Shown here: in pieces, positions 1 to 49,744 of the stretch
Layout: every line of letters starts with the position of its first letter
Numbering within the stretch: the first letter of the stretch is position 1
Notes under the pieces: model-generated
Databases searched by the model: none
Told to the model about the DNA's origin: nothing
What the model saw: only the letters and a program-made list of their open reading frames with translations
Program-made: the position numbers and the translations under genes
IMG/VR virus record: IMGVR_UViG_3300046524_000359
Span: 1 to 49,744 of that record
Reading direction: 5' to 3' (one strand)
Origin: a virus
DNA: 49,744 nt

Positions 1-336
1 GACGAGCTTCCCGTCATCCCAGGCAAACGCTACTTCACCATTGGTGAAGTCAGCGAGCTGTGTGCGGTAAAGCCGCACGTACTGCGCTATTGGGAGCAGG
101 AGTTTCCTCAACTCAACCCCGTCAAACGCCGCGGAAACCGCCGGTATTATCAGCGACAAGACGTGCTGATGATCCGGCAGATCCGCGCGTTGCTTTATGA
201 TCAGGGGTTCACCATAGGCGGCGCACGCTTGCGATTGTCCGGTGACGAGGCCAAAGACGACACCACCCAGTACAAGCAAATGATCCGCCAGATGATCTCC
301 GAGCTCGAAGATGTACTGGTGGTCCTCAAGAAATAA
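1..336 (+). CDS. MerR-family transcriptional regulator (5' end outside window)
   Basis: The open frame runs from the first base of the window, so the N-terminus is missing. The visible 111 residues hold a MerR winged helix (FTIGEVSELCAVKPHVLRYW, then the wing with RRGNRRYYQRQD) and a helical dimerisation segment ending in VVLKK. MerR proteins bind promoter DNA as dimers; this short type has no visible effector or metal-binding domain. In Pseudomonas a gene of this kind lies between ihfA and a proline tRNA gene, which matches the tRNA that follows. The family call is firm and the target unknown. Confidence 0.9.
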   Translation, partial: DELPVIPGKRYFTIGEVSELCAVKPHVLRYWEQEFPQLNPVKRRGNRRYYQRQDVLMIRQIRALLYDQGFTIGGARLRLSGDEAKDDTTQYKQMIRQMISELEDVLVVLKK

Positions 337-424
337 AAACTTGCTTTAAATACTTCCAGTTTTCAAAAGCTTGCGATATATTCTTGAGCGTTCTTCGAGA
401 ACAGCAACAGGTAACACGCCTAGT

Positions 425-501
425 CGGGGCGTAGCGCAGTCCGGTAGCGCACTAGCATGGGGTGCTAGGGGTCGAGTGTTCGAATCACTCCGTCCCGACC
501 A
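425..501 (+). tRNA. tRNA-Pro (anticodon GGG), intact
   Basis: This is a 77-nt cloverleaf with acceptor arms CGGGGCG and CGTCCCG, a T-loop GTTCGAATC and an encoded CCA end. The anticodon loop TGGGGTG gives GGG, reading CCC proline codons. The 3' part is duplicated at the far end of the prophage, so this gene is the integration target. It stays functional because the phage supplies the 3' sequence. Confidence 0.95.
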
Positions 502-502
502 T
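454..502. other. attL core (49 bp)
   Basis: These 49 bases, from AGCATGGGGTG in the anticodon arm to the CCAT at the tRNA end, recur without mismatch at the right end of the prophage. The tRNA 5' half is present only here, which identifies this as the tRNA-bearing host-phage junction. Confidence 0.93.
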
Positions 503-527
503 TATTCCTGAGTAAAATCAGACACTT

Positions 528-554
528 AAGCCGATCAGCTAGATCGGCTTTTTT
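528..554 (+). terminator. Phage-supplied terminator for tRNA-Pro
   Basis: A 9-bp perfect stem (AAGCCGATC / GATCGGCTT) with a 5-base loop runs into six T on the plus strand. It lies inside the prophage just after attL, so it replaces the tRNA's own terminator, now displaced to the right of attR. Confidence 0.8.
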
Positions 555-560
555 GTGCCT

Positions 561-591
561 GCGCAAAACCCGCGCAAAACTGGCGCAAAAC
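561..591 (+). repeat. Three GCGCAAAAC direct repeats, likely integrase arm-type sites
   Basis: The 9-mer GCGCAAAAC occurs three times at an exact 11-bp period (561, 572, 583), between attL and the int stop codon. A fourth copy lies inside the right end at 42609-42617. Lambda-type integrases bind short direct repeats in the attP arms through an N-terminal domain, which fits this spacing and position. The binding role is inferred. Confidence 0.6.
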
Positions 592-1706
592 TACCCGGTG
601 ATTTCGCTGATATTGAGGTCGGGAATCGCTTCGGTCCAGACCACTTCGGCGTGGTCCCGCTGGTAGTTTTTGGTCATGGTCTCGCTCGCGTGGCCCGCGA
701 TCTTCTGCCCGTCTTTTCCGGCTTTCTGGTACAGGTGCAGCGACAATGCTCGCACTTCGTGGAAGCCCGGCATTTCCTCTTCCTTCCATCCCTTGTAACA
801 CTCCGCCGCCTCCCGAGCCTCTTTGAAGGCCCTCGTCAAATACCGTTCTTCAACCTGCGTCCAGTGGTCTTTCGTCTGCGCCTGCTTCTGCTTCTTGCGG
901 TCAGGCCGGCGGTGCACCAGGTACGGAGAGACGATGTCATCCCGGCACCGGCTGATCACAGCCTGGAGCTCGTCAGTGACTTTGAACCGTATCCATGCCG
1001 CGTCGCTGGCTTTGGCCGTCTTCTGCTGCACCACGTACAGAAACCCCTCCCGAACGCCGTCGAAGCGCAGGTTGAGGATGTCGGTGCGGCGTTGCGCGGT
1101 GATAAGCGCCAGGTCGATAGCGTTCTGCAGCCAGGCTGGCGACTTCTCCCGGATGGCTTTCAGGCCCTCAATGGTGTGTCGCTTGCGCTGCTTCTTCTCG
1201 ATCCGGTTAATGGTGCTGGCGGCCGGGTTGTCCGGACACAGTCCCTTCGATGCCGCGTGGTTGAAGATGTCGATCAGCAGTGCCCGGCACTGGTTGGCGG
1301 TGCGCGGGGTGAGGGCGTCCAGCATCTCCGCGATCATGCGGATCGTGATCTGGTCCACGGCCTTCCCTTCAAACTGCTTGCGGAAGCGCCGGAAGTGCAC
1401 CGCGTACAGGCCCAGGGTACCTTTCGCCAGTTCGCGGGGCGGCAGGATGTCTTGTTCGTAGGTGTCGAGAAAGCCGGTGAACAGATCCGACGTGCTGCCC
1501 TTCACGGCGCCGATCAGGTCGGCGCCTCGCATAAATTCCAGGTTCAGCTGCTTGGCGGCATCAATAGCCTTGATGCGATCGGTGCCGAACTGAAACCACT
1601 TACCGTCGGTAGGCCGCCGGTAGCGATAAGTCGAGCGCCGCGGATCAAAGTACAGGTTCTGCGGGAGGCTCTTGTTCGCCTTGTTGCGCGGCCTTGGGAC
1701 CATCAT
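591..1706 (-). CDS. int: Prophage tyrosine integrase
   Basis: Catalyses site-specific recombination between attP and the tRNA-Pro attB. The 371-residue protein has an arm-binding N-terminus (about 1-60), a SAM-like core-binding domain (about 70-160) and a catalytic domain. The visible active-site set is R206/R207 in TAQRRTDIL, K229, H316 and R319 in HEVRA, H339 in AGHAS and the nucleophile Y348. It is the last gene of the leftward operon, next to attL, and overlaps the upstream xis-like gene by 4 nt. Its C-terminal codons end in the third arm-type repeat. Confidence 0.93.
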   Translation of the reverse strand: MMVPRPRNKANKSLPQNLYFDPRRSTYRYRRPTDGKWFQFGTDRIKAIDAAKQLNLEFMRGADLIGAVKGSTSDLFTGFLDTYEQDILPPRELAKGTLGLYAVHFRRFRKQFEGKAVDQITIRMIAEMLDALTPRTANQCRALLIDIFNHAASKGLCPDNPAASTINRIEKKQRKRHTIEGLKAIREKSPAWLQNAIDLALITAQRRTDILNLRFDGVREGFLYVVQQKTAKASDAAWIRFKVTDELQAVISRCRDDIVSPYLVHRRPDRKKQKQAQTKDHWTQVEERYLTRAFKEAREAAECYKGWKEEEMPGFHEVRALSLHLYQKAGKDGQKIAGHASETMTKNYQRDHAEVVWTEAIPDLNISEITG

Positions 1707-1918
1707 GCGGCTCCTTTCAGTACCATTGCGACCAGGTCGTTACCATCCGACTTGCTGAACGCCGTCCAGTCAACGTACCAGAGTTTCCCGATTTGCTCGC
1801 CGGGAACGACCCCGTTGAGGATGTGCTTGCGAATGGCCTGAGAGCACTGCGGAGTTCCGTTCTCGCCCCAGCGCCGCCGCTGATACTCGCTGATCTTGAT
1901 CAGTTCTTTTTTCATCAT
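1703..1918 (-). CDS. Excisionase-like DNA-binding protein
   Basis: A 71-residue protein beginning MMKKELIKISEYQRRRW. It resembles small winged-helix excisionases: an N-terminal helix-turn-helix (ISEYQRRRWGENGTPQCSQA), a helix, then a short wing with GEQIGKLWYVDW. Such proteins bend attachment-site DNA and steer integrase towards excision. This ATG was chosen because GGAG lies at a proper distance upstream; the frame is open further but has no better site. The stop overlaps the int start as ATGA, so the two are translationally coupled. Confidence 0.78.
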   Translation of the reverse strand: MMKKELIKISEYQRRRWGENGTPQCSQAIRKHILNGVVPGEQIGKLWYVDWTAFSKSDGNDLVAMVLKGAA

Positions 1919-1955
1919 GATGCTCCATGCCGCGCCGGGCGGCAGAAGGTGTGAT

Positions 1956-2249
1956 TCAGTGCTTGATGAGTCGCAGACCAGCGCCATCGGAGACGATGTT
2001 GATCCGACTTGCTTCAAACGAAGGGGACCGCAAAACCGTGGCGATCAGATCCGGAAGAGCCTGGAGAAGCTCAGGTCGCATTTGGTTGTAATCGACGCAG
2101 TGCAGAGTCCGGAGGATGTTGTAGGCATCCCTGTCAGGTTTCACGTCCATCATGGTGACGATGGTATCCAGAGTGCAGATGTTGAAATGCGAGCTCTGCA
2201 CCATTTTCTTGAGCGCGGCCTCAGCCGCCATGACTTTTAGGTCAGACAC
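1956..2249 (-). CDS. Phage protein of unknown function
   Basis: A 97-residue, mostly helical soluble protein (MSDLKVMAAEAALKKMVQ...), with no signal peptide, membrane segment or metal motif. The middle reads as a compact helical domain (TIVTMMDVKPDRDAYNILRT). It lies in the leftward early operon just upstream of xis. Genes in this slot are common and uncharacterised in Pseudomonas prophages; no function can be assigned. Confidence 0.7.
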   Translation of the reverse strand: MSDLKVMAAEAALKKMVQSSHFNICTLDTIVTMMDVKPDRDAYNILRTLHCVDYNQMRPELLQALPDLIATVLRSPSFEASRINIVSDGAGLRLIKH

Positions 2250-2299
2250 GGTTTATCCTCGCCCGCCGTACACCGGCAGGCTCTTGTGTGGGGTAGGGG

Positions 2300-2641
2300 T
2301 TAGAGTTGTGGCGCGAGCAGATCTGCAACCACTTCGCCGGTTTCGTGGAAGTACCAGTCGCTGTCGGTCAGGTTGTTGATCATGAAGGCTGCAAAGCTGT
2401 CAGCCGGCATGCGCCTCATGATCCGTTCAAACTTTGGCGCCGGCCCTTTCCAAGTTGGCTCTGCGCCGACGAGGCGGGCGGCTGCCAGGTTATGGTGACC
2501 ATCCAGTAGAACGCGGTAGTGCTTTCCGCGAATCTCCATGGTCACGGTCCTGACCACGAAGACCTTGAACGTGGCGGCCTTTCTGGCAATGACATCGCGG
2601 TTCAGATATCGCTGGCTGCTGATCAGCGGGGGCAAGTTCAT
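2300..2641 (-). CDS. ParB/sulfiredoxin-fold domain protein
   Basis: A 113-residue protein whose centre, YRVLLDGHHNLAAARLVGAE, matches the DGHHR-type motif of the ParB N-terminal (ParB/Srx) fold, known from plasmid partition CTPases and some phage nucleases. No DNA-binding helix-turn-helix or centromere-binding domain follows, so partition is unlikely; a nuclease or nucleotide-binding role is possible. Its start overlaps the preceding microgene stop as ATGA. Confidence 0.7.
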   Translation of the reverse strand: MNLPPLISSQRYLNRDVIARKAATFKVFVVRTVTMEIRGKHYRVLLDGHHNLAAARLVGAEPTWKGPAPKFERIMRRMPADSFAAFMINNLTDSDWYFHETGEVVADLLAPQL

Positions 2642-2694
2642 CGCTGCGGCCCCTTGTAGCAGTACACGTAGGCGAAACAGGCGAGGGCGATCAT
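2638..2694 (-). CDS. Eighteen-codon coupled microgene
   Basis: A very short frame (MIALACFAYVYCYKGPQR) that starts inside the stop of the upstream gene and ends inside the start of the downstream one, both as ATGA overlaps. It exactly fills the gap between two real genes, which argues for translation. The first 13 residues are hydrophobic and the end is basic, so it could be a tiny membrane peptide or only a coupling device. Support is positional. Confidence 0.5.
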   Translation of the reverse strand: MIALACFAYVYCYKGPQR

Positions 2695-2936
2695 GGGGTC
2701 ACCTCTTGCTTTCCGTCTTGCGCCCGCATAAATGCCGCCATGTCTCCCATCTGCTCGACAATGGCGCGCTCTTCGGTCGCGGCTGTATTAATGATTTTTT
2801 CTTTGAGGGCCTGGCAGCGGCGGCAATCCACTCGCTCCCACATTCCAGAGAGCCCCGATCCATCGCCTAGCCAGGTTCCGCAAGGCGCCCGCTCGATGTC
2901 GTCCGCCGCAGGCCCTGCAAAGAAATGCGTCTTCAT
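2691..2936 (-). CDS. Small cysteine-rich phage protein
   Basis: An 81-residue protein starting MKTHFFAG; the frame is open further upstream, but this ATG overlaps the preceding gene's stop as ATGA. It contains CGTWLGDGSG and, about 20 residues later, CRRCQALKEK, which could form a zinc site, followed by a helical C-terminus. The layout is like small zinc-finger proteins of lambdoid early operons. Function unknown. Confidence 0.65.
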   Translation of the reverse strand: MKTHFFAGPAADDIERAPCGTWLGDGSGLSGMWERVDCRRCQALKEKIINTAATEERAIVEQMGDMAAFMRAQDGKQEVTP

Positions 2937-3514
2937 GGCGTCACCCGCTGGCCGAGCATCACTTCGGCCACAATTTCCCAGAGCTTGGCTGGTGACCACT
3001 GGAAGCGGTCGAAGTCACCATCAGGCTCAACACCAATCAGGCAACTTGATTGCGCACCGTTCTGTCCCTCCCAACCTTTTTTCATGATGGTTGCCACTTT
3101 GCCGTCGCCGCCCGCCTCGGTGCGGTGAAAGTCGTAGGCCTTCATGTGATAGGTCGAGCCTGCAGAGACCGCGTGAATGTACATCTCCCGCATATCCACG
3201 CGGCCATTCGGCACCCAAGGCCGGCCACCGCGGGAAGTTCTCGCCCCCTCATGCAGGTAGAGCTCGTGGGTTTCCTTGATAAAGCAGGCAGATCCTGCGG
3301 GGAAATCCCCGAAGGGGATATTGATTTGCGTGCCGACCAGAACCCGCGACTCGAAATCAAAGCGGTGGTTGTGGATGGCCGAGTGCTCGAAGCAGGCCCG
3401 GCGCGGCAACTCTGGATGCCAGACGTGCAGGCGCTGGTTTGCTTCGAGCTGGACCTGCACAAAGCCCAGGCCGTGCAGGGTGATTTTATCGGTCATGATG
3501 TCGTCGACGATCAT
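2933..3514 (-). CDS. Phage protein, cupin-like beta-rich fold
   Basis: A 193-residue protein beginning MIVDDIMTDKITLHG. It is rich in short beta strands and histidines (HVWHPELP, SAIHNHRFDF, THELYLHEG, AYDFHRTEAG); the spacing of the H-N-H pair and later HRTEAG suggests a double-stranded beta-helix (cupin) metal site. No enzyme is identifiable. It is coupled by ATGA overlaps to the HNH gene upstream and the cysteine-rich gene downstream. The fold assignment is inference. Confidence 0.65.
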   Translation of the reverse strand: MIVDDIMTDKITLHGLGFVQVQLEANQRLHVWHPELPRRACFEHSAIHNHRFDFESRVLVGTQINIPFGDFPAGSACFIKETHELYLHEGARTSRGGRPWVPNGRVDMREMYIHAVSAGSTYHMKAYDFHRTEAGGDGKVATIMKKGWEGQNGAQSSCLIGVEPDGDFDRFQWSPAKLWEIVAEVMLGQRVTP

Positions 3515-3873
3515 TGGCTCACCTTTTCGAAGTGGAAGACTACCGGCACACCTGTCTCGGAGATCAGGCCGTAGGCTTTCGCCAGGCGGTAGATGGGGTG
3601 GTAGTTGTTGAGGCTGCTGACGTGCCCGGCGATCCAGGCGCGCCACCCTTCGAGCGTCTGCCGGCCCTTGCTGATGTTGCAGGGGGCGCAGGCGGGCATC
3701 ATGTTGGTCAGGTTGTGGTTGTCGATCTGGTCGGCGATCCGCTCATCCGCGACCCGGATAACGGGCTCGCGGTGATCAGCGTGCCATCGATCGCCCAGCA
3801 GCACGCCGCAATAGGCGCAGTGCCCGCCGTACTTCAGGCGAACCTTTTCGCGCTCAGCTTTCTTCAGGCGCAT
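3511..3873 (-). CDS. HNH endonuclease
   Basis: A 120-residue HNH nuclease: CAYCGVLLGDRWHADHREPV carries the first zinc cysteines and the catalytic DH, followed by NLTNMMPACAPCNISKG with the central Asn and second cysteine pair. It is free-standing inside the early operon with no flanking intron, so a phage nuclease is more likely than an intron-homing enzyme. A perfect 18-bp palindrome lies in its upstream gap. Confidence 0.88.
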   Translation of the reverse strand: MRLKKAEREKVRLKYGGHCAYCGVLLGDRWHADHREPVIRVADERIADQIDNHNLTNMMPACAPCNISKGRQTLEGWRAWIAGHVSSLNNYHPIYRLAKAYGLISETGVPVVFHFEKVSQ

Positions 3874-3935
3874 AGGGATCCTTGCCGCTATAGCGGCTGA
3901 CTTTGAAGGGGGAGGGAGTTACTGAAAGTCGGGGT

Positions 3936-3953
3936 GGAGTACAGATGTACTCC
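3936..3953. promoter_or_regulatory. 18-bp palindrome, copy 1 (GGAGTACA-N2-TGTACTCC)
   Basis: A perfect inverted repeat with 8-base arms and a 2-base centre, in the short gap upstream of the HNH gene. A near-identical copy lies upstream of the LexA-box DUF1654 gene at 8415-8432. The pairing suggests one DNA-binding protein acts at both. It is not a LexA box and differs from the CI operators. Confidence 0.55.
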
Positions 3954-3955
3954 TG

Positions 3956-4594
3956 TCAGGAAATCTGCTGGTGTTCCTGGCTTAGCGCTGCCTGGACGGC
4001 CTCGACGATGCGACGCAAGTAGGTGAAGTCGTGGTTTTCCTCGACAGCGTGCTCGCCCACCGGGTAATGCCATTCATCGCCGAACAGCTCGGTCAGCAGC
4101 TTACTGTGATGCCAGGATTCGTTTGGCGTCTCTATGTCGCTCAAAACGCCGATGTCATGCCAAAGCTCTCGGGCCTCACCTTTGCTCAGTTCGCCCAGCT
4201 CCCAATTGTGACGCCCGGTCTGTTGCCGGCGGCGCTGAACGATGCATTTTTTGGCAAAGGTATGGAGGGCGTCACCGCTGAATCGCGTGCTGCTGATCCC
4301 GCGATCCAGGCAGTTTAAGACGTAGTCCCAGCCGCAGTTGGTGACGAACTCCGCGACGGTGCGCGGCCCCATGCCGCCCCAGTAAGCGTTCCAGCTCTTG
4401 TCCCAGCAGTTGATCGTGATCTTGCCCTGGGCGGTCTGGTAGTTCGGATCGGATTCGGTGGGGCAGTCCCGGCGACCGAAGTCCTCCAGGAACACCGTGA
4501 TCGGGTCGAGCCGTGGCGCGCCGGTGATCACCAGCTTCGTTACTGTCGATCGCTCAACCTGCAGCGGCTTGGCCGGTTTGTTTTCTGTGGGCAT
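3956..4594 (-). CDS. Phage protein of unknown function
   Basis: A 212-residue soluble protein starting MPTENKPAKPL; the frame is open upstream but the composition there is unlike a gene. It has a beta-strand region (VTKLVITGAPRLDPITVFLED), an aromatic, cysteine-containing centre (ITINCWDKSWNAYWGGMG) and a helical C-terminus. No catalytic motif is recognisable. It recurs as a hypothetical early protein in Pseudomonas phages to my knowledge. Its length and even codon use make it a real gene. Confidence 0.7.
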   Translation of the reverse strand: MPTENKPAKPLQVERSTVTKLVITGAPRLDPITVFLEDFGRRDCPTESDPNYQTAQGKITINCWDKSWNAYWGGMGPRTVAEFVTNCGWDYVLNCLDRGISSTRFSGDALHTFAKKCIVQRRRQQTGRHNWELGELSKGEARELWHDIGVLSDIETPNESWHHSKLLTELFGDEWHYPVGEHAVEENHDFTYLRRIVEAVQAALSQEHQQIS

Positions 4595-4638
4595 GGGGCG
4601 TCCTATGCCGGGGCATGCCCGGGCGGTGGAGGGGGGAG

Positions 4639-5028
4639 TTATGCGGCCTGGTCTTGCTGCTTTGGCGGCCATTCCGAAAATCCCACGCGAGGCGCTTTCG
4701 TTTTCGGGTTGATGATTGGTTTGCCCTTGGCGTCTACCAGTACCGCCTTGGCCCTGATCTGCATGTCGCGGCACCTCAGAGTTTTGCGGGCCAGCTCAAT
4801 GAACTGTTCGGCGTACTGCGGGGCGTCGAAGAGCGGTGATAGCTGGCGGACCGTACCCCCCCCCATAATCTTCTCGGCGCGCTTTGCGACCAGCTCCAGC
4901 CATTCAGCCTCAGGGATTGGCTCGACGCCACCAGGTGCTTTGGCGTTCTTCCGGGTGCCAGCCGTCTTCTTGCGGGCCTCGGTCTTGGCGACATCGAGGG
5001 TCATTCCAAACACTGCAAAGGTGCTCAT
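4639..5028 (-). CDS. Phage protein of unknown function
   Basis: A 129-residue basic protein: a lysine-rich, probably disordered N-terminus (TEARKKTAGTRKNAKAPG), then a helical part with AEWLELVAKRAEKI and a segment containing MQIRAKAVLVDAKGKP. It is the upstream member of the leftward group interrupted by the oppositely oriented moron, so it may have a promoter of its own in the 5029-5128 gap. No function assigned. Confidence 0.68.
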   Translation of the reverse strand: MSTFAVFGMTLDVAKTEARKKTAGTRKNAKAPGGVEPIPEAEWLELVAKRAEKIMGGGTVRQLSPLFDAPQYAEQFIELARKTLRCRDMQIRAKAVLVDAKGKPIINPKTKAPRVGFSEWPPKQQDQAA

Positions 5029-5128
5029 GGGTTATCTCCAGGCGTGCGCCTGCCTCGCCGGCTGGCGTGATTCGTTGAAGTGGGGTATTTGTGTTCGGCC
5101 CGGCATGGAGACGAACGGTGAGCAAAAT

Positions 5129-5770
5129 ATGAAGTGGAGCGACGCGGTCTTGTTGGCGGTCACAGGCTCTGGCTTGTTCATGGCTGGAGTGGTTTGGCGC
5201 CCGGTGTTTGGTGATTACGCGAAACTCAAAGACGCGCTGGAATGCACCAGTTTTTTGGCGACAGCTGTTGCGGCTGTGGTGGCGATCTACACGTTGAATG
5301 CCTGGAAAGCCCAATTCACCCATGCCGAGCGTTTCAAGTCGTTAAAGGATTTGAAGGATGCGGCTACGGACTTGCACACTTTGCGAGGCTACCTCCTTGC
5401 GATTGAGCGAAGCTGCGCCCATCGGATGCACTCAGAGGGCATGCCCAGTGTGGAGCTCTTTGAGGAGGAAGAGGAGGCGAAGAAAAAGTGGCTGATTGCC
5501 CTGCAGGCATACACTCGAGCATGGAGTACGGCGGTAGTATTTTTCTCTCCAGAAGAGGAACAAAGCTTTAGCGGCCCAGCAAACGTGTTCACTGAAAAAT
5601 ACATTCAAGACACTTTGCGAATTGCAGCGCTATATGCCAACGCCCCGGCACCTGAGAGCTTCGGTTTATTTACGCATAATGTCAGAGAGGTAACTGAATC
5701 AGCTCGAGACCTATATGCACGCACTCTCTCTGAGCTTGAGTTGATGTTGCGCCGAAAATTCAGGTCTTAG
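5129..5770 (+). CDS. Two-TM membrane moron with cytoplasmic helical domain
   Basis: A 213-residue protein on the strand opposite to all its neighbours. Two membrane helices (about residues 5-22 and 39-57) precede a long helical soluble part with an acidic run (FEEEEEAKKK, about 111-120). The start MKWSDAVLL follows GGTGAG at a good distance; an ATG eight codons upstream lacks a ribosome site. The orientation, lower GC and neat insertion between leftward genes mark an accessory gene. Membrane proteins in such places often exclude other phages, but no family is recognised. Confidence 0.72.
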   Translation: MKWSDAVLLAVTGSGLFMAGVVWRPVFGDYAKLKDALECTSFLATAVAAVVAIYTLNAWKAQFTHAERFKSLKDLKDAATDLHTLRGYLLAIERSCAHRMHSEGMPSVELFEEEEEAKKKWLIALQAYTRAWSTAVVFFSPEEEQSFSGPANVFTEKYIQDTLRIAALYANAPAPESFGLFTHNVREVTESARDLYARTLSELELMLRRKFRS

Positions 5771-5832
5771 TCAGCGCGAAACAATCAAGGCAGGCGCCTT
5801 ACTGCATGGCCGGATGCGTAGCGTGAGACTGG

Positions 5833-6144
5833 TTAATCGTCGCGACAGATGCGGAGCGATTCCCGGTTGTAGGCCAGCTCCAATTTCCGCGACACGTTTT
5901 CAGGTATCACGTATTCGTGTCGCGGCGGATCAAGCATCGGCAGGCACTTTTGAGGCCCTAACTCATGTAGCCGGTGAATCATCAGCGTGATCGCCTCGCC
6001 CTGCTCCTCGATGCCGCTCCAGGCCATCAGCTCAGCAAGTGCTTGGCGCGTTCCGGGCAGGCAGTGCAGCCTGATTTCCTCTTCGCCGCGCTCCTTCCTC
6101 TTCGCCGCGGCTTTCGCCGAGCGATCTGCATTGCTCTTGGCCAT
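5833..6144 (-). CDS. Putative ribbon-helix-helix DNA-binding protein
   Basis: A 103-residue protein with a basic, alanine-rich N-terminus (MAKSNADRSAKAAAKRKERG) and a segment EEEIRLHCLPGTRQALAELMAWSG..EAITLMIHRL. The strand-helix-helix order fits a ribbon-helix-helix repressor fold. The coding sequence itself contains a 10-bp inverted repeat CCGCGACACG / CGTGTCGCGG that could be a self-regulatory site. Target and function are unknown. Confidence 0.62.
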   Translation of the reverse strand: MAKSNADRSAKAAAKRKERGEEEIRLHCLPGTRQALAELMAWSGIEEQGEAITLMIHRLHELGPQKCLPMLDPPRHEYVIPENVSRKLELAYNRESLRICRDD

Positions 6145-6225
6145 GGCCTACCTCTTCAATTCCGCTGGCTGGGATCTCCAGCCAGGTGGCCCGGCGTCGA
6201 GCGCTGACCATCTTGTTGATTCGCC

Positions 6226-6534
6226 TCATGAGGAAAACGCGAACCCGTTCTCGTGCGCGATGAGCTTGACGCGGGCTGGCCGCATCTTCAGCTCGGCGGC
6301 GGTGGCTGCCAGGGTCTTGCCGGCATCGGCTAGGGCTTTTACACCTGGTGCCAGCTTGGCGCGCTCGGCCTTGAGTCGGTCCTGATGGGAGGAGGCGCCG
6401 TAGCCGACCATTTCGGCGCTTACGCCGCTGGCGATCTGCTGGACCTCCCCGCCTGCGCCGTAGAACTTGTCTATCTGCAGGTTCAGGTCGGCGATGATCG
6501 AATCGCGTGGGTTCGGCATTGGTACGCCGATCAT
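6226..6534 (-). CDS. Phage protein, possible C-terminal helix-turn-helix
   Basis: A 102-residue protein whose C-terminal half (GKTLAATAAELKMRPARVKLIAHENG, split here by description only) reads like a helix-turn-helix; the N-terminus (PRDSIIADLNLQIDKFYGAGG) is helical. It overlaps the stop of the upstream gene by 4 nt. Similar small proteins occur next to each other in Pseudomonas prophages. DNA binding is a guess. Confidence 0.62.
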   Translation of the reverse strand: MIGVPMPNPRDSIIADLNLQIDKFYGAGGEVQQIASGVSAEMVGYGASSHQDRLKAERAKLAPGVKALADAGKTLAATAAELKMRPARVKLIAHENGFAFSS

Positions 6535-6812
6535 TTCCGCTCACCATTCAGCGAGACCTTGATGCCGTCGGCGCGCGCCTCCAGTACCTGGGCGAAGTTG
6601 ACGGCGGCCTTCCATGTCCAGCGGAAGCCCTTGGTCAAGCCGGTGGAGAGTTCAACGATGTGATAGGCGTTGCCCTTGGTCTGCACCTGGTAGCGAATCT
6701 GTTGCACTGGCTGCTCCCGGCCGATCATGGCGTAGAACGCGGCGGTGGCGATGCGTGAGCGAATGTGCAGGGCAGCAACCCCGTCGACCCGCTGTTGGAT
6801 GGCTTGATGCAT
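6531..6812 (-). CDS. Phage protein of unknown function
   Basis: A 93-residue protein (MHQAIQQRVDGVAALH...) with a beta-rich middle (IRYQVQTKGNAYHIVELS) and a helical end. It is the first gene after the terminator at 6911-6938, so its transcription from the main left promoter would need antitermination unless a local promoter exists. No domain recognised. Confidence 0.65.
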   Translation of the reverse strand: MHQAIQQRVDGVAALHIRSRIATAAFYAMIGREQPVQQIRYQVQTKGNAYHIVELSTGLTKGFRWTWKAAVNFAQVLEARADGIKVSLNGERK

Positions 6813-6910
6813 GGCGATACCTCAATGGGGTTGCGTGTATTCGTCAGCACTCAGGCCGCCTGCTGTTTGCCGTTGGGCGCAGAGGGGAGTGCTGACGGAT
6901 AAACGCGGGC

Positions 6911-6938
6911 GAAAAAAAGCCCGAGGATTCCCGGGCTT
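6911..6938 (-). terminator. Leftward intrinsic terminator, tL1-like
   Basis: Read leftward, a stem of AGCCCG / CGGGCT with an inner GC-rich loop is followed by a run of seven U. It lies within the leftward operon, downstream of the TerB-like gene pair and upstream of the genes leading to int, as tL1 does in lambda. Confidence 0.75.
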
Positions 6939-7039
6939 TCGTTGTGCTCCACAGAGGCCTCCCTATGTGAAGCTGGTGCCGCTGTTGGGCGGTCTTCGAT
7001 CGGTCGGTTACATGGCTGCCAATCCTCCGTGCTGAGTTG

Positions 7040-7064
7040 AACTAGGGCATTTTTTGCCCTAGTT
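7040..7064. repeat. Perfect inverted repeat (AACTAGGGCA arms)
   Basis: Ten-base arms AACTAGGGCA / TGCCCTAGTT enclose five T. It lies in the gap below the two-gene TerB-like cluster, where it could act as an RNA hairpin or a weak terminator. The rest of the 6939-7145 gap shows no gene. Confidence 0.5.
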
Positions 7065-7145
7065 GGTGACTGCGGGGGGCCGCGTTGCGCGGTGCAGAAT
7101 CATCCGCATCCCGCTGCCCACTCAGTGAATGGGCAGAAGTGATGC

Positions 7146-7352
7146 TTATTGAACGGCGCGCAGTTCGCTACGCAGCACCCAGCTTCCGGAGACTTTCGCC
7201 ATACAGCCAACGAATGGGGCGTATTTCGTTTCTCTGTCAGTCTGGTAGCCGTAGTAGGAGCAGATGCCGCGATGGATAACGCTGTTGGCAATGACTACCA
7301 GGGCGATGGCCGCGGCAGAGATGATCAGCGCCTGCCTTTGTCGCTGCCTCAC
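7146..7352 (-). CDS. Small single-pass membrane protein
   Basis: A 68-residue protein with a basic start (MRQRQRQ), one membrane helix (about 9-26, LIISAAAIALVVIANSVI) and an extracytoplasmic tail holding two cysteines (ICSYYGYQ, GCMAKVSG) that could form a disulphide. It overlaps the TerB-like gene by 4 nt (ATGA) and is probably co-translated with it. Function unknown. Confidence 0.66.
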   Translation of the reverse strand: MRQRQRQALIISAAAIALVVIANSVIHRGICSYYGYQTDRETKYAPFVGCMAKVSGSWVLRSELRAVQ

Positions 7353-7786
7353 GCCTCAATACCGAAGTCTTTGAGGCGCAGGCCCAGCTCATTGCCGATC
7401 TCGCCGAGAACCTTCAGCTCTTCGGGGCTGATGTTGCCGTCGCCTTCGGCAACGGTGAGCATGTTCACGAATACCTCTTCCGCATCCGCCGGGTTGTTTT
7501 TGATGTCGCGAATCTCGCGCAGGATGTTCATGCGGCCGAGACGGAAACCGGCCTGCAACTGCTCGGTGAACAGGTTGACCGTGCTGGTGATCTCGGAGCC
7601 GAAATGCTCCAGCGCTTTGTTGGCCCGGATCTGGATATCAATCTGGGCGGCTTCGTTCTTGCTGATCTCGCCGTCCGACGCTGCTACCAGAAGGCAGCCG
7701 CCGACGATGGCTTGCATCAGGTCGCGATTTTCCAGTTTCTTGACGGCGCGCTTGGCGCCGAACAGCTTCTTACCGATACCGAACAT
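7349..7786 (-). CDS. TerB-like (tellurite resistance fold) protein
   Basis: A 145-residue TerB-family protein. The hallmark acidic helix pairs are present: GCLLVAASDGEISKNEAAQI and a second repeat LTVAEGDGNISPEELKVL, which in TerB-like proteins form metal-binding helical hairpins. It is the first gene after the left promoter and nut-like site, the position N takes in lambda, but it has none of N's arginine-rich character. Free-standing TerB proteins in phages are thought to act at membranes or in stress; its role here is unknown. Confidence 0.8.
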   Translation of the reverse strand: MFGIGKKLFGAKRAVKKLENRDLMQAIVGGCLLVAASDGEISKNEAAQIDIQIRANKALEHFGSEITSTVNLFTEQLQAGFRLGRMNILREIRDIKNNPADAEEVFVNMLTVAEGDGNISPEELKVLGEIGNELGLRLKDFGIEA

Positions 7787-7921
7787 GGTGATTCCTCTGG
7801 TTGGGTTACATCCCGCTGCACCCTGTCGCCAAGGTGCAGAAGTGATGCTTTTCCGTACTTCTCAGCAAACCTTGCGTGCCGAGTTACCGGACACGGAAGC
7901 AGGCTGTGTTTCGTTGTTGTT

Positions 7922-7964
7922 CCCTGATCGCAATCAGGGTCTGTCTTCTGGTTGTTAAAGAGCG
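7922..7964 (-). promoter_or_regulatory. nutL-like site: boxA plus boxB hairpin
   Basis: On the leftward strand, CGCTCTTTAACAA (7964-7952) matches the ribosomal and lambdoid boxA consensus. Twelve bases on is a perfect hairpin, CCCTGAT-TGCG-ATCAGGG (7939-7922), in boxB position. It is transcribed at the head of the left operon, between the promoter and the TerB-like gene. This is the arrangement at which NusB/S10 and an N-like factor load to make polymerase ignore terminators. Seen directly: the motifs; inferred: their use. Confidence 0.65.
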
Positions 7965-8006
7965 GCGCGGCTTTCGCTGCTGGCCGTTGTTGCTTGGCTT
8001 GGGATA

Positions 8007-8036
8007 AATATAAGCCTGCTTATTCGTGGGCGTCAA
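8007..8036 (-). promoter_or_regulatory. Left early promoter (pL-like)
   Basis: Leftward -35 TTGACG (8036-8031) and -10 TATATT (8012-8007) are separated by 18 bp (17 if TTATAT is used). One repressor operator covers the -10 and another overlaps the -35, so CI bound there would exclude polymerase. It should drive the leftward early operon starting with the TerB-like gene. Confidence 0.75.
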
Positions 8037-8049
8037 TAAGTAGACTTAT
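8010..8049. promoter_or_regulatory. Left operators, two ATAAG-N4-CTTAT sites
   Basis: ATAAGCCTGCTTAT (8010-8023) and ATAAGTAGACTTAT (8036-8049) are perfect in both half-sites and 26 bp apart. The same dyad recurs three times between cI and cro. They are therefore the left counterpart of the immunity operators. Confidence 0.78.
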
Positions 8050-8067
8050 AAAATTTCTTCGAGGCGC

Positions 8068-8092
8068 AAAAAAGCCCGCATTGCGCGGGCTT
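8068..8092 (-). terminator. Terminator of the DUF1654 gene
   Basis: Read leftward, GCCCGC / GCGGGC with a short loop runs into six U, starting only a few bases after the stop codon of the DUF1654 gene. It isolates that gene from the left promoter region. Confidence 0.82.
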
Positions 8093-8095
8093 CCT

Positions 8096-8347
8096 TCAAC
8101 AATCGATGTAGCGCTGCCAGCCAATGCGGACACAATTCAGGTCCAGACGCTCAATGGTTATGCCGTCAGTTTCCTCAAGCTCTTGAAGGACTCGCCCCCA
8201 GGCTTCGGGGGATTCATCTTCGCGCCTGGTGATCGTTACCGTCTGATGTTTCTGGACCTTGGGATCTGAAACCATGGTCTGGATGCGGCGGCCCACGTGC
8301 TCGTAGGAGTTAGGTGTGAAAGCAATACTGGTTGAGTTCTGGTTCAT
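8096..8347 (-). CDS. DUF1654 protein, LexA-box promoter
   Basis: An 83-residue protein with the DUF1654 pattern SYEHVGRRIQTMVSDPKVQK followed by TVTITRREDESPEAWGRVL, a family found almost only in Pseudomonas and its phages. Biochemical function is unknown. It is a monocistronic unit with strong ribosome site AAGGAGG, its own terminator and a consensus LexA box at its promoter, so it should be made during DNA damage. That suits a protein that helps induction, perhaps an antirepressor, but this is speculation. Confidence 0.8.
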   Translation of the reverse strand: MNQNSTSIAFTPNSYEHVGRRIQTMVSDPKVQKHQTVTITRREDESPEAWGRVLQELEETDGITIERLDLNCVRIGWQRYIDC

Positions 8348-8366
8348 GTCAGCCTCCTTGGATTAA

Positions 8367-8382
8367 CTGTATGGATAAACAG
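8367..8382. promoter_or_regulatory. LexA (SOS) box of the DUF1654 gene
   Basis: CTGTATGGATAAACAG fits the LexA consensus CTGT-N8-ACAG exactly in both half-sites. It overlaps the likely -10 region: TTGCCG is found 17 bp upstream of TACTGT on the leftward strand. The box ends about 20 bases before the start codon. Confidence 0.8.
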
Positions 8383-8414
8383 TATTTCATTCGTAGGAAA
8401 ACGGCAATATCGAT

Positions 8415-8432
8415 GGAGTACATTTGTACTCT
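8415..8432. promoter_or_regulatory. 18-bp palindrome, copy 2
   Basis: GGAGTACA-TT-TGTACTCT has one arm mismatch and matches the palindrome upstream of the HNH gene. Here it sits just upstream of the -35 of the LexA-controlled DUF1654 promoter, the usual place for an activator or a second repressor. Confidence 0.52.
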
Positions 8433-8449
8433 TTCGCCGTGCGGACATG

Positions 8450-8472
8450 AAAAAGCCCGCGCATGGCGGGCT
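8450..8472 (-). terminator. Terminator of the membrane gene pair
   Basis: Read leftward, a stem AGCCCGCC / GCGGGCT type hairpin ends in five U, about 20 bp after the stop of the 3-TM membrane gene. It closes the two-gene membrane unit downstream of cI. Confidence 0.78.
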
Positions 8473-8491
8473 CAGTAGCTGCGGGGTGGCG

Positions 8492-8980
8492 TTAGTGCGC
8501 GTGCCGCTTGAAATGCGGGTACACCTTGGAGGTAATCATATAGATCGTGATTGGATTTGGGACGGTACGAACCCTATTCACCAGCAAGCCAATGAATTGA
8601 GCCAGCAACGCGGTGACAAAGAACCCCAGCAGGCAAATGGTCCCTGTCAGTGGGTTTCTGGTCAAATACATCTTCATGGCAGCATCAGTAATGGCCATGC
8701 GTTCCTTGCTGATCGATGGGGTTGGATTCTTTGCCAGCACGCTTCCCAAAATAATAGGAAACGCCAGGACCGTTATGATCGGCATGAAAAGCCAGTAACG
8801 AGCGTTCATATAGAATCGTTCGGCCCCATCTTTTTCAGCTTCTGAAACGCCGTGCTTACCGAAATACTCCACAAGCAAGCCCGCAGCTCGCTCACGGTAA
8901 ACGAGAGACCTGCGTCTGCACACGACCCAGTAAGCGACAATTAATCCCGCTCCCAGCAGTGGTAACAGCAAATGACTCAT
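8492..8980 (-). CDS. Three-TM membrane protein, exclusion candidate
   Basis: A 162-residue inner-membrane protein with helices at about 3-20, 62-83 and 112-134, a charged cytoplasmic or periplasmic loop (RERAAGLLVEYFGKHG..EKDGAERF) and a short basic tail ending KRHAH. It overlaps the upstream gene by 4 nt, so the two are made together. The pair lies just downstream of cI in the same direction, the place of rexAB in lambda, and should be expressed in the lysogen. No family recognised. Confidence 0.72.
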   Translation of the reverse strand: MSHLLLPLLGAGLIVAYWVVCRRRSLVYRERAAGLLVEYFGKHGVSEAEKDGAERFYMNARYWLFMPIITVLAFPIILGSVLAKNPTPSISKERMAITDAAMKMYLTRNPLTGTICLLGFFVTALLAQFIGLLVNRVRTVPNPITIYMITSKVYPHFKRHAH

Positions 8981-9252
8981 GGTTTTTTTCCTCCTGTCTT
9001 GCCATTCCCTAGCTTCTTAGACGCTTTCCGTCCGTCTTTGACCTTCGTATCTGCTTTTTTCTCCTTGCCCTTCAATCCGCAACTCCAGACGTATGCAATG
9101 TAGAAAGGGAGCAGTGCGGCCAATATCACCACAGTATCAGCCACAGCAGGGGATTTCGCAGCTACGGCGTTATAAAGATTTGTAACTGCGTCGATAATTA
9201 CGGCTACGTCACCAACCCAAGAGGTTGACGGTTCCTGATCTGGGCTTGCCAT
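8977..9252 (-). CDS. Single-TM protein with lysine-rich tail, exclusion candidate
   Basis: A 91-residue protein: soluble N-terminus, one membrane helix (about 38-60, with FYIAYVWSC), then a tail in which about every third residue is lysine (KGKEKKADTK, ASKKLGNGK). Positive charge predicts the tail is cytoplasmic, where it could touch nucleic acid or membrane lipid. The start follows ATGGAGTAGC. It is co-translated with the 3-TM gene and lies about 100 bp below cI. Function unknown. Confidence 0.7.
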   Translation of the reverse strand: MASPDQEPSTSWVGDVAVIIDAVTNLYNAVAAKSPAVADTVVILAALLPFYIAYVWSCGLKGKEKKADTKVKDGRKASKKLGNGKTGGKKP

Positions 9253-9355
9253 GCTACTCCATTAGTAACCTAATTATTGTTTTTCTGATGCGCGGACCAT
9301 TCTCTAAATTTCACCCTCGGCGCGGGCATGGCCGGTATGGGAAGATTAAGATGCC

Positions 9356-10012
9356 TTAGAGCTTTCCGGTCATTCGAACCGCTACGCCGATGATGCGGCA
9401 GTCCTCATCCATCTCGACCATCTTGTATGCTGGGTTGAGAGGCTTGAGGTAGCGGGTTCCGCCGTCCTCTACCAGCTTCTTGAAGGTGGCTTCATTGCTT
9501 GCGGGCAGCTTAGCGATTACCAGCTTACCTGGTTTCACATCAGCCTCAGTGTCGACCAGGATCATCATCCCCTCAGGAACGCTAGTTCCAGTCGGCGCCG
9601 TCATAGAGTCCCCTTTGACTTCTAGCCAGAACGCTGGGCCCTTGGAGTCATAGTCGGAAAATTCATAACGGTCTGAAAAGCCATCGGGATACGGCTGAAC
9701 GGCCTCTTCCCATGACCCGGCCGACACCCAACTTATCACCGGGTATCGAAAGAGCTCCGCGTGCTGCTGGGCAATTCTGACATTAGATTCGCCAAGCACC
9801 TTATCGGTCATTGATCCGATGCCATCAGACAGCCAAATAGCGCTCACGCCGCACAGGTGGGCGAATTTTGCGAGATGGGCGCTTTGCTGATTCTTTCCCG
9901 TCTCCAACTGAGAGATCACGGGCTGCTCAACTCCGGCCTTATCGGCCAGCGCTTTTTGGGTGAGGTTTGCATGCTTGCGTGCGAGCTTCATGCGTTCGGC
10001 TAGTGTCGTCAT
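9356..10012 (-). CDS. cI: CI-type repressor, S24 autoprotease
   Basis: Keeps the prophage dormant by binding the ATAAG-N4-CTTAT operators. The start MTTLAERMK follows AGAGGT; upstream open codons run into the operators. Residues 1-65 form an HTH_3 domain (LTQKALADKAGVEQPVISQLETGK). The S24 domain follows, with the cleavage bond A98-G99 in VSAGSW, nucleophile S136 in GDSM and general base K178 in ATFKKL. All autocleavage residues are present, so RecA-stimulated inactivation is expected. Confidence 0.93.
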   Translation of the reverse strand: MTTLAERMKLARKHANLTQKALADKAGVEQPVISQLETGKNQQSAHLAKFAHLCGVSAIWLSDGIGSMTDKVLGESNVRIAQQHAELFRYPVISWVSAGSWEEAVQPYPDGFSDRYEFSDYDSKGPAFWLEVKGDSMTAPTGTSVPEGMMILVDTEADVKPGKLVIAKLPASNEATFKKLVEDGGTRYLKPLNPAYKMVEMDEDCRIIGVAVRMTGKL

Positions 10013-10024
10013 ACCTCTAAATTT

Positions 10025-10085
10025 ATAAGTTCCCTTATTGCCTTGCAAATAAGCCTCCTTCTCCCTACGATATAAGCGTGCTTAT
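10025..10085. promoter_or_regulatory. Right operators, three sites between cI and cro
   Basis: ATAAGTTCCCTTAT (10025-10038) and ATAAGCGTGCTTAT (10072-10085) are perfect ATAAG-N4-CTTAT dyads; a weaker site, ATAAGCCTCCTTCT (10049-10062), lies between. The spacings are 24 and 23 bp, about two helical turns, as in the lambda OR1-OR3 array. The outer sites overlap the starts of the cI and cro transcripts. Confidence 0.8.
10043..10071 (+). promoter_or_regulatory. Right early promoter (pR-like)
   Basis: TTGCAA (10043-10048) and TACGAT (10066-10071) are 17 bp apart, with the middle operator in the spacer and the third over the start. It should drive cro, the CII-like gene and the replication genes. 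A leftward maintenance promoter is less clear: TTGCAA is palindromic and TATAAA lies 15 bp beyond it. Confidence 0.6.
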
Positions 10086-10099
10086 CAGGAGGGCTCTCT

Positions 10100-10312
10100 A
10101 TGACCCCTATCGAAAGGCTCGTCGAGCACTTCGGCGGGCAAACCAAAACGGCTGTGGCGCTGGGGGTCACTCAAGCGGCGGTTTCCTACTGGGTTACCGG
10201 GGCATACGCAATGAGTGCAAAAACCGCGTTCAAGGCTGAAGAGTTGACCGGCGGCTTGATTACCGCCCGAGAGCTTTGTGCTGAGCCGAAAGCCTCGGTT
10301 AGCGCCGCTTAG
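10100..10312 (+). CDS. Cro-like repressor (YdaS/Cro HTH)
   Basis: A 70-residue protein made almost wholly of one helix-turn-helix: TKTAVALGVTQAAVSYW, followed by a short C-terminus. It is divergent from cI across three operators and starts after AGGAGG, the classic Cro arrangement. Cro proteins occupy the same operators in a different order to favour lytic growth. The family call is good; binding to these sites is inferred. Confidence 0.85.
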   Translation: MTPIERLVEHFGGQTKTAVALGVTQAAVSYWVTGAYAMSAKTAFKAEELTGGLITARELCAEPKASVSAA

Positions 10313-10378
10313 CCGTTGAGAAACAGTTTGCAGCCCATGGTGGCGTGCAGCCACTGAAACAAAACAGAGGTTTTACGG

Positions 10379-10801
10379 ATGGACGAATTCCTGCGGGCCT
10401 GCCAGAGCGCGGTCCTCGACAACGAAGCGAAGGTACTGGCCGGCCAGATGGGTGTTCCCCACGTCAGCCTGCTGCAGCGCGCCAACCCTGACAACGATGC
10501 CCATCACCTGACTATCGAGCACCTGTTCGGGATCCTGCTGCACACCGCAGATATGCGTCCGCTCGCCGCCCTGGCTGAGCAGTTCGGTTTCGACCTGGTG
10601 AAGAAGGTCGCGCCGGCACCGCAGGCGCTCACGGCTTCGATGATGCACGTCGGGAAGGAGATCGCCGACCTGACCATCGCGGTGCACGCGGCGCTTGACG
10701 ACGGGCACGTCAGCCAGATCGAAAAGCAGGCCATCCGCAAAGAGATCGAGCACGTCCGGCAGGAACTGGCCGTGATGGAACAGTCGGTGAAGGTCGCCTG
10801 A
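10379..10801 (+). CDS. CII-family phage regulatory protein
   Basis: A 140-residue protein matching the phage regulatory CII family (Pfam Phage_CII type): an N-terminal helical region (MDEFLRACQSAVLDNEAKVLA) with an HTH-like segment, then HHLTIEHLFGILLHT, and a helical C-terminus. It lies directly after cro in the right operon, so it is expected to activate lysogeny promoters. No target promoter was located. Confidence 0.75.
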   Translation: MDEFLRACQSAVLDNEAKVLAGQMGVPHVSLLQRANPDNDAHHLTIEHLFGILLHTADMRPLAALAEQFGFDLVKKVAPAPQALTASMMHVGKEIADLTIAVHAALDDGHVSQIEKQAIRKEIEHVRQELAVMEQSVKVA

Positions 10802-10816
10802 ATCGCAGGCACAAAA

Positions 10817-10838
10817 AAGCCGGTGGCTAGACCGGCTT
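10817..10838. terminator. Hairpin after the CII gene, tR1-like
   Basis: Eight-base perfect arms AAGCCGGT / ACCGGCTT enclose six bases. On the plus strand the following tract is only CTTCT, so termination would be weak; six A precede it, making it a stronger terminator leftward. Confidence 0.6.
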
Positions 10839-10868
10839 CTTCTACAGCAACAAACTTGAGGGGCCATT

Positions 10869-11609
10869 ATGAACACCAATACCGCTCCCGGCAATACTCG
10901 GCACACCGCGACACTTTTTGAGCGTTCGCAAAACGTGTCGCGACACACCATGTCGTCTCGCGAGATCGCCGAGCTCACCGGCAGTACGCACGACAACGTG
11001 CTGAAAACCATCCGGGCAATGGTCGCCAAGGGTGTCGTTTCTTCAAACGACACCCCCTACGTGCACCCGCAGAACGGCCAGGTCTACCGCGAGTTCCTCC
11101 TGTCTCAGCGCGACACCCTGGTGGTGGTCTCTGGGTACAGCGTCGAGCTGCGTGCCCGGATCATTGATCGCTGGCAGGAGCTGGAGGCGAGAGCGGACCA
11201 GTTCCAGATTCCAGCGACATACGCCGAAGCACTCCAGGCTGCCGCTGATCAGGCCAAGGAGAACCAGTCTCTGCGCCTGGTGATTCTGGATCAGGCGCCG
11301 AAGGTCGCGGCTATCAAACGCCTCGCAGCTGCGGAGGGCGCTATCTGCATCACGGACGCAGCCAAGCAACTTGGGATGCCACCTTCGAAGCTCTTCGACT
11401 GGATGCAGGCCAACCGCTGGATCTATCGACGTGGTGGTTCTAGCCGCTGGATCGCCATGGAGCCACGCATCCGAGCCGGCTTCCTCAAGCACAAAGTGAC
11501 TGCACTCAAGCCTGACTCCGAAACCGGTGTCGAACGCGCGGCATTTCAACCCCTCGTAACCCCGAAAGGCCTCGCTCGACTGGCTGAACTTCTGCAGGAG
11601 GCCGTGTAA
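10869..11609 (+). CDS. Rha-type antirepressor with KilAC domain
   Basis: A 246-residue two-domain phage regulator. The N-terminal half has the Rha pattern (MSSREIAELTGSTHDNVLKT, then VYREFLLSQRDTLVVVSGY); the C-terminal half (about 130-245) is a KilAC domain with a winged helix ITDAAKQLGMPPSKLFDWM. Proteins of this kind act as antirepressors or lytic regulators. The 27 residues before the Rha core overlap a GTGTCGCGACAC palindrome, so an internal ATG at residue 28 is a possible alternative start. Its stop overlaps the next start by one base. Confidence 0.85.
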   Translation: MNTNTAPGNTRHTATLFERSQNVSRHTMSSREIAELTGSTHDNVLKTIRAMVAKGVVSSNDTPYVHPQNGQVYREFLLSQRDTLVVVSGYSVELRARIIDRWQELEARADQFQIPATYAEALQAAADQAKENQSLRLVILDQAPKVAAIKRLAAAEGAICITDAAKQLGMPPSKLFDWMQANRWIYRRGGSSRWIAMEPRIRAGFLKHKVTALKPDSETGVERAAFQPLVTPKGLARLAELLQEAV

Positions 11610-12355
11610 TGGCCCGCATCCGTACCGTAAAACCCGAGTTCTGGACCAGCGAACAGGTCATGGAGTGCAGCGCGCTTGCACGCCTGCTGTTCATCGGCAT
11701 TTGGAACTTCTGCGATGACGCAGGAAACCATCCGTTGTCGCCAAAGACCTTGAAGGCATTGGTTTTCCCCGGTGATGACATCACCGCAACCCAAGTTGCC
11801 GACCTGCTCGCCGAGTTGGAGTTGAACGGTTTGCTATCGGCCTACTGCCACGCGTCGAAGCTCTATCTGCATGTCAATGGCTGGCACCACCAGAAGATCG
11901 ACAAACCCACCATCAAGTATCCGTCGTATGTACGACAAGACGTCGAGACATCGACTGACACTCAACAACCATTCTACGAGGACTCGCCGAATGGTTGCGG
12001 AGCCCTCACCCACGGAGTGGAAGGGAAGGGGAATGGAGATTCTACACACACTCCGCGTGGACCATTTGCGATGAGCCTGGACTGGGCGCCTGACTCCGAT
12101 CTTCTCAGTGCCTATTCGACAAGGGCCGGCCTGACTTCCGCCATGTTCACCAACGACGCTATTTCGGGTTTTGTTCTGCACCACGAAGCCAAGGGTCTTG
12201 CCCAGACCGAGAAGCAGTGGGTCGCCGCACTTGTAGGCTGGGTAAAGAGAGATAGCGCTAAGGCCGCTCGGGTTGTGCCATTCACTCCACGTGCTGCTGC
12301 CGGTCCAGATTTCGACGATGACAGCTGGGCGAAGAACCTGGAGATCAAGCCATGA
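11609..12355 (+). CDS. Replication initiation protein, O/DnaT-like
   Basis: A 248-residue protein. The N-terminal 110 residues (MARIRTVKPEFWTSEQVMEC..LARLLFIGIWNFCDDAGNH) form the winged-helix initiator domain of phage O-like proteins. The C-terminal part (WAPDSDLLSAYSTRAGL ... WVAALVGWVKRD) matches the DnaT-type ssDNA and helicase-interacting domain. It should bind the phage origin and recruit the helicase loader encoded next; no clear iterons were seen inside the gene. Confidence 0.82.
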   Translation: MARIRTVKPEFWTSEQVMECSALARLLFIGIWNFCDDAGNHPLSPKTLKALVFPGDDITATQVADLLAELELNGLLSAYCHASKLYLHVNGWHHQKIDKPTIKYPSYVRQDVETSTDTQQPFYEDSPNGCGALTHGVEGKGNGDSTHTPRGPFAMSLDWAPDSDLLSAYSTRAGLTSAMFTNDAISGFVLHHEAKGLAQTEKQWVAALVGWVKRDSAKAARVVPFTPRAAAGPDFDDDSWAKNLEIKP

Positions 12356-13008
12356 AGTCTGTTGCCCAGATTCTGCCCTACATGCCAAACCTTCCGGAAA
12401 ACGCTCCCAAGTCCGTGGCGGTCGATCCTGCTACCACCGAAGTGGTCAATGAGCTTTTCCGCCGCCTGCGCGGAATATTCCCGGCGTGGCGGCAAGCCTG
12501 GCCGACGACTGAGGCGCTGGGTGCGGCCAAGGCCGAATGGATTATGGAGTTCGTGGCCCAGCGCATCACCAGCCTTGATCAAATCGAATACGGGATCGAA
12601 AACTGCCGCCGCCTGAAAAAGCCCTTTGCCCCCAGCGTTGGCGAGTTCATCGAGATGTGCCAGCCCACACCGGAAATGCTTGGCATCCCTCCGCTCGACG
12701 CTGCGTTTCGCGAAGCCTGCCGTAACGCCCATCCAGCGATGGCGGGGCAGGCCACCTGGTCGCACGACGCCGTCTGGCACACCGCAAAGGAGGCGGGATT
12801 CGAAAACCTCAATCGTCTCGAAACCTCCCTGGCCAAGAAGTTGTTCGAGCGCAATTACGTGATCACGGTTCGTCGCCTGGTTGATGGGCTGCCCCTGCAA
12901 AAAATGCCTTTGGCGCTTCCTGCTCGCGCAGAAGGTCGTCGTACCCCTGAAGTCGGAAACAAGGCCTTGGCCGAATTGCGCGCCCGGCGCGCTGGAGCAA
13001 CCCAATGA
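12352..13008 (+). CDS. Helicase loader, P-like replication protein
   Basis: A 218-residue lambda P-type protein: a variable N-terminus, the central pattern FRRLRGIFPAWRQAW...AKAEWIMEFV and FAPSVGEFIEMCQP, which is typical of phage replication P proteins that bring the host DnaB helicase to the origin. It overlaps the O-like gene by 4 nt. Order and overlap support an O-P pair. Confidence 0.85.
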   Translation: MKSVAQILPYMPNLPENAPKSVAVDPATTEVVNELFRRLRGIFPAWRQAWPTTEALGAAKAEWIMEFVAQRITSLDQIEYGIENCRRLKKPFAPSVGEFIEMCQPTPEMLGIPPLDAAFREACRNAHPAMAGQATWSHDAVWHTAKEAGFENLNRLETSLAKKLFERNYVITVRRLVDGLPLQKMPLALPARAEGRRTPEVGNKALAELRARRAGATQ

Positions 13009-13226
13009 GCGCACTCACGAAACAGGTATCGGGCGGCCATTACAAGTCGCTCAAGATCCAGCCCATCGAATACATCCACGCCAATGGCATCCCGTTCGCC
13101 GAAGGCAGCGTGATCAAGTACGTCACCCGCTGGCGCGACAAGGGCGGACTCGCCGATCTGGAGAAGGCCAAGCACTTTCTGGAGCTGCTGATCGAGCTCG
13201 AACAGAAGGCGAGGGATCCGGAGTGA
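13005..13226 (+). CDS. DUF3310 protein (gp1.7-like)
   Basis: A 73-residue protein matching DUF3310: HYKSLKIQPIEYIHANG followed by VIKYVTRWRDKGGLADLEKAKHF. The family includes T7 gene 1.7, a nucleotide kinase; this short copy is only the core domain. It may act on phage nucleotide supply. It is coupled by overlaps on both sides. Confidence 0.85.
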   Translation: MSALTKQVSGGHYKSLKIQPIEYIHANGIPFAEGSVIKYVTRWRDKGGLADLEKAKHFLELLIELEQKARDPE

Positions 13227-13525
13227 AAGTCGCCTCGAAGAAACTCCGCGCCTCGGCCAATGGCCAGGACTGCGCCGTGCGCATGCCGGGCATCTGCAAC
13301 TTCGACCCGGCCACCACGGTGCTCGCGCATCTGCCGTGTGGGCAGAAGGGCATGGGCATGAAGGGCTTCGACACCGTGGCGGTCTACGCATGCAGCGCCT
13401 GCCACGACGTGATCGACGGCCGCGCAGCAGGTGCCGTGGACTGGCCAGACATGCCCCGGGCGATCGCCGAAACACATGAGGCTCTGATCAGGGCCGGAAT
13501 ACTGACCGTTAAGGGGGCTGCATGA
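13223..13525 (+). CDS. DUF1364 protein, HNH-like
   Basis: A 100-residue protein read from a GTG that overlaps the previous stop. It has the DUF1364 signature: SKKLRASANGQDCAVRMPG, then CNFDPATTVLAHL and YACSACHDVIDGR. The ordered cysteines and histidines suggest a zinc-bound HNH-like fold; in lambdoid phages such genes lie in the nin region with recombination functions. The frame is open upstream, but that would overlap two real genes. Confidence 0.8.
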   Translation: MKVASKKLRASANGQDCAVRMPGICNFDPATTVLAHLPCGQKGMGMKGFDTVAVYACSACHDVIDGRAAGAVDWPDMPRAIAETHEALIRAGILTVKGAA

Positions 13526-13635
13526 TAGACCTACAAACCTTGCTCGGCCTGATGCTCGCTGCGACCGTGGTCATTTGGGAGGCGTGCTTTTACCTGATTC
13601 GGCGGGGCAGCCAGGCGCGGGGTCAGCGCAAATGA
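13522..13635 (+). CDS. Small single-TM protein
   Basis: A 37-residue frame with ATGA overlaps at both ends. It has one hydrophobic helix (LLGLMLAATVVIWEACFYLI) and a basic tail RRGSQARGQRK. The exact fit between two genes supports expression. Function unknown. Confidence 0.6.
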   Translation: MIDLQTLLGLMLAATVVIWEACFYLIRRGSQARGQRK

Positions 13636-14063
13636 AGCCGGTGACCATGAAGGTGTTCAAGCCGCGCAGCCCCCGGGCCAAGCCCGTCGATCGTGAAGGG
13701 TTGGAGCAGGCCGCGCTGATGGCCGAGCTGCGCCTGCGAATGCCCGAGGTTGCCGACCTGATCTATCACGTGCCCAACGGTGGGCACCGGGTTAAGGCTG
13801 TGGCCGCGAAGCTGAAGGCTCAGGGCGTTAAGGCCGGTATCCCTGATCTGGTGCTGCCGATGGCCCGGGGTGGCTACTTCGGCCTGTACCTCGAGTTCAA
13901 AGCCACACCGCCTTACGACGCCGCGGTTTCGGCCAGCCAGCACGAACGGATCCGCAAGCTCAGCGATCAGGGCTATCTGGCTATCGTGTGCCGCGGCCAC
14001 TTCGACGCGATGGAGCAGATCCGCGCCTATCTGCGTCTGGTGCCGACAGTGGTGGCGGCATGA
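13632..14063 (+). CDS. VRR-NUC nuclease
   Basis: A 143-residue protein with all VRR-NUC hallmarks: YHVPNGGHR, then GVKAGIPDLVLP with the metal-binding Asp and GLYLEFK with the catalytic Glu-x-Lys. This is a PD-(D/E)XK-type fold; phage single-domain members may cut branched DNA. It follows the replication genes and overlaps the second recombinase gene by 4 nt, suggesting joint work on replication or recombination intermediates. Confidence 0.88.
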   Translation: MKPVTMKVFKPRSPRAKPVDREGLEQAALMAELRLRMPEVADLIYHVPNGGHRVKAVAAKLKAQGVKAGIPDLVLPMARGGYFGLYLEFKATPPYDAAVSASQHERIRKLSDQGYLAIVCRGHFDAMEQIRAYLRLVPTVVAA

Positions 14064-15340
14064 CGACGGCTGCAGTAAAGATCACCGACACCGAGATCAA
14101 ACGCCAGGCCGCCGGGGGCGTGCGGGATCTGCGCGACATCGAGAACCGGGGCCTATACCTGCGCTTCACTCGCGATCGTGCTCGCGCCTCGTGGTACCTG
14201 GTGCAGAAGGGCAAGTGGAACCTCGTCGGCAGCTTCCCTGACTTGAGTGCCAAGCAGGTGGTTGCGGCCTTGCCGGGCATTCGCCTGCGCTTGGATGCCG
14301 GTGCCGGGTCGAACCTGTCGAAGTGGGTGTTGGTCGGTGAGCTGCTGGACTGGTACGCCGACCGCATGGCCCGCGACCGCAGCCTGTCGAGCAAACGCAA
14401 GAAGACCGGTGCATCGCTGATTAAGTGCCACCTGAAGCCGCTGCTGGGCGCCGTGCCGCTGGCGTCGATCGACAAGGCCACGCTGGACGACAAGTTCATG
14501 TGGCCGGCGCAGGAATCCATCGGCATCGATTACGTGCGCTCCGCGTTCCAGTTGCTGGCCCTGGCCTTCCGCCAGGCGTTCAAGCTGCGGCTGATCGCGG
14601 CCAACCCGATGAAGGACGTCAAGTTCAGCGACTTCTCCAAGGCCAAGGTGGGTGTAAAGCCGTCGCGCCTGCGCGTCACTCAACTGCAGGACCTGATCAG
14701 CCAATTGCGAGAGGCCGTGGCCAGCGCGCCGGCGGATGCCATGTTCGCCCTGATGATGCTTTGCCATGGCACGCGCATTGGTGAAACCCGCCAGGCCCAG
14801 TGGTCTCACATCACCCTGGCCGAGCGCGAGTGGTTCATTCCGGCCGAGCACACCAAGACCGGCGTTGAGCATCACCTGCCATTGACCGACCAGGTGCGGC
14901 AGATGCTGATCAACTACCGCGACCTGCAGTGGGCGAACGGTTATGACGGGCAGTACCTGTTCCCGGCACGCAACGGCAAGGCACTCAGCGAGGGGCAGGC
15001 GAGCGCCGTGTTCACCCGGCTGGGGAAGGGCGAGTGGACCAGTCACGACCTGCGCAAAGTGGCCCGCACCGGCTGGGCAGACATTGGCATTGACCACCTG
15101 ATTGGCGAGCTGCTGATCAACCACGCCATGGGCCACAACGTGAAGGTGTACATCCAGTCCGACGTGATGGGGCGCAAGCGTGAGGCGTTGGATCGGTGGT
15201 GTGCCTATCTAGATTCGAAAGGCTTCAAGCGGATCCACACATTGACCGGCTTTAGATTCGGAGATTCCGGTAATGCTCTGGAAGCCACGGAAAACAAGGG
15301 CTGCGAGGCCATTCAAGAATCAACCATAGGCGAGGTTTAA
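14060..15340 (+). CDS. Second tyrosine recombinase, in the replication module
   Basis: A 426-residue recombinase starting MTTAAVKITD inside the VRR-NUC stop. The catalytic set is complete: R239 in HGTRIGETRQ, K266 in HTKTG, H329 and R332 in SHDLRKVAR, H355, and the nucleophile Y364 in VKVYIQSD. The layout (DUF4102-like N-terminus, then core-binding and P4-type catalytic domains) is that of an integrase. Because it is 12 kb from attL and another integrase is present, it may resolve multimers or act on another site. The last 40 residues are poorly conserved in appearance. Confidence 0.85.
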   Translation: MTTAAVKITDTEIKRQAAGGVRDLRDIENRGLYLRFTRDRARASWYLVQKGKWNLVGSFPDLSAKQVVAALPGIRLRLDAGAGSNLSKWVLVGELLDWYADRMARDRSLSSKRKKTGASLIKCHLKPLLGAVPLASIDKATLDDKFMWPAQESIGIDYVRSAFQLLALAFRQAFKLRLIAANPMKDVKFSDFSKAKVGVKPSRLRVTQLQDLISQLREAVASAPADAMFALMMLCHGTRIGETRQAQWSHITLAEREWFIPAEHTKTGVEHHLPLTDQVRQMLINYRDLQWANGYDGQYLFPARNGKALSEGQASAVFTRLGKGEWTSHDLRKVARTGWADIGIDHLIGELLINHAMGHNVKVYIQSDVMGRKREALDRWCAYLDSKGFKRIHTLTGFRFGDSGNALEATENKGCEAIQESTIGEV

Positions 15341-15342
15341 AA

Positions 15343-15555
15343 ATGGCATTTCATCACGCTATTGCCTGCAAAGCCTGCAATTCGATCGGCGATGTCGATT
15401 GCCATGACGCTGGTTTTTACAACTCGTTCGAATCAGAAAGACTCTGTGGCCGATGCGGATCGAGACAGGGATGGCGGGACACAGTGGTTGTCTGGGTGCC
15501 GGCTTGGCGCTGGTTCAATCCTCTGACTTGGGGCAGTGGCGAATGGATCGAATGA
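15343..15555 (+). CDS. Small zinc-ribbon-like protein
   Basis: A 70-residue protein with CKACNSIGDVDCHDAG and LCGRCGSRQGW, two cysteine pairs suited to a zinc ribbon, followed by a tryptophan-rich tail (VWVPAWRWFNPLTWG) that may lie on a membrane. It starts 2 bp after the recombinase. Unknown role. Confidence 0.65.
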   Translation: MAFHHAIACKACNSIGDVDCHDAGFYNSFESERLCGRCGSRQGWRDTVVVWVPAWRWFNPLTWGSGEWIE

Positions 15556-15875
15556 TGAAGAAGTCCCATGGGCCTGCATTCCGCGCCGCCCAACTCGACC
15601 TGGCCCGCTGTCCGGTCTGCAAGGGCAGGGCGGTAGTGAAGGGCGTTTTCCACGAGCTGGCCTGTGTGCAATGCAACGCCTCGGGCTGGGTCACCGCTGA
15701 GACCGGTGAGGCGCTGCCGCTGGATATCCTGGTCACCCAGCTGAGTGTTCGGCTCCAGGCCGCCGACCACCAGATCGAACAGTTGAAGCGCCCGGTGCTG
15801 ATGAATGGCCCGTCCGCGCAGTACGAACAAAACAACCGTCGCGGTGCCGGCGGGTCGAATTTCACGGGGGATTGA
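15552..15875 (+). CDS. Zinc-finger phage protein
   Basis: A 107-residue protein with CPVCKGRAVVKG..ELACVQCNASGW, a C-x2-C / C-x2-C zinc ribbon with DnaJ-like spacing, then a helical region (VRLQAADHQIEQLKRP). The start ATGATGAAG overlaps the previous stop; two ATGs in tandem are possible starts. It lies just ahead of the candidate late regulator. Unknown role, possibly in transcription control. Confidence 0.7.
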   Translation: MMKKSHGPAFRAAQLDLARCPVCKGRAVVKGVFHELACVQCNASGWVTAETGEALPLDILVTQLSVRLQAADHQIEQLKRPVLMNGPSAQYEQNNRRGAGGSNFTGD

Positions 15876-15878
15876 CCG

Positions 15879-16574
15879 ATGATTTATCAAAGCGTACTTG
15901 GCGGCGTCGTTTCGGCGCTTGCCGCTGAATCCATCGACAACACCAGCAAACAGGCCTGGCAGAAGCTGTACAGTCCGCACGAAGAGCAGCAGCGCGACCT
16001 GCGCTCGTTGTTTGGTACTGCGCCAGGCGAATCAATTGACCGCACCCAGGCTGATTGCTGGGTTGCAGCTCGACTGCACCACGGGCTTGAGAAGCACCAC
16101 ATGGATGCCCTGGTTGCAAAATACAGCACCGACAAAGGCAAGAAGGTCCAGGCGATCGCCGACCTGCGCGTGCGCGTCCAGTCTCCGGCGCCGACGCTGT
16201 TCGTTTTCAAGGCTGTCACGGCCTGGGCAGTTCCTAAGCTGAAGGGTGCCGACCAGAAAGGCCCGCAGACGGTCACAGTGACCATACCGGTTGATACGCC
16301 TAACTGGCGGCGCGATTCGATGATCGCCTCAGCCGTGGCAGCCGAGCGCGCCGCGAAGAAGCGTCTCGAGTCGCGCGCCGCCTCAATGGTTATCTTGCCC
16401 AAGAGCTTCTACGACATGAATACCTGGGACGTGGAAGGCCGGCCAGAGTCGACTCGCCGCGAATGGCGTCGCAACATTCATGGCGCCTTGGATACCTTGG
16501 TTAATGAAGCGCTTTGCGTGGCTGGAGAGATCTTCGATATTGAGGGGCTGATTATTTCTGATGCTGCTGCGTGA
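15879..16574 (+). CDS. Candidate late-gene regulator (Q position)
   Basis: A 231-residue protein that ends the rightward early operon, directly before a consensus -35 and a strong terminator, the place of Q in lambdoid phages. N-terminal half: MIYQSVLGGVVSALAAESID and WVAARLHHGLEKHHMDAL; C-terminal half: RREWRRNIHGALDTLVNEAL. It has no zinc cysteines like lambda Q and I do not recognise the family by sequence. The role rests on position. Confidence 0.6.
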   Translation: MIYQSVLGGVVSALAAESIDNTSKQAWQKLYSPHEEQQRDLRSLFGTAPGESIDRTQADCWVAARLHHGLEKHHMDALVAKYSTDKGKKVQAIADLRVRVQSPAPTLFVFKAVTAWAVPKLKGADQKGPQTVTVTIPVDTPNWRRDSMIASAVAAERAAKKRLESRAASMVILPKSFYDMNTWDVEGRPESTRREWRRNIHGALDTLVNEALCVAGEIFDIEGLIISDAAA

Positions 16575-16581
16575 AGACCTG

Positions 16582-16610
16582 TTGACAGTCGTCCATCGTT
16601 CCATCAATAT
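16582..16610 (+). promoter_or_regulatory. Candidate late promoter (pR'-like)
   Basis: A perfect TTGACA is followed after 17 bp by CAATAT, a weak -10. It starts transcription about 40 bp before the terminator at 16652-16683, so in the absence of an antiterminator only a short RNA would form, as at lambda pR'-tR'. Confidence 0.5.
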
Positions 16611-16651
16611 TTATTCCATCCTGTCATTCCTGCGCGTATTGATGAGTGACT

Positions 16652-16683
16652 AAAAAAGCCCGGCCAAAGTGCCGGGCTTTTTG
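16652..16683 (+). terminator. Strong terminator (tR'-like)
   Basis: Eight-base arms AGCCCGGC / GCCGGGCT with a six-base loop and a T-run on the plus strand; A-rich on the left, so it can work both ways. It separates the early operon from the late region. Confidence 0.85.
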
Positions 16684-16743
16684 TCTGGTTCTTTTTGGTG
16701 TATAGGTTTGCTTCCAACCTAAGTGAGTGGCACGGAGCCATTA

Positions 16744-17214
16744 ATGTCAGAAGCACAACCGAAGTCCGAAATTGATATTCAGCAAAAGCTTTTAACCAAT
16801 CAAAATCTCATAAAAGCTGAATGGGATGGGCGCCAGACTGACTGGCTGCTGCAATGGTTTGTTAAGTTCTCCAACGACATGTCTATGGAGATCAGCATTG
16901 TGCTGACGATAGGTGGCAATCTCGTTGCGGGCACCTTGATACCGCACAAGACTTATTTCGAACTGTTGGCTGACGATTTCTCTAAGCCATTTGAGGCTTT
17001 CGAAGGTGATACCGCGAAAAATGCTAAGGATCTAATCCTTGCATATATTCCGGAGCCTACTCCAGAGGGTGAAGTTGAGCCTGCCTGTCAATACATACAT
17101 CTTAAGAATGCGCGCGTATTTACGGGCGGTAATGGACCTATTGCCACTACTGGTGTTCTATGGCGTGGGAAAATTGCTGCTGTCGAAGGGTTCTCCTTTG
17201 GCTCCATTAGCTGA
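16744..17214 (+). CDS. GvpU-like protein, moron
   Basis: A 156-residue protein starting MSEAQPKSE after GGAG. Two segments resemble the gas-vesicle accessory protein GvpU family: LTIGGNLVAGTLIPHKTYF and, near the end, YIHLKNARVF ... VLWRGKIAAVEGF. No other gas-vesicle gene is present. Lower GC, terminators on both sides (16652-16683 and 17244-17269) and a place between late control and lysis mark it as a moron expressed on its own. What GvpU-like proteins do outside gas vesicles is not known. Confidence 0.6.
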   Translation: MSEAQPKSEIDIQQKLLTNQNLIKAEWDGRQTDWLLQWFVKFSNDMSMEISIVLTIGGNLVAGTLIPHKTYFELLADDFSKPFEAFEGDTAKNAKDLILAYIPEPTPEGEVEPACQYIHLKNARVFTGGNGPIATTGVLWRGKIAAVEGFSFGSIS

Positions 17215-17243
17215 TTTTTAGACAACTCATGATTTGATAATTT

Positions 17244-17269
17244 GCCCCGCCTTCGTGCGGGGCTTTTTT
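17244..17269 (+). terminator. Terminator of the GvpU-like gene
   Basis: Seven-base arms GCCCCGC / GCGGGGC, a six-base loop and six T. It ends the moron's transcript before the holin gene, so late transcription must pass it by antitermination or start after it. Confidence 0.85.
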
Positions 17270-17341
17270 GTTTCTGTATTCCCTCTTTTGGCCGTACACG
17301 CGGACCATTTTTTCCTCAACTCCCGCTCGGGAGGAATCCGG

Positions 17342-17671
17342 ATGCCTAACATGCCCGACAAACCAGACACCTGGCTCATCGTCATGGCCTGGCTCAGCCA
17401 ACACGCCCCAATGTTCTATGCCGCGGCACTCTCGTGCTGGATTGCCTTCTTGCGAGTCATTTACGGGGGTGGTGGTCGGCGTCAGGCTTTGCTGGAGTCC
17501 TGCCTGTGTGGCGCGATCACAGCTGGGGCATTCCCGCTGCTGGAGTACTTCAATCTTCCATCGAGTCTGGCAGCAGCCCTGGGCGCCATCATCGGCACCC
17601 TCGGTGTGAAGAAGGTTGCTGCACTGGCTGACCGATTCACCGACTTTAAATTGCCCAAGCGGCAGGAGTAA
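17342..17671 (+). CDS. Lambda S-type holin
   Basis: A 109-residue class I holin (lambda S family, which is 105-107 residues): three hydrophobic segments (APMFYAAALSCWIAFLRVI, AITAGAFPLLEYF, SSLAAALGAIIGTLGV) and a charged C-terminus KLPKRQE. It forms large inner-membrane holes at lysis time. The start MPNM has two Met codons three apart, like the dual-start holin/antiholin of lambda S. The AT-poor region upstream was not taken as coding. Confidence 0.85.
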   Translation: MPNMPDKPDTWLIVMAWLSQHAPMFYAAALSCWIAFLRVIYGGGGRRQALLESCLCGAITAGAFPLLEYFNLPSSLAAALGAIIGTLGVKKVAALADRFTDFKLPKRQE

Positions 17672-17674
17672 CCC

Positions 17675-17878
17675 ATGCAACTGATCAACAACTGGAAACA
17701 AGCGCTGAGCATGACCAGCGTGCAGGCTGGCGGTGCGATCGCTGCCCTGGGCGTGGCTGAACAACTGATGCCATCGCTTCAGGCGGTGTTGCCTCCGATT
17801 GCCTATGGCGTGCTAGGCCTCCTGGTGATGATTGCCCGAGTCGTGCTGCAACCGAAGCTGACTACTGTTTCCAAGTAG
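17675..17878 (+). CDS. Small membrane protein of the lysis cassette
   Basis: A 67-residue protein with two hydrophobic segments (VQAGGAIAALGVAEQLM and VLPPIAYGVLGLLVMIARVV) and short charged ends, 3 bp after the holin. It resembles the second small holin-like proteins common in Pseudomonas phages and could be an antiholin or pinholin. It has no lipobox, so it is not a spanin subunit. Confidence 0.7.
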   Translation: MQLINNWKQALSMTSVQAGGAIAALGVAEQLMPSLQAVLPPIAYGVLGLLVMIARVVLQPKLTTVSK

Positions 17879-17885
17879 GTGAATC

Positions 17886-18629
17886 GTGATCAGGATCGAT
17901 GCCAGCAGCAATGTGGAGGAGCTATCAAAGGCTCTGCGTGTCCTGGGTAGCAAGCAACTACCATTCGCTTACGCTCTGATGGCGACCCGCCTGGCTCAGT
18001 TGGTCAAGAAGGGTGAGCTGTCTGTCATGACCGCGCGCCTGGACAGGCCAACCTCGACCACGATGAACAGCCTGTACGTCAGGCCTGCAAAGAAAGGAAA
18101 TCCAGAGGCACGTACATTCTTCAAGGACGCTTGGACTTCAGGCGTTCCGGCAGATACCTACCTTCAACAGGTCGTGAAGGGTGGTCGCCGTCCGCACAAG
18201 CGCTTCGAGAAGGCGCTTATTGCTCGCGGCATCATGAAGCCAGGTCAGTACGCATTGCCCGCACCTTCAGCTCTCAATCAGTTCGGCAACGTTCCTCGAG
18301 GCACGATCACGAAGATCCTCTCGGGGCTGGGTGCTGCTGAGACGTTCAGTGGCGTGCAAGCCAACGCAACAGGCAGCAAGCGCAGCAAGCGCAAGGGCAA
18401 CGCCGAGAAGTACTTCGCCGGCGATGTGGATGGGACCGAAGGTATCTGGGAGAGGAAGAAGACAGCGTTTGGCGATGCAGTTCGGCCGGTCTTTATCTTC
18501 AGCGAGGGTGAGCCTGGGTATCGAGTGATCGTCCCGTTTTACAAGATCGCGGACAACATCGTGAAGGCCAACCGCGAGCGCGAATTCGCCAGCGCGATGG
18601 ATCAGGCACTGTCGACAGCCCGGGGCTGA
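17886..18629 (+). CDS. Putative virion morphogenesis protein
   Basis: A 247-residue basic protein. The N-terminus (VEELSKALRVLGSKQLPFAYALMATRLA) resembles phage tail-completion / GpZ-like proteins, which often have the phrase QLPFAxAxAL; the C-terminus is helical (NIVKANREREFASAMDQAL). It is cotranscribed after the lysis genes and ends just before the candidate cos region. The assignment is tentative. Confidence 0.6.
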   Translation: MIRIDASSNVEELSKALRVLGSKQLPFAYALMATRLAQLVKKGELSVMTARLDRPTSTTMNSLYVRPAKKGNPEARTFFKDAWTSGVPADTYLQQVVKGGRRPHKRFEKALIARGIMKPGQYALPAPSALNQFGNVPRGTITKILSGLGAAETFSGVQANATGSKRSKRKGNAEKYFAGDVDGTEGIWERKKTAFGDAVRPVFIFSEGEPGYRVIVPFYKIADNIVKANREREFASAMDQALSTARG

Positions 18630-18755
18630 CGGTCAGGGCATGTGGGGTACCCCCCCCTTTGGGTCCTTCCCGGGCCCCCAACCCCTTGCGGGTAATTCGG
18701 GCCCCGCCCATCAAATATGTATGACCTTTTTTCAGGGGTTGGTTGTTGTTTAATC
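18630..18755. other. Candidate cos/packaging region
   Basis: The only gene-free stretch between the lysis and terminase genes. It opens with very GC-rich, palindrome-bearing sequence (GGGGTACCCC, CCCGGGCCC, CGGGGCCCCG between about 18643 and 18710; some arms overlap) and then turns T-rich. In phages with gpA-type terminases cos lies just upstream of the small subunit gene, as here. The cut position cannot be told. Confidence 0.45.
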
Positions 18756-19301
18756 ATGGCCAAAAAAGAAACAACCAAACAGCGCGGCTGGTTGAACAAA
18801 TCCGATATGGCTTCGAGCCTGGGGATTTCGCCGCAAGCCTTTGACAAATGGGGAGTTACGCCCATTGAGCGCATCGGCCGCGAAGCGTTTTACACCGTGC
18901 AGAGTGTGGTCGAAAACCGCGTTGAACACGCGCAACGGAAACAGCAACCAACGGCTGAGGGAACCGAAGGTCTCGATCCACTGATCGAGTACAAGCTGCT
19001 CGAAGAGCGTCGCGGCTTGACCGCCGCTCAACGTATCGCCCAGGAGAAGAAGAACCAGGTGCTGGACAAGCAGTTGGTCCCGGTCCCATTCGCCACATTC
19101 GCCCTTGCCAAAATCGCCGCACAGATCGGCTCGAAACTGGACACAGTCGGCAAGACCGTCACTCGGCGCCACCCGGAGGTTGACCCTCGGATCATCGAGT
19201 CGGTCGAGCGAGAGATAGCGCTCGCTCGAAACATTGCCGCCAGCTTTGGCGAGCAACTTCCGGAATTATTAGATGAGTACGTTGAGTCCATGGCTGAATG
19301 A
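18756..19301 (+). CDS. Terminase small subunit (Nu1/DUF1441-like)
   Basis: A 181-residue protein starting MAKKETTKQ. It has an N-terminal winged-helix (WLNKSDMASSLGISPQAFDKWG) like Nu1, and a long helical region (EERRGLTAAQRIAQEKKNQVLD) typical of DUF1441 small terminases, then FALAKIAAQIGSKLDTV. It should bind cos and load the large subunit. The frame is open 13 codons upstream, but without a ribosome site. It overlaps the large subunit gene by 29 nt. Confidence 0.85.
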   Translation: MAKKETTKQRGWLNKSDMASSLGISPQAFDKWGVTPIERIGREAFYTVQSVVENRVEHAQRKQQPTAEGTEGLDPLIEYKLLEERRGLTAAQRIAQEKKNQVLDKQLVPVPFATFALAKIAAQIGSKLDTVGKTVTRRHPEVDPRIIESVEREIALARNIAASFGEQLPELLDEYVESMAE

Positions 19302-21219
19302 CCTTCGCAAGTCGATCAAGCTAGGACTTCAGGCGCTCTACAAAGAACCACCGCAGACGGCCGTTGAATGGGCGGATGCAAACTTCTACATGTCGGCCGA
19401 GTCCTCTTACAACGAGGGCAAGTGGACGACCGAGCCGTTTCAGGTCGCGATCCTGAACAGCATGGGCAACGACCTGATCAACGTCGTCAACTTCATCAAG
19501 TCGGCGCGGATTGGTTACACCAAGCTGTTGATGGCGAACATCGGCTACAAGATCCAGCACAAGCGCCGCAACGTGATGATGTGGAGCCCGACTGACCCGG
19601 ACGCCGAGGACATCAGCAAGAGCCACGTCAACGGCATGATCCGTGACGTACCGGTGCTTGGGGACCTGGCCCCGTGGTTCGGGCGCAAGCACAGCGACAA
19701 CACGCTGGACCAGAAGATATTCGCCAACCGTCGAACCCTGTGGATCCGCGGCGGCAAGGCATCGCGGAACTACCGCGAGAAATCTGCCGACGAGGTGATC
19801 TACGACGAGCTGTCGAACTTCGACGAAAGCGTTGAAGGCGAGGGCGCGCCGATCACCCTGGGCGACAAGCGGCTCAACGGCGCGATCTATCCCAAGTCGA
19901 TCCGCGGCTCAACGCCGAAGCGTGTGGGCTCCTGCCAGATCACGAAGGCGGTCGAGGAGTCGCCATACCTGCTCAAGTTTCACATTGACTGCCCGCATTG
20001 CCGGCAGGAACAGACGCTGAAGTGGGGTGGCAAGGATTGCGAGTTCGGTCTGAAGTGGGAAAAAAACGCTCTCGGTGAAGCCGAGAAGGCCTGGTACGTG
20101 TGCGAGCACGCTGCCTGCGTCATTTGGCATAACGAGATGGTCGAGTCTTCCAAGACTGGGCGGTGGATCTGCGATCACACCGGCATCTGGACGCGCGACG
20201 GCATGGACTGGTTTGGTGCTGATGGCGAAATCATTCGCACCCCGCGCTCGGTCAGCTTCAGCATCTGGGCGATATACAGCACCTGGAGTACGTGGCTCAG
20301 CCTGGCTGAAGAATGGCTGAAGATCAAAGGCGACGTCTCGAAGCTGATCACCTTCATCAACACCACCCGCGGTGAAACGTGGGATGACGACCAAGGCGAG
20401 AAGCTCGACCACGAAGTTCTGTATGGGCGCCGCGAGGTTTATCCACCAGTACCTGCACTGGGGCTGGTTCTGGTTGGCGGCATCGATACGCAGGACGACC
20501 GCTTCGAGGGGCGAGTCTGGGCGTTCGGGCCGGGCGAGGAGGCATGGCTGGTTCACCGCTTTATCCTGATGGGTGATCCGGCGAGCGAGGAATTGCGCCG
20601 CAAGGTTGGCCTTGAACTGCACCGCCAGTTCGCGCGCGTCGATGGCACCATCATGAAGGTGGAGCGCTGGACGTGGGATGCCGGTGGCCACTATGCCGAC
20701 GAGGTGTACGCCGAAAGCCGCAAGCATGGCGTGCATTGGGTGATCCCTATCCGCGGCGCGACCATCTACGGCAAGCCGATCGCGAACTTTCCGCGCACGA
20801 AGAACAAGGTGCACAAGGTATTCCTCACTGAGGTCGGTACCGACAACGCCAAAGAGTTGCTGTACAGCCGAATGGGTTTGCCCATTGACACCGCTGCATC
20901 CCAGGCCGGCACGTCTCAGCCCGGGGTTGTTCACCTTCCGGCCAATGACTCGCTCTGCGACGAATCGGAAGTCAAGCAACTCACCTCCGAAAAGAAAAAA
21001 GCAGCCATCTCCAAAGGCAAGCGTGTCATGCGCTGGGACAGTGGTGGGCGCCGAAACGAAGCACTCGACTGCTTCGTGTACGCGCTCGCCGCGCTGCGCA
21101 TCTGCCAGCAGCGGTTTGGTCTCGACCTCGACCTGCTGGTCGCTGCTGTACCTGGTGGCAACGAACCGGACGCTGAAGATCGGCCGCGGAAGAAATCCTC
21201 TCACTGGAATAGAAACTGA
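19273..21219 (+). CDS. Terminase large subunit, lambda gpA type
   Basis: A 648-residue packaging motor and nuclease (lambda gpA has 641). Walker A is the gpA-type SARIGYTK (about 77-84) and Walker B VIYDE (about 175-179). A zinc-binding insert (CPHCRQEQ ... CEHAACV) lies near 235-285. The C-terminal nuclease has GGIDTQDDRFEGRVW and DAGGHYADEVY. It translocates DNA into the prohead and makes the cos cuts. Confidence 0.95.
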   Translation: MSTLSPWLNDLRKSIKLGLQALYKEPPQTAVEWADANFYMSAESSYNEGKWTTEPFQVAILNSMGNDLINVVNFIKSARIGYTKLLMANIGYKIQHKRRNVMMWSPTDPDAEDISKSHVNGMIRDVPVLGDLAPWFGRKHSDNTLDQKIFANRRTLWIRGGKASRNYREKSADEVIYDELSNFDESVEGEGAPITLGDKRLNGAIYPKSIRGSTPKRVGSCQITKAVEESPYLLKFHIDCPHCRQEQTLKWGGKDCEFGLKWEKNALGEAEKAWYVCEHAACVIWHNEMVESSKTGRWICDHTGIWTRDGMDWFGADGEIIRTPRSVSFSIWAIYSTWSTWLSLAEEWLKIKGDVSKLITFINTTRGETWDDDQGEKLDHEVLYGRREVYPPVPALGLVLVGGIDTQDDRFEGRVWAFGPGEEAWLVHRFILMGDPASEELRRKVGLELHRQFARVDGTIMKVERWTWDAGGHYADEVYAESRKHGVHWVIPIRGATIYGKPIANFPRTKNKVHKVFLTEVGTDNAKELLYSRMGLPIDTAASQAGTSQPGVVHLPANDSLCDESEVKQLTSEKKKAAISKGKRVMRWDSGGRRNEALDCFVYALAALRICQQRFGLDLDLLVAAVPGGNEPDAEDRPRKKSSHWNRN

Positions 21220-21422
21220 TGGCCTACACGATCGAGCAATACAACGCCCTGCAGGCGGCCATCGCCGAAGGGGCGCTATCGGTCCGCTATGCCGACAAGA
21301 GCGTCACCTACCGGTCACTCGACGAGATGATGCGGATCCTAAAGTTGATGGCCACCGAGCTTGGAATCAACGTGGGCAATGACGGCGGGCGTCGGTACGC
21401 TGCGTTCTCGAAGGGGTACTGA
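21219..21422 (+). CDS. gpW-like head-tail joining protein
   Basis: A 67-residue protein with the gpW pattern: an N-terminal helix (IEQYNALQAAIAEGA), a beta hairpin (SVRYADKSVTYRS) and a second helix (LDEMMRILKLMATEL). In lambda gpW closes the filled head and prepares tail joining. It sits between terminase and portal, as in lambda, with a one-base overlap with the terminase stop. Confidence 0.88.
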   Translation: MAYTIEQYNALQAAIAEGALSVRYADKSVTYRSLDEMMRILKLMATELGINVGNDGGRRYAAFSKGY

Positions 21423-21423
21423 T

Positions 21424-22944
21424 ATGGGGATGATTGATGATCTGTTCCCTGGGTTCGCAGCCAAACGCTCGGAAAGTCGACTGAAGAAAGCTCGCACGGA
21501 CTTGGCGCTCAAGATGATTGAACGCCGGTTTGAGGGTGCTGCTGGTGGTCGGCGCAACGATGGATGGCGTGCCACCGGGGCCGACGCAAACGTTGAGAAC
21601 GCGCCGGCCTTGGCCAAGCTTCGCAATCGAGCGCGAGACCAACGCCGCAACAATCCTTTCGGTGAGCGCGGTATTACGGGGATCGCAGACAACACCGTCG
21701 GCGCCGGCATCGTGCCTCTGCCGTTGGCCAAGCGCGATCGCGATGGTTTGCGACTGATGGATCTGTGGAAGGCCTGGGCCGAGACAACAGATTGTGATGC
21801 TGACGGGCTGGACAATTTCTACGGCCTGCAGCACATGATCATGGAGGCGGTTGCCGAAAGCGGGGAATGCTTGGTTCGACGGCGGCGCCGCTTCAGTTCT
21901 GACGGCTTGCCAGTTCCTGTGCAGCTCCAGGTGCTGGAGGCTGACTTCCTCGACGAGTCGAAAGCAGAAATCGTCGGGATCAACCGAATCATTCAAGGCG
22001 TCGAGTTTGACGCCCTTGGTCGACGGGTCGCGTATTGGTTGTTCGATGAGCATCCCGGTGCGAACTCGGTCTGGGGCTCACTGCAATCGAGCAGGGTTCC
22101 AGCTGAGGATGTGATTCACGTCTTCTTGCGCAAGCGCCCTGGACAAGCTCGCGGTTACAGCTGGCTGGCTCCTGTCATCCAGCGCATGCGCAACTTCGAC
22201 GAAATGGAAGATGCCGTGATGGAGCAGGCGAAGATCGCTTCCTGCTTCGCCGCCTTCGTCACCAAGGATGAAAATAGCGGCACGCCTGCCGGTAAAAAAC
22301 CGCCACTGATTGATCGTGTCGAGCCTGGAATCGTACAGGAGCTGGGTTTTGGCGAGAGCGTCAGCTTTGGTACTCCACCGACCTTCAACGGTTACACGAC
22401 CTACTCAGGGCAGCAACTTCATGCCATGGCCGTTGGACTGGGTGTTCCCTATGAGTTGCTCACCGGCGACCTCAAGGGCGTGAACTTCTCGAGCGGTCGT
22501 ATGGGGTGGCTCAACTTCGCGCGCCGCGTCGACGTGTGGCAATGGCGGATGTTGATCCCTCAACTTTGCGACCAGGTCTGGCGATGGTTCATGGAAGCCC
22601 AGGTACTGCTGCCTGGCGGTGTGACAGACGATGTAAAGGCTTACTGGGTACCGCCGCGGCGCGACATGGTCGACCCGAAAGCGGAAACAGAAAACGTCAT
22701 CACCCGGGTGCGCAATGGACTGACCACCTGGCCCGATGCTTTGCGCGAGCTTGGAATCACAGATCCGAAGCGACATGCCGAGCAGATCCAGAAAGCAAAC
22801 GAAATGATCGACAAGTACGGGTTGGTGCTGGATTGCGACCCGCGCCGAGTTGCGGCCGCCGGTTCCCCGAGCCAGCCACCAGCCACAGAAGAGAAAACAG
22901 ACGATGCCAACCCCGAACCAGGTGATGACCCGCAAGACACATGA
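21424..22944 (+). CDS. Portal protein, lambda gpB type
   Basis: A 506-residue portal starting MGMIDDLFPGF. Typical signatures are RARDQRRNNPFGERGI and TGIADNTVGAGI near the N-terminus, and LLTGDLKGVNFSSGRMGW in the core (about 350-370). The dodecamer is the DNA gate and head-tail vertex. The C-terminus is proline-rich and acidic and overlaps the start of the capsid gene by about 40 nt. Confidence 0.93.
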   Translation: MGMIDDLFPGFAAKRSESRLKKARTDLALKMIERRFEGAAGGRRNDGWRATGADANVENAPALAKLRNRARDQRRNNPFGERGITGIADNTVGAGIVPLPLAKRDRDGLRLMDLWKAWAETTDCDADGLDNFYGLQHMIMEAVAESGECLVRRRRRFSSDGLPVPVQLQVLEADFLDESKAEIVGINRIIQGVEFDALGRRVAYWLFDEHPGANSVWGSLQSSRVPAEDVIHVFLRKRPGQARGYSWLAPVIQRMRNFDEMEDAVMEQAKIASCFAAFVTKDENSGTPAGKKPPLIDRVEPGIVQELGFGESVSFGTPPTFNGYTTYSGQQLHAMAVGLGVPYELLTGDLKGVNFSSGRMGWLNFARRVDVWQWRMLIPQLCDQVWRWFMEAQVLLPGGVTDDVKAYWVPPRRDMVDPKAETENVITRVRNGLTTWPDALRELGITDPKRHAEQIQKANEMIDKYGLVLDCDPRRVAAAGSPSQPPATEEKTDDANPEPGDDPQDT

Positions 22945-24913
22945 GACGCCGGCGTTCAGTCTGCGCGCTGCCGTTAGGCCTGGCTCGGTCGACATCGATG
23001 CCCGAACCGTTGAGCTGACATGGACAACCGGCGCCAAAGGCCGTCGCTGGTCCTGGGACGTTGGCAGCTACATGGAAGAGTTGGATGTCAGCGACGGAGC
23101 TGTGCGCCTCGACCGGCTTAACAACGGTGCGCCACTGCTCGATACCCACAACCAGTACCAGCTTAGTGCCGTACTTGCCGTCGTAGAGAGGGCCTGGCTT
23201 GAGGGAGGCGAGGGTCACGCTCTTGTCCGGTTCAGTAAGCGTGAAGATGCAGATGTGGTCTTCAAGGATGTCGTAGACGGCATCCTTCGGAACATCAGCG
23301 TCGGCTACGCCGTGCACCGCTACGAGGTCGTGGAGGAAGAAGACGACAAGCTTCCGACTTACCGCGCCGTCGACTGGGAACCGCTGGAGCTCTCTCTGGT
23401 CCCGATCGGCTTCGACGATGGCGCGAAGGTGCGAAGCGCCAAAACCCCGGCCGAGTATGAAGGCCAGCGATTCAACACCATTTTTGAAGTTCGGTCGGCG
23501 GTTGAGCCGATCGCAGAACCGGCCGCCGTGCCTACTATCCAAGAGGAAGATGCAATGACCGAAGAAGAGAAGCGCGCGGCCGAAGAAACGCTTCGCCGTG
23601 AGGCGGCGGAAGCCGAGCGCAAGCGCAGCCTGAACATCCGCACCATGGCTCGCAAGGTGCAACTGAACGACGAAGCGTTCGTCGATGACCTGATCGAGCG
23701 TGGTGTTTCCGTGTCCGATGCGAGCATTGCGCTGATCGACAAGGTTGCCGAGAAACAGGCCAAGGATCAGCCGAATACCCGCAGCAGCCAACCGACTGTT
23801 GTGACCGGTGGCCTGGACGTAACCGTCCTGAACGCTAAACGTTCTGCCATGCAGAACGCCTTGCTGCACCGCTGCGATGTTAGCGTCAAGTTGGAAGAAG
23901 CCGGGCGCGAGTTCCGCGGAATGCGTCTGGTGGATATGGCACGTGAGTTCGTCGAGATGGCCGGCGGTAATGCTCGCGGCATGACCCCGCAGGAGCTGGC
24001 CCGCGCCGCCCTGGGCTGTGATCGCCAAGCCGTTCGCGCCGCTGGCATGCACTCCACCAGCGATTTCCCGCTGCTGCTGGGCAGCACCGTCAATCGCACC
24101 CTGCGTGATGCCTACACCAATGCGCCGCAGACCTGGCGTCCGCTGGGTCGCCAGACCACTGTGCCGGACTTCCGTGCCGTGACTCGCGCCGCGCTGGGCG
24201 ATATCGCTGCGCTGGATCAGGTCAAGGAACACGGCGAGTACAAATACGGCACGCTGTCCGAGGATGGTGCCCCGATCAAGGTCGCCAAGTTCGGTAAGAT
24301 CATCGCCATCACCTGGGAAACCATCGTGAACGATGACCTCGGCGCGCTCACCCGCATCCCCGCTGCACTGGGTAACGCGGCGGCTGCAACCGAGTCCAAC
24401 GTGGTGTGGGCACTTCTGCTCGGCAACCCCAACTTCACTGACGGTAGCCCGTTCTTCGACGCCACCCATGGCAACGTTGCAGGGAGCGGCGGCGCCATTA
24501 ACACCACCACCCTGGCCGCGGCCCGTGCTGCGATGCGCAAACAGAAGAGCAAGGCGGGCGAGTTCCTCAACCTGGCGCCAGAGTTCCTGGTAGTTGGCCC
24601 TGACAAAGAGCTCGAGGCGTATCAGTTCACCAGTTCCAATTACGTGCCAGCGAAGAACGCAGACATCAACGATGTCCGCAACGCCTCGCTGACCGTGATT
24701 GTTGATGCGCGCATCACCGGAAACCAGTGGTATCTGTATGCCGCTCCGGGTGCAGTCGATACCTTCGAATACGCCTATCTCGAAGGCGAGCAAGGCGTGT
24801 TTACCGAAACCCGCGAAGGGTTCGAAGTCGACGGTATGGAAATCAAGGCCCGCCTGGTGTTCGGCGCCGGCTGGATCGATTACCGCGGCGCGTACAAGAA
24901 CCCAGGCGCGTAA
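22904..24913 (+). CDS. Prohead protease-major capsid fusion protein
   Basis: One frame of 669 residues. Residues 1-150 form an HK97-type prohead protease with the catalytic His in LLDTHNQYQ (H82) and Ser in RNISVGYAVHRYE (S132). Residues about 210-300 are a charged helical scaffold-like stretch (TEEEKRAAEETLRREAAEAE). The rest is an HK97-fold capsid protein (TWETIVNDDLGAL, AVDTFEYAYLEG). The protease would cut itself off during maturation. An internal ATG at codon 218 (23555) has a ribosome site (AGAGGA), which could give a capsid-only product. Start choice between 22904 and 22925 is open. Confidence 0.92.
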   Translation: MPTPNQVMTRKTHETPAFSLRAAVRPGSVDIDARTVELTWTTGAKGRRWSWDVGSYMEELDVSDGAVRLDRLNNGAPLLDTHNQYQLSAVLAVVERAWLEGGEGHALVRFSKREDADVVFKDVVDGILRNISVGYAVHRYEVVEEEDDKLPTYRAVDWEPLELSLVPIGFDDGAKVRSAKTPAEYEGQRFNTIFEVRSAVEPIAEPAAVPTIQEEDAMTEEEKRAAEETLRREAAEAERKRSLNIRTMARKVQLNDEAFVDDLIERGVSVSDASIALIDKVAEKQAKDQPNTRSSQPTVVTGGLDVTVLNAKRSAMQNALLHRCDVSVKLEEAGREFRGMRLVDMAREFVEMAGGNARGMTPQELARAALGCDRQAVRAAGMHSTSDFPLLLGSTVNRTLRDAYTNAPQTWRPLGRQTTVPDFRAVTRAALGDIAALDQVKEHGEYKYGTLSEDGAPIKVAKFGKIIAITWETIVNDDLGALTRIPAALGNAAAATESNVVWALLLGNPNFTDGSPFFDATHGNVAGSGGAINTTTLAAARAAMRKQKSKAGEFLNLAPEFLVVGPDKELEAYQFTSSNYVPAKNADINDVRNASLTVIVDARITGNQWYLYAAPGAVDTFEYAYLEGEQGVFTETREGFEVDGMEIKARLVFGAGWIDYRGAYKNPGA

Positions 24914-24938
24914 CTCACCAGTTCTACCTGAACCCAAT

Positions 24939-24963
24939 AGGGCGCCGCGTGGCGCCCTTTTTG
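24939..24963 (+). terminator. Terminator after the capsid gene
   Basis: Perfect eight-base arms AGGGCGCC / GGCGCCCT with loop GCGT and a T-run. It probably attenuates late transcription, or forms the 3' end of an abundant capsid mRNA. Confidence 0.85.
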
Positions 24964-24996
24964 TTTTCCAGTTCTAGTCTCTGAAGGGGACCTTGC

Positions 24997-25347
24997 ATGA
25001 AGACTTTCATCCAGCATGGTGACTGCATCACCGTTCCCGCTCCGGCGGGCGGCACCGTATCGGGCCAACTCTACAAAGTCGGCGCGATCATCGGTGTGGC
25101 GGCCACCACTGAAGCTGCGGGCGACCCCGTAGTGCTTAAGCTCGACGGCGTGTTTGGTCTGACCAAAACCAGTGCCCAGGGTTGGGCAGTTGGCGATCTG
25201 CTCTACATGAACACCTCAACCCGTTCGCTCACGAACGTCTCGGCAACCGGCCTGGTGCTGGTCGGCGTCGCCACCGATATCGCTGCCAACCCGAGTCCCG
25301 CCGGTGCCTGCCGGCTCAACGGCGTATCTGCTCCGGCGCCGGTGTAA
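24997..25347 (+). CDS. DUF2190 head decoration protein
   Basis: A 116-residue protein with the DUF2190 pattern FIQHGDCITVPAPAGGTVSG and AVGDLLYMNTSTRSLT. Members are capsid cement or decoration proteins that bind the mature shell. It is next to the capsid gene, as expected, and overlaps the next start by one base. Confidence 0.88.
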   Translation: MKTFIQHGDCITVPAPAGGTVSGQLYKVGAIIGVAATTEAAGDPVVLKLDGVFGLTKTSAQGWAVGDLLYMNTSTRSLTNVSATGLVLVGVATDIAANPSPAGACRLNGVSAPAPV

Positions 25348-25694
25348 TGGGCTGGGCCTCAATGGCCCAGCGCATGCTTGGCGTTTCGATCCGCACCTTC
25401 AGCGAACCTTCGGCTGCCATCGATCCAGATGGCGCCGTGTATTGGCTGACGGATGGGGTCGCGCCGGGCGTGGCCCTGGCCCAAGCAGTATTCGATAGCG
25501 CACACGTCTCCGTAGATCCGGAGACGGGCGCGCCCGTGTCGAGCCAAAACCCAATCCTCGGCGTTCGCCTTGTCGACCTGCCGAATGAACCAACGAACCG
25601 CGACCGCATAAGGGCTCGTGGCCAGTTGTACTCGATCAATGACGTGCAGCCCGATGGTGTTGCCGGCGTGACGATCGTCCTGCGGAAAGCATAA
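25347..25694 (+). CDS. Head-tail connector protein
   Basis: A 115-residue protein (MGWASMAQRMLGVSIRTF) with a beta-rich end (VRLVDLPNEPTNRDRIRARG, VTIVLRKA), resembling gpFII-like head-tail joining proteins. Position between decoration and tail-completion genes supports it. It begins inside the previous stop (TAATG). Confidence 0.72.
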   Translation: MGWASMAQRMLGVSIRTFSEPSAAIDPDGAVYWLTDGVAPGVALAQAVFDSAHVSVDPETGAPVSSQNPILGVRLVDLPNEPTNRDRIRARGQLYSINDVQPDGVAGVTIVLRKA

Positions 25695-25696
25695 CC

Positions 25697-26251
25697 ATGG
25701 CCCACCCACGCGAACTGATTCGGAAGCAGGCCGTTGCTGTCCTGCTGGACGCCACAACCGCGGGTTCGAGCGTGTACGCCAGCCGGGTCGCACCGCTCAT
25801 TTCCAACGGCTGGCAGAGCGAGCTCCCCGCGATCATCGTCTACACGATGGACGAGTCTGGCGAGATCTTTAACCAGGCCCCCCGCGAGTATCTGCGCCGA
25901 GTCGATTTGGTGGTCGAGATTCACGCCGAGGGCAATGGAGCCTTGGATGACACGCTCGATACGCTGGCTCGCCAGGTTGAGCGGCTCCTGCTCATGGATG
26001 ACACCTTAGGCGGCACGGCAAACGACCTGCAGTACAAGCGGTCGCGCATGGTGCTGCTCGATCAGTCCGAGCATCTGACCGGTGCTTGCCGCGTCATCTT
26101 CGAAGCTGAGTACTTTGATCGGCACCCTGACGATCTGTTCAACGAAACACTTCCCGACTTCAACACATTGACCACCGAGTACAGCCTGGCCAACGACCAG
26201 CCAAACCCGGCGGACCGCGCCAAGACGAACATCGAGGACTTAAACCCATGA
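25697..26251 (+). CDS. Tail terminator/completion protein (gpU-like)
   Basis: A 184-residue protein. It has the fold pattern of tail-terminator proteins: an N-terminal helix (LIRKQAVAVLLDATTAGSSVYASR), then ELPAIIVYT and YLRRVDLVVEIHAEG strands, and a second helix (DTLDTLARQVERLLLMDD). It probably caps the tail tube where it meets the head. The 35-residue C-terminus is extended. Confidence 0.78.
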   Translation: MAHPRELIRKQAVAVLLDATTAGSSVYASRVAPLISNGWQSELPAIIVYTMDESGEIFNQAPREYLRRVDLVVEIHAEGNGALDDTLDTLARQVERLLLMDDTLGGTANDLQYKRSRMVLLDQSEHLTGACRVIFEAEYFDRHPDDLFNETLPDFNTLTTEYSLANDQPNPADRAKTNIEDLNP

Positions 26252-26445
26252 CCACGCGAGTGCTGGTTAAACCCGTCGAGGGGCGCCTGGTGCGGATCCC
26301 GGGAACCTACGAGGCATTGCCAGCCGATGGCAAGCCGCTGGAGATCAACAGCTACTGGATTCGCAAGGAGGCGGCCGGAGATGTTGAATTCGAAAAAGCA
26401 CAGCCTGCAGGCCAGGCCCAAACCCCGAAAGGTGACAAGCAATGA
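26248..26445 (+). CDS. DUF2635 protein
   Basis: A 65-residue protein with the DUF2635 pattern VLVKPVEGRLVRIPGTYEALPADG, found just before the sheath gene in Mu-like phages. Function unknown, presumably tail assembly. It overlaps the genes on both sides by 4 nt. Confidence 0.85.
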   Translation: MTTRVLVKPVEGRLVRIPGTYEALPADGKPLEINSYWIRKEAAGDVEFEKAQPAGQAQTPKGDKQ

Positions 26446-27914
26446 CTATCGGATTCAATACCATCCCTGGGCCTGGGTCGCTGCGCAAACCGGGCGTTTA
26501 CAGCGAGATCGATAACAGTCAAGCCGTGAGCGGCCCTCAGTCGGTCACCTATCGACGCCTGTTGATCGGACAGAAATTGGCGGCCGGCGCTGCCGTGGCT
26601 AACACCCTTATTCGTATCACCAGCGCCGCCCAGGCCGATGCGCAGTTTGGCGCCGGCTCCATGCTGGCGGGTATGGTTCGAGCGGCTCTGGCCATCGATA
26701 CCTACACCGAGCTTCTGGTACTGCCTCTTGCGGACAACGTCGCGGGTGGCGCCGCCACTGGCACGATCATCTTCACCGGCCCGGCCACCGCGTCTGGCAC
26801 CATCGAGCTGATGATCGCTGGTCGCCGCGTGTCGGTTGGTGTGATCGCTGGCGACACGGCCACCGCTATCGGTGCTGCCGCCGCGGCAGCAATCACCGCT
26901 GCAGCGGACATGCCAGTCACCGCTGCAGCGGTCACCGGTACCATCACGCTGACCTCTCGCCATAAGGGGGAGGCCGGCAACAGCCTTGAGGCGCGAGTGA
27001 ACTACTACTCCGGCCAGGTTCTTCCAGCGGGCGTAGGTGTGTCGGTAACGGCATTCACCAATGGCGCCGGTAACCCTGCGCTGGGTACCGCGCTTGCCGC
27101 ACTTGGTGATGAGTGGCTGCATACTTGGGCCGTGCCCTACACCGATGCCGCCAGCCTGGCGAGCATAAAGACCGAATTGAGCAGCCGTTTTGCCTGGAAT
27201 CGCGAGATCGAGGCGCATGCCTTCGCGGCAGTCCGGGGCACGCAGGGCACAATCGGCGCGGTTGGCGATAGCCACAACAGTCAGCACCTGACCCTGGTCA
27301 TGGCCAACGACGAGCCGATGCCCGCGTACGAGAAGGCGGCGGAAACGATGGCGATCGCCGCGTACTACGCAGCAATCGATCCGGCCAGGCCGATCCAGAA
27401 CTTGGCGTACGCCTGGTGCCTGCCACCTGCCGCCGCTGATCGATTCACCAACGAAGAGCGCAACCTGCTGCTGTTTGATGGCATTGCCACCAGCAAGGTG
27501 GCCAACGACGGCACCATGCTCGTCGAGCGTCTGATCACCACGTACAAGACCAATACGGCCGGGGCACCCGACATCAGCTATCTGGACAGCGAAACCCTGT
27601 TCACCCTGATGTTCATTCGCCACGACTGGCGCGACTACATCACGCGCAAGTATCCGCGCCACAAGCTGGCGGACAACGGCACTCGCTATGGCATCGGCCA
27701 GGCCGTAGTCACGCCGAACGTGATGAAGGCGGAGGCCATTGCCAAGTTCCGCGAGTGGGAGGAGCTGGGGCTCGTCGAAAACATCGACGACTTCAAGGCC
27801 AACCTGGTTGCAGAACGCAATGTCAGCGATCCCAACCGCCTGGACATGCTGCTGCCGCCGGACCTGGTCAATCAGCTGCGCATCGTCGCCAACAAGATTC
27901 AGTTTCGCCTGTAA
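26442..27914 (+). CDS. Contractile tail sheath protein (Mu gpL-like)
   Basis: A 490-residue sheath protein of the Mu type (gpL is about 495). It starts IGFNTIPGPGSLRKPGVYSE and ends with VSDPNRLDMLLPPDLVNQLR, a typical tail for this family; the middle has the alanine/glycine-rich insertion domain. It forms the contractile outer tube and shows that the virion is a myovirus despite the lambda-like head. Confidence 0.94.
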   Translation: MTIGFNTIPGPGSLRKPGVYSEIDNSQAVSGPQSVTYRRLLIGQKLAAGAAVANTLIRITSAAQADAQFGAGSMLAGMVRAALAIDTYTELLVLPLADNVAGGAATGTIIFTGPATASGTIELMIAGRRVSVGVIAGDTATAIGAAAAAAITAAADMPVTAAAVTGTITLTSRHKGEAGNSLEARVNYYSGQVLPAGVGVSVTAFTNGAGNPALGTALAALGDEWLHTWAVPYTDAASLASIKTELSSRFAWNREIEAHAFAAVRGTQGTIGAVGDSHNSQHLTLVMANDEPMPAYEKAAETMAIAAYYAAIDPARPIQNLAYAWCLPPAAADRFTNEERNLLLFDGIATSKVANDGTMLVERLITTYKTNTAGAPDISYLDSETLFTLMFIRHDWRDYITRKYPRHKLADNGTRYGIGQAVVTPNVMKAEAIAKFREWEELGLVENIDDFKANLVAERNVSDPNRLDMLLPPDLVNQLRIVANKIQFRL

Positions 27915-27938
27915 GGCGGCCACCCGGAGAACCATCAC

Positions 27939-28307
27939 ATGGCAAGCAACAAACGCATTGGTGGCGTGATCAGCTTGAAGATCGACGGCGATATGTACTT
28001 CGCCAAGGGCGATTTCACCTACAACCTCGGCTTGCCGAAGAAGGAAGGCGTCGTCGGGTCTGATCGCGTCCACGGCTACAAAGAAGTGCCGCAGATCCCT
28101 TTCATTGAAGGCGAGATCACCGACCGTCAGGAAATGAGCCTTGAGGCGCTGATGAGCATCAAGGACTCCACCATCACCCTGGAGCTGGCGAACAGCAAGG
28201 TCATCGTTCTGCGTGAGGCCTGGAACGCAGCCGAAGGCACCGGTAACACCGGCGAGGGCAACATCGGCGTTCGCTTTGAAGGCATGTCGGCCGAGGAGGT
28301 CAAATAA
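27939..28307 (+). CDS. Tail tube protein (Mu gpM-like)
   Basis: A 122-residue protein: RIGGVISLKIDGDMYFAKGDFTYN at the start and IPFIEGEITDRQEMSLEAL in the middle fit the Mu-type tail tube family (about 118 residues). It stacks as hexamers inside the sheath. Confidence 0.92.
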   Translation: MASNKRIGGVISLKIDGDMYFAKGDFTYNLGLPKKEGVVGSDRVHGYKEVPQIPFIEGEITDRQEMSLEALMSIKDSTITLELANSKVIVLREAWNAAEGTGNTGEGNIGVRFEGMSAEEVK

Positions 28308-28609
28308 TGGCAAAGGAAAAAGTGCTGACGCTCAAGGAGCCGGTTCAGTTTGGCAGTGAGCAGGTGGTAGAGGTCACGGTTACCCGCAAGCTGAAGTTTC
28401 TCCGCGGCTATTCACTGCGGGTGGCCTCGGACGGAAAAGGCAACGGCTCGCTCGATCTGGATTTCTCCACTCTCATCGACCTCGGCGCCAAGCTCATCGG
28501 CCGCGCTCCGGCATTCATCGACGAGATGGGTGAGGACGACCAGGGCGCATTGCTGCAGGAAGCGCGTGATTTTTTGCTACAGCACCTGCGGGATGGGAGT
28601 CAGGCGTAA
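28307..28609 (+). CDS. Tail assembly chaperone, zero-frame product (Mu gp41-like)
   Basis: A 100-residue protein (MAKEKVLTLKEPVQFGSEQ ... SLDLDFSTLIDLGAKLIGR) of the Mu gp41 / P2 E-like family. Near its end the slippery heptamer T-TTT-TTG allows a share of ribosomes to shift by -1 and add the overlapping E'-like frame. The two products chaperone the tape measure protein. Confidence 0.88.
   Translation: MAKEKVLTLKEPVQFGSEQVVEVTVTRKLKFLRGYSLRVASDGKGNGSLDLDFSTLIDLGAKLIGRAPAFIDEMGEDDQGALLQEARDFLLQHLRDGSQA
28570..28576 (+). other. Slippery site for -1 frameshifting (T TTT TTG)
   Basis: The heptamer lies in the right register (zero-frame codons TTT TTG). The -1 frame has a TGA just before it (28567-28569) and is open from there to 28734. 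Sequence and register are seen; use is inferred from known tail-chaperone genes. Confidence 0.8.
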
Positions 28610-28626
28610 CGGTCGTCACGAAGGTG

Positions 28627-28734
28627 ATGGGCGTCCAGCCGTCCGAAGTCATGGACATGGATTTCGCTGACTTGAATTGGTGGCTTGAGCGCGCAGAGGA
28701 GTGGGTCTCATGGCAGAAAAAGGATACAACCTAA
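28627..28734 (+). CDS. GpE-like tail chaperone extension (-1 frame)
   Basis: The frame holds MGVQPSEVMDMDFADLNWWL and ERAEEWVSWQ, typical of the GpE / Mu gp42-like family. It is -1 relative to the upstream gp41-like gene and open back to the slippery heptamer, so it is probably made as a fusion of about 140 residues (28307 to 28734). Independent initiation at the ATG given here (35 residues) lacks a clear ribosome site. Confidence 0.78.
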   Translation: MGVQPSEVMDMDFADLNWWLERAEEWVSWQKKDTT

Positions 28735-30473
28735 ACGTCATCATCAAGGCCATTGACCGTGTCACCGCTCCACTGCGCGGCATCATGGGAAAGGTTCAGT
28801 CGGCCAGTGCGGGTATCGGCAAGGCGTTCGACCGGGCTGGTCTGCCGATCTTCACGCAAAGCCTCAAGAATGTCGGGAGTGCTGTCGGCGGAGTGGGCAA
28901 CGCGGTCGGCGAAGGGCGTGACAAGTTGCTGGGGCTGGGGGCTGCACTGGGGATAACAAGCGCTGCGATCGGCGTTTTTATCAACGGTTACGCGGATGCG
29001 ACCGGCGCGATCGGCGATGTCGCGGAGCGCACCGGAGTCAGTCGTGAGCGGTTCCAGGAGTTGGGGTTTGCCGCCAAGCTGACCGGATCGTCGGCTGAAG
29101 TTCTGGCTGGCGCGCTACAGAAGATGAACCTCAACGTTGGTGCCGCTACCAAAGGCTCAAAAGAGTTAAAGGAGATGTTCTCCGGGCTGGGCATCAACAT
29201 CCGGGACGCTGGCGGGAAGCTTAAAAGCACGGACGCTCTGTTTGATACGTTCGTTGACCGAATCTCGAAGATCAAGGATCCATCGCTCCAGGCTCAGGCG
29301 GCGGTGAAGGTATTTGGCAAAAGCGCAACGGAGCTGCTGCCACTGCTCAAGGGAGGCAAGGCGGGTATTCAGGAGATGGCCGACGAGGCCAGGCGCCTGG
29401 GTGTCGTCATTTCAGATGATGCCGTTCGGGATGGTGAGGCCTTCGGTGACATCCTTGATTCGCTGAAGTCAGCCCTCGGCGGTGTCGGCAACACAATAGG
29501 CGCTGCACTGGTGCCGGAGTTGAGCAAGTTATCTACCTTGCTGATCGAGACCATCGTCAAGTACAGGCCTCAAATCGAGGCCTTCGCCGCAAGCTTCGCC
29601 AAAAACCTGCCTGGCAATATCGAAAAGGTCACCGGCTTTCTTGGTGACCTGTATGCAGGAATCCAGCCCGTGATACAGGCGGTTGGGTGGCTGGCCGATA
29701 CCTTTGGCGGTGCCAATGTCGTGTTCGCCGCTGTGGGGGCGTACATCGGCACGGGCCTGGTAGTAAGCCTCTTCAATCTCGCCCTGGCGTTCAAGGGTGT
29801 TGGTCTCGCAATCGCAACAACTCCGGTTGGTTGGTTCCTGGCTGCGATTGCAGCAATCGCCGCGGCTGTCTACATCATCTACGACAGCTGGGACGAGATC
29901 GGCACCTGGTTCACCGGCAAGTGGGACGCCGTCAAGGCAGCTTTCACAGACGGAATTGTGAACGGTTTGGTGAAGACGTGGGTCGAGTTCAACCCGGTCA
30001 CGCTCATGCTTGAGGCGTTCAACGGTCTTCTGAAATACCTGACTGGCTGGGACCTGGGAGCGATCCTGAGCACCAAGATGAAGGATGCCGTCAGCTCTAT
30101 GAAAGCAGCGCTTCCCGATTGGGCAGCAAAAATGCTCGGCATTGAGTTGTCAGCGGCCTCACCCGCAGAAGGCAGTGATGCCGGACCGCAGCAGATGTTG
30201 CCGGAGTCGGAGCAAGACGGTACCGGCCGGCCCCCACCCAACTCGCCATTCGAACCAGGGGCCCAGCCGCTAGCCTCCACTGCTGGCGATATCGGTCGTC
30301 GAGCAGCGCGTATTGGCGGCGAGGCGGCCAAGGCTGCGCCTGTTGAGCCGCAGAAGGTGCTGGTGAGCCTCGACTTCACCAATATTCCCCAGGGGACCAA
30401 GGTGAAAACCGAGGGAAGCCCCGGCGCCCAGTTCGATACGAACCTTGGATTTACTATGGTGTCGCCGACATAA
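28710..30473 (+). CDS. Tail tape measure protein
   Basis: A 587-residue tape measure starting MAEKGYNLNVIIKAIDRVTA after GAGGAG. It has the TP901-type N-terminal domain (DRVTAPLRGIMGKVQSA; GERFQELGFAAK-like region), hydrophobic helices (GAYIGTGLVVSLFNLALAF, FLAAIAAIAAAVYIIYDSW) and a proline-rich end. The length sets a short contractile tail. The start overlaps the E'-like frame by 25 nt. Confidence 0.9.
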   Translation: MAEKGYNLNVIIKAIDRVTAPLRGIMGKVQSASAGIGKAFDRAGLPIFTQSLKNVGSAVGGVGNAVGEGRDKLLGLGAALGITSAAIGVFINGYADATGAIGDVAERTGVSRERFQELGFAAKLTGSSAEVLAGALQKMNLNVGAATKGSKELKEMFSGLGINIRDAGGKLKSTDALFDTFVDRISKIKDPSLQAQAAVKVFGKSATELLPLLKGGKAGIQEMADEARRLGVVISDDAVRDGEAFGDILDSLKSALGGVGNTIGAALVPELSKLSTLLIETIVKYRPQIEAFAASFAKNLPGNIEKVTGFLGDLYAGIQPVIQAVGWLADTFGGANVVFAAVGAYIGTGLVVSLFNLALAFKGVGLAIATTPVGWFLAAIAAIAAAVYIIYDSWDEIGTWFTGKWDAVKAAFTDGIVNGLVKTWVEFNPVTLMLEAFNGLLKYLTGWDLGAILSTKMKDAVSSMKAALPDWAAKMLGIELSAASPAEGSDAGPQQMLPESEQDGTGRPPPNSPFEPGAQPLASTAGDIGRRAARIGGEAAKAAPVEPQKVLVSLDFTNIPQGTKVKTEGSPGAQFDTNLGFTMVSPT

Positions 30474-30485
30474 CCGGAGCTCAGC

Positions 30486-31760
30486 ATGGGATGGAGAGAC
30501 AACTACCGCGCCGCGAGCTTTCGCGGCGTTTCCTTTTATGTGGAGTCTGCTGACAGTAGCCATGGTCGCCGGCAAGCGGTACATGAGCATGCGCAGCGCG
30601 ACGTGCCGTTCACCGAGGATCTCGGCCGTAAGGCGCGGGAGTTCTCGGTATCGGGATACCTGATCGGAGAAGAGTATCAAGCTCAGCGCGACGAGCTGAT
30701 CAAGGTGTGTGAGCAGGCAGGCCCAGGGGTGTTGGTCCATCCCTACCGTGGTGAGTTGACTGTGGTATGCCGAGGCCTCGGCCTCAACGAGAGCAGCAGC
30801 GCCGGCGGCATGTGCATGGTGACGCTGACGTTTATCGAGGCGGGCGAAGCGTCCTATCCATCGGCCAAGCTTGATTCCGTAAATGCCATTTCTGCAAAAG
30901 CAAACGCGGTTACAGATGCGGCAGAAGGTAGCTTTATTTCGAACTTTTTGACCAAAGGATTTCCGGCGTTTGTTGCTGAGGCGGCGGCAAGTAATGTGGC
31001 AGAACTTGGCGAGTTTATGAGTTCGCCTGGATTCAATCTGACAGGCGACCTACAGGCGGCCTCGGATTTCTACCTTCAGGCGCGGGGGATCGCCGCTGAT
31101 GCGTTCAGTCTGGTGCAGCAGCCGGGGCAACTGTTCAGTCGAATCGTTGGCGTTATCGGCTCAATCCGATCTGCCTTTGGCGGCAACGCCTTTGGCATGC
31201 TGACAAGCTTGTTCGACCGGTCGTCTTCCAGCTACACCAGTAGCACTGCGACGGCGAGTCGAAAGCAGCAGGCTTCGAACTTTCTTGCGCTGAACGCGCT
31301 GGTGCGTCAGGCCTCTATCGCCGAGGCTGCAAAGGCCGCGGTGGTCACTCAGACCCCATTGAGCACAACCAGCTTCAGCTCTTCAGGTGCCACGGCAAGC
31401 ACTGGCAATACGCTCATTTCCACAACGCCGACGCTCTACGACAGTTACCAAGAAGCCATTGCGGTTCGCGAGGCTCTGGTAGAGCGCCTGGATGCGGAGA
31501 GCGAAACCACCCCAGATGATTCCGTTTACAGAGCACTCGCTGATCTTCGGACCAGCGTGGTACAGGCCGTGCCCAGCAAAGAGCAGGACTTGCCGCACCT
31601 TGTGCGGTATGTGCCGCCGGAAACGCTTCCTTCGTTGCTGGTCGCCTACCAGTTGTATGGGGATGCCGGTCGTGCCGATGAAATCGCAAGGCGCAACAGT
31701 CCACGCCACCCCGGCTTTTTGATTGGCGGAAAACAGCTTGAGGTGTTAGCGGATGGATGA
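30486..31760 (+). CDS. DNA circularisation protein (Mu gpN-like)
   Basis: A 424-residue protein with the DNA_circ_N domain at the start: WRDNYRAASFRGVSFYVESA and REFSVSGYLIGEEYQAQRD, then GPGVLVHPYRGEL. Mu gpN is a baseplate and tail-tip component thought to act with the injected DNA; the middle third here is low-complexity and serine-rich. It overlaps the gpP-like gene by 8 nt. Confidence 0.87.
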   Translation: MGWRDNYRAASFRGVSFYVESADSSHGRRQAVHEHAQRDVPFTEDLGRKAREFSVSGYLIGEEYQAQRDELIKVCEQAGPGVLVHPYRGELTVVCRGLGLNESSSAGGMCMVTLTFIEAGEASYPSAKLDSVNAISAKANAVTDAAEGSFISNFLTKGFPAFVAEAAASNVAELGEFMSSPGFNLTGDLQAASDFYLQARGIAADAFSLVQQPGQLFSRIVGVIGSIRSAFGGNAFGMLTSLFDRSSSSYTSSTATASRKQQASNFLALNALVRQASIAEAAKAAVVTQTPLSTTSFSSSGATASTGNTLISTTPTLYDSYQEAIAVREALVERLDAESETTPDDSVYRALADLRTSVVQAVPSKEQDLPHLVRYVPPETLPSLLVAYQLYGDAGRADEIARRNSPRHPGFLIGGKQLEVLADG

Positions 31761-32868
31761 TCTTGAGTTGCTGGTCAATGGATTGAACTACGCCGGCTGG
31801 ACTTCGATTGGTGTCACGCGCGCTATGGATGCAGCGGCGACGGCGTTCACAGTGACGCTCACGGAGCGATGGGAGGGTGGTCAAAATCTCTCGGCGCAAA
31901 TTGAGCCATGGCCAATCCTGCCGGGTGATGCATGTGAAGTTCGGCTTGGCGGCACCCCGATGGTGATTGGATACGTCGATATCTTCCGCCCGTCATTTAG
32001 CGCCAATGACCACAGCATCAACGTGCAGGGCCGGGACAAGGTTGAGGACCTGATCGATTGCAGCGCAGTGCATGCGCCGGATGAATGGAAAAACATCGAC
32101 CTGCTCCGGTTCGCCCAGGTGCTGGCAAAGCCATTCGGCGTCACGGTAATAGCTGATGTCGATGTGGGCGCACCCTTCGTAGTGTGCAAGTTGCAACAGG
32201 GCGAAACAGCCTTCAAGGCGATCGAGCGTTACGCCAGGCAGCGCCGCGTGTTGTTGATGCCGAATGGTGCCGGCGGTTTGCTGATTACCAGGGCTGGCAC
32301 GCGCAGAGCCCAGGCCGGCTTAGTGCAGGGGCAAAACATCATCAGTGCAAGTGGGACGATCGATCACAGCCAGCGATTCAGCAATTACCTGGTGAAAGGG
32401 CAGGCGAGCTACAGCCCCGACAGCGATGGCGAAACTGAAGCGCACATCGAGGGGGCTGTTTCCGACAGCGGGATTAAGCGGTACCGCCCGATGCTGCTGG
32501 TAGCCGAGACCGGCGGGACCTCTGCTGGATTGCATGAGCGCGCGACCTGGGAGGCCAACAGCCGCGTAGGGAAGTCGGCGGGGGCAACCATCACTGTCTA
32601 TGGATGGCGGCAATTCCCGGGTGGCCCGCTGTGGGAGCCCGGCATGCTCGTCAACGTGCGATCGCCATGGCTTCGCATGGACGGGGAAATGATCATTCGA
32701 CAAGTGACGTACGAGCGTGGGGAGGGCGGTACCACGACGAAGCTGGACATCGTCAGCCCACAAACCTTCGCACCTGAGCCGCCAGATGGGAAGAGCGCCG
32801 TCAAAGGCAAGGTAGCGAAGCGCAACATCTGGGCAGAAGCCGTCGGAGAAGAGGAGCCCCCAAAATGA
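31753..32868 (+). CDS. Baseplate hub protein (Mu gpP-like)
   Basis: A 371-residue protein, DDLELLVNGLNYAGWTSIGV at the start and PILPGDACEVRLGGTPMVIGYVD further in, fitting Mu gpP / gpD-like hub proteins that form the base of the tail tube. It ends in a basic, extended tail (KGKVAKRNIWAEA). Confidence 0.88.
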   Translation: MDDLELLVNGLNYAGWTSIGVTRAMDAAATAFTVTLTERWEGGQNLSAQIEPWPILPGDACEVRLGGTPMVIGYVDIFRPSFSANDHSINVQGRDKVEDLIDCSAVHAPDEWKNIDLLRFAQVLAKPFGVTVIADVDVGAPFVVCKLQQGETAFKAIERYARQRRVLLMPNGAGGLLITRAGTRRAQAGLVQGQNIISASGTIDHSQRFSNYLVKGQASYSPDSDGETEAHIEGAVSDSGIKRYRPMLLVAETGGTSAGLHERATWEANSRVGKSAGATITVYGWRQFPGGPLWEPGMLVNVRSPWLRMDGEMIIRQVTYERGEGGTTTKLDIVSPQTFAPEPPDGKSAVKGKVAKRNIWAEAVGEEEPPK

Positions 32869-33368
32869 ACGAAGGTCTCCGGGAATTGGGCAATCGAATC
32901 ATGATGATGTTCGGTCGCGGAGTCGTTCGCGGTGTGGACGACAGCGGTGCGCGTCAGCGGGTACAGGTAGAACTGCTCAAGGGTGAGTTGCGCGACGGTG
33001 TGGAGCACATGCAGAACTACGGATTCACCAGCCATCCGCTGGGGGGCGATGCGGCCGTGGCCTTTCTGGGTGGATCTCGTGAGCAGGGCATTGCCCTGAT
33101 CGTCGACGACCGCCGGTACAGGATAGTGCTTCAGCCTGGCGAGACCGCTATCTACGACGACCTCGGCAACAAGGTGGAGTTGCTGCGCGACATGGTGAGG
33201 GTCACTGCCGTGCAGAAAATTCAGGTCAACGCACCTGCTGCTGAATTCAACATCGATGAGCTCGATATCAACGGTGCAAGCCTTAAGCACAACGGCAAAA
33301 ACATCGGCAGCACCCACACGCATGGCGGGGTCCTCGTCGGCGGCGCGAACACGGAGGGGCCTGTCTGA
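32865..33368 (+). CDS. Baseplate spike protein (Mu gp45/gpV-like)
   Basis: A 167-residue protein with an N-terminal OB domain (RGVVRGVDDSGARQRVQVEL, FTSHPLGGDAAVAFLGGS) and a C-terminal beta-helix-like strand region with N-rich repeats (INAPAAEFNIDELDINGASL-like). A conserved THTHGG sits near the end, the metal-binding HxH of spike tips. It forms the trimer that pierces the outer membrane. Confidence 0.88.
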   Translation: MNEGLRELGNRIMMMFGRGVVRGVDDSGARQRVQVELLKGELRDGVEHMQNYGFTSHPLGGDAAVAFLGGSREQGIALIVDDRRYRIVLQPGETAIYDDLGNKVELLRDMVRVTAVQKIQVNAPAAEFNIDELDINGASLKHNGKNIGSTHTHGGVLVGGANTEGPV

Positions 33369-33835
33369 TGACCGATGCAGCAATGGTGATGACCGAAAAC
33401 GGTGGTGAGCTTGTGCTGGCGGGTTTGGATTTGGCGCGCGATGACGGCCTTGAAACCGCCGTGATCATAAGCCTGTTCACAGATCGCCGGGCGGTTGGTG
33501 AGCAGATTCCTGCCGAGCTTCCACAGGATGACCCTCGCGGTTACTGGGGAGACGTCAGCAACGCGACGCCATCCGATCAGACGGGGTCGCTGTTGTGGCT
33601 CCTTGCGCGGGAGAAACAGCTTCCGCCTGTCCTGAGTCGAGCCCAGCAATACTGCCGGGAAGCGCTGGCCTGGATGATTGAAGACCTGGTCGCCACTCGA
33701 ATCGAGGTGACGGCTGAGTTCATTGATCGTGGGTGGATGCTGATTCTGGTCGACATATTTCGTCCAACCGGGGCTCCGGTGAGGTATCGATTCAATTACG
33801 AATGGGCGGCACAAGCCGCGAAGAGGTCTGCCTGA
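33368..33835 (+). CDS. Baseplate protein, GP46 family
   Basis: A 155-residue protein of the Mu gp46 family: IISLFTDRRAVGEQIPAEL and RGYWGDVSNATPSDQTGSLL, then ARQYCREALAWMIEDL-like helix. It is a wedge component next to gp47, and overlaps both neighbours by a few bases. Confidence 0.88.
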   Translation: MTDAAMVMTENGGELVLAGLDLARDDGLETAVIISLFTDRRAVGEQIPAELPQDDPRGYWGDVSNATPSDQTGSLLWLLAREKQLPPVLSRAQQYCREALAWMIEDLVATRIEVTAEFIDRGWMLILVDIFRPTGAPVRYRFNYEWAAQAAKRSA

Positions 33836-34893
33836 TGCCATTTGCTCGACCAACATTGACCGAGCTGATTGACCGGATAATCACCGACATCAGCAGCAGG
33901 GTGACCGGCGTCGGCAGTGCGACGCTGCGGCGGTCGCTGCTCGGCATTCTGGGCCAGTCGTCCGCCGGCGCGGTCCACATGCTTTACGGGTACCTGGAGT
34001 GGGCCGCTCGCCAATCCATCATTGACACGGCCGAGGCCGAGTATCTGGACCGTTGGGCTGCGATCTGGAAGGTGCCCCGCAAGACCGCTGCCTTTGCAGT
34101 GGGCGAAGTGGCTTTTTCTGGGGCCGCCGGCGCACAGATCCTCGCCGGCACGATCGTTCAGCGCCAGGACGGGGTCCAGTACAAGGTGATGGGCAACGCG
34201 ACATTCACGGGTGGTCCGTTGATTGTCCCGGTCCGGGCGGTGGATTCCGGCGACTCTGGAAACTTTGCAGTTGGCCTGCCAGTGTTTCTGCTGTCTCCAA
34301 TTGCCGGTGTCCAGTCCACGGGCACTGTCTCTACCAAACTTGAGGGTGGTGCTGACGTCGAGTCAGATCAGCGCTTGCTGGCCAGGTTGCTTGCTCGAAT
34401 TCAGCAGCCTCCTCATGGCGGGTCTGCTTCGGATTATGAGCTCTGGGCGCTCGAGGTTTCTGGCGTCACGCGGGCTTGGGTTTACCCCCTACAGCTGGGG
34501 CCTGGCACGGTGACAGTTTTGTTCGTCTGCGACGACGAGGAGGACATCATTCCTACGCCTGCAAAAGTGGCTGAGGTGCAGGCTTACATCAATGAGCGTC
34601 GGCCGGTAACCGCAGAAGTATTTGTCGCGGCCCCAATCGATGACCCGCTGAGCATGTCGATCAAGCTCTCACCAAACACTTTGGCCACACAGGTTGCTGT
34701 GCGTGCCGAGTTGGCGGATTTGATCGTTCGTGACTCCCAGCCGGGAGGGACGATCCTGATCAGTCGCTTGCGTGAGTCGGTGTCGCTGGCCGCCGGCGAG
34801 TCCGATAACGAAATTGTGTCGCCGACAGCTGATGTCACGCGTACCACCGGGCATATGACAACCCTTGGAACTTTGACCTTCTCCAGCCTGTAG
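33835..34893 (+). CDS. Baseplate wedge protein J (Mu gp47-like)
   Basis: A 352-residue Baseplate_J protein: FARPTLTELIDRIITDISSR at the start, TAEAEYLDRWAAIWKVPRK, then GGADVESDQRLLARLLARIQ and VTRAWVYPLQLGPGTVTVLF. It starts at the ATG inside the previous stop. Confidence 0.92.
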   Translation: MPFARPTLTELIDRIITDISSRVTGVGSATLRRSLLGILGQSSAGAVHMLYGYLEWAARQSIIDTAEAEYLDRWAAIWKVPRKTAAFAVGEVAFSGAAGAQILAGTIVQRQDGVQYKVMGNATFTGGPLIVPVRAVDSGDSGNFAVGLPVFLLSPIAGVQSTGTVSTKLEGGADVESDQRLLARLLARIQQPPHGGSASDYELWALEVSGVTRAWVYPLQLGPGTVTVLFVCDDEEDIIPTPAKVAEVQAYINERRPVTAEVFVAAPIDDPLSMSIKLSPNTLATQVAVRAELADLIVRDSQPGGTILISRLRESVSLAAGESDNEIVSPTADVTRTTGHMTTLGTLTFSSL

Positions 34894-34901
34894 GAGGCTA
34901 A

Positions 34902-35567
34902 ATGCCAACAGCTGCCGAATACAGGGAGCAGCTGAAAGCGCTGCTTCCGCCCGGCCAAGCATTCCCGCGTGACCCTGGAACCTCACTTCATGATTTGCTG
35001 GACGGCATGTCGTTGGAGTTGGCGCGGGTTGATGGGCGTGGCTCAGCCCTGCCGTTTGAGGCGAACCCAACCACCACCAATGAACTGCTCGGCGACTGGG
35101 AGCGCGTAGCCGGCCTTCCGGATAAATGCTCCGGGTCGCTCGAAGAGACCATTCAGGGTCGCCGCAATGCGCTCCTGAGTAAGCTCGAAAGTACGGGCGG
35201 GCAATCGGTTAAGTACTTCACGGACCTTGCTCAGTCACTGGGTTACTCGGTGGTTATCGATGAGTACCGGCCGTTTCGTGTCGGCTCCTCAGTTACCAGC
35301 GATGCACTGACTAACGGGCTGTGGGCCTTCGCCTGGTACATCCAGGCGCCAGAGGTCAGCCCTGTTGATTTCCGAGTGGGTCAGTCAGCAGCCGGCGAGC
35401 CGCTCCGAGCGTGGGGCAACGACGCGCTCGAGTGCAAGATCACACAGTTAAAGCCCGCACACACGATACCGATCTTCGCGTACGGGTATTACGACCCGCT
35501 GCTTGATGGCGAGTTGATCGATGTCTTGGGGCGCTGGCATACCGATTCCTGGGCCGCATCCGGGTAA
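34902..35567 (+). CDS. Baseplate protein, YmfQ/DUF2313 (Mu gp48-like)
   Basis: A 221-residue protein with YREQLKALLPPGQAFPRD and the FRVGQSAAGEPLRAWGNDAL and YYDPLLDG motifs, typical of YmfQ-family proteins that link the baseplate to the tail fibres. It closes the Mu-like baseplate run. Confidence 0.9.
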   Translation: MPTAAEYREQLKALLPPGQAFPRDPGTSLHDLLDGMSLELARVDGRGSALPFEANPTTTNELLGDWERVAGLPDKCSGSLEETIQGRRNALLSKLESTGGQSVKYFTDLAQSLGYSVVIDEYRPFRVGSSVTSDALTNGLWAFAWYIQAPEVSPVDFRVGQSAAGEPLRAWGNDALECKITQLKPAHTIPIFAYGYYDPLLDGELIDVLGRWHTDSWAASG

Positions 35568-35584
35568 CGTCTTCCCTTTCCGAA

Positions 35585-35612
35585 TGCCCGCCACCTAGTG
35601 GGCCTTTTTTTG
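35585..35612 (+). terminator. Terminator-like junction before the tail esterase gene
   Basis: A short imperfect stem (CCAC-CTA-GTGG core, flanked by GCCC/GGGC) runs into seven T, followed at once by TGCCGGAGAA with the ribosome site of the next gene. Related junctions precede the fibre gene (38170) and endolysin gene (39576). Confidence 0.5.
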
Positions 35613-35623
35613 CCGGAGAAAAT

Positions 35624-37381
35624 ATGAGTGTCACATCGGATCTTGCTCGGCTGTCCTTAACGATTGACAGGGCCAACGAACTGCTTCTGTCTGACCAGAT
35701 CAAAACAATGGACGTCGGTGGCGGAATTTTGCGCCCAACGAACGCAAAAGTATTGGCTGATCTGTCCACGCAAATGTCGGGGGCAATGATTTACAGTTCC
35801 GTTTCTTTGGGTTTGGCCGGCACATCGAGTGGGAATTTCTTCAGCGTCACAGCTGCGGATAACGCCGAGTACCTGATCCTCTACAAGAATGAGGGTGGCT
35901 CAGCGGTCGAGAAAAAACGCTATCCAAGCGTTGTGGCAATCGATTCAGTACTCACAATGGTCCGCCCCTCAGATGGAACGCCGCTTTATCACTTTCTTGA
36001 TGATCTCGGTTTCGTATGGGGCAGCGTGGACTCTACAGGGTTTGATTTTCCGGGTGTGGCCGCGAAGCAAAAGTCGATTGAAGGAACATCGATGTTTGAC
36101 CCGGAGGATTTTCTGATTTTTCACGATGGACCTAATGGTTCAACGTACGGGGCAGTCAGTTCTCGCCTAACGCCGGGTGACGAGATGGTCGTTACCGACG
36201 ACCTCGGTTTCGTCTTCGTCGATCTAAAAAAACCGATCGGCGTTGAGCCTCTGCCGATCCCGTCCACTCTACCTTTGATCGCCAGTCCAGTTTGCGGTGT
36301 TCAGGGAGAGGCAACTTCCATTTATGTACGAAACATTCTGGCGCGTAGATCGGACACCAACCTGGTGCGCGGAACATTCGCCTCTCGATCCACCACAGAA
36401 ATCGTTAGCAGCACGGATGAGCTGCGATTCAAAACAGAAGATATTGGCGCCCAGGCATACCTGTATTTGCGATCCGAACTGACCTCGGCCAGTCGGACTC
36501 GGTTGACGATGAACTGTCTTACTGCCCCAAACCCTGGTGCCGGGTCCGGAGCAATCTTGACGCTTGGTGATTCGATCCAGAATCGGCAAGGAGGCATGCA
36601 GCAAAAGCAGTTCCTCCAATCGTGGGGCTACACCCCGACCTTCATGGGCACAATCAACGGCTCTTCTGCCATTGATGACCCCGACAATGCAGCGGGTGAG
36701 CTTGGGGAGGCGAGAGAAGGCTGGGAGACAGGTGACTTCACTTACTCGATCACTGATCGGGTGAGCATGGTGGCCCCTGGTGGAGAGACCGATTATCTCA
36801 ATTCACCGAAGCTGACCAAGTGGCCAATCAATCCATTCCTTAGGGCATCGACGGGCGGAGACGATCCAAGCATCGTGCGGAACGGCAGGGTGTTCGATCC
36901 GGCCTTTTATCAAGCCAGGTTTGGGCTGGCAACGCCGAAGATCGTCAACATCGCGCTTGGCACGAACAATGTGCGCGACAGAAGCGCAGATGAGATTTAC
37001 AGCAACGCCTATTCCGATCTGCTTCTGATAGTCAATCAGTGCAAGGCCGCCTGGCCGTCGGCAAAAATAGTCTTGTCTTGCCCGAGCACGCCTCGCGATG
37101 CCACGCGAGACCTGCTTTGGGAAACAAAATACGTTCCGTTGCTGCGGGCCATGCTTCAAGTCCGGAATGATGTGGCCAGCGCCAACGTGTTGGTTTTCCC
37201 GGTTTGGGCGCATGTAACCCAGGAAGCCGGTTACACCATTACTTCTCCAGTCACCGATCCGCTGACAGGTGCAGTGACCGGCGCGCTGGGCGATGCCATT
37301 CACCCACGTGAGTCCACACGCCAACAGATGCAAAAGGCCTATGCCAAGTTTTTCGCTTGCGTACTCGCCAACCTGATTTAA
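35624..37381 (+). CDS. Tail protein with SGNH/GDSL hydrolase domain
   Basis: A 585-residue virion protein. The first 300 residues have beta-rich, tail-fibre-like sequence with no known motif. The C-terminal 275 residues are an SGNH hydrolase: block I LTLGDSIQ (Ser317), a glycine region EAREGWETG, block III ALGTNN (Asn448) and block V GDAIHP (Asp557, His560). Such domains remove acyl groups, usually acetate, from surface polysaccharides. It follows the baseplate genes, where a receptor-processing spike is expected. Confidence 0.82.
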   Translation: MSVTSDLARLSLTIDRANELLLSDQIKTMDVGGGILRPTNAKVLADLSTQMSGAMIYSSVSLGLAGTSSGNFFSVTAADNAEYLILYKNEGGSAVEKKRYPSVVAIDSVLTMVRPSDGTPLYHFLDDLGFVWGSVDSTGFDFPGVAAKQKSIEGTSMFDPEDFLIFHDGPNGSTYGAVSSRLTPGDEMVVTDDLGFVFVDLKKPIGVEPLPIPSTLPLIASPVCGVQGEATSIYVRNILARRSDTNLVRGTFASRSTTEIVSSTDELRFKTEDIGAQAYLYLRSELTSASRTRLTMNCLTAPNPGAGSGAILTLGDSIQNRQGGMQQKQFLQSWGYTPTFMGTINGSSAIDDPDNAAGELGEAREGWETGDFTYSITDRVSMVAPGGETDYLNSPKLTKWPINPFLRASTGGDDPSIVRNGRVFDPAFYQARFGLATPKIVNIALGTNNVRDRSADEIYSNAYSDLLLIVNQCKAAWPSAKIVLSCPSTPRDATRDLLWETKYVPLLRAMLQVRNDVASANVLVFPVWAHVTQEAGYTITSPVTDPLTGAVTGALGDAIHPRESTRQQMQKAYAKFFACVLANLI

Positions 37382-37391
37382 GGAAAATCCA

Positions 37392-38147
37392 ATGGGAACA
37401 GCAATCGTCGCCAAGAACAGCAACGCCGAAAACACCGGCTTGCGAAAATTCATACCGCCGGTAACTCGCAATCTTGAGGCTTGGCACTTCCTCAATACGG
37501 ACGTGATTAAGGCCGCCCGCAATTATGCGATGGACAAGCCGGATGCATTGGTGATCGGCTCTCCGGCTGAGTTTGCTAGCTATATCCAGTTTAAGGGGCT
37601 CGCCAATTACCTGCAGACGCAAGTTGCTGATGCGCCGACGCAGACGATCTTCAGCGTCATACGCTCGAAGGATACGCTGGTAGATGTGGCCCACTCGCCT
37701 GCGTTTTACGGGACCTATTCGACCGCAGAGCCTGGAGCGGCCTTGTATTACGATTCGGGCGGATCTTCATTGGTCAAGATCGCAGCGCGGTTCTCGGATG
37801 TTGGACAGACCACCAAGACGTCTGCGCCTATTTCACAAGGCGCAGCTCAGGGGCTCGTCATTGGCGAGTGGTCCCTGATCGTCGATGTTACGAAAAGCGA
37901 TTTCAATCGAAGCATCAACGCAACCAAAAACTCAACGCGAACGACGACAGCTACAACTTACGGGCGCTCTCCAGCAACTGCTCCTTTTCGTATTGGATCG
38001 GCATACCCTGCGTCGAACAACTTCGCGGGCACCGCCGATATGGCGCTCTGGGCTCACTATTCGACCGAGCTTACGCCGGCTGAAATCGACTTGAACATCG
38101 CTCGAATCCGCGCATATCTACTTCAGCGGCACGGAATCGTTGTTTGA
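37392..38147 (+). CDS. Tail-associated beta-sandwich (LamG-like) protein
   Basis: A 251-residue protein. An N-terminal 90 residues of unclear fold are followed by a concanavalin/LamG-like sandwich: TIFSVIRSKDTLVDVAHS, EWSLIVDVTKSDF and the closing GTADMALWAHYSTELTPAEID, a phrase common in phage LamG domains. Likely a carbohydrate-binding tail protein, perhaps paired with the hydrolase 10 bp upstream. Confidence 0.65.
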   Translation: MGTAIVAKNSNAENTGLRKFIPPVTRNLEAWHFLNTDVIKAARNYAMDKPDALVIGSPAEFASYIQFKGLANYLQTQVADAPTQTIFSVIRSKDTLVDVAHSPAFYGTYSTAEPGAALYYDSGGSSLVKIAARFSDVGQTTKTSAPISQGAAQGLVIGEWSLIVDVTKSDFNRSINATKNSTRTTTATTYGRSPATAPFRIGSAYPASNNFAGTADMALWAHYSTELTPAEIDLNIARIRAYLLQRHGIVV

Positions 38148-38169
38148 TTAATCGCTGCAGGTAAGTAGG

Positions 38170-38188
38170 CCGCGTTGAGCGGTTTTTT
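38170..38188 (+). terminator. Terminator-like hairpin before the fibre gene
   Basis: CCGC-GTTGA-GCGG followed by seven T. Short but typical; the next 90 bases before the fibre start hold no gene. Confidence 0.6.
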
Positions 38189-38280
38189 TGTGCCTGCATT
38201 TTTGCCCATACGCCCGCATCCATTTTTTCAGCCCTAGGCATTACTTGCTTCAGGCACCTTCAAATCCATGGGGTATTCAC

Positions 38281-39132
38281 ATGCATCGGATCGACGGCCC
38301 AGGTGCCACGGTTGATGGGAAGTTCACCGAAGGCAACCCAGCTGCGGGTGTTCCTGCGACTGTGGTTACAGCAGCTTGGATGACAGACGTCCAAGAAAAT
38401 ATCATGGCAGTTCTGGCGGCCGGCGGTGTTGCGCCAACCAAGGGCCGCGCCGCCGACCTTGTCGACGCCATCCAGGCAAGCGCCGGGGGGCGGCTGCTGA
38501 ACGTCCAGGTATTCAACGCTTCTGGGACTTATACGCCGACGCCGGGCATGAAATTCATCATAGCTTCAGTACAGGGTGGCGGGGGGGCCGGTGCTGGAAC
38601 CACGGTGCCATCCGCCGGTAATGCCAGTCTTGGGGCTCCGGGGAACCCTGGGGCATTCGCAAAAGGCAAAATACTTGCTGCAGCAGTCGGCGCATCAAAA
38701 GCCGTAACGGTCGGTCTGGGCGGCATAGCAAGCGTGAGCGGGCCAGGTGGTGCCGGTGGGATAAGCGCAGTTGGCTCGCTGATTACGGCGCCTGGTGGCG
38801 CAGGTGGGACCATGCTTAATAACGCCGTGATCCCCAATGTCAGCTCCAACAGTTCGACAAGCGGATCTCCCACCGGCGGAAACATCTTCTCCGGGAACGG
38901 CTTGGGAAGCGGTCTCTCCATTGCGCTCAGCACGGGGACGATTTATGGCGGTGCCGGTGGCGCCACTACTTTTGGTCCGGGCGGCCCGTTCAATAGTGTT
39001 AATACTGCCGGCAACATCGGCGATGGTTTTGGCTCTGGCGGCAGTGGTGCAGGCACCAACTCCAGTAGCGGCTCCGGCTTCCCGGGGGGCGCGGGCAAAG
39101 TTGGGGTGGTGATCATTGAGGAGTACGCATGA
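38281..39132 (+). CDS. Glycine-rich tail fibre/adhesin
   Basis: A 283-residue protein. The first 90 residues (MHRIDGPGATVDGKFTEGNP, WMTDVQENIMAVLAAGG) are the fibre N-terminus common in Pseudomonas and Mu-like phages. The rest is glycine-rich, with repeats such as GGGGAGAG, GPGGAGG, APGGAGG and SGFPGGAG, like polyglycine-helix adhesins at the tips of T-even-type fibres. It should bind the host receptor. It overlaps the assembly gene by 4 nt. Confidence 0.82.
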   Translation: MHRIDGPGATVDGKFTEGNPAAGVPATVVTAAWMTDVQENIMAVLAAGGVAPTKGRAADLVDAIQASAGGRLLNVQVFNASGTYTPTPGMKFIIASVQGGGGAGAGTTVPSAGNASLGAPGNPGAFAKGKILAAAVGASKAVTVGLGGIASVSGPGGAGGISAVGSLITAPGGAGGTMLNNAVIPNVSSNSSTSGSPTGGNIFSGNGLGSGLSIALSTGTIYGGAGGATTFGPGGPFNSVNTAGNIGDGFGSGGSGAGTNSSSGSGFPGGAGKVGVVIIEEYA

Positions 39133-39554
39133 AAACTTTTGCGCGGATTTATGAGGGGGCGGTGGTTGAACTGATCACGCCAGGGTTGAACCTGAACGAA
39201 ACTCAGTACGCGCTGGAGGAGTGCTTTCCAGAGGAGATAGTTGCTCAGTGCGTTGATGTGACCGATCTGACCCCGAGGCCTGATCAGCGTTGGCTCTACG
39301 ACGGCGCGGGCTTCACGCCCGCGCCTGATCTTGTCCCGACAGATGCCGATATTCTGGCCTCGAACTCATCGACGCTATATGTCCTCCAGGCGAAAGCTTC
39401 TCAAATCATGATGCCACTGCTTATCTCCCTTCAACTGGGTGACGCCTCGGAGGTCGAAATCGCTGAGGCAAAGCTGTGGCAGGCGTATTCGCGTGCCCTG
39501 AAGCTGGTCGACATCACGGTTGCCGCGCCGACCTGGCCAGACGCCCCCGAGTAA
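39129..39554 (+). CDS. Tail fibre assembly protein
   Basis: A 141-residue protein with the Caudo_TAP pattern: the N-terminus matches fibre-end sequences and the helical end reads LQAKASQIMMPLLISLQL and AEAKLWQAYSRALKLVD. These proteins chaperone trimerisation of the fibre; it is directly coupled to the fibre gene. Confidence 0.82.
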   Translation: MKTFARIYEGAVVELITPGLNLNETQYALEECFPEEIVAQCVDVTDLTPRPDQRWLYDGAGFTPAPDLVPTDADILASNSSTLYVLQAKASQIMMPLLISLQLGDASEVEIAEAKLWQAYSRALKLVDITVAAPTWPDAPE

Positions 39555-39575
39555 ATCTTGGTAGCAATAGTAGAC

Positions 39576-39599
39576 CCCGCCATTGAGCGGGATTTTTTT
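39576..39599 (+). terminator. Terminator-like hairpin before the endolysin gene
   Basis: CCCGC-CATTGA-GCGGG followed by A and seven T. It sits between the fibre assembly and endolysin genes, with the endolysin ribosome site just beyond. Confidence 0.75.
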
Positions 39600-39614
39600 G
39601 CCTGGAGAAAAACA

Positions 39615-40124
39615 ATGGCAAGACTTTCAGAGAGCAGGGCGGGTAGCCGCAATGCGCTAGCCTTTCTCGATATGCTGGCTTGGGCCGAGGGCACCAGCAC
39701 CTCACCGGCCACCGCCATGGATGGCTACGACGTGATCGTCACCGGCATCGACGGAAAGCCGGAGGTATTCAGGGACTTCAGCGATCACCCCTTTGCCCGG
39801 GGGCGGAAGTCCAAGGTCATCAACCGCAAGGGCCTGACCTCGAATGCCTCTGGCCGCTATCAACAAATGCTGAGGGACTGGCCGCATTATCGGGCGCTGC
39901 TCAAGCTGCCGGACTTCAGCCCGATAAGTCAGGACCTGCTGGCGCTGCGGCATATTCGCGAGTGCCGGGCGCTGCCTGATGTTCATGCTGGCAGGATCGA
40001 AACTGCCATAAAGAAGTGCCGGGGCATATGGGCAAGTTTGCCAAATGCCGGCTACGGCCAGCGCGAGCACCGCATCGAGGACCTGATCAGGCAGTTCCGC
40101 CTGGCGGGTGGCGTGTTGTCGTGA
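39615..40124 (+). CDS. Endolysin, lambda R-type transglycosylase (GH104)
   Basis: A 169-residue lambda R homologue (158 in lambda). The catalytic Glu lies in LDMLAWAEGT; further matches are GYDVIVTGIDGKPEVFRDFS, SGRYQQMLRDWPHYRALL and IWASLPNAGYGQREH. It cleaves peptidoglycan by transglycosylation once the holin opens the membrane. No signal peptide, as expected for holin-dependent export. It is 22 kb from the holin gene in the prophage, close only across the cos-joined circle in part. Confidence 0.93.
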   Translation: MARLSESRAGSRNALAFLDMLAWAEGTSTSPATAMDGYDVIVTGIDGKPEVFRDFSDHPFARGRKSKVINRKGLTSNASGRYQQMLRDWPHYRALLKLPDFSPISQDLLALRHIRECRALPDVHAGRIETAIKKCRGIWASLPNAGYGQREHRIEDLIRQFRLAGGVLS

Positions 40125-40367
40125 GTGTGACTGGTTTGCAATGGTCAGGCCGGGGCACGATTGGCAGCAGTCGCTTAAATAAGCAAGTACTGCGCATCGT
40201 TTCACCTACTTTAATCGAAATGGAGCTGTCCGATCGGTCGTGCGAAAGGACGGCGGGTGCACACCCGCCTTGACCTTTGGTGAAAGCATAGCTATCCACC
40301 GCAGCAGCAATTGCTACAGATCTTCCACTCAATGCTCGACCCATAGTGGGCTTCTCTGAGCGGGGAT
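40125..40367. other. Gene-free region after the endolysin
   Basis: No convincing gene is seen in either strand, although a spanin would be expected here. It holds a hairpin (GGCGGGT-GCAC-ACCCGCC, 40252-40270) that may end the late transcript. GC falls towards the acetyltransferase gene. Confidence 0.5.
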
Positions 40368-41150
40368 TCAGGATGTGATTGTATCTTCATTTATCTTACA
40401 AACAATATCGGAGAAGTTGAGCTTAGATGGTTTGAATTCCTCTATGTCCCCGTTCACGACGCGCTGTGTTAATTGGTGGCAGAATATGTGCGGGTTGGTT
40501 ACGTCTAAACCGGCAAGGTCTTGGACTGAGTACTTCCACCATTTGAGGGCTTTCATTGAATCAATGATGTAGTCATTGAATCTGTTTTTAATCGGCTTCG
40601 CAGGATTTCCGCCGATAATGCTATATGGGTCGACGTTTTTCACTACGAGAGAATTAGCTGCAATTACTGCGCCGTCACCAATTGTAATCCCTTGAGCCAA
40701 CGTGACGTTCTGCCCTATCCACACATCATTACCGATAGTGATGTTTTTCTTTGTTCGGTTGAATACATGCGACGAGTGCTCGATGCCTGTATCCATAGCA
40801 AGCGCCTTCATCAGTCCGGACTGCGGGCTATAAAAAGATGGGCAAGTAGACGCCCATTCATGTGGGTGGCGATCGCCTAATACCGTAAGTCCATGTGCAA
40901 TAGATGTATATCTACCTATAGAGACTATTTCTGGTAGTACGGATCTGGTATAGGAAAAGGAGCCCATCGATATTAGGCGCGTACCGTTCTTTCCCCAGTA
41001 TGTGCAATAGGGTTCCGTCGAGAAGTTTTTGGGGACTTCTATCGCTAGATCTTTTGAATAGAATGGAGGTGGCCCATCTAGTGATTGTCCGCCAAAAAAA
41101 ACGCGGTGATCCATTAATATTTCTTTAATCTGTCCGTATTTTACTTTCAT
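40368..41150 (-). CDS. Hexapeptide-repeat O-acetyltransferase (XAT/CatB-like)
   Basis: A 260-residue left-handed beta-helix acyltransferase. The active His is in GDRHPHEW; hexapeptide turns are seen in ITIGNDVWIGQNVTLAQGIT and IGDGAVIAANSLVV, and the family end IIGGNPAKPIK is present. These enzymes move acetyl from acetyl-CoA to sugars, often O-antigen. It is on the opposite strand from the late genes and of clearly lower GC, so it is a conversion gene that probably alters the lysogen's surface. Confidence 0.88.
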   Translation of the reverse strand: MKVKYGQIKEILMDHRVFFGGQSLDGPPPFYSKDLAIEVPKNFSTEPYCTYWGKNGTRLISMGSFSYTRSVLPEIVSIGRYTSIAHGLTVLGDRHPHEWASTCPSFYSPQSGLMKALAMDTGIEHSSHVFNRTKKNITIGNDVWIGQNVTLAQGITIGDGAVIAANSLVVKNVDPYSIIGGNPAKPIKNRFNDYIIDSMKALKWWKYSVQDLAGLDVTNPHIFCHQLTQRVVNGDIEEFKPSKLNFSDIVCKINEDTITS

Positions 41151-41348
41151 TTTTTTGTTTGTCGATTTCTAAGGTCGTTTAATTGATCAGCAACTTATTG
41201 TGCTCAGTGAACCTTCCTGTGAAGGCTGGTTTTGTTGATCATACATCGTATGGCATGGTTTCGAAACGTTAGGGGCGAGCGCACACCTATAACATCAAAC
41301 ATTGATCTCTTGGGGTATTGACGTGGGGGGAGGTGGACGGCTCTGACC

Positions 41349-41717
41349 TTAGTTTCCGGGCAGCCTGGTATACGGCTCCACACCCGTTAGCTCCACTACC
41401 GTGGCGTACAGCTCGCTGATGATCCGATCCTTCGCGGTCAGCTTGGTGTTGCTTGAGGATTCGATATTGAATGCCTCGCGTCGGGCGTCGATAAGATCGC
41501 TCTCGAGGAGTCGCACCTTCGTCCGAAGCTGGTCGCGCTCATCAGCTGCTGCCGAATGCATCTGCACCAAGCCAAAGATGTCTTCCCGCGCTTTGCGTAG
41601 CTGCAGGGTCAGTTCCTGGACTTCGTTCTCGACCATGGCCAGGTAGTGCTTGCATGTTTCCAGTTCGGTGGGCGTGCCCAGCCAGTCCGAGGTGTCTTCG
41701 ATTTCGTAGGGGTCCAT
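41349..41717 (-). CDS. LexA-box coiled-coil protein
   Basis: A 122-residue protein dominated by a coiled coil (KHYLAMVENEVQELTLQLRK and DERDQLRTKVRLLESDLIDA), with an acidic N-terminus. A perfect LexA box lies just upstream, so it should be induced by DNA damage. The ribosome site is weak (AAGG). No family known; the 41151-41348 gap downstream has no gene. Confidence 0.72.
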   Translation of the reverse strand: MDPYEIEDTSDWLGTPTELETCKHYLAMVENEVQELTLQLRKAREDIFGLVQMHSAAADERDQLRTKVRLLESDLIDARREAFNIESSSNTKLTAKDRIISELYATVVELTGVEPYTRLPGN

Positions 41718-41735
41718 GATCGGGCCTTAGGTGTA

Positions 41736-41751
41736 CTGTTTGGATATACAG
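41736..41751. promoter_or_regulatory. LexA (SOS) box of the coiled-coil gene
   Basis: CTGTTTGGATATACAG matches CTGT-N8-ACAG in both half-sites. It ends 18 bp before the start codon of the leftward coiled-coil gene. The same relation of box to gene is seen at the DUF1654 gene. Confidence 0.8.
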
Positions 41752-41976
41752 TAATAGCGGCGCGAGGATTGGGCGAGTGTTGAGCGACGAGCAGTAGGTT
41801 TTTTATGTGACGAACGGTAGGCAGGACGCCTGAGGAGGGAGTGAATCTCGTACCACTTTTTGTACCAATCGATGTTCCCAGCAGGGGTATTTAGGGGTTG
41901 CAGAGAACGCTGAAACCCCTTGTTTACCGCATTTATAATCCGCCAGCTAATCCGCACAGAATTTCCTGCGCCTTCG

Positions 41977-42186
41977 CTACTCCGGCGACATCATCACTGC
42001 GAGCGTCATCTTGATGAACTCCTCGTTGCGGTCGATCGTGTCCAGGGCGCCTCGGACGTTTTCGGCGACGTCTGCCGAGCCGCGAGTCTCCACCCAGTTG
42101 GAAAGCTCCATGATGGCGGCCTCAAGGGCGAGTTGGTTTTCGTTGATCTTGAACAGCAGGGAAGGGAGCAGGTCAGAATTTGGCAT
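41977..42186 (-). CDS. Small helical protein, common in Pseudomonas prophages
   Basis: A 69-residue protein (LLFKINENQLALEAAIMELS, NWVETRGSADVAENVRGAL) of two or three helices. Sequences of this type recur in Pseudomonas phages; function unknown. It has its own small transcription unit near attR. The 41752-41976 gap shows nothing beyond the LexA promoter. Confidence 0.7.
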   Translation of the reverse strand: MPNSDLLPSLLFKINENQLALEAAIMELSNWVETRGSADVAENVRGALDTIDRNEEFIKMTLAVMMSPE

Positions 42187-42323
42187 CGCGAATCCTCCGT
42201 GGAGTTTTCAGCGTAGCAGCCGGCAGGGTAGACACTTTATCGGTTTTTGCTCTGTTTCAGTGCGCTGGGACTACCTTTATTGGGGCAAGAATCAAAACTC
42301 ATCTGACCCTGAGGACGTAAGTC

Positions 42324-42566
42324 ATGATTTCCATTCTTGAGCTTCGCCACATAATTGAGTGTGGCTTCCTGCCTTTTTCCTGTACCTGCACTGTCAATCC
42401 CGACGGACAGTCGCTAATGATCCGAGTGACCGAACCCACATCAGGACGAGTTGAGCTTCTGGTCACTGCGGTTTCTACGAATAATCTGACGTCAAGCCGT
42501 GAAATCGCAACGCTACTGAAAGAGTTGCGCAGTGAGATGGTTCATCGGGAAACGTCTTTTGCGTGA
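42324..42566 (+). CDS. DUF1652 family protein
   Basis: An 80-residue protein matching DUF1652: MISILELRHIIECGFLPFSC and TEPTSGRVELLVTAVST, then LTSSREIATLLKELRSEM. The family is nearly confined to Pseudomonas. Its place next to attR, inside the prophage, makes it phage-borne cargo. Function unknown. Confidence 0.82.
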   Translation: MISILELRHIIECGFLPFSCTCTVNPDGQSLMIRVTEPTSGRVELLVTAVSTNNLTSSREIATLLKELRSEMVHRETSFA

Positions 42567-42608
42567 TGTGTGAAGTGGTGTTCGTTCGGCAGGACGCCGG
42601 AGAAGGGT

Positions 42609-42617
42609 GCGCAAAAC
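42609..42617 (+). repeat. Right-arm copy of the GCGCAAAAC site
   Basis: A single exact copy of the 9-mer that is tripled next to attL, about 115 bp from the attR core. It would lie in the opposite arm of attP and fits a second integrase arm site. Confidence 0.5.
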
Positions 42618-42732
42618 CTCCTCTGGAGGCCGCGTGTTTCCGTTTGTATAACCACAAAAAATCTGGTTTTTTGCTATGCTGAAAAAGTAATTTTATCCTT
42701 TAAAAACAATTGCTTGGGTTGCTACAGTCCCC

Positions 42733-42781
42733 AGCATGGGGTGCTAGGGGTCGAGTGTTCGAATCACTCCGTCCCGACCAT
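42733..42781. other. attR core (49 bp)
   Basis: Exact copy of the 3' part of tRNA-Pro at attL. The 5' half of the tRNA is absent, so it is not a second tRNA gene. Host sequence, with the native tRNA terminator, starts directly after it. Confidence 0.93.
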
Positions 42782-42790
42782 ATAATTCAA

Positions 42791-42824
42791 GGGGTTGCGA
42801 GATTTTATCTCGCGACCCCTTTTT
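42791..42824 (+). terminator. Original host terminator of tRNA-Pro, displaced
   Basis: A long stem (GGGGTTGCGAGA / TCTCGCGACCCC, one G-T pair) with a T-run. It would directly follow the tRNA in a cell without the prophage. Confidence 0.85.
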
Positions 42825-43021
42825 ATTTTTCTGTGATTTTACCCCTACAAAACGACTGGCTCTTGGTGGAATACTTCCTCTTGTGGAGGAGATGGACTCA
42901 AGATTTCTGGGTGCCAATGTCCGCCGCAGTAAGTTCGGCGATTGAGGGCAGGGATGGACCTAGTTGACGGCTCGACGGGTATTTACTGTGGGGGTGGCCG
43001 GGGGCGACGTCCTATAGGGTC

Positions 43022-43782
43022 TCGATAAGCTGCCCTTGCAACTCGACGGACATACAAAGTTTCGGCATTAATCGTCAGCAGGCATCGAAGGAGATCAGCA
43101 CGTAAATCAAAGACCATGCGCCTGGAAATCTTACATATGACAAGCAGGTTAAGGGCTACGTACCCAGTAGTCAGTTCAAACCTCTGTTCATCGAAGACAG
43201 TGCCGACGCGTATTTGAACCTTCTGAACCAGACCCACTCACGGATGCTTCATGTAGAAGGTTTGACGCTGGCTTACGCGCACACTAAAAAGCTGCAAGTG
43301 CCCGATCGCTCTATCAAGCCTGAAATCCTTCGCCCGTTGCTTAAGGCTTGTCGCGAACAACGGCGGCTTGATATCGAATACGTATCGCTTAATGCTCCCG
43401 ACCCAGAGGGACGTACTATCGCACCGCATACATTGGGTTACACCAGCATGAGATGGCATGTGCGCGCGTATTGCGAGAAGAACCGTGGGTATCGGCATTT
43501 TGTACTGAGCCGTCTGCGCGGGATACCGGAGTTGCGCGACGATGAAACGGACAATGGCATGGTAGATGATGACGGCTGGAATGGCATCGTTACGATGATT
43601 ATCAACTTGACGAGCGTCTGAGCCCCGCACAAAAAAACATAATCCAGATGGACTTCAGCATGATTGAGGGACAGTTGGAAATTCCCAGCCGCCAGACTCT
43701 GGTGAGGTACGTCTTGCAACGCTTCCAGATTGATACAAAAAATTTGGATCCCAAGGTGGAAGTTCAGCAATTTGTAGTTTAA
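43022..43782 (+). pseudogene. Decayed WYL-domain transcriptional regulator
   Basis: The sequence reads as a WYL regulator with several defects. SFGINRQQASKEIST is followed by an in-frame TAA where Tyr would be expected, then IKDHAPGNLTYDKQVKGYV. The WYL core (TIAPHTLGYTSMRWHVRAYC) is intact. A shift near 43600 moves the end LSPAQKNIIQMDFSMIEG to another frame. The N-terminus is missing. The longest intact piece is 43214-43621. Intact relatives bind DNA and sense ligands. The 42825-43021 stretch before it shows nothing. Confidence 0.75.
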
Positions 43783-44051
43783 AACTTCCGGCCCGGTTTG
43801 CCCGAACATTCCCCGGCGACGCGGGGGCAGGGTGCGGGCTAATGGCTGCGTCGCATATACGGGTTCTTTTGCGCATGCGAGCTTTACGTTGATGAAGTAT
43901 CCCGGGAGCATCGGAAAAGGCAAAGGCACTTCCTGGAAGGTTTCAGTCTTTATTGGTTGGCGCATGCTTCATGCGCTGGCCTGGTCCGCCTTTCGATGCC
44001 AGCCCCCGTCTGGCATCCATTTATTGAGACATAGTTGATATCGGGCGCTGA
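43783..44051. other. Intergenic region without recognised gene
   Basis: GC-rich sequence between the WYL pseudogene and the autotransporter. Short frames exist on both strands but none has a ribosome site or family-like sequence. An imperfect repeat GCGCATGC ... GCATGCTTCATGCGC is present. Confidence 0.4.
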
Positions 44052-44074
44052 TCACTCCCACTGATATCCCACGC

Positions 44075-46828
44075 CTACCGATACCCAACCTCACCTTGGG
44101 AGTCAGTACTGCCCTGGAGTTTCGTTACCCATTTTCCGTCCTTGGACATTGTTGCGACGCCAACGGCTACGGTCGATTCTCCTCGAAAGTTGCCGACGCC
44201 GACCGATGTCATGCTCGCTCCGGGCGAGTGGGGTTGTGGCAATGCAGCCATCGCCATGGCGCCCGCGATCCCCGCGCTCAACTCGTCATCGAGTTGATGG
44301 ATGTCCTTGCGTAGACTGTTGTAGACCGCCTCGGTGTGGACCCTTGCGCCACTCAGGCCACTGTTCAACTGACCCAGGTTGACCGCATCGGTGGCCTGGG
44401 TACCCGCCGCCACGTTGGTGATCTGGCGAGTGGCTCCGGCGCTGCCTACCGAGACGCTGTCGCGACGGTCGGCAACCGAATTGGCGCCAAGGGCTACCGA
44501 ATTGCGCGCTCTCGCCTGTGCGGCGGAGCCGACCGCGGTTGCATTATTGCCGCTGGCCTGTGCCCTGCTGCCCAGTGCGCTGCTATCGGCGCCAGAGGCC
44601 ACCGCACCTGCACCACCGGCCACTGCATTGTTGCCAACCGCTTTGGGTTTCGCCAGGTTTGCACTGTTATTGGTCTGGAACATGCCGTCAGTACCCGCCT
44701 GCAGGTTGCTGACGTTGCCGCTGACCTGGGAGACCCGAGCGTCGACTGCATCAACCTTGCTGTCGACTTGGGCCACAGCCGCTGCGGAACCTGTGGCAGC
44801 ATCCCTGAGCTGAGCCACGTTGACGGCATCGGTATCGGCGCTGCCTGCCGCCACATGAGTGATTTGCCGTTCATTGCCGGTGCTGCCGACCGAAACGCTA
44901 TTGTCGCGGTCGCTCACAGAGCCGGCGCCCAGCGCCACTGAGTTGGCATGGCTGGCGCTGGCATTGGCGCCAATCGCGCTGCTTTGCGCGCCACTGGCCT
45001 GTGCGCTGTCACCCATCGCCACTGAAGAGGCGCCGCTGGCACTGGCGGCCTGGCCCGCGGCGACTGAATCACTGCCGGTTGCCGAAGCGGCCGCCTTGCC
45101 GGAGTTGGCCTTGAAATAATCGGACAGGCCACTGTTGCTCATGCCGTCTTCCAGCGCGCCGACCCGCACGTTGGTCTGATGCAATTGTGCGCCGACGACT
45201 GCGTCGGCCGAAGTGGCGCTGACATCGCCCGCCGCCACGCCGCTGATTTTGCTCGCCACACCGCCGCGTTCGGCAATGTAGGCATTCCTGGTGGCGTCCC
45301 AGAGCAGGGCGCTATCGGCCATGTCGCTGACAGACTGGTTGGTCTGCTTGAGCTGCAACAGGTTGACCGCGTCGCTGTCCTGGGTGCCCGCGGCCACGTT
45401 GGTCACCTGTCGTTTGAGGGTGCCATGGCCGACCGAGACACTGTTTGCCCGATCCGTGGTGCTGTTGGCGCCCAGTGCCACGCTGTTGCTGTTGCTGACC
45501 GACGCGTTGAAACCCAACGCCACACCATCGGCGGCGGCTGCGCTGGTGCGTGCCAGGGCACCGATTGCCGTACCGAAGTCACCGCTGGCGCTGGCAGTGT
45601 GACCCAGCGCAGTGCCGCGGTTGCCGCTGGCGATTGAACTGCCGCCCACCGCGGTGCTGCGCAGGCCGGTGGCTTGTGCATTGGCACCGGCGGCGAGGCT
45701 TTCAATGGTGGAGGCCTTGGCGGCTTCACCGATAGCGATGGCATCGACGCCTGTAGCATTGGCGTCCGTGCCGGTGGAATTGGCTTTGAAGTAGCGAGTG
45801 CCGGTGTTGTTGATAACGTCCACTGTTCCGGCCAGGTTATCGAGTTGGCCCTTGTTGACCGCGTCGGTTGCCGCAGTCCCCGCTGCCAGGTCGGTAATTT
45901 TGCTCGACATGCCGCCATGCACGGCCTTATAGGCATCGGCGCCGGCGTCCCAAAGCAAAGCGTTGCCGGTGAGGGTGGTCATGCTGGCATTCAGCGTACT
46001 CACGGAGCCGGTCAAGCTGCTTACTGTCTGGTTGGTCTGGGTCAGTTGGCCGAGGTTGACGGCGTCATTGGCCTGGGTACCCGCACTGACGCTGGTGATC
46101 TGCCGGCCGCCGACGGCTACGCTGTTGGTCCGGTCGGTGCTGCTGTTTGCACCCAGTGCCACGCTATTGGCATGGTTGGCGGTCGCATGCTGCCCAAGCG
46201 CCATGGCACGGGTGGCGTTGCTTTGCACCGTGGCGAAAGAACCGAGAGCGACGCCGAAGTCCGCGTTGTCTGTCACTTGCGCACCGTAGCCGACGGCAAC
46301 ACTGTCATAGGAATTCTTGCCGATCCGGCTGCGATCTCCCAGCGCAATACTGCTGCTGGTTTGATGACCCATACCAGCGGCTACGTCGTCGACCATGGCA
46401 TCGGCACCTATCGCGATACTTTTGTAGGCGCCACCCATGACCCGCGAATTGTCGCCGATGGCGATGGCGTCATAAGCACCTGTGTCCACCCTGGCAGCTT
46501 TCCCGATGGCAATGCTATTAGCAGCGTCAGCCAAACCACCGCCTGCTTCATAAGCCGCCAGCCCGGCACCGAGCAATCCCATGTGGACCAGAGGGCTGGA
46601 ATCCGGGTCATGCAGTTGCATGACCCAAATGAGGTTCTTCTCTTCTACCTCTTCCAGTGCGGCTGTCAAAGCTGCGGATGGGTCACTGAGCATTGCGACA
46701 CTCAGGGCTAGGGTGGCTCCCACGACCCTTTTTGAACAACCGGACTTGCTGGCGCCACGCGCGAATTCACAAGCGACGACCCAGGCATAACGGGCCTTGT
46801 TCCAGATCACTCGAAAGCATTTGTTCAT
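44075..46828 (-). CDS. YadA-type trimeric autotransporter adhesin, 3' frameshift
   Basis: A 917-residue surface adhesin. It starts with an extended signal peptide (MNKCFRVIWNKARYAWVVAC) and a hydrophobic export segment. Many YadA head repeats follow (SIAIGADAMV, GDNSRVMGG, VALGANSSTDRTNSV) with neck motifs (VAAGTQATDAVNLGQL). A short stalk leads to the YadA anchor (AALPQPHSPGASMTSVGVGN). The anchor ends too early: a missing base near 44085 gives GYR-stop, whereas the next frame reads VSVGVGYQWE-stop to 44052. Without the last strand, insertion in the outer membrane should fail. GAGGAG precedes the start. Confidence 0.85.
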   Translation of the reverse strand: MNKCFRVIWNKARYAWVVACEFARGASKSGCSKRVVGATLALSVAMLSDPSAALTAALEEVEEKNLIWVMQLHDPDSSPLVHMGLLGAGLAAYEAGGGLADAANSIAIGKAARVDTGAYDAIAIGDNSRVMGGAYKSIAIGADAMVDDVAAGMGHQTSSSIALGDRSRIGKNSYDSVAVGYGAQVTDNADFGVALGSFATVQSNATRAMALGQHATANHANSVALGANSSTDRTNSVAVGGRQITSVSAGTQANDAVNLGQLTQTNQTVSSLTGSVSTLNASMTTLTGNALLWDAGADAYKAVHGGMSSKITDLAAGTAATDAVNKGQLDNLAGTVDVINNTGTRYFKANSTGTDANATGVDAIAIGEAAKASTIESLAAGANAQATGLRSTAVGGSSIASGNRGTALGHTASASGDFGTAIGALARTSAAAADGVALGFNASVSNSNSVALGANSTTDRANSVSVGHGTLKRQVTNVAAGTQDSDAVNLLQLKQTNQSVSDMADSALLWDATRNAYIAERGGVASKISGVAAGDVSATSADAVVGAQLHQTNVRVGALEDGMSNSGLSDYFKANSGKAAASATGSDSVAAGQAASASGASSVAMGDSAQASGAQSSAIGANASASHANSVALGAGSVSDRDNSVSVGSTGNERQITHVAAGSADTDAVNVAQLRDAATGSAAAVAQVDSKVDAVDARVSQVSGNVSNLQAGTDGMFQTNNSANLAKPKAVGNNAVAGGAGAVASGADSSALGSRAQASGNNATAVGSAAQARARNSVALGANSVADRRDSVSVGSAGATRQITNVAAGTQATDAVNLGQLNSGLSGARVHTEAVYNSLRKDIHQLDDELSAGIAGAMAMAALPQPHSPGASMTSVGVGNFRGESTVAVGVATMSKDGKWVTKLQGSTDSQGEVGYR

Positions 46829-46834
46829 GATCAA

Positions 46835-47411
46835 TCTCCTCGGGCGCCGAGGTGCAGCGCCACTGTGGGCTTAGCGACCGGATGTATCGGTCGGATGGCC
46901 CATTCTCATGGCGTGCCACGGCGGAGGAGGATCAGGGAATCACGAGAGTGCTGTAGTGGGAGCACTACAGCTGTACGGTGGAATGCGGTTGGTTAGACGG
47001 ACTTCGGGGTGGGAGATAGCAACGCATACTGCGAACAATCTGACCAAAAATGTGCTGTAGCGGCAGTGCTCCATTATTGGATGGCAGGTGGATGAAAAGA
47101 ACCACTTTCTCGACGGACGCTCAATCGGGCTATAGAAATCGGCGAGGTAACGGCGCATGTAGCTCAGATCGAGACACCGATCAATGCTGCGCAGAAGGTG
47201 ATTGCCGGGGATGTGATCTTCAAGGTTGAACGTTTAAAACAGACGTTCCTGCCCACTCGATGACTGTCCCATCATGCTGCGTGCTTCCCTGCTGGCCAAT
47301 TTAGAGATTTTGCCGCAGGCCAGACAGGGGCGCTACGTTTTCAACAGAATCGGCCGATCTCTGCCAGTCATGTCCTGGAGCAGCCGGTCTAACGCAGCCG
47401 ATTAATTGTGT
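46835..47411. other. Intergenic region with hairpins and repeats
   Basis: No gene is supported. The region holds the autotransporter promoter side with a dyad CGACCG / CGGTCG near 46874-46892, the perfect hairpin at 46950-46971, and a repeat near 47048-47110 that recurs at the right end of the window. A few fragments of reading frame have no start or ribosome site. Confidence 0.5.
46950..46971. repeat. Perfect hairpin GCTGTAGTG-GGAG-CACTACAGC
   Basis: Nine-base arms with a four-base loop, upstream of the autotransporter. Related GTGCYGTAGYGG sequences lie at about 47051 and 49660, so it belongs to a small repeat family. Confidence 0.6.
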
Positions 47412-47419
47412 TTATAAAA

Positions 47420-47560
47420 TTAGGGACGATTCACCTGCATTACCCAAATGAGGTTCTTCTCCTCTTCCACTTCCAGCGCCGTTACCAAGACAGCGGTGCA
47501 GTCGCTGTAATTTGCTGCGTTTAAACCCGGAGTCCATTTGGTAGGCCCGGAAGTACCATT
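47420..47560 (-). pseudogene. Fragment sharing EEKNLIWVMQ with the autotransporter
   Basis: A leftward frame ends ALEVEEEKNLIWVMQVNRP, close to ALEEVEEKNLIWVMQLHDP after the signal peptide of the adhesin. The DNA is also alike over about 40 bp. There is no ribosome site or full-length frame, so it looks like a remnant of a related gene or of a shared short protein. Boundaries are approximate. Confidence 0.4.
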
Positions 47561-47673
47561 GCCATGAGGGAACTCGCATGCACCCACAGGAATGAGATTC
47601 CACCCATAAAGGGTGGTTACATCGATGTGGTTAATTTGCCAGCATGGCGCGTTTATTTGCCAAGGAGCGCTCC

Positions 47674-48747
47674 ATGGTTGCGAGCAAACCATCAAGGACT
47701 CCGCTGGTTTATCCCTGCGGCGAGCCTCCCGTACACGGCATGGCCAAGGAGATTGTTCCGGGTGTGTTGTGGTTGCGCATGCCGTTGCCACTTTCTCTGT
47801 CGCACATCAATCTGTGGGCGGTACGCGATGTACAGGGCTGGGCAATTTTTGATACCGGCATGCACACGCATGCAACCGTTCAGGCATGGCGCACGTTGAT
47901 AGGCAGCGATGCTCCATTGGGGGATTCGGGGCCCAGTCGAATGCTGGTCACGCACATGCATCCGGACCACATCGGCATGGCCGGCTGGCTGGCGAATGAA
48001 CACGCCTGCGAGTTATGGATGACGCATGGCGAGTACATGACCTGTCGGGTGCTGGTCGCCGATGAAGGGCGCGCAGCGCCCCTGGAACATATGGATTTCT
48101 ACCGCCGCGCCGGTTGGGATGCCATCGCTCTGGAGGCTTACCGTAACCGCTACGGCGGATACGGAAAAATGATTTATCCGCTACCCCAAAAATTCCACCG
48201 ACTGCGCGACGGCCAGACCCTGCACATCGGCGCGCATCAATGGCAGGTAATCACAGGCTCCGGACACTCACCTGAGCATGCCTGTTTCTACTGTCCGGAA
48301 TTGAAGCTATTGATTTCCGGCGATCAGGTATTACCGCGTATCTCGTCCAACGTCTCGGTTCTGCCCACCGAACCCCAGGCCGACCCATTGCATGATTGGT
48401 TGCAGTCTCTTGAAAAGATCCGGCAGCAGGTGCCCGATGATGTGCTGGTGTTACCAGCCCACGACGATCCCTTTCACCGTTTGCATGGTCGACTGGACCA
48501 CCTGGATCGAAGTCACCGTCGCGCTCTGGAGCGGTTACAGGTTTTGCTGGCTGAGGGGCCTCGGCGAGTAGTCGATGTGTTTTCCGTATTGTTTGCCCGC
48601 AAGATCGACGACGGCGTCCTGTCGCTTGCCACCGGCGAGGCGCTGGCCAATCTGAACTATCTGATCGAGCGGGGAAGGGCAGTGGTGACGGAGGATGCAG
48701 AGGGTGTCGCCTGGTATCAGCTTTCATCGATGCAGCCAGCATCATGA
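47674..48747 (+). CDS. Metallo-beta-lactamase-fold hydrolase
   Basis: A 357-residue MBL-fold enzyme starting MVASKPSRTP after AAGGAG. All metal ligands are visible: THMHPDHIG, GSGHSPEH, SGDQVLP and PAHDDPF. A C-terminal winged-helix-like region (about 285-357) is typical of the LACTB2-like subgroup. The substrate is unknown; relatives hydrolyse thioesters or act on RNA. It overlaps the nitroreductase gene by 4 nt, so the two form an operon. Confidence 0.88.
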   Translation: MVASKPSRTPLVYPCGEPPVHGMAKEIVPGVLWLRMPLPLSLSHINLWAVRDVQGWAIFDTGMHTHATVQAWRTLIGSDAPLGDSGPSRMLVTHMHPDHIGMAGWLANEHACELWMTHGEYMTCRVLVADEGRAAPLEHMDFYRRAGWDAIALEAYRNRYGGYGKMIYPLPQKFHRLRDGQTLHIGAHQWQVITGSGHSPEHACFYCPELKLLISGDQVLPRISSNVSVLPTEPQADPLHDWLQSLEKIRQQVPDDVLVLPAHDDPFHRLHGRLDHLDRSHRRALERLQVLLAEGPRRVVDVFSVLFARKIDDGVLSLATGEALANLNYLIERGRAVVTEDAEGVAWYQLSSMQPAS

Positions 48748-49424
48748 ACCCGACCGATGTTGAAACGCTTGAGCGTTTGTTACAGCACCGACGCAGTTGC
48801 CGCGCATTTCTTCCTCAGCCAGTCGAACACGAATTGATAACGCGTATGTTCACGTTGGCTCAACGTACTGCTTCCTGGTGCAATACGCAGCCATGGCAAG
48901 TCATCGTGACACGTGGCGTTGCCACCGAGCGTTTGCGCGCCGCTTACGCGAGGGAATTGCTAACGGGATCACCGGCACCTGACTTTCCTTTTCCCACCCA
49001 CTATCAAGGGGTGTACAAGGAGCGCAGACGTGAATGCGCGCGACAGCTTTACGATAGCCTCGGTATTACACCGGGAGACCGCATCGCCAGTCAGCAACAA
49101 ACCCAACGCAATTTTTCACTGTTCGATGCACCGCATGTCGCCATTATCACGAGTGACCGGGCCCTAGGTACTTATGGTGCGGTCGATTGCGGCGGTTATG
49201 TAGCCAATTTGCTACTGGTAGCCGAGGCACTGGGTCTCGGCGTCATCGCTCAGGCCGCGCTGGCCAGCCACTCTGCGTTTGTGCATCGCCACTTTGCAAT
49301 CGACGAGAGCCGGCTGGTGGTTTGTGGGGTTTCTTTTGGATATGCCGACGTTGAGGCGCCCGCCAATGCCTTCCATACGACGCGAGCAACTATGCAGGAC
49401 ACGGTGTTGTGGCGCGACAGTTGA
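48744..49424 (+). CDS. Nitroreductase-family flavoprotein
   Basis: A 226-residue protein with the FMN-binding nitroreductase pattern: RRSCRAFLPQPV, RTASWCNTQPWQVIVTRG and, near the end, LLLVAEALGLGVIAQAAL and VVCGVSFGYAD. It would reduce nitro or quinone compounds with NAD(P)H. It is translationally coupled to the MBL-fold gene. Natural substrate unknown. Confidence 0.9.
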   Translation: MNPTDVETLERLLQHRRSCRAFLPQPVEHELITRMFTLAQRTASWCNTQPWQVIVTRGVATERLRAAYARELLTGSPAPDFPFPTHYQGVYKERRRECARQLYDSLGITPGDRIASQQQTQRNFSLFDAPHVAIITSDRALGTYGAVDCGGYVANLLLVAEALGLGVIAQAALASHSAFVHRHFAIDESRLVVCGVSFGYADVEAPANAFHTTRATMQDTVLWRDS

Positions 49425-49451
49425 TCGCTCGCTTCCAGGCAATGATCAAAA

Positions 49452-49480
49452 GATCGCAGCCTGCGGCAAGCTCCTACAGG
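49452..49480 (+). repeat. Pseudomonas REP-type sequence
   Basis: GATCGCAGCCTGCGGCAAGC followed by TCCTACAGG matches the REP sequence abundant in P. fluorescens-group genomes. It lies just after the nitroreductase gene, as REPs usually do. Confidence 0.75.
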
Positions 49481-49488
49481 TGAATAAA

Positions 49489-49520
49489 AACGCCGCTCAT
49501 CTCACGATGGGCGGCGTTGT
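49489..49520 (+). terminator. Terminator-like hairpin after the nitroreductase gene
   Basis: Eight-base arms AACGCCGC / GCGGCGTT enclose a 14-base loop; the following tract is only moderately T-rich. It probably ends the two-gene operon. Confidence 0.6.
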
Positions 49521-49586
49521 TCATTGCGCTGAAATGTTCGGCTTGCAAAGCCTGAGCCTCTTAAACCGTACCCAGGATATAAAAAA

Positions 49587-49652
49587 GTAGGAGCAGCATT
49601 TCAGCCGTCGAGGGTGACCACCCGCATGGATGAAAAGCAAAACTGCTCCTAC
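49587..49652. repeat. Inverted repeat GTAGGAGCAG / CTGCTCCTAC
   Basis: Ten-base perfect arms, 46 bp apart, related to the TCCTACAGG end of the REP sequence. It may be a REP doublet (REPIN-like) in opposite orientation. The rest of the window to 49744 has no gene. Confidence 0.55.
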
Positions 49653-49744
49653 GAAAAATGTGCCGTAGTGGCTGTGGTGAATTATTGGCGGCGCGGTGAT
49701 GGAAAAACACCACCTCTTTTGGGGAGGGGGCAGCGTTTTGAAGA

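Follow-up and report, generated by a model that had tools for sequence, protein, structure and literature searches.

A structured boxA leader RNA at the PL-like promoter of Pseudomonas temperate phages as a candidate for antitermination without N

The rrn antitermination system is a boxB-boxA-boxC leader with NusA/B/E/G, SuhB and S4, and rrn-type boxA complexes are best known for their resistance to Rho, while intrinsic terminators are resisted less well. Functional boxA elements tested in E. coli follow the consensus GYTCTTTAANA, and outside of rRNA boxA has been found in the 5' UTRs of suhB in E. coli and of ParE-toxin leaders, where it lies close to the start codon and is repressive (PMC5725501). 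In lambda, the nutL site follows PL and its operators as a hairpin, boxA and a second hairpin, with early genes and an intrinsic terminator downstream. Phage HK022 lacks N and instead carries the put RNA, a structure of ~70 nt with two stems that is present at both putL and putR, and for which no boxA is mentioned (PMC9378689). A 2020 study of P. aeruginosa phage YA3, the early region of which was compared with that of D3, did not detect a homolog of N, and its authors surmised that the early terminators are crossed with the help of the protein in N's place (PMC7326022). Here we describe the leftward early region of a virus record in IMG/VR that is 49,744 bases long (the whole stretch that was analysed, hereafter the window), for which a preliminary description had proposed a complete lambda-style left antitermination layout.

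The leftward early region

The window has a lambda-like early region, which also includes an antirepressor and O-like and P-like replication genes; judging from its relatives, its host would be Pseudomonas. On the minus strand, downstream of a PL-like promoter with flanking operators, come an exact copy of boxA and a hairpin, then two genes, and finally a strong intrinsic terminator.

10379: CII family gene
10100, rightward: cro
10048-9356, leftward: cI
8092-8065: terminator-like hairpin and T run, left of cI and before the leftward promoter
8035-8050: outer left operator-like palindrome, AATAAGTAGACTTATA
8007-8036, minus strand: PL-like promoter, -35 TTGACG (8036-8031), 18 nt, -10 TATATT (8012-8007)
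8009-8024: inner left operator-like palindrome, TATAAGCCTGCTTATT, overlapping the -10
7953-7963, minus strand: boxA, GCTCTTTAACA, exact
7349-7786, minus strand: TerB-family gene, the first in the left operon (Pfam TerB 2e-10; PHROG 632 7e-53)
7146-7352, minus strand: second gene, 68 aa (PHROG 27356 6e-21)
7008-7013, minus strand: ATG TAA minigene, preceded by a strong ribosome-binding site
6911-6938, minus strand: intrinsic terminator, G+C-rich stem, run of seven T, dG -13.8 kcal/mol
6833-6906, minus strand: conserved long hairpin, inverted repeat I1, GTCAGCACTC..GAGTGCTGAC with an inner stem
6531-6812, minus strand: PHROG 6742 family gene, the first one past the terminator, start at 6812
591-1706, minus strand: int, integrase-family gene at the left end of the record

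Operators and promoters are consensus calls throughout, and some left-operon promoters may escape such a scan. By this measure the PL-like promoter is the top promoter-like site between 5000 and 12000 (score 10/12), and five operator-like palindromes of the form AATAAG-N4-CTTATT were found in the window against 0.46 expected, three of them at 10024-10086, between cI and cro. Among 99 related leaders, 66% have a promoter site of score 9 or higher, compared to 7% of shuffles, and the median distance from -10 to boxA is 47 nt. The boxA itself is the only copy in the window, where 0.01 would be expected by chance, and is thus not a chance match. It fits the published consensus and consists of the same 11 bases as the rrn-leader boxA of two Pseudomonas genomes, a sequence that is also present in phage D3. 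Since the promoter with operators, the exact and canonical leftward boxA, the hairpin, the two genes and the intrinsic terminator could all be found, the observation made in the preliminary description is confirmed.

The gene beyond the terminator lies on the same strand, and no sigma70-like site was seen in the window between the terminator and its start. Of the 52 loci in which the downstream DNA extends far enough, 26 carry this PHROG 6742 gene. Among 40 loci that have the gene, 29 show a terminator less than 450 nt upstream of it, mostly at 106-111 nt (~107), and this placement is kept even where the PHROG 6742 proteins are only 33-45% identical; a nearby terminator call is absent from 11 of the 40. 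A terminator in this position fits a barrier similar to lambda tL1, which PL transcripts would have to cross. The long hairpin that separates terminator and gene is likewise kept in relatives, with compensatory differences.

Just upstream of the terminator, a hairpin at 6969-6950 (minus strand) exposes an SD-like loop, TANGGAGGNNTT, and changes in its stem compensate among relatives. Minigenes of one to three codons that follow a strong ribosome-binding site, reminiscent of the lambda bar minigenes, occur on the leader strand of 33 of 66 related loci (including L008, L066, L175, L243, L246, L249 and L252), versus a single match in all of them on the opposite strand. Other versions read ATG AAA TAG, ATG TGA or ATG AAT ACA TAA, and they are often located 70-150 nt before the left-operon terminator. 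Elsewhere in the record, a second integrase-family gene is found within the right early region (13988-15340, plus strand), and a plus-strand ORF of 353 aa with weak matches only (4709-5770) is located among the leftward early genes, where it may interrupt leftward transcription towards int.

A covarying leader RNA and its relatives

Between promoter and first gene lies a conserved, covarying leader of ~150 nt that is present in many Pseudomonas phages, including D3. Its elements are listed here in order, with boxA between the first two.

7967-7980, minus strand: hairpin P0, GCAGC-GAAA-GCCGC, directly 5' of boxA
7922-7939, minus strand: hairpin P1, CCCTGAT-TGCG-ATCAGGG, a covarying helix
7863-7906, minus strand: nested domain P2 (helices P2a, P2b, P3 and P4), covariation in alignments A1 and A3
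7808-7848, minus strand: hairpin P5 with a TCACT...GGGA internal loop, just 5' of the first ORF

The structure that RNAalifold predicts from 25 sequences of this type, which we call class C, agrees with the one drawn by hand, and 96.6% of the cells are paired, versus 26-43% with slid partners. In an alignment of 43 sequences, two-sided changes are seen in 14 of 20 pairs, and none of 500 shuffles reaches any of five measures; this alignment leans towards the structure, because it was fitted to the covariance model. Upstream of boxA, the end of the last hairpin lies exactly 2 nt 5' of a CGCTC motif in 58% of 99 distinct leaders, compared to 12% of shuffles.

The covariance model R1 matches the window at 7965-7862 with 112 bits, the window being among the sequences from which it was built, and here the class C RNA occurs as a single copy, at PL. 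Members outside of the building set are L289-L303, L318 (phage IME307) and L322 (phage D3), the latter two with matches of 38.6 and 25 bits, respectively, at PL. Altogether, R1 recovered the class C RNA from at least about 28 viral contigs, and convincing members number at least about 15 in 399 Pseudomonas genomes, counts from these collection scans being lower bounds; 295 genomes of the order yielded none beyond the seed genome. The pattern with which class C was collected contained no boxA, and a boxA-like TCTTTA core is nonetheless found upstream in all of the at least 28 true matches. Chance pattern matches (L224, L227, L238, L242 and most of those in genome contigs) were discarded, as were weak R1 matches (L304-L307), which have neither a promoter nor a boxA. 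Rfam 15 has no family that reaches its gathering threshold in the window, with chance-level matches only at a relaxed threshold, and the literature searched, subscription journals being outside that search, held no description of the leader. That the leader belongs to a family of structured leader RNAs in Pseudomonas temperate phages, so far undescribed, is well supported. The one Rfam match obtained, an RT-15 RNA (178 bits) in Pseudomonas phage SC_8_H2H8_2017 (L002, 8627-8818), lies away from the leader.

P1 is the hairpin that had been described as a perfect boxB-like hairpin with a TGCG loop. While the hairpin is indeed present, it is no canonical boxB, as neither its length nor its loop is conserved: among relatives that keep P2, P1 can be as short as 18 nt or as long as ~50 nt, its loops are unrelated, and in L296, L300, L301 and L302 other modules replace it. 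What that description missed is that P1 belongs to the conserved, covarying leader. P5, in turn, is a 3' module common to leader classes A, B and C, the outer stem of which changes; it could not be identified as a known Rfam element. Hairpins of the P5 type (GCATCACT..GGGATG) occur in two copies within the one operon, at 7848-7808 and 7145-7106 (minus strand).

A blastn search of 1.7 kb against phages indicated that the stretch from -10 to boxA is kept in other Pseudomonas phages, while the DNA after boxA is quite different. Scanning viral contigs for boxA and two downstream motifs revealed a general pattern, in which an operator-flanked promoter is followed, after ~35-55 nt, by boxA and then by one of several structured RNAs. 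In class A, which includes phages phiPSA1 and phi2, an independent covarying RNA is located behind boxA, with two-sided changes in 19 of 33 pairs. A further class of phages (L059, L064, L065, L111 and L117) has two sites made up of boxA and a hairpin: one in a PL-like leader (nutL), the other following a small gene on the opposite strand (nutR). Their PL leader resembles that of lambda (CATCAGCAGGACGCA ... CTTTGGGGTGTG), with a boxA of the rrn type.

Likeness to rrn, nut and put

The Pseudomonas rrn leader, as read in two genomes, consists of the hairpin GGTTGAGCGAAAGCTTAACC, four bases and GCTCTTTAACAA, where the window has GCAGCGAAAGCCGC, three bases and GCTCTTTAACAA. In both, the hairpin is located immediately 5' of boxA, and the window shares AGCGAAAGC with the rrn hairpin. 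However, no boxC is recognised in the window, its promoter is phage-repressed, the operon is protein-coding, and boxA is followed by a covarying domain that is absent from the rrn leaders read. The order of hairpin and boxA was considered as an rrn-specific trait, and rejected: lambda's own PL leader likewise places a hairpin (CACC..GGTG) directly ahead of boxA, and thus geometry alone cannot tell rrn from nut. The letters of boxA do favour rrn, as lambda boxA reads GCTCTTAAAA.

With lambda nutL the leader shares its position after PL, the operators, the order of hairpin, boxA and hairpin, the early genes and the intrinsic terminator downstream. It differs in having no conserved 15-nt pentaloop boxB, in the additional P2 and P5, and in the absence of N and nutR; R1 has no match in lambda. 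Like put, it is a structured leader at the PL of a phage in which no N is recognised, with a proposed action in cis, but its architecture is different and it is present as a single copy. In the part of HK022 that was searched, which may not span the whole PL region, R1 gave no notable match.

The layout is therefore not complete in the lambda sense. No second boxA with two or fewer mismatches is present near cro, and since a boxA-like core occurs on the opposite strand in only one of 53 related loci, nutR is missing. As had been noted before, no N-like protein is recognisable: PHROGs and Pfam identify no N homolog among the left-operon genes scanned, a search from which a highly diverged N could escape, tblastn of lambda N against the window has a best E of 0.6, and none of the left-operon ORFs with family support has an N-like arginine-rich N terminus. 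The suggestion that the TerB-like gene, which holds N's position, might supply the factor is not supported. Coverage-filtered clustering of left-operon proteins within 4.5 kb of 39 class C leaders placed TerB in seven, a LuxR-type HTH protein in 16 and a PHROG 6742-like protein in 20, all of which are lower bounds because some loci are truncated, and no protein family was common to all 39. TerB was rejected as a common antiterminator on this count, and the PHROG 6742 protein was rejected as N, being present in half of the loci only and encoded beyond the terminator. The other suggestion, of an RNA that could do without N, is supported as an idea.

How the leader may act

So what would this leader do? 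We are inclined, if only by a modest lean, to view it as an N-independent, cis-acting antitermination leader, in which a host Nus complex at boxA is combined with a phage-specific RNA domain. The PL transcript would begin with this segment as its untranslated leader. As the leader exits RNA polymerase, the rRNA-type boxA and the upstream hairpin most likely recruit host NusB-NusE(S10), after which the rest of the Nus/SuhB complex most likely joins at boxA and shields the untranslated leader and early operon from Rho. Host Nus proteins are the most economical reading here, because boxA is reported to be required for rrn antitermination complexes and also to suffice for them (PMC10250234). P1, P2 and P5 most likely supply what boxA alone lacks, e.g. 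a put-like contact with polymerase; since rrn-type complexes resist intrinsic terminators less well than Rho, we infer by analogy with put that these elements would add resistance to the former. The intrinsic terminator at 6938-6911 would then be read through into the PHROG 6742 family gene, and a phage N would not be needed. This reading is supported by the rrn-identical boxA, the covariation, the position at PL in D3 and IME307, the lack of a common protein family, the conserved placement of the terminator and the presence of a different RNA in the same slot. Against it weigh that the visible terminator is an intrinsic one, and that the boxA of suhB represses. The structured domain could also have a function that is unrelated to termination.

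The main alternative, unlikely but serious, gives boxA the sole task of shielding the long untranslated leader from Rho, as in rRNA; the structured RNA would then be a separate regulator, acting through translation control, through sensing or as an sRNA, and the terminator would simply end or tune the first transcript. The sufficiency of boxA for the rrn complex (PMC10250234) would agree with such a division of labour, and so would the different RNAs that occupy the slot as if they were cargo. P5 directly precedes the first ORF and has a second copy at 7145-7106, and the minigene and the hairpin with the SD-like loop precede the terminator in an attenuator-like fashion. It leaves unaccounted for, however, why a gene without a visible promoter is located beyond the terminator, in an arrangement that is conserved.

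We find it doubtful that the leader is a true nut site, at which P1 (or P2) is the target of an unrecognised, phage-encoded N-like protein that acts together with Nus factors at boxA. The lambda-like order of promoter, hairpin, boxA and hairpin does speak for it, as do the corresponding hairpin before boxA in the lambda PL leader and the great diversity of N proteins. Yet P1 varies in length and loop, the left operons share no common protein, lambda N finds nothing in the window better than E 0.6, the family-supported ORFs lack an arginine-rich N terminus, and there is no nutR. It is very improbable that Nus factors at boxA instead keep the first gene from being translated and bring on termination by Rho, in the manner of E. 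coli suhB, a documented use of boxA (PMC5725501), for the suhB boxA lies near the ribosome-binding site, whereas here ~170 nt of conserved structure separate boxA from the first gene.

Returning to the N-independent leader, its relatives allow for a wider and more tentative proposal, to which we give somewhat less than an even chance. The Pseudomonas lambdoid phages, including D3, may employ a new class of N-independent processive antitermination, in which a host-rRNA-type boxA is combined with interchangeable, phage-specific structured RNAs, among them classes A, B and C, in place of N and nut. The conserved leader provides a concrete alternative to a protein in N's place, one that is testable in the classical laboratory phage D3, and it adds RNA families that are absent from Rfam. 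If the proposal is true, antitermination through a host-type boxA would reach into phage early operons that have no N.
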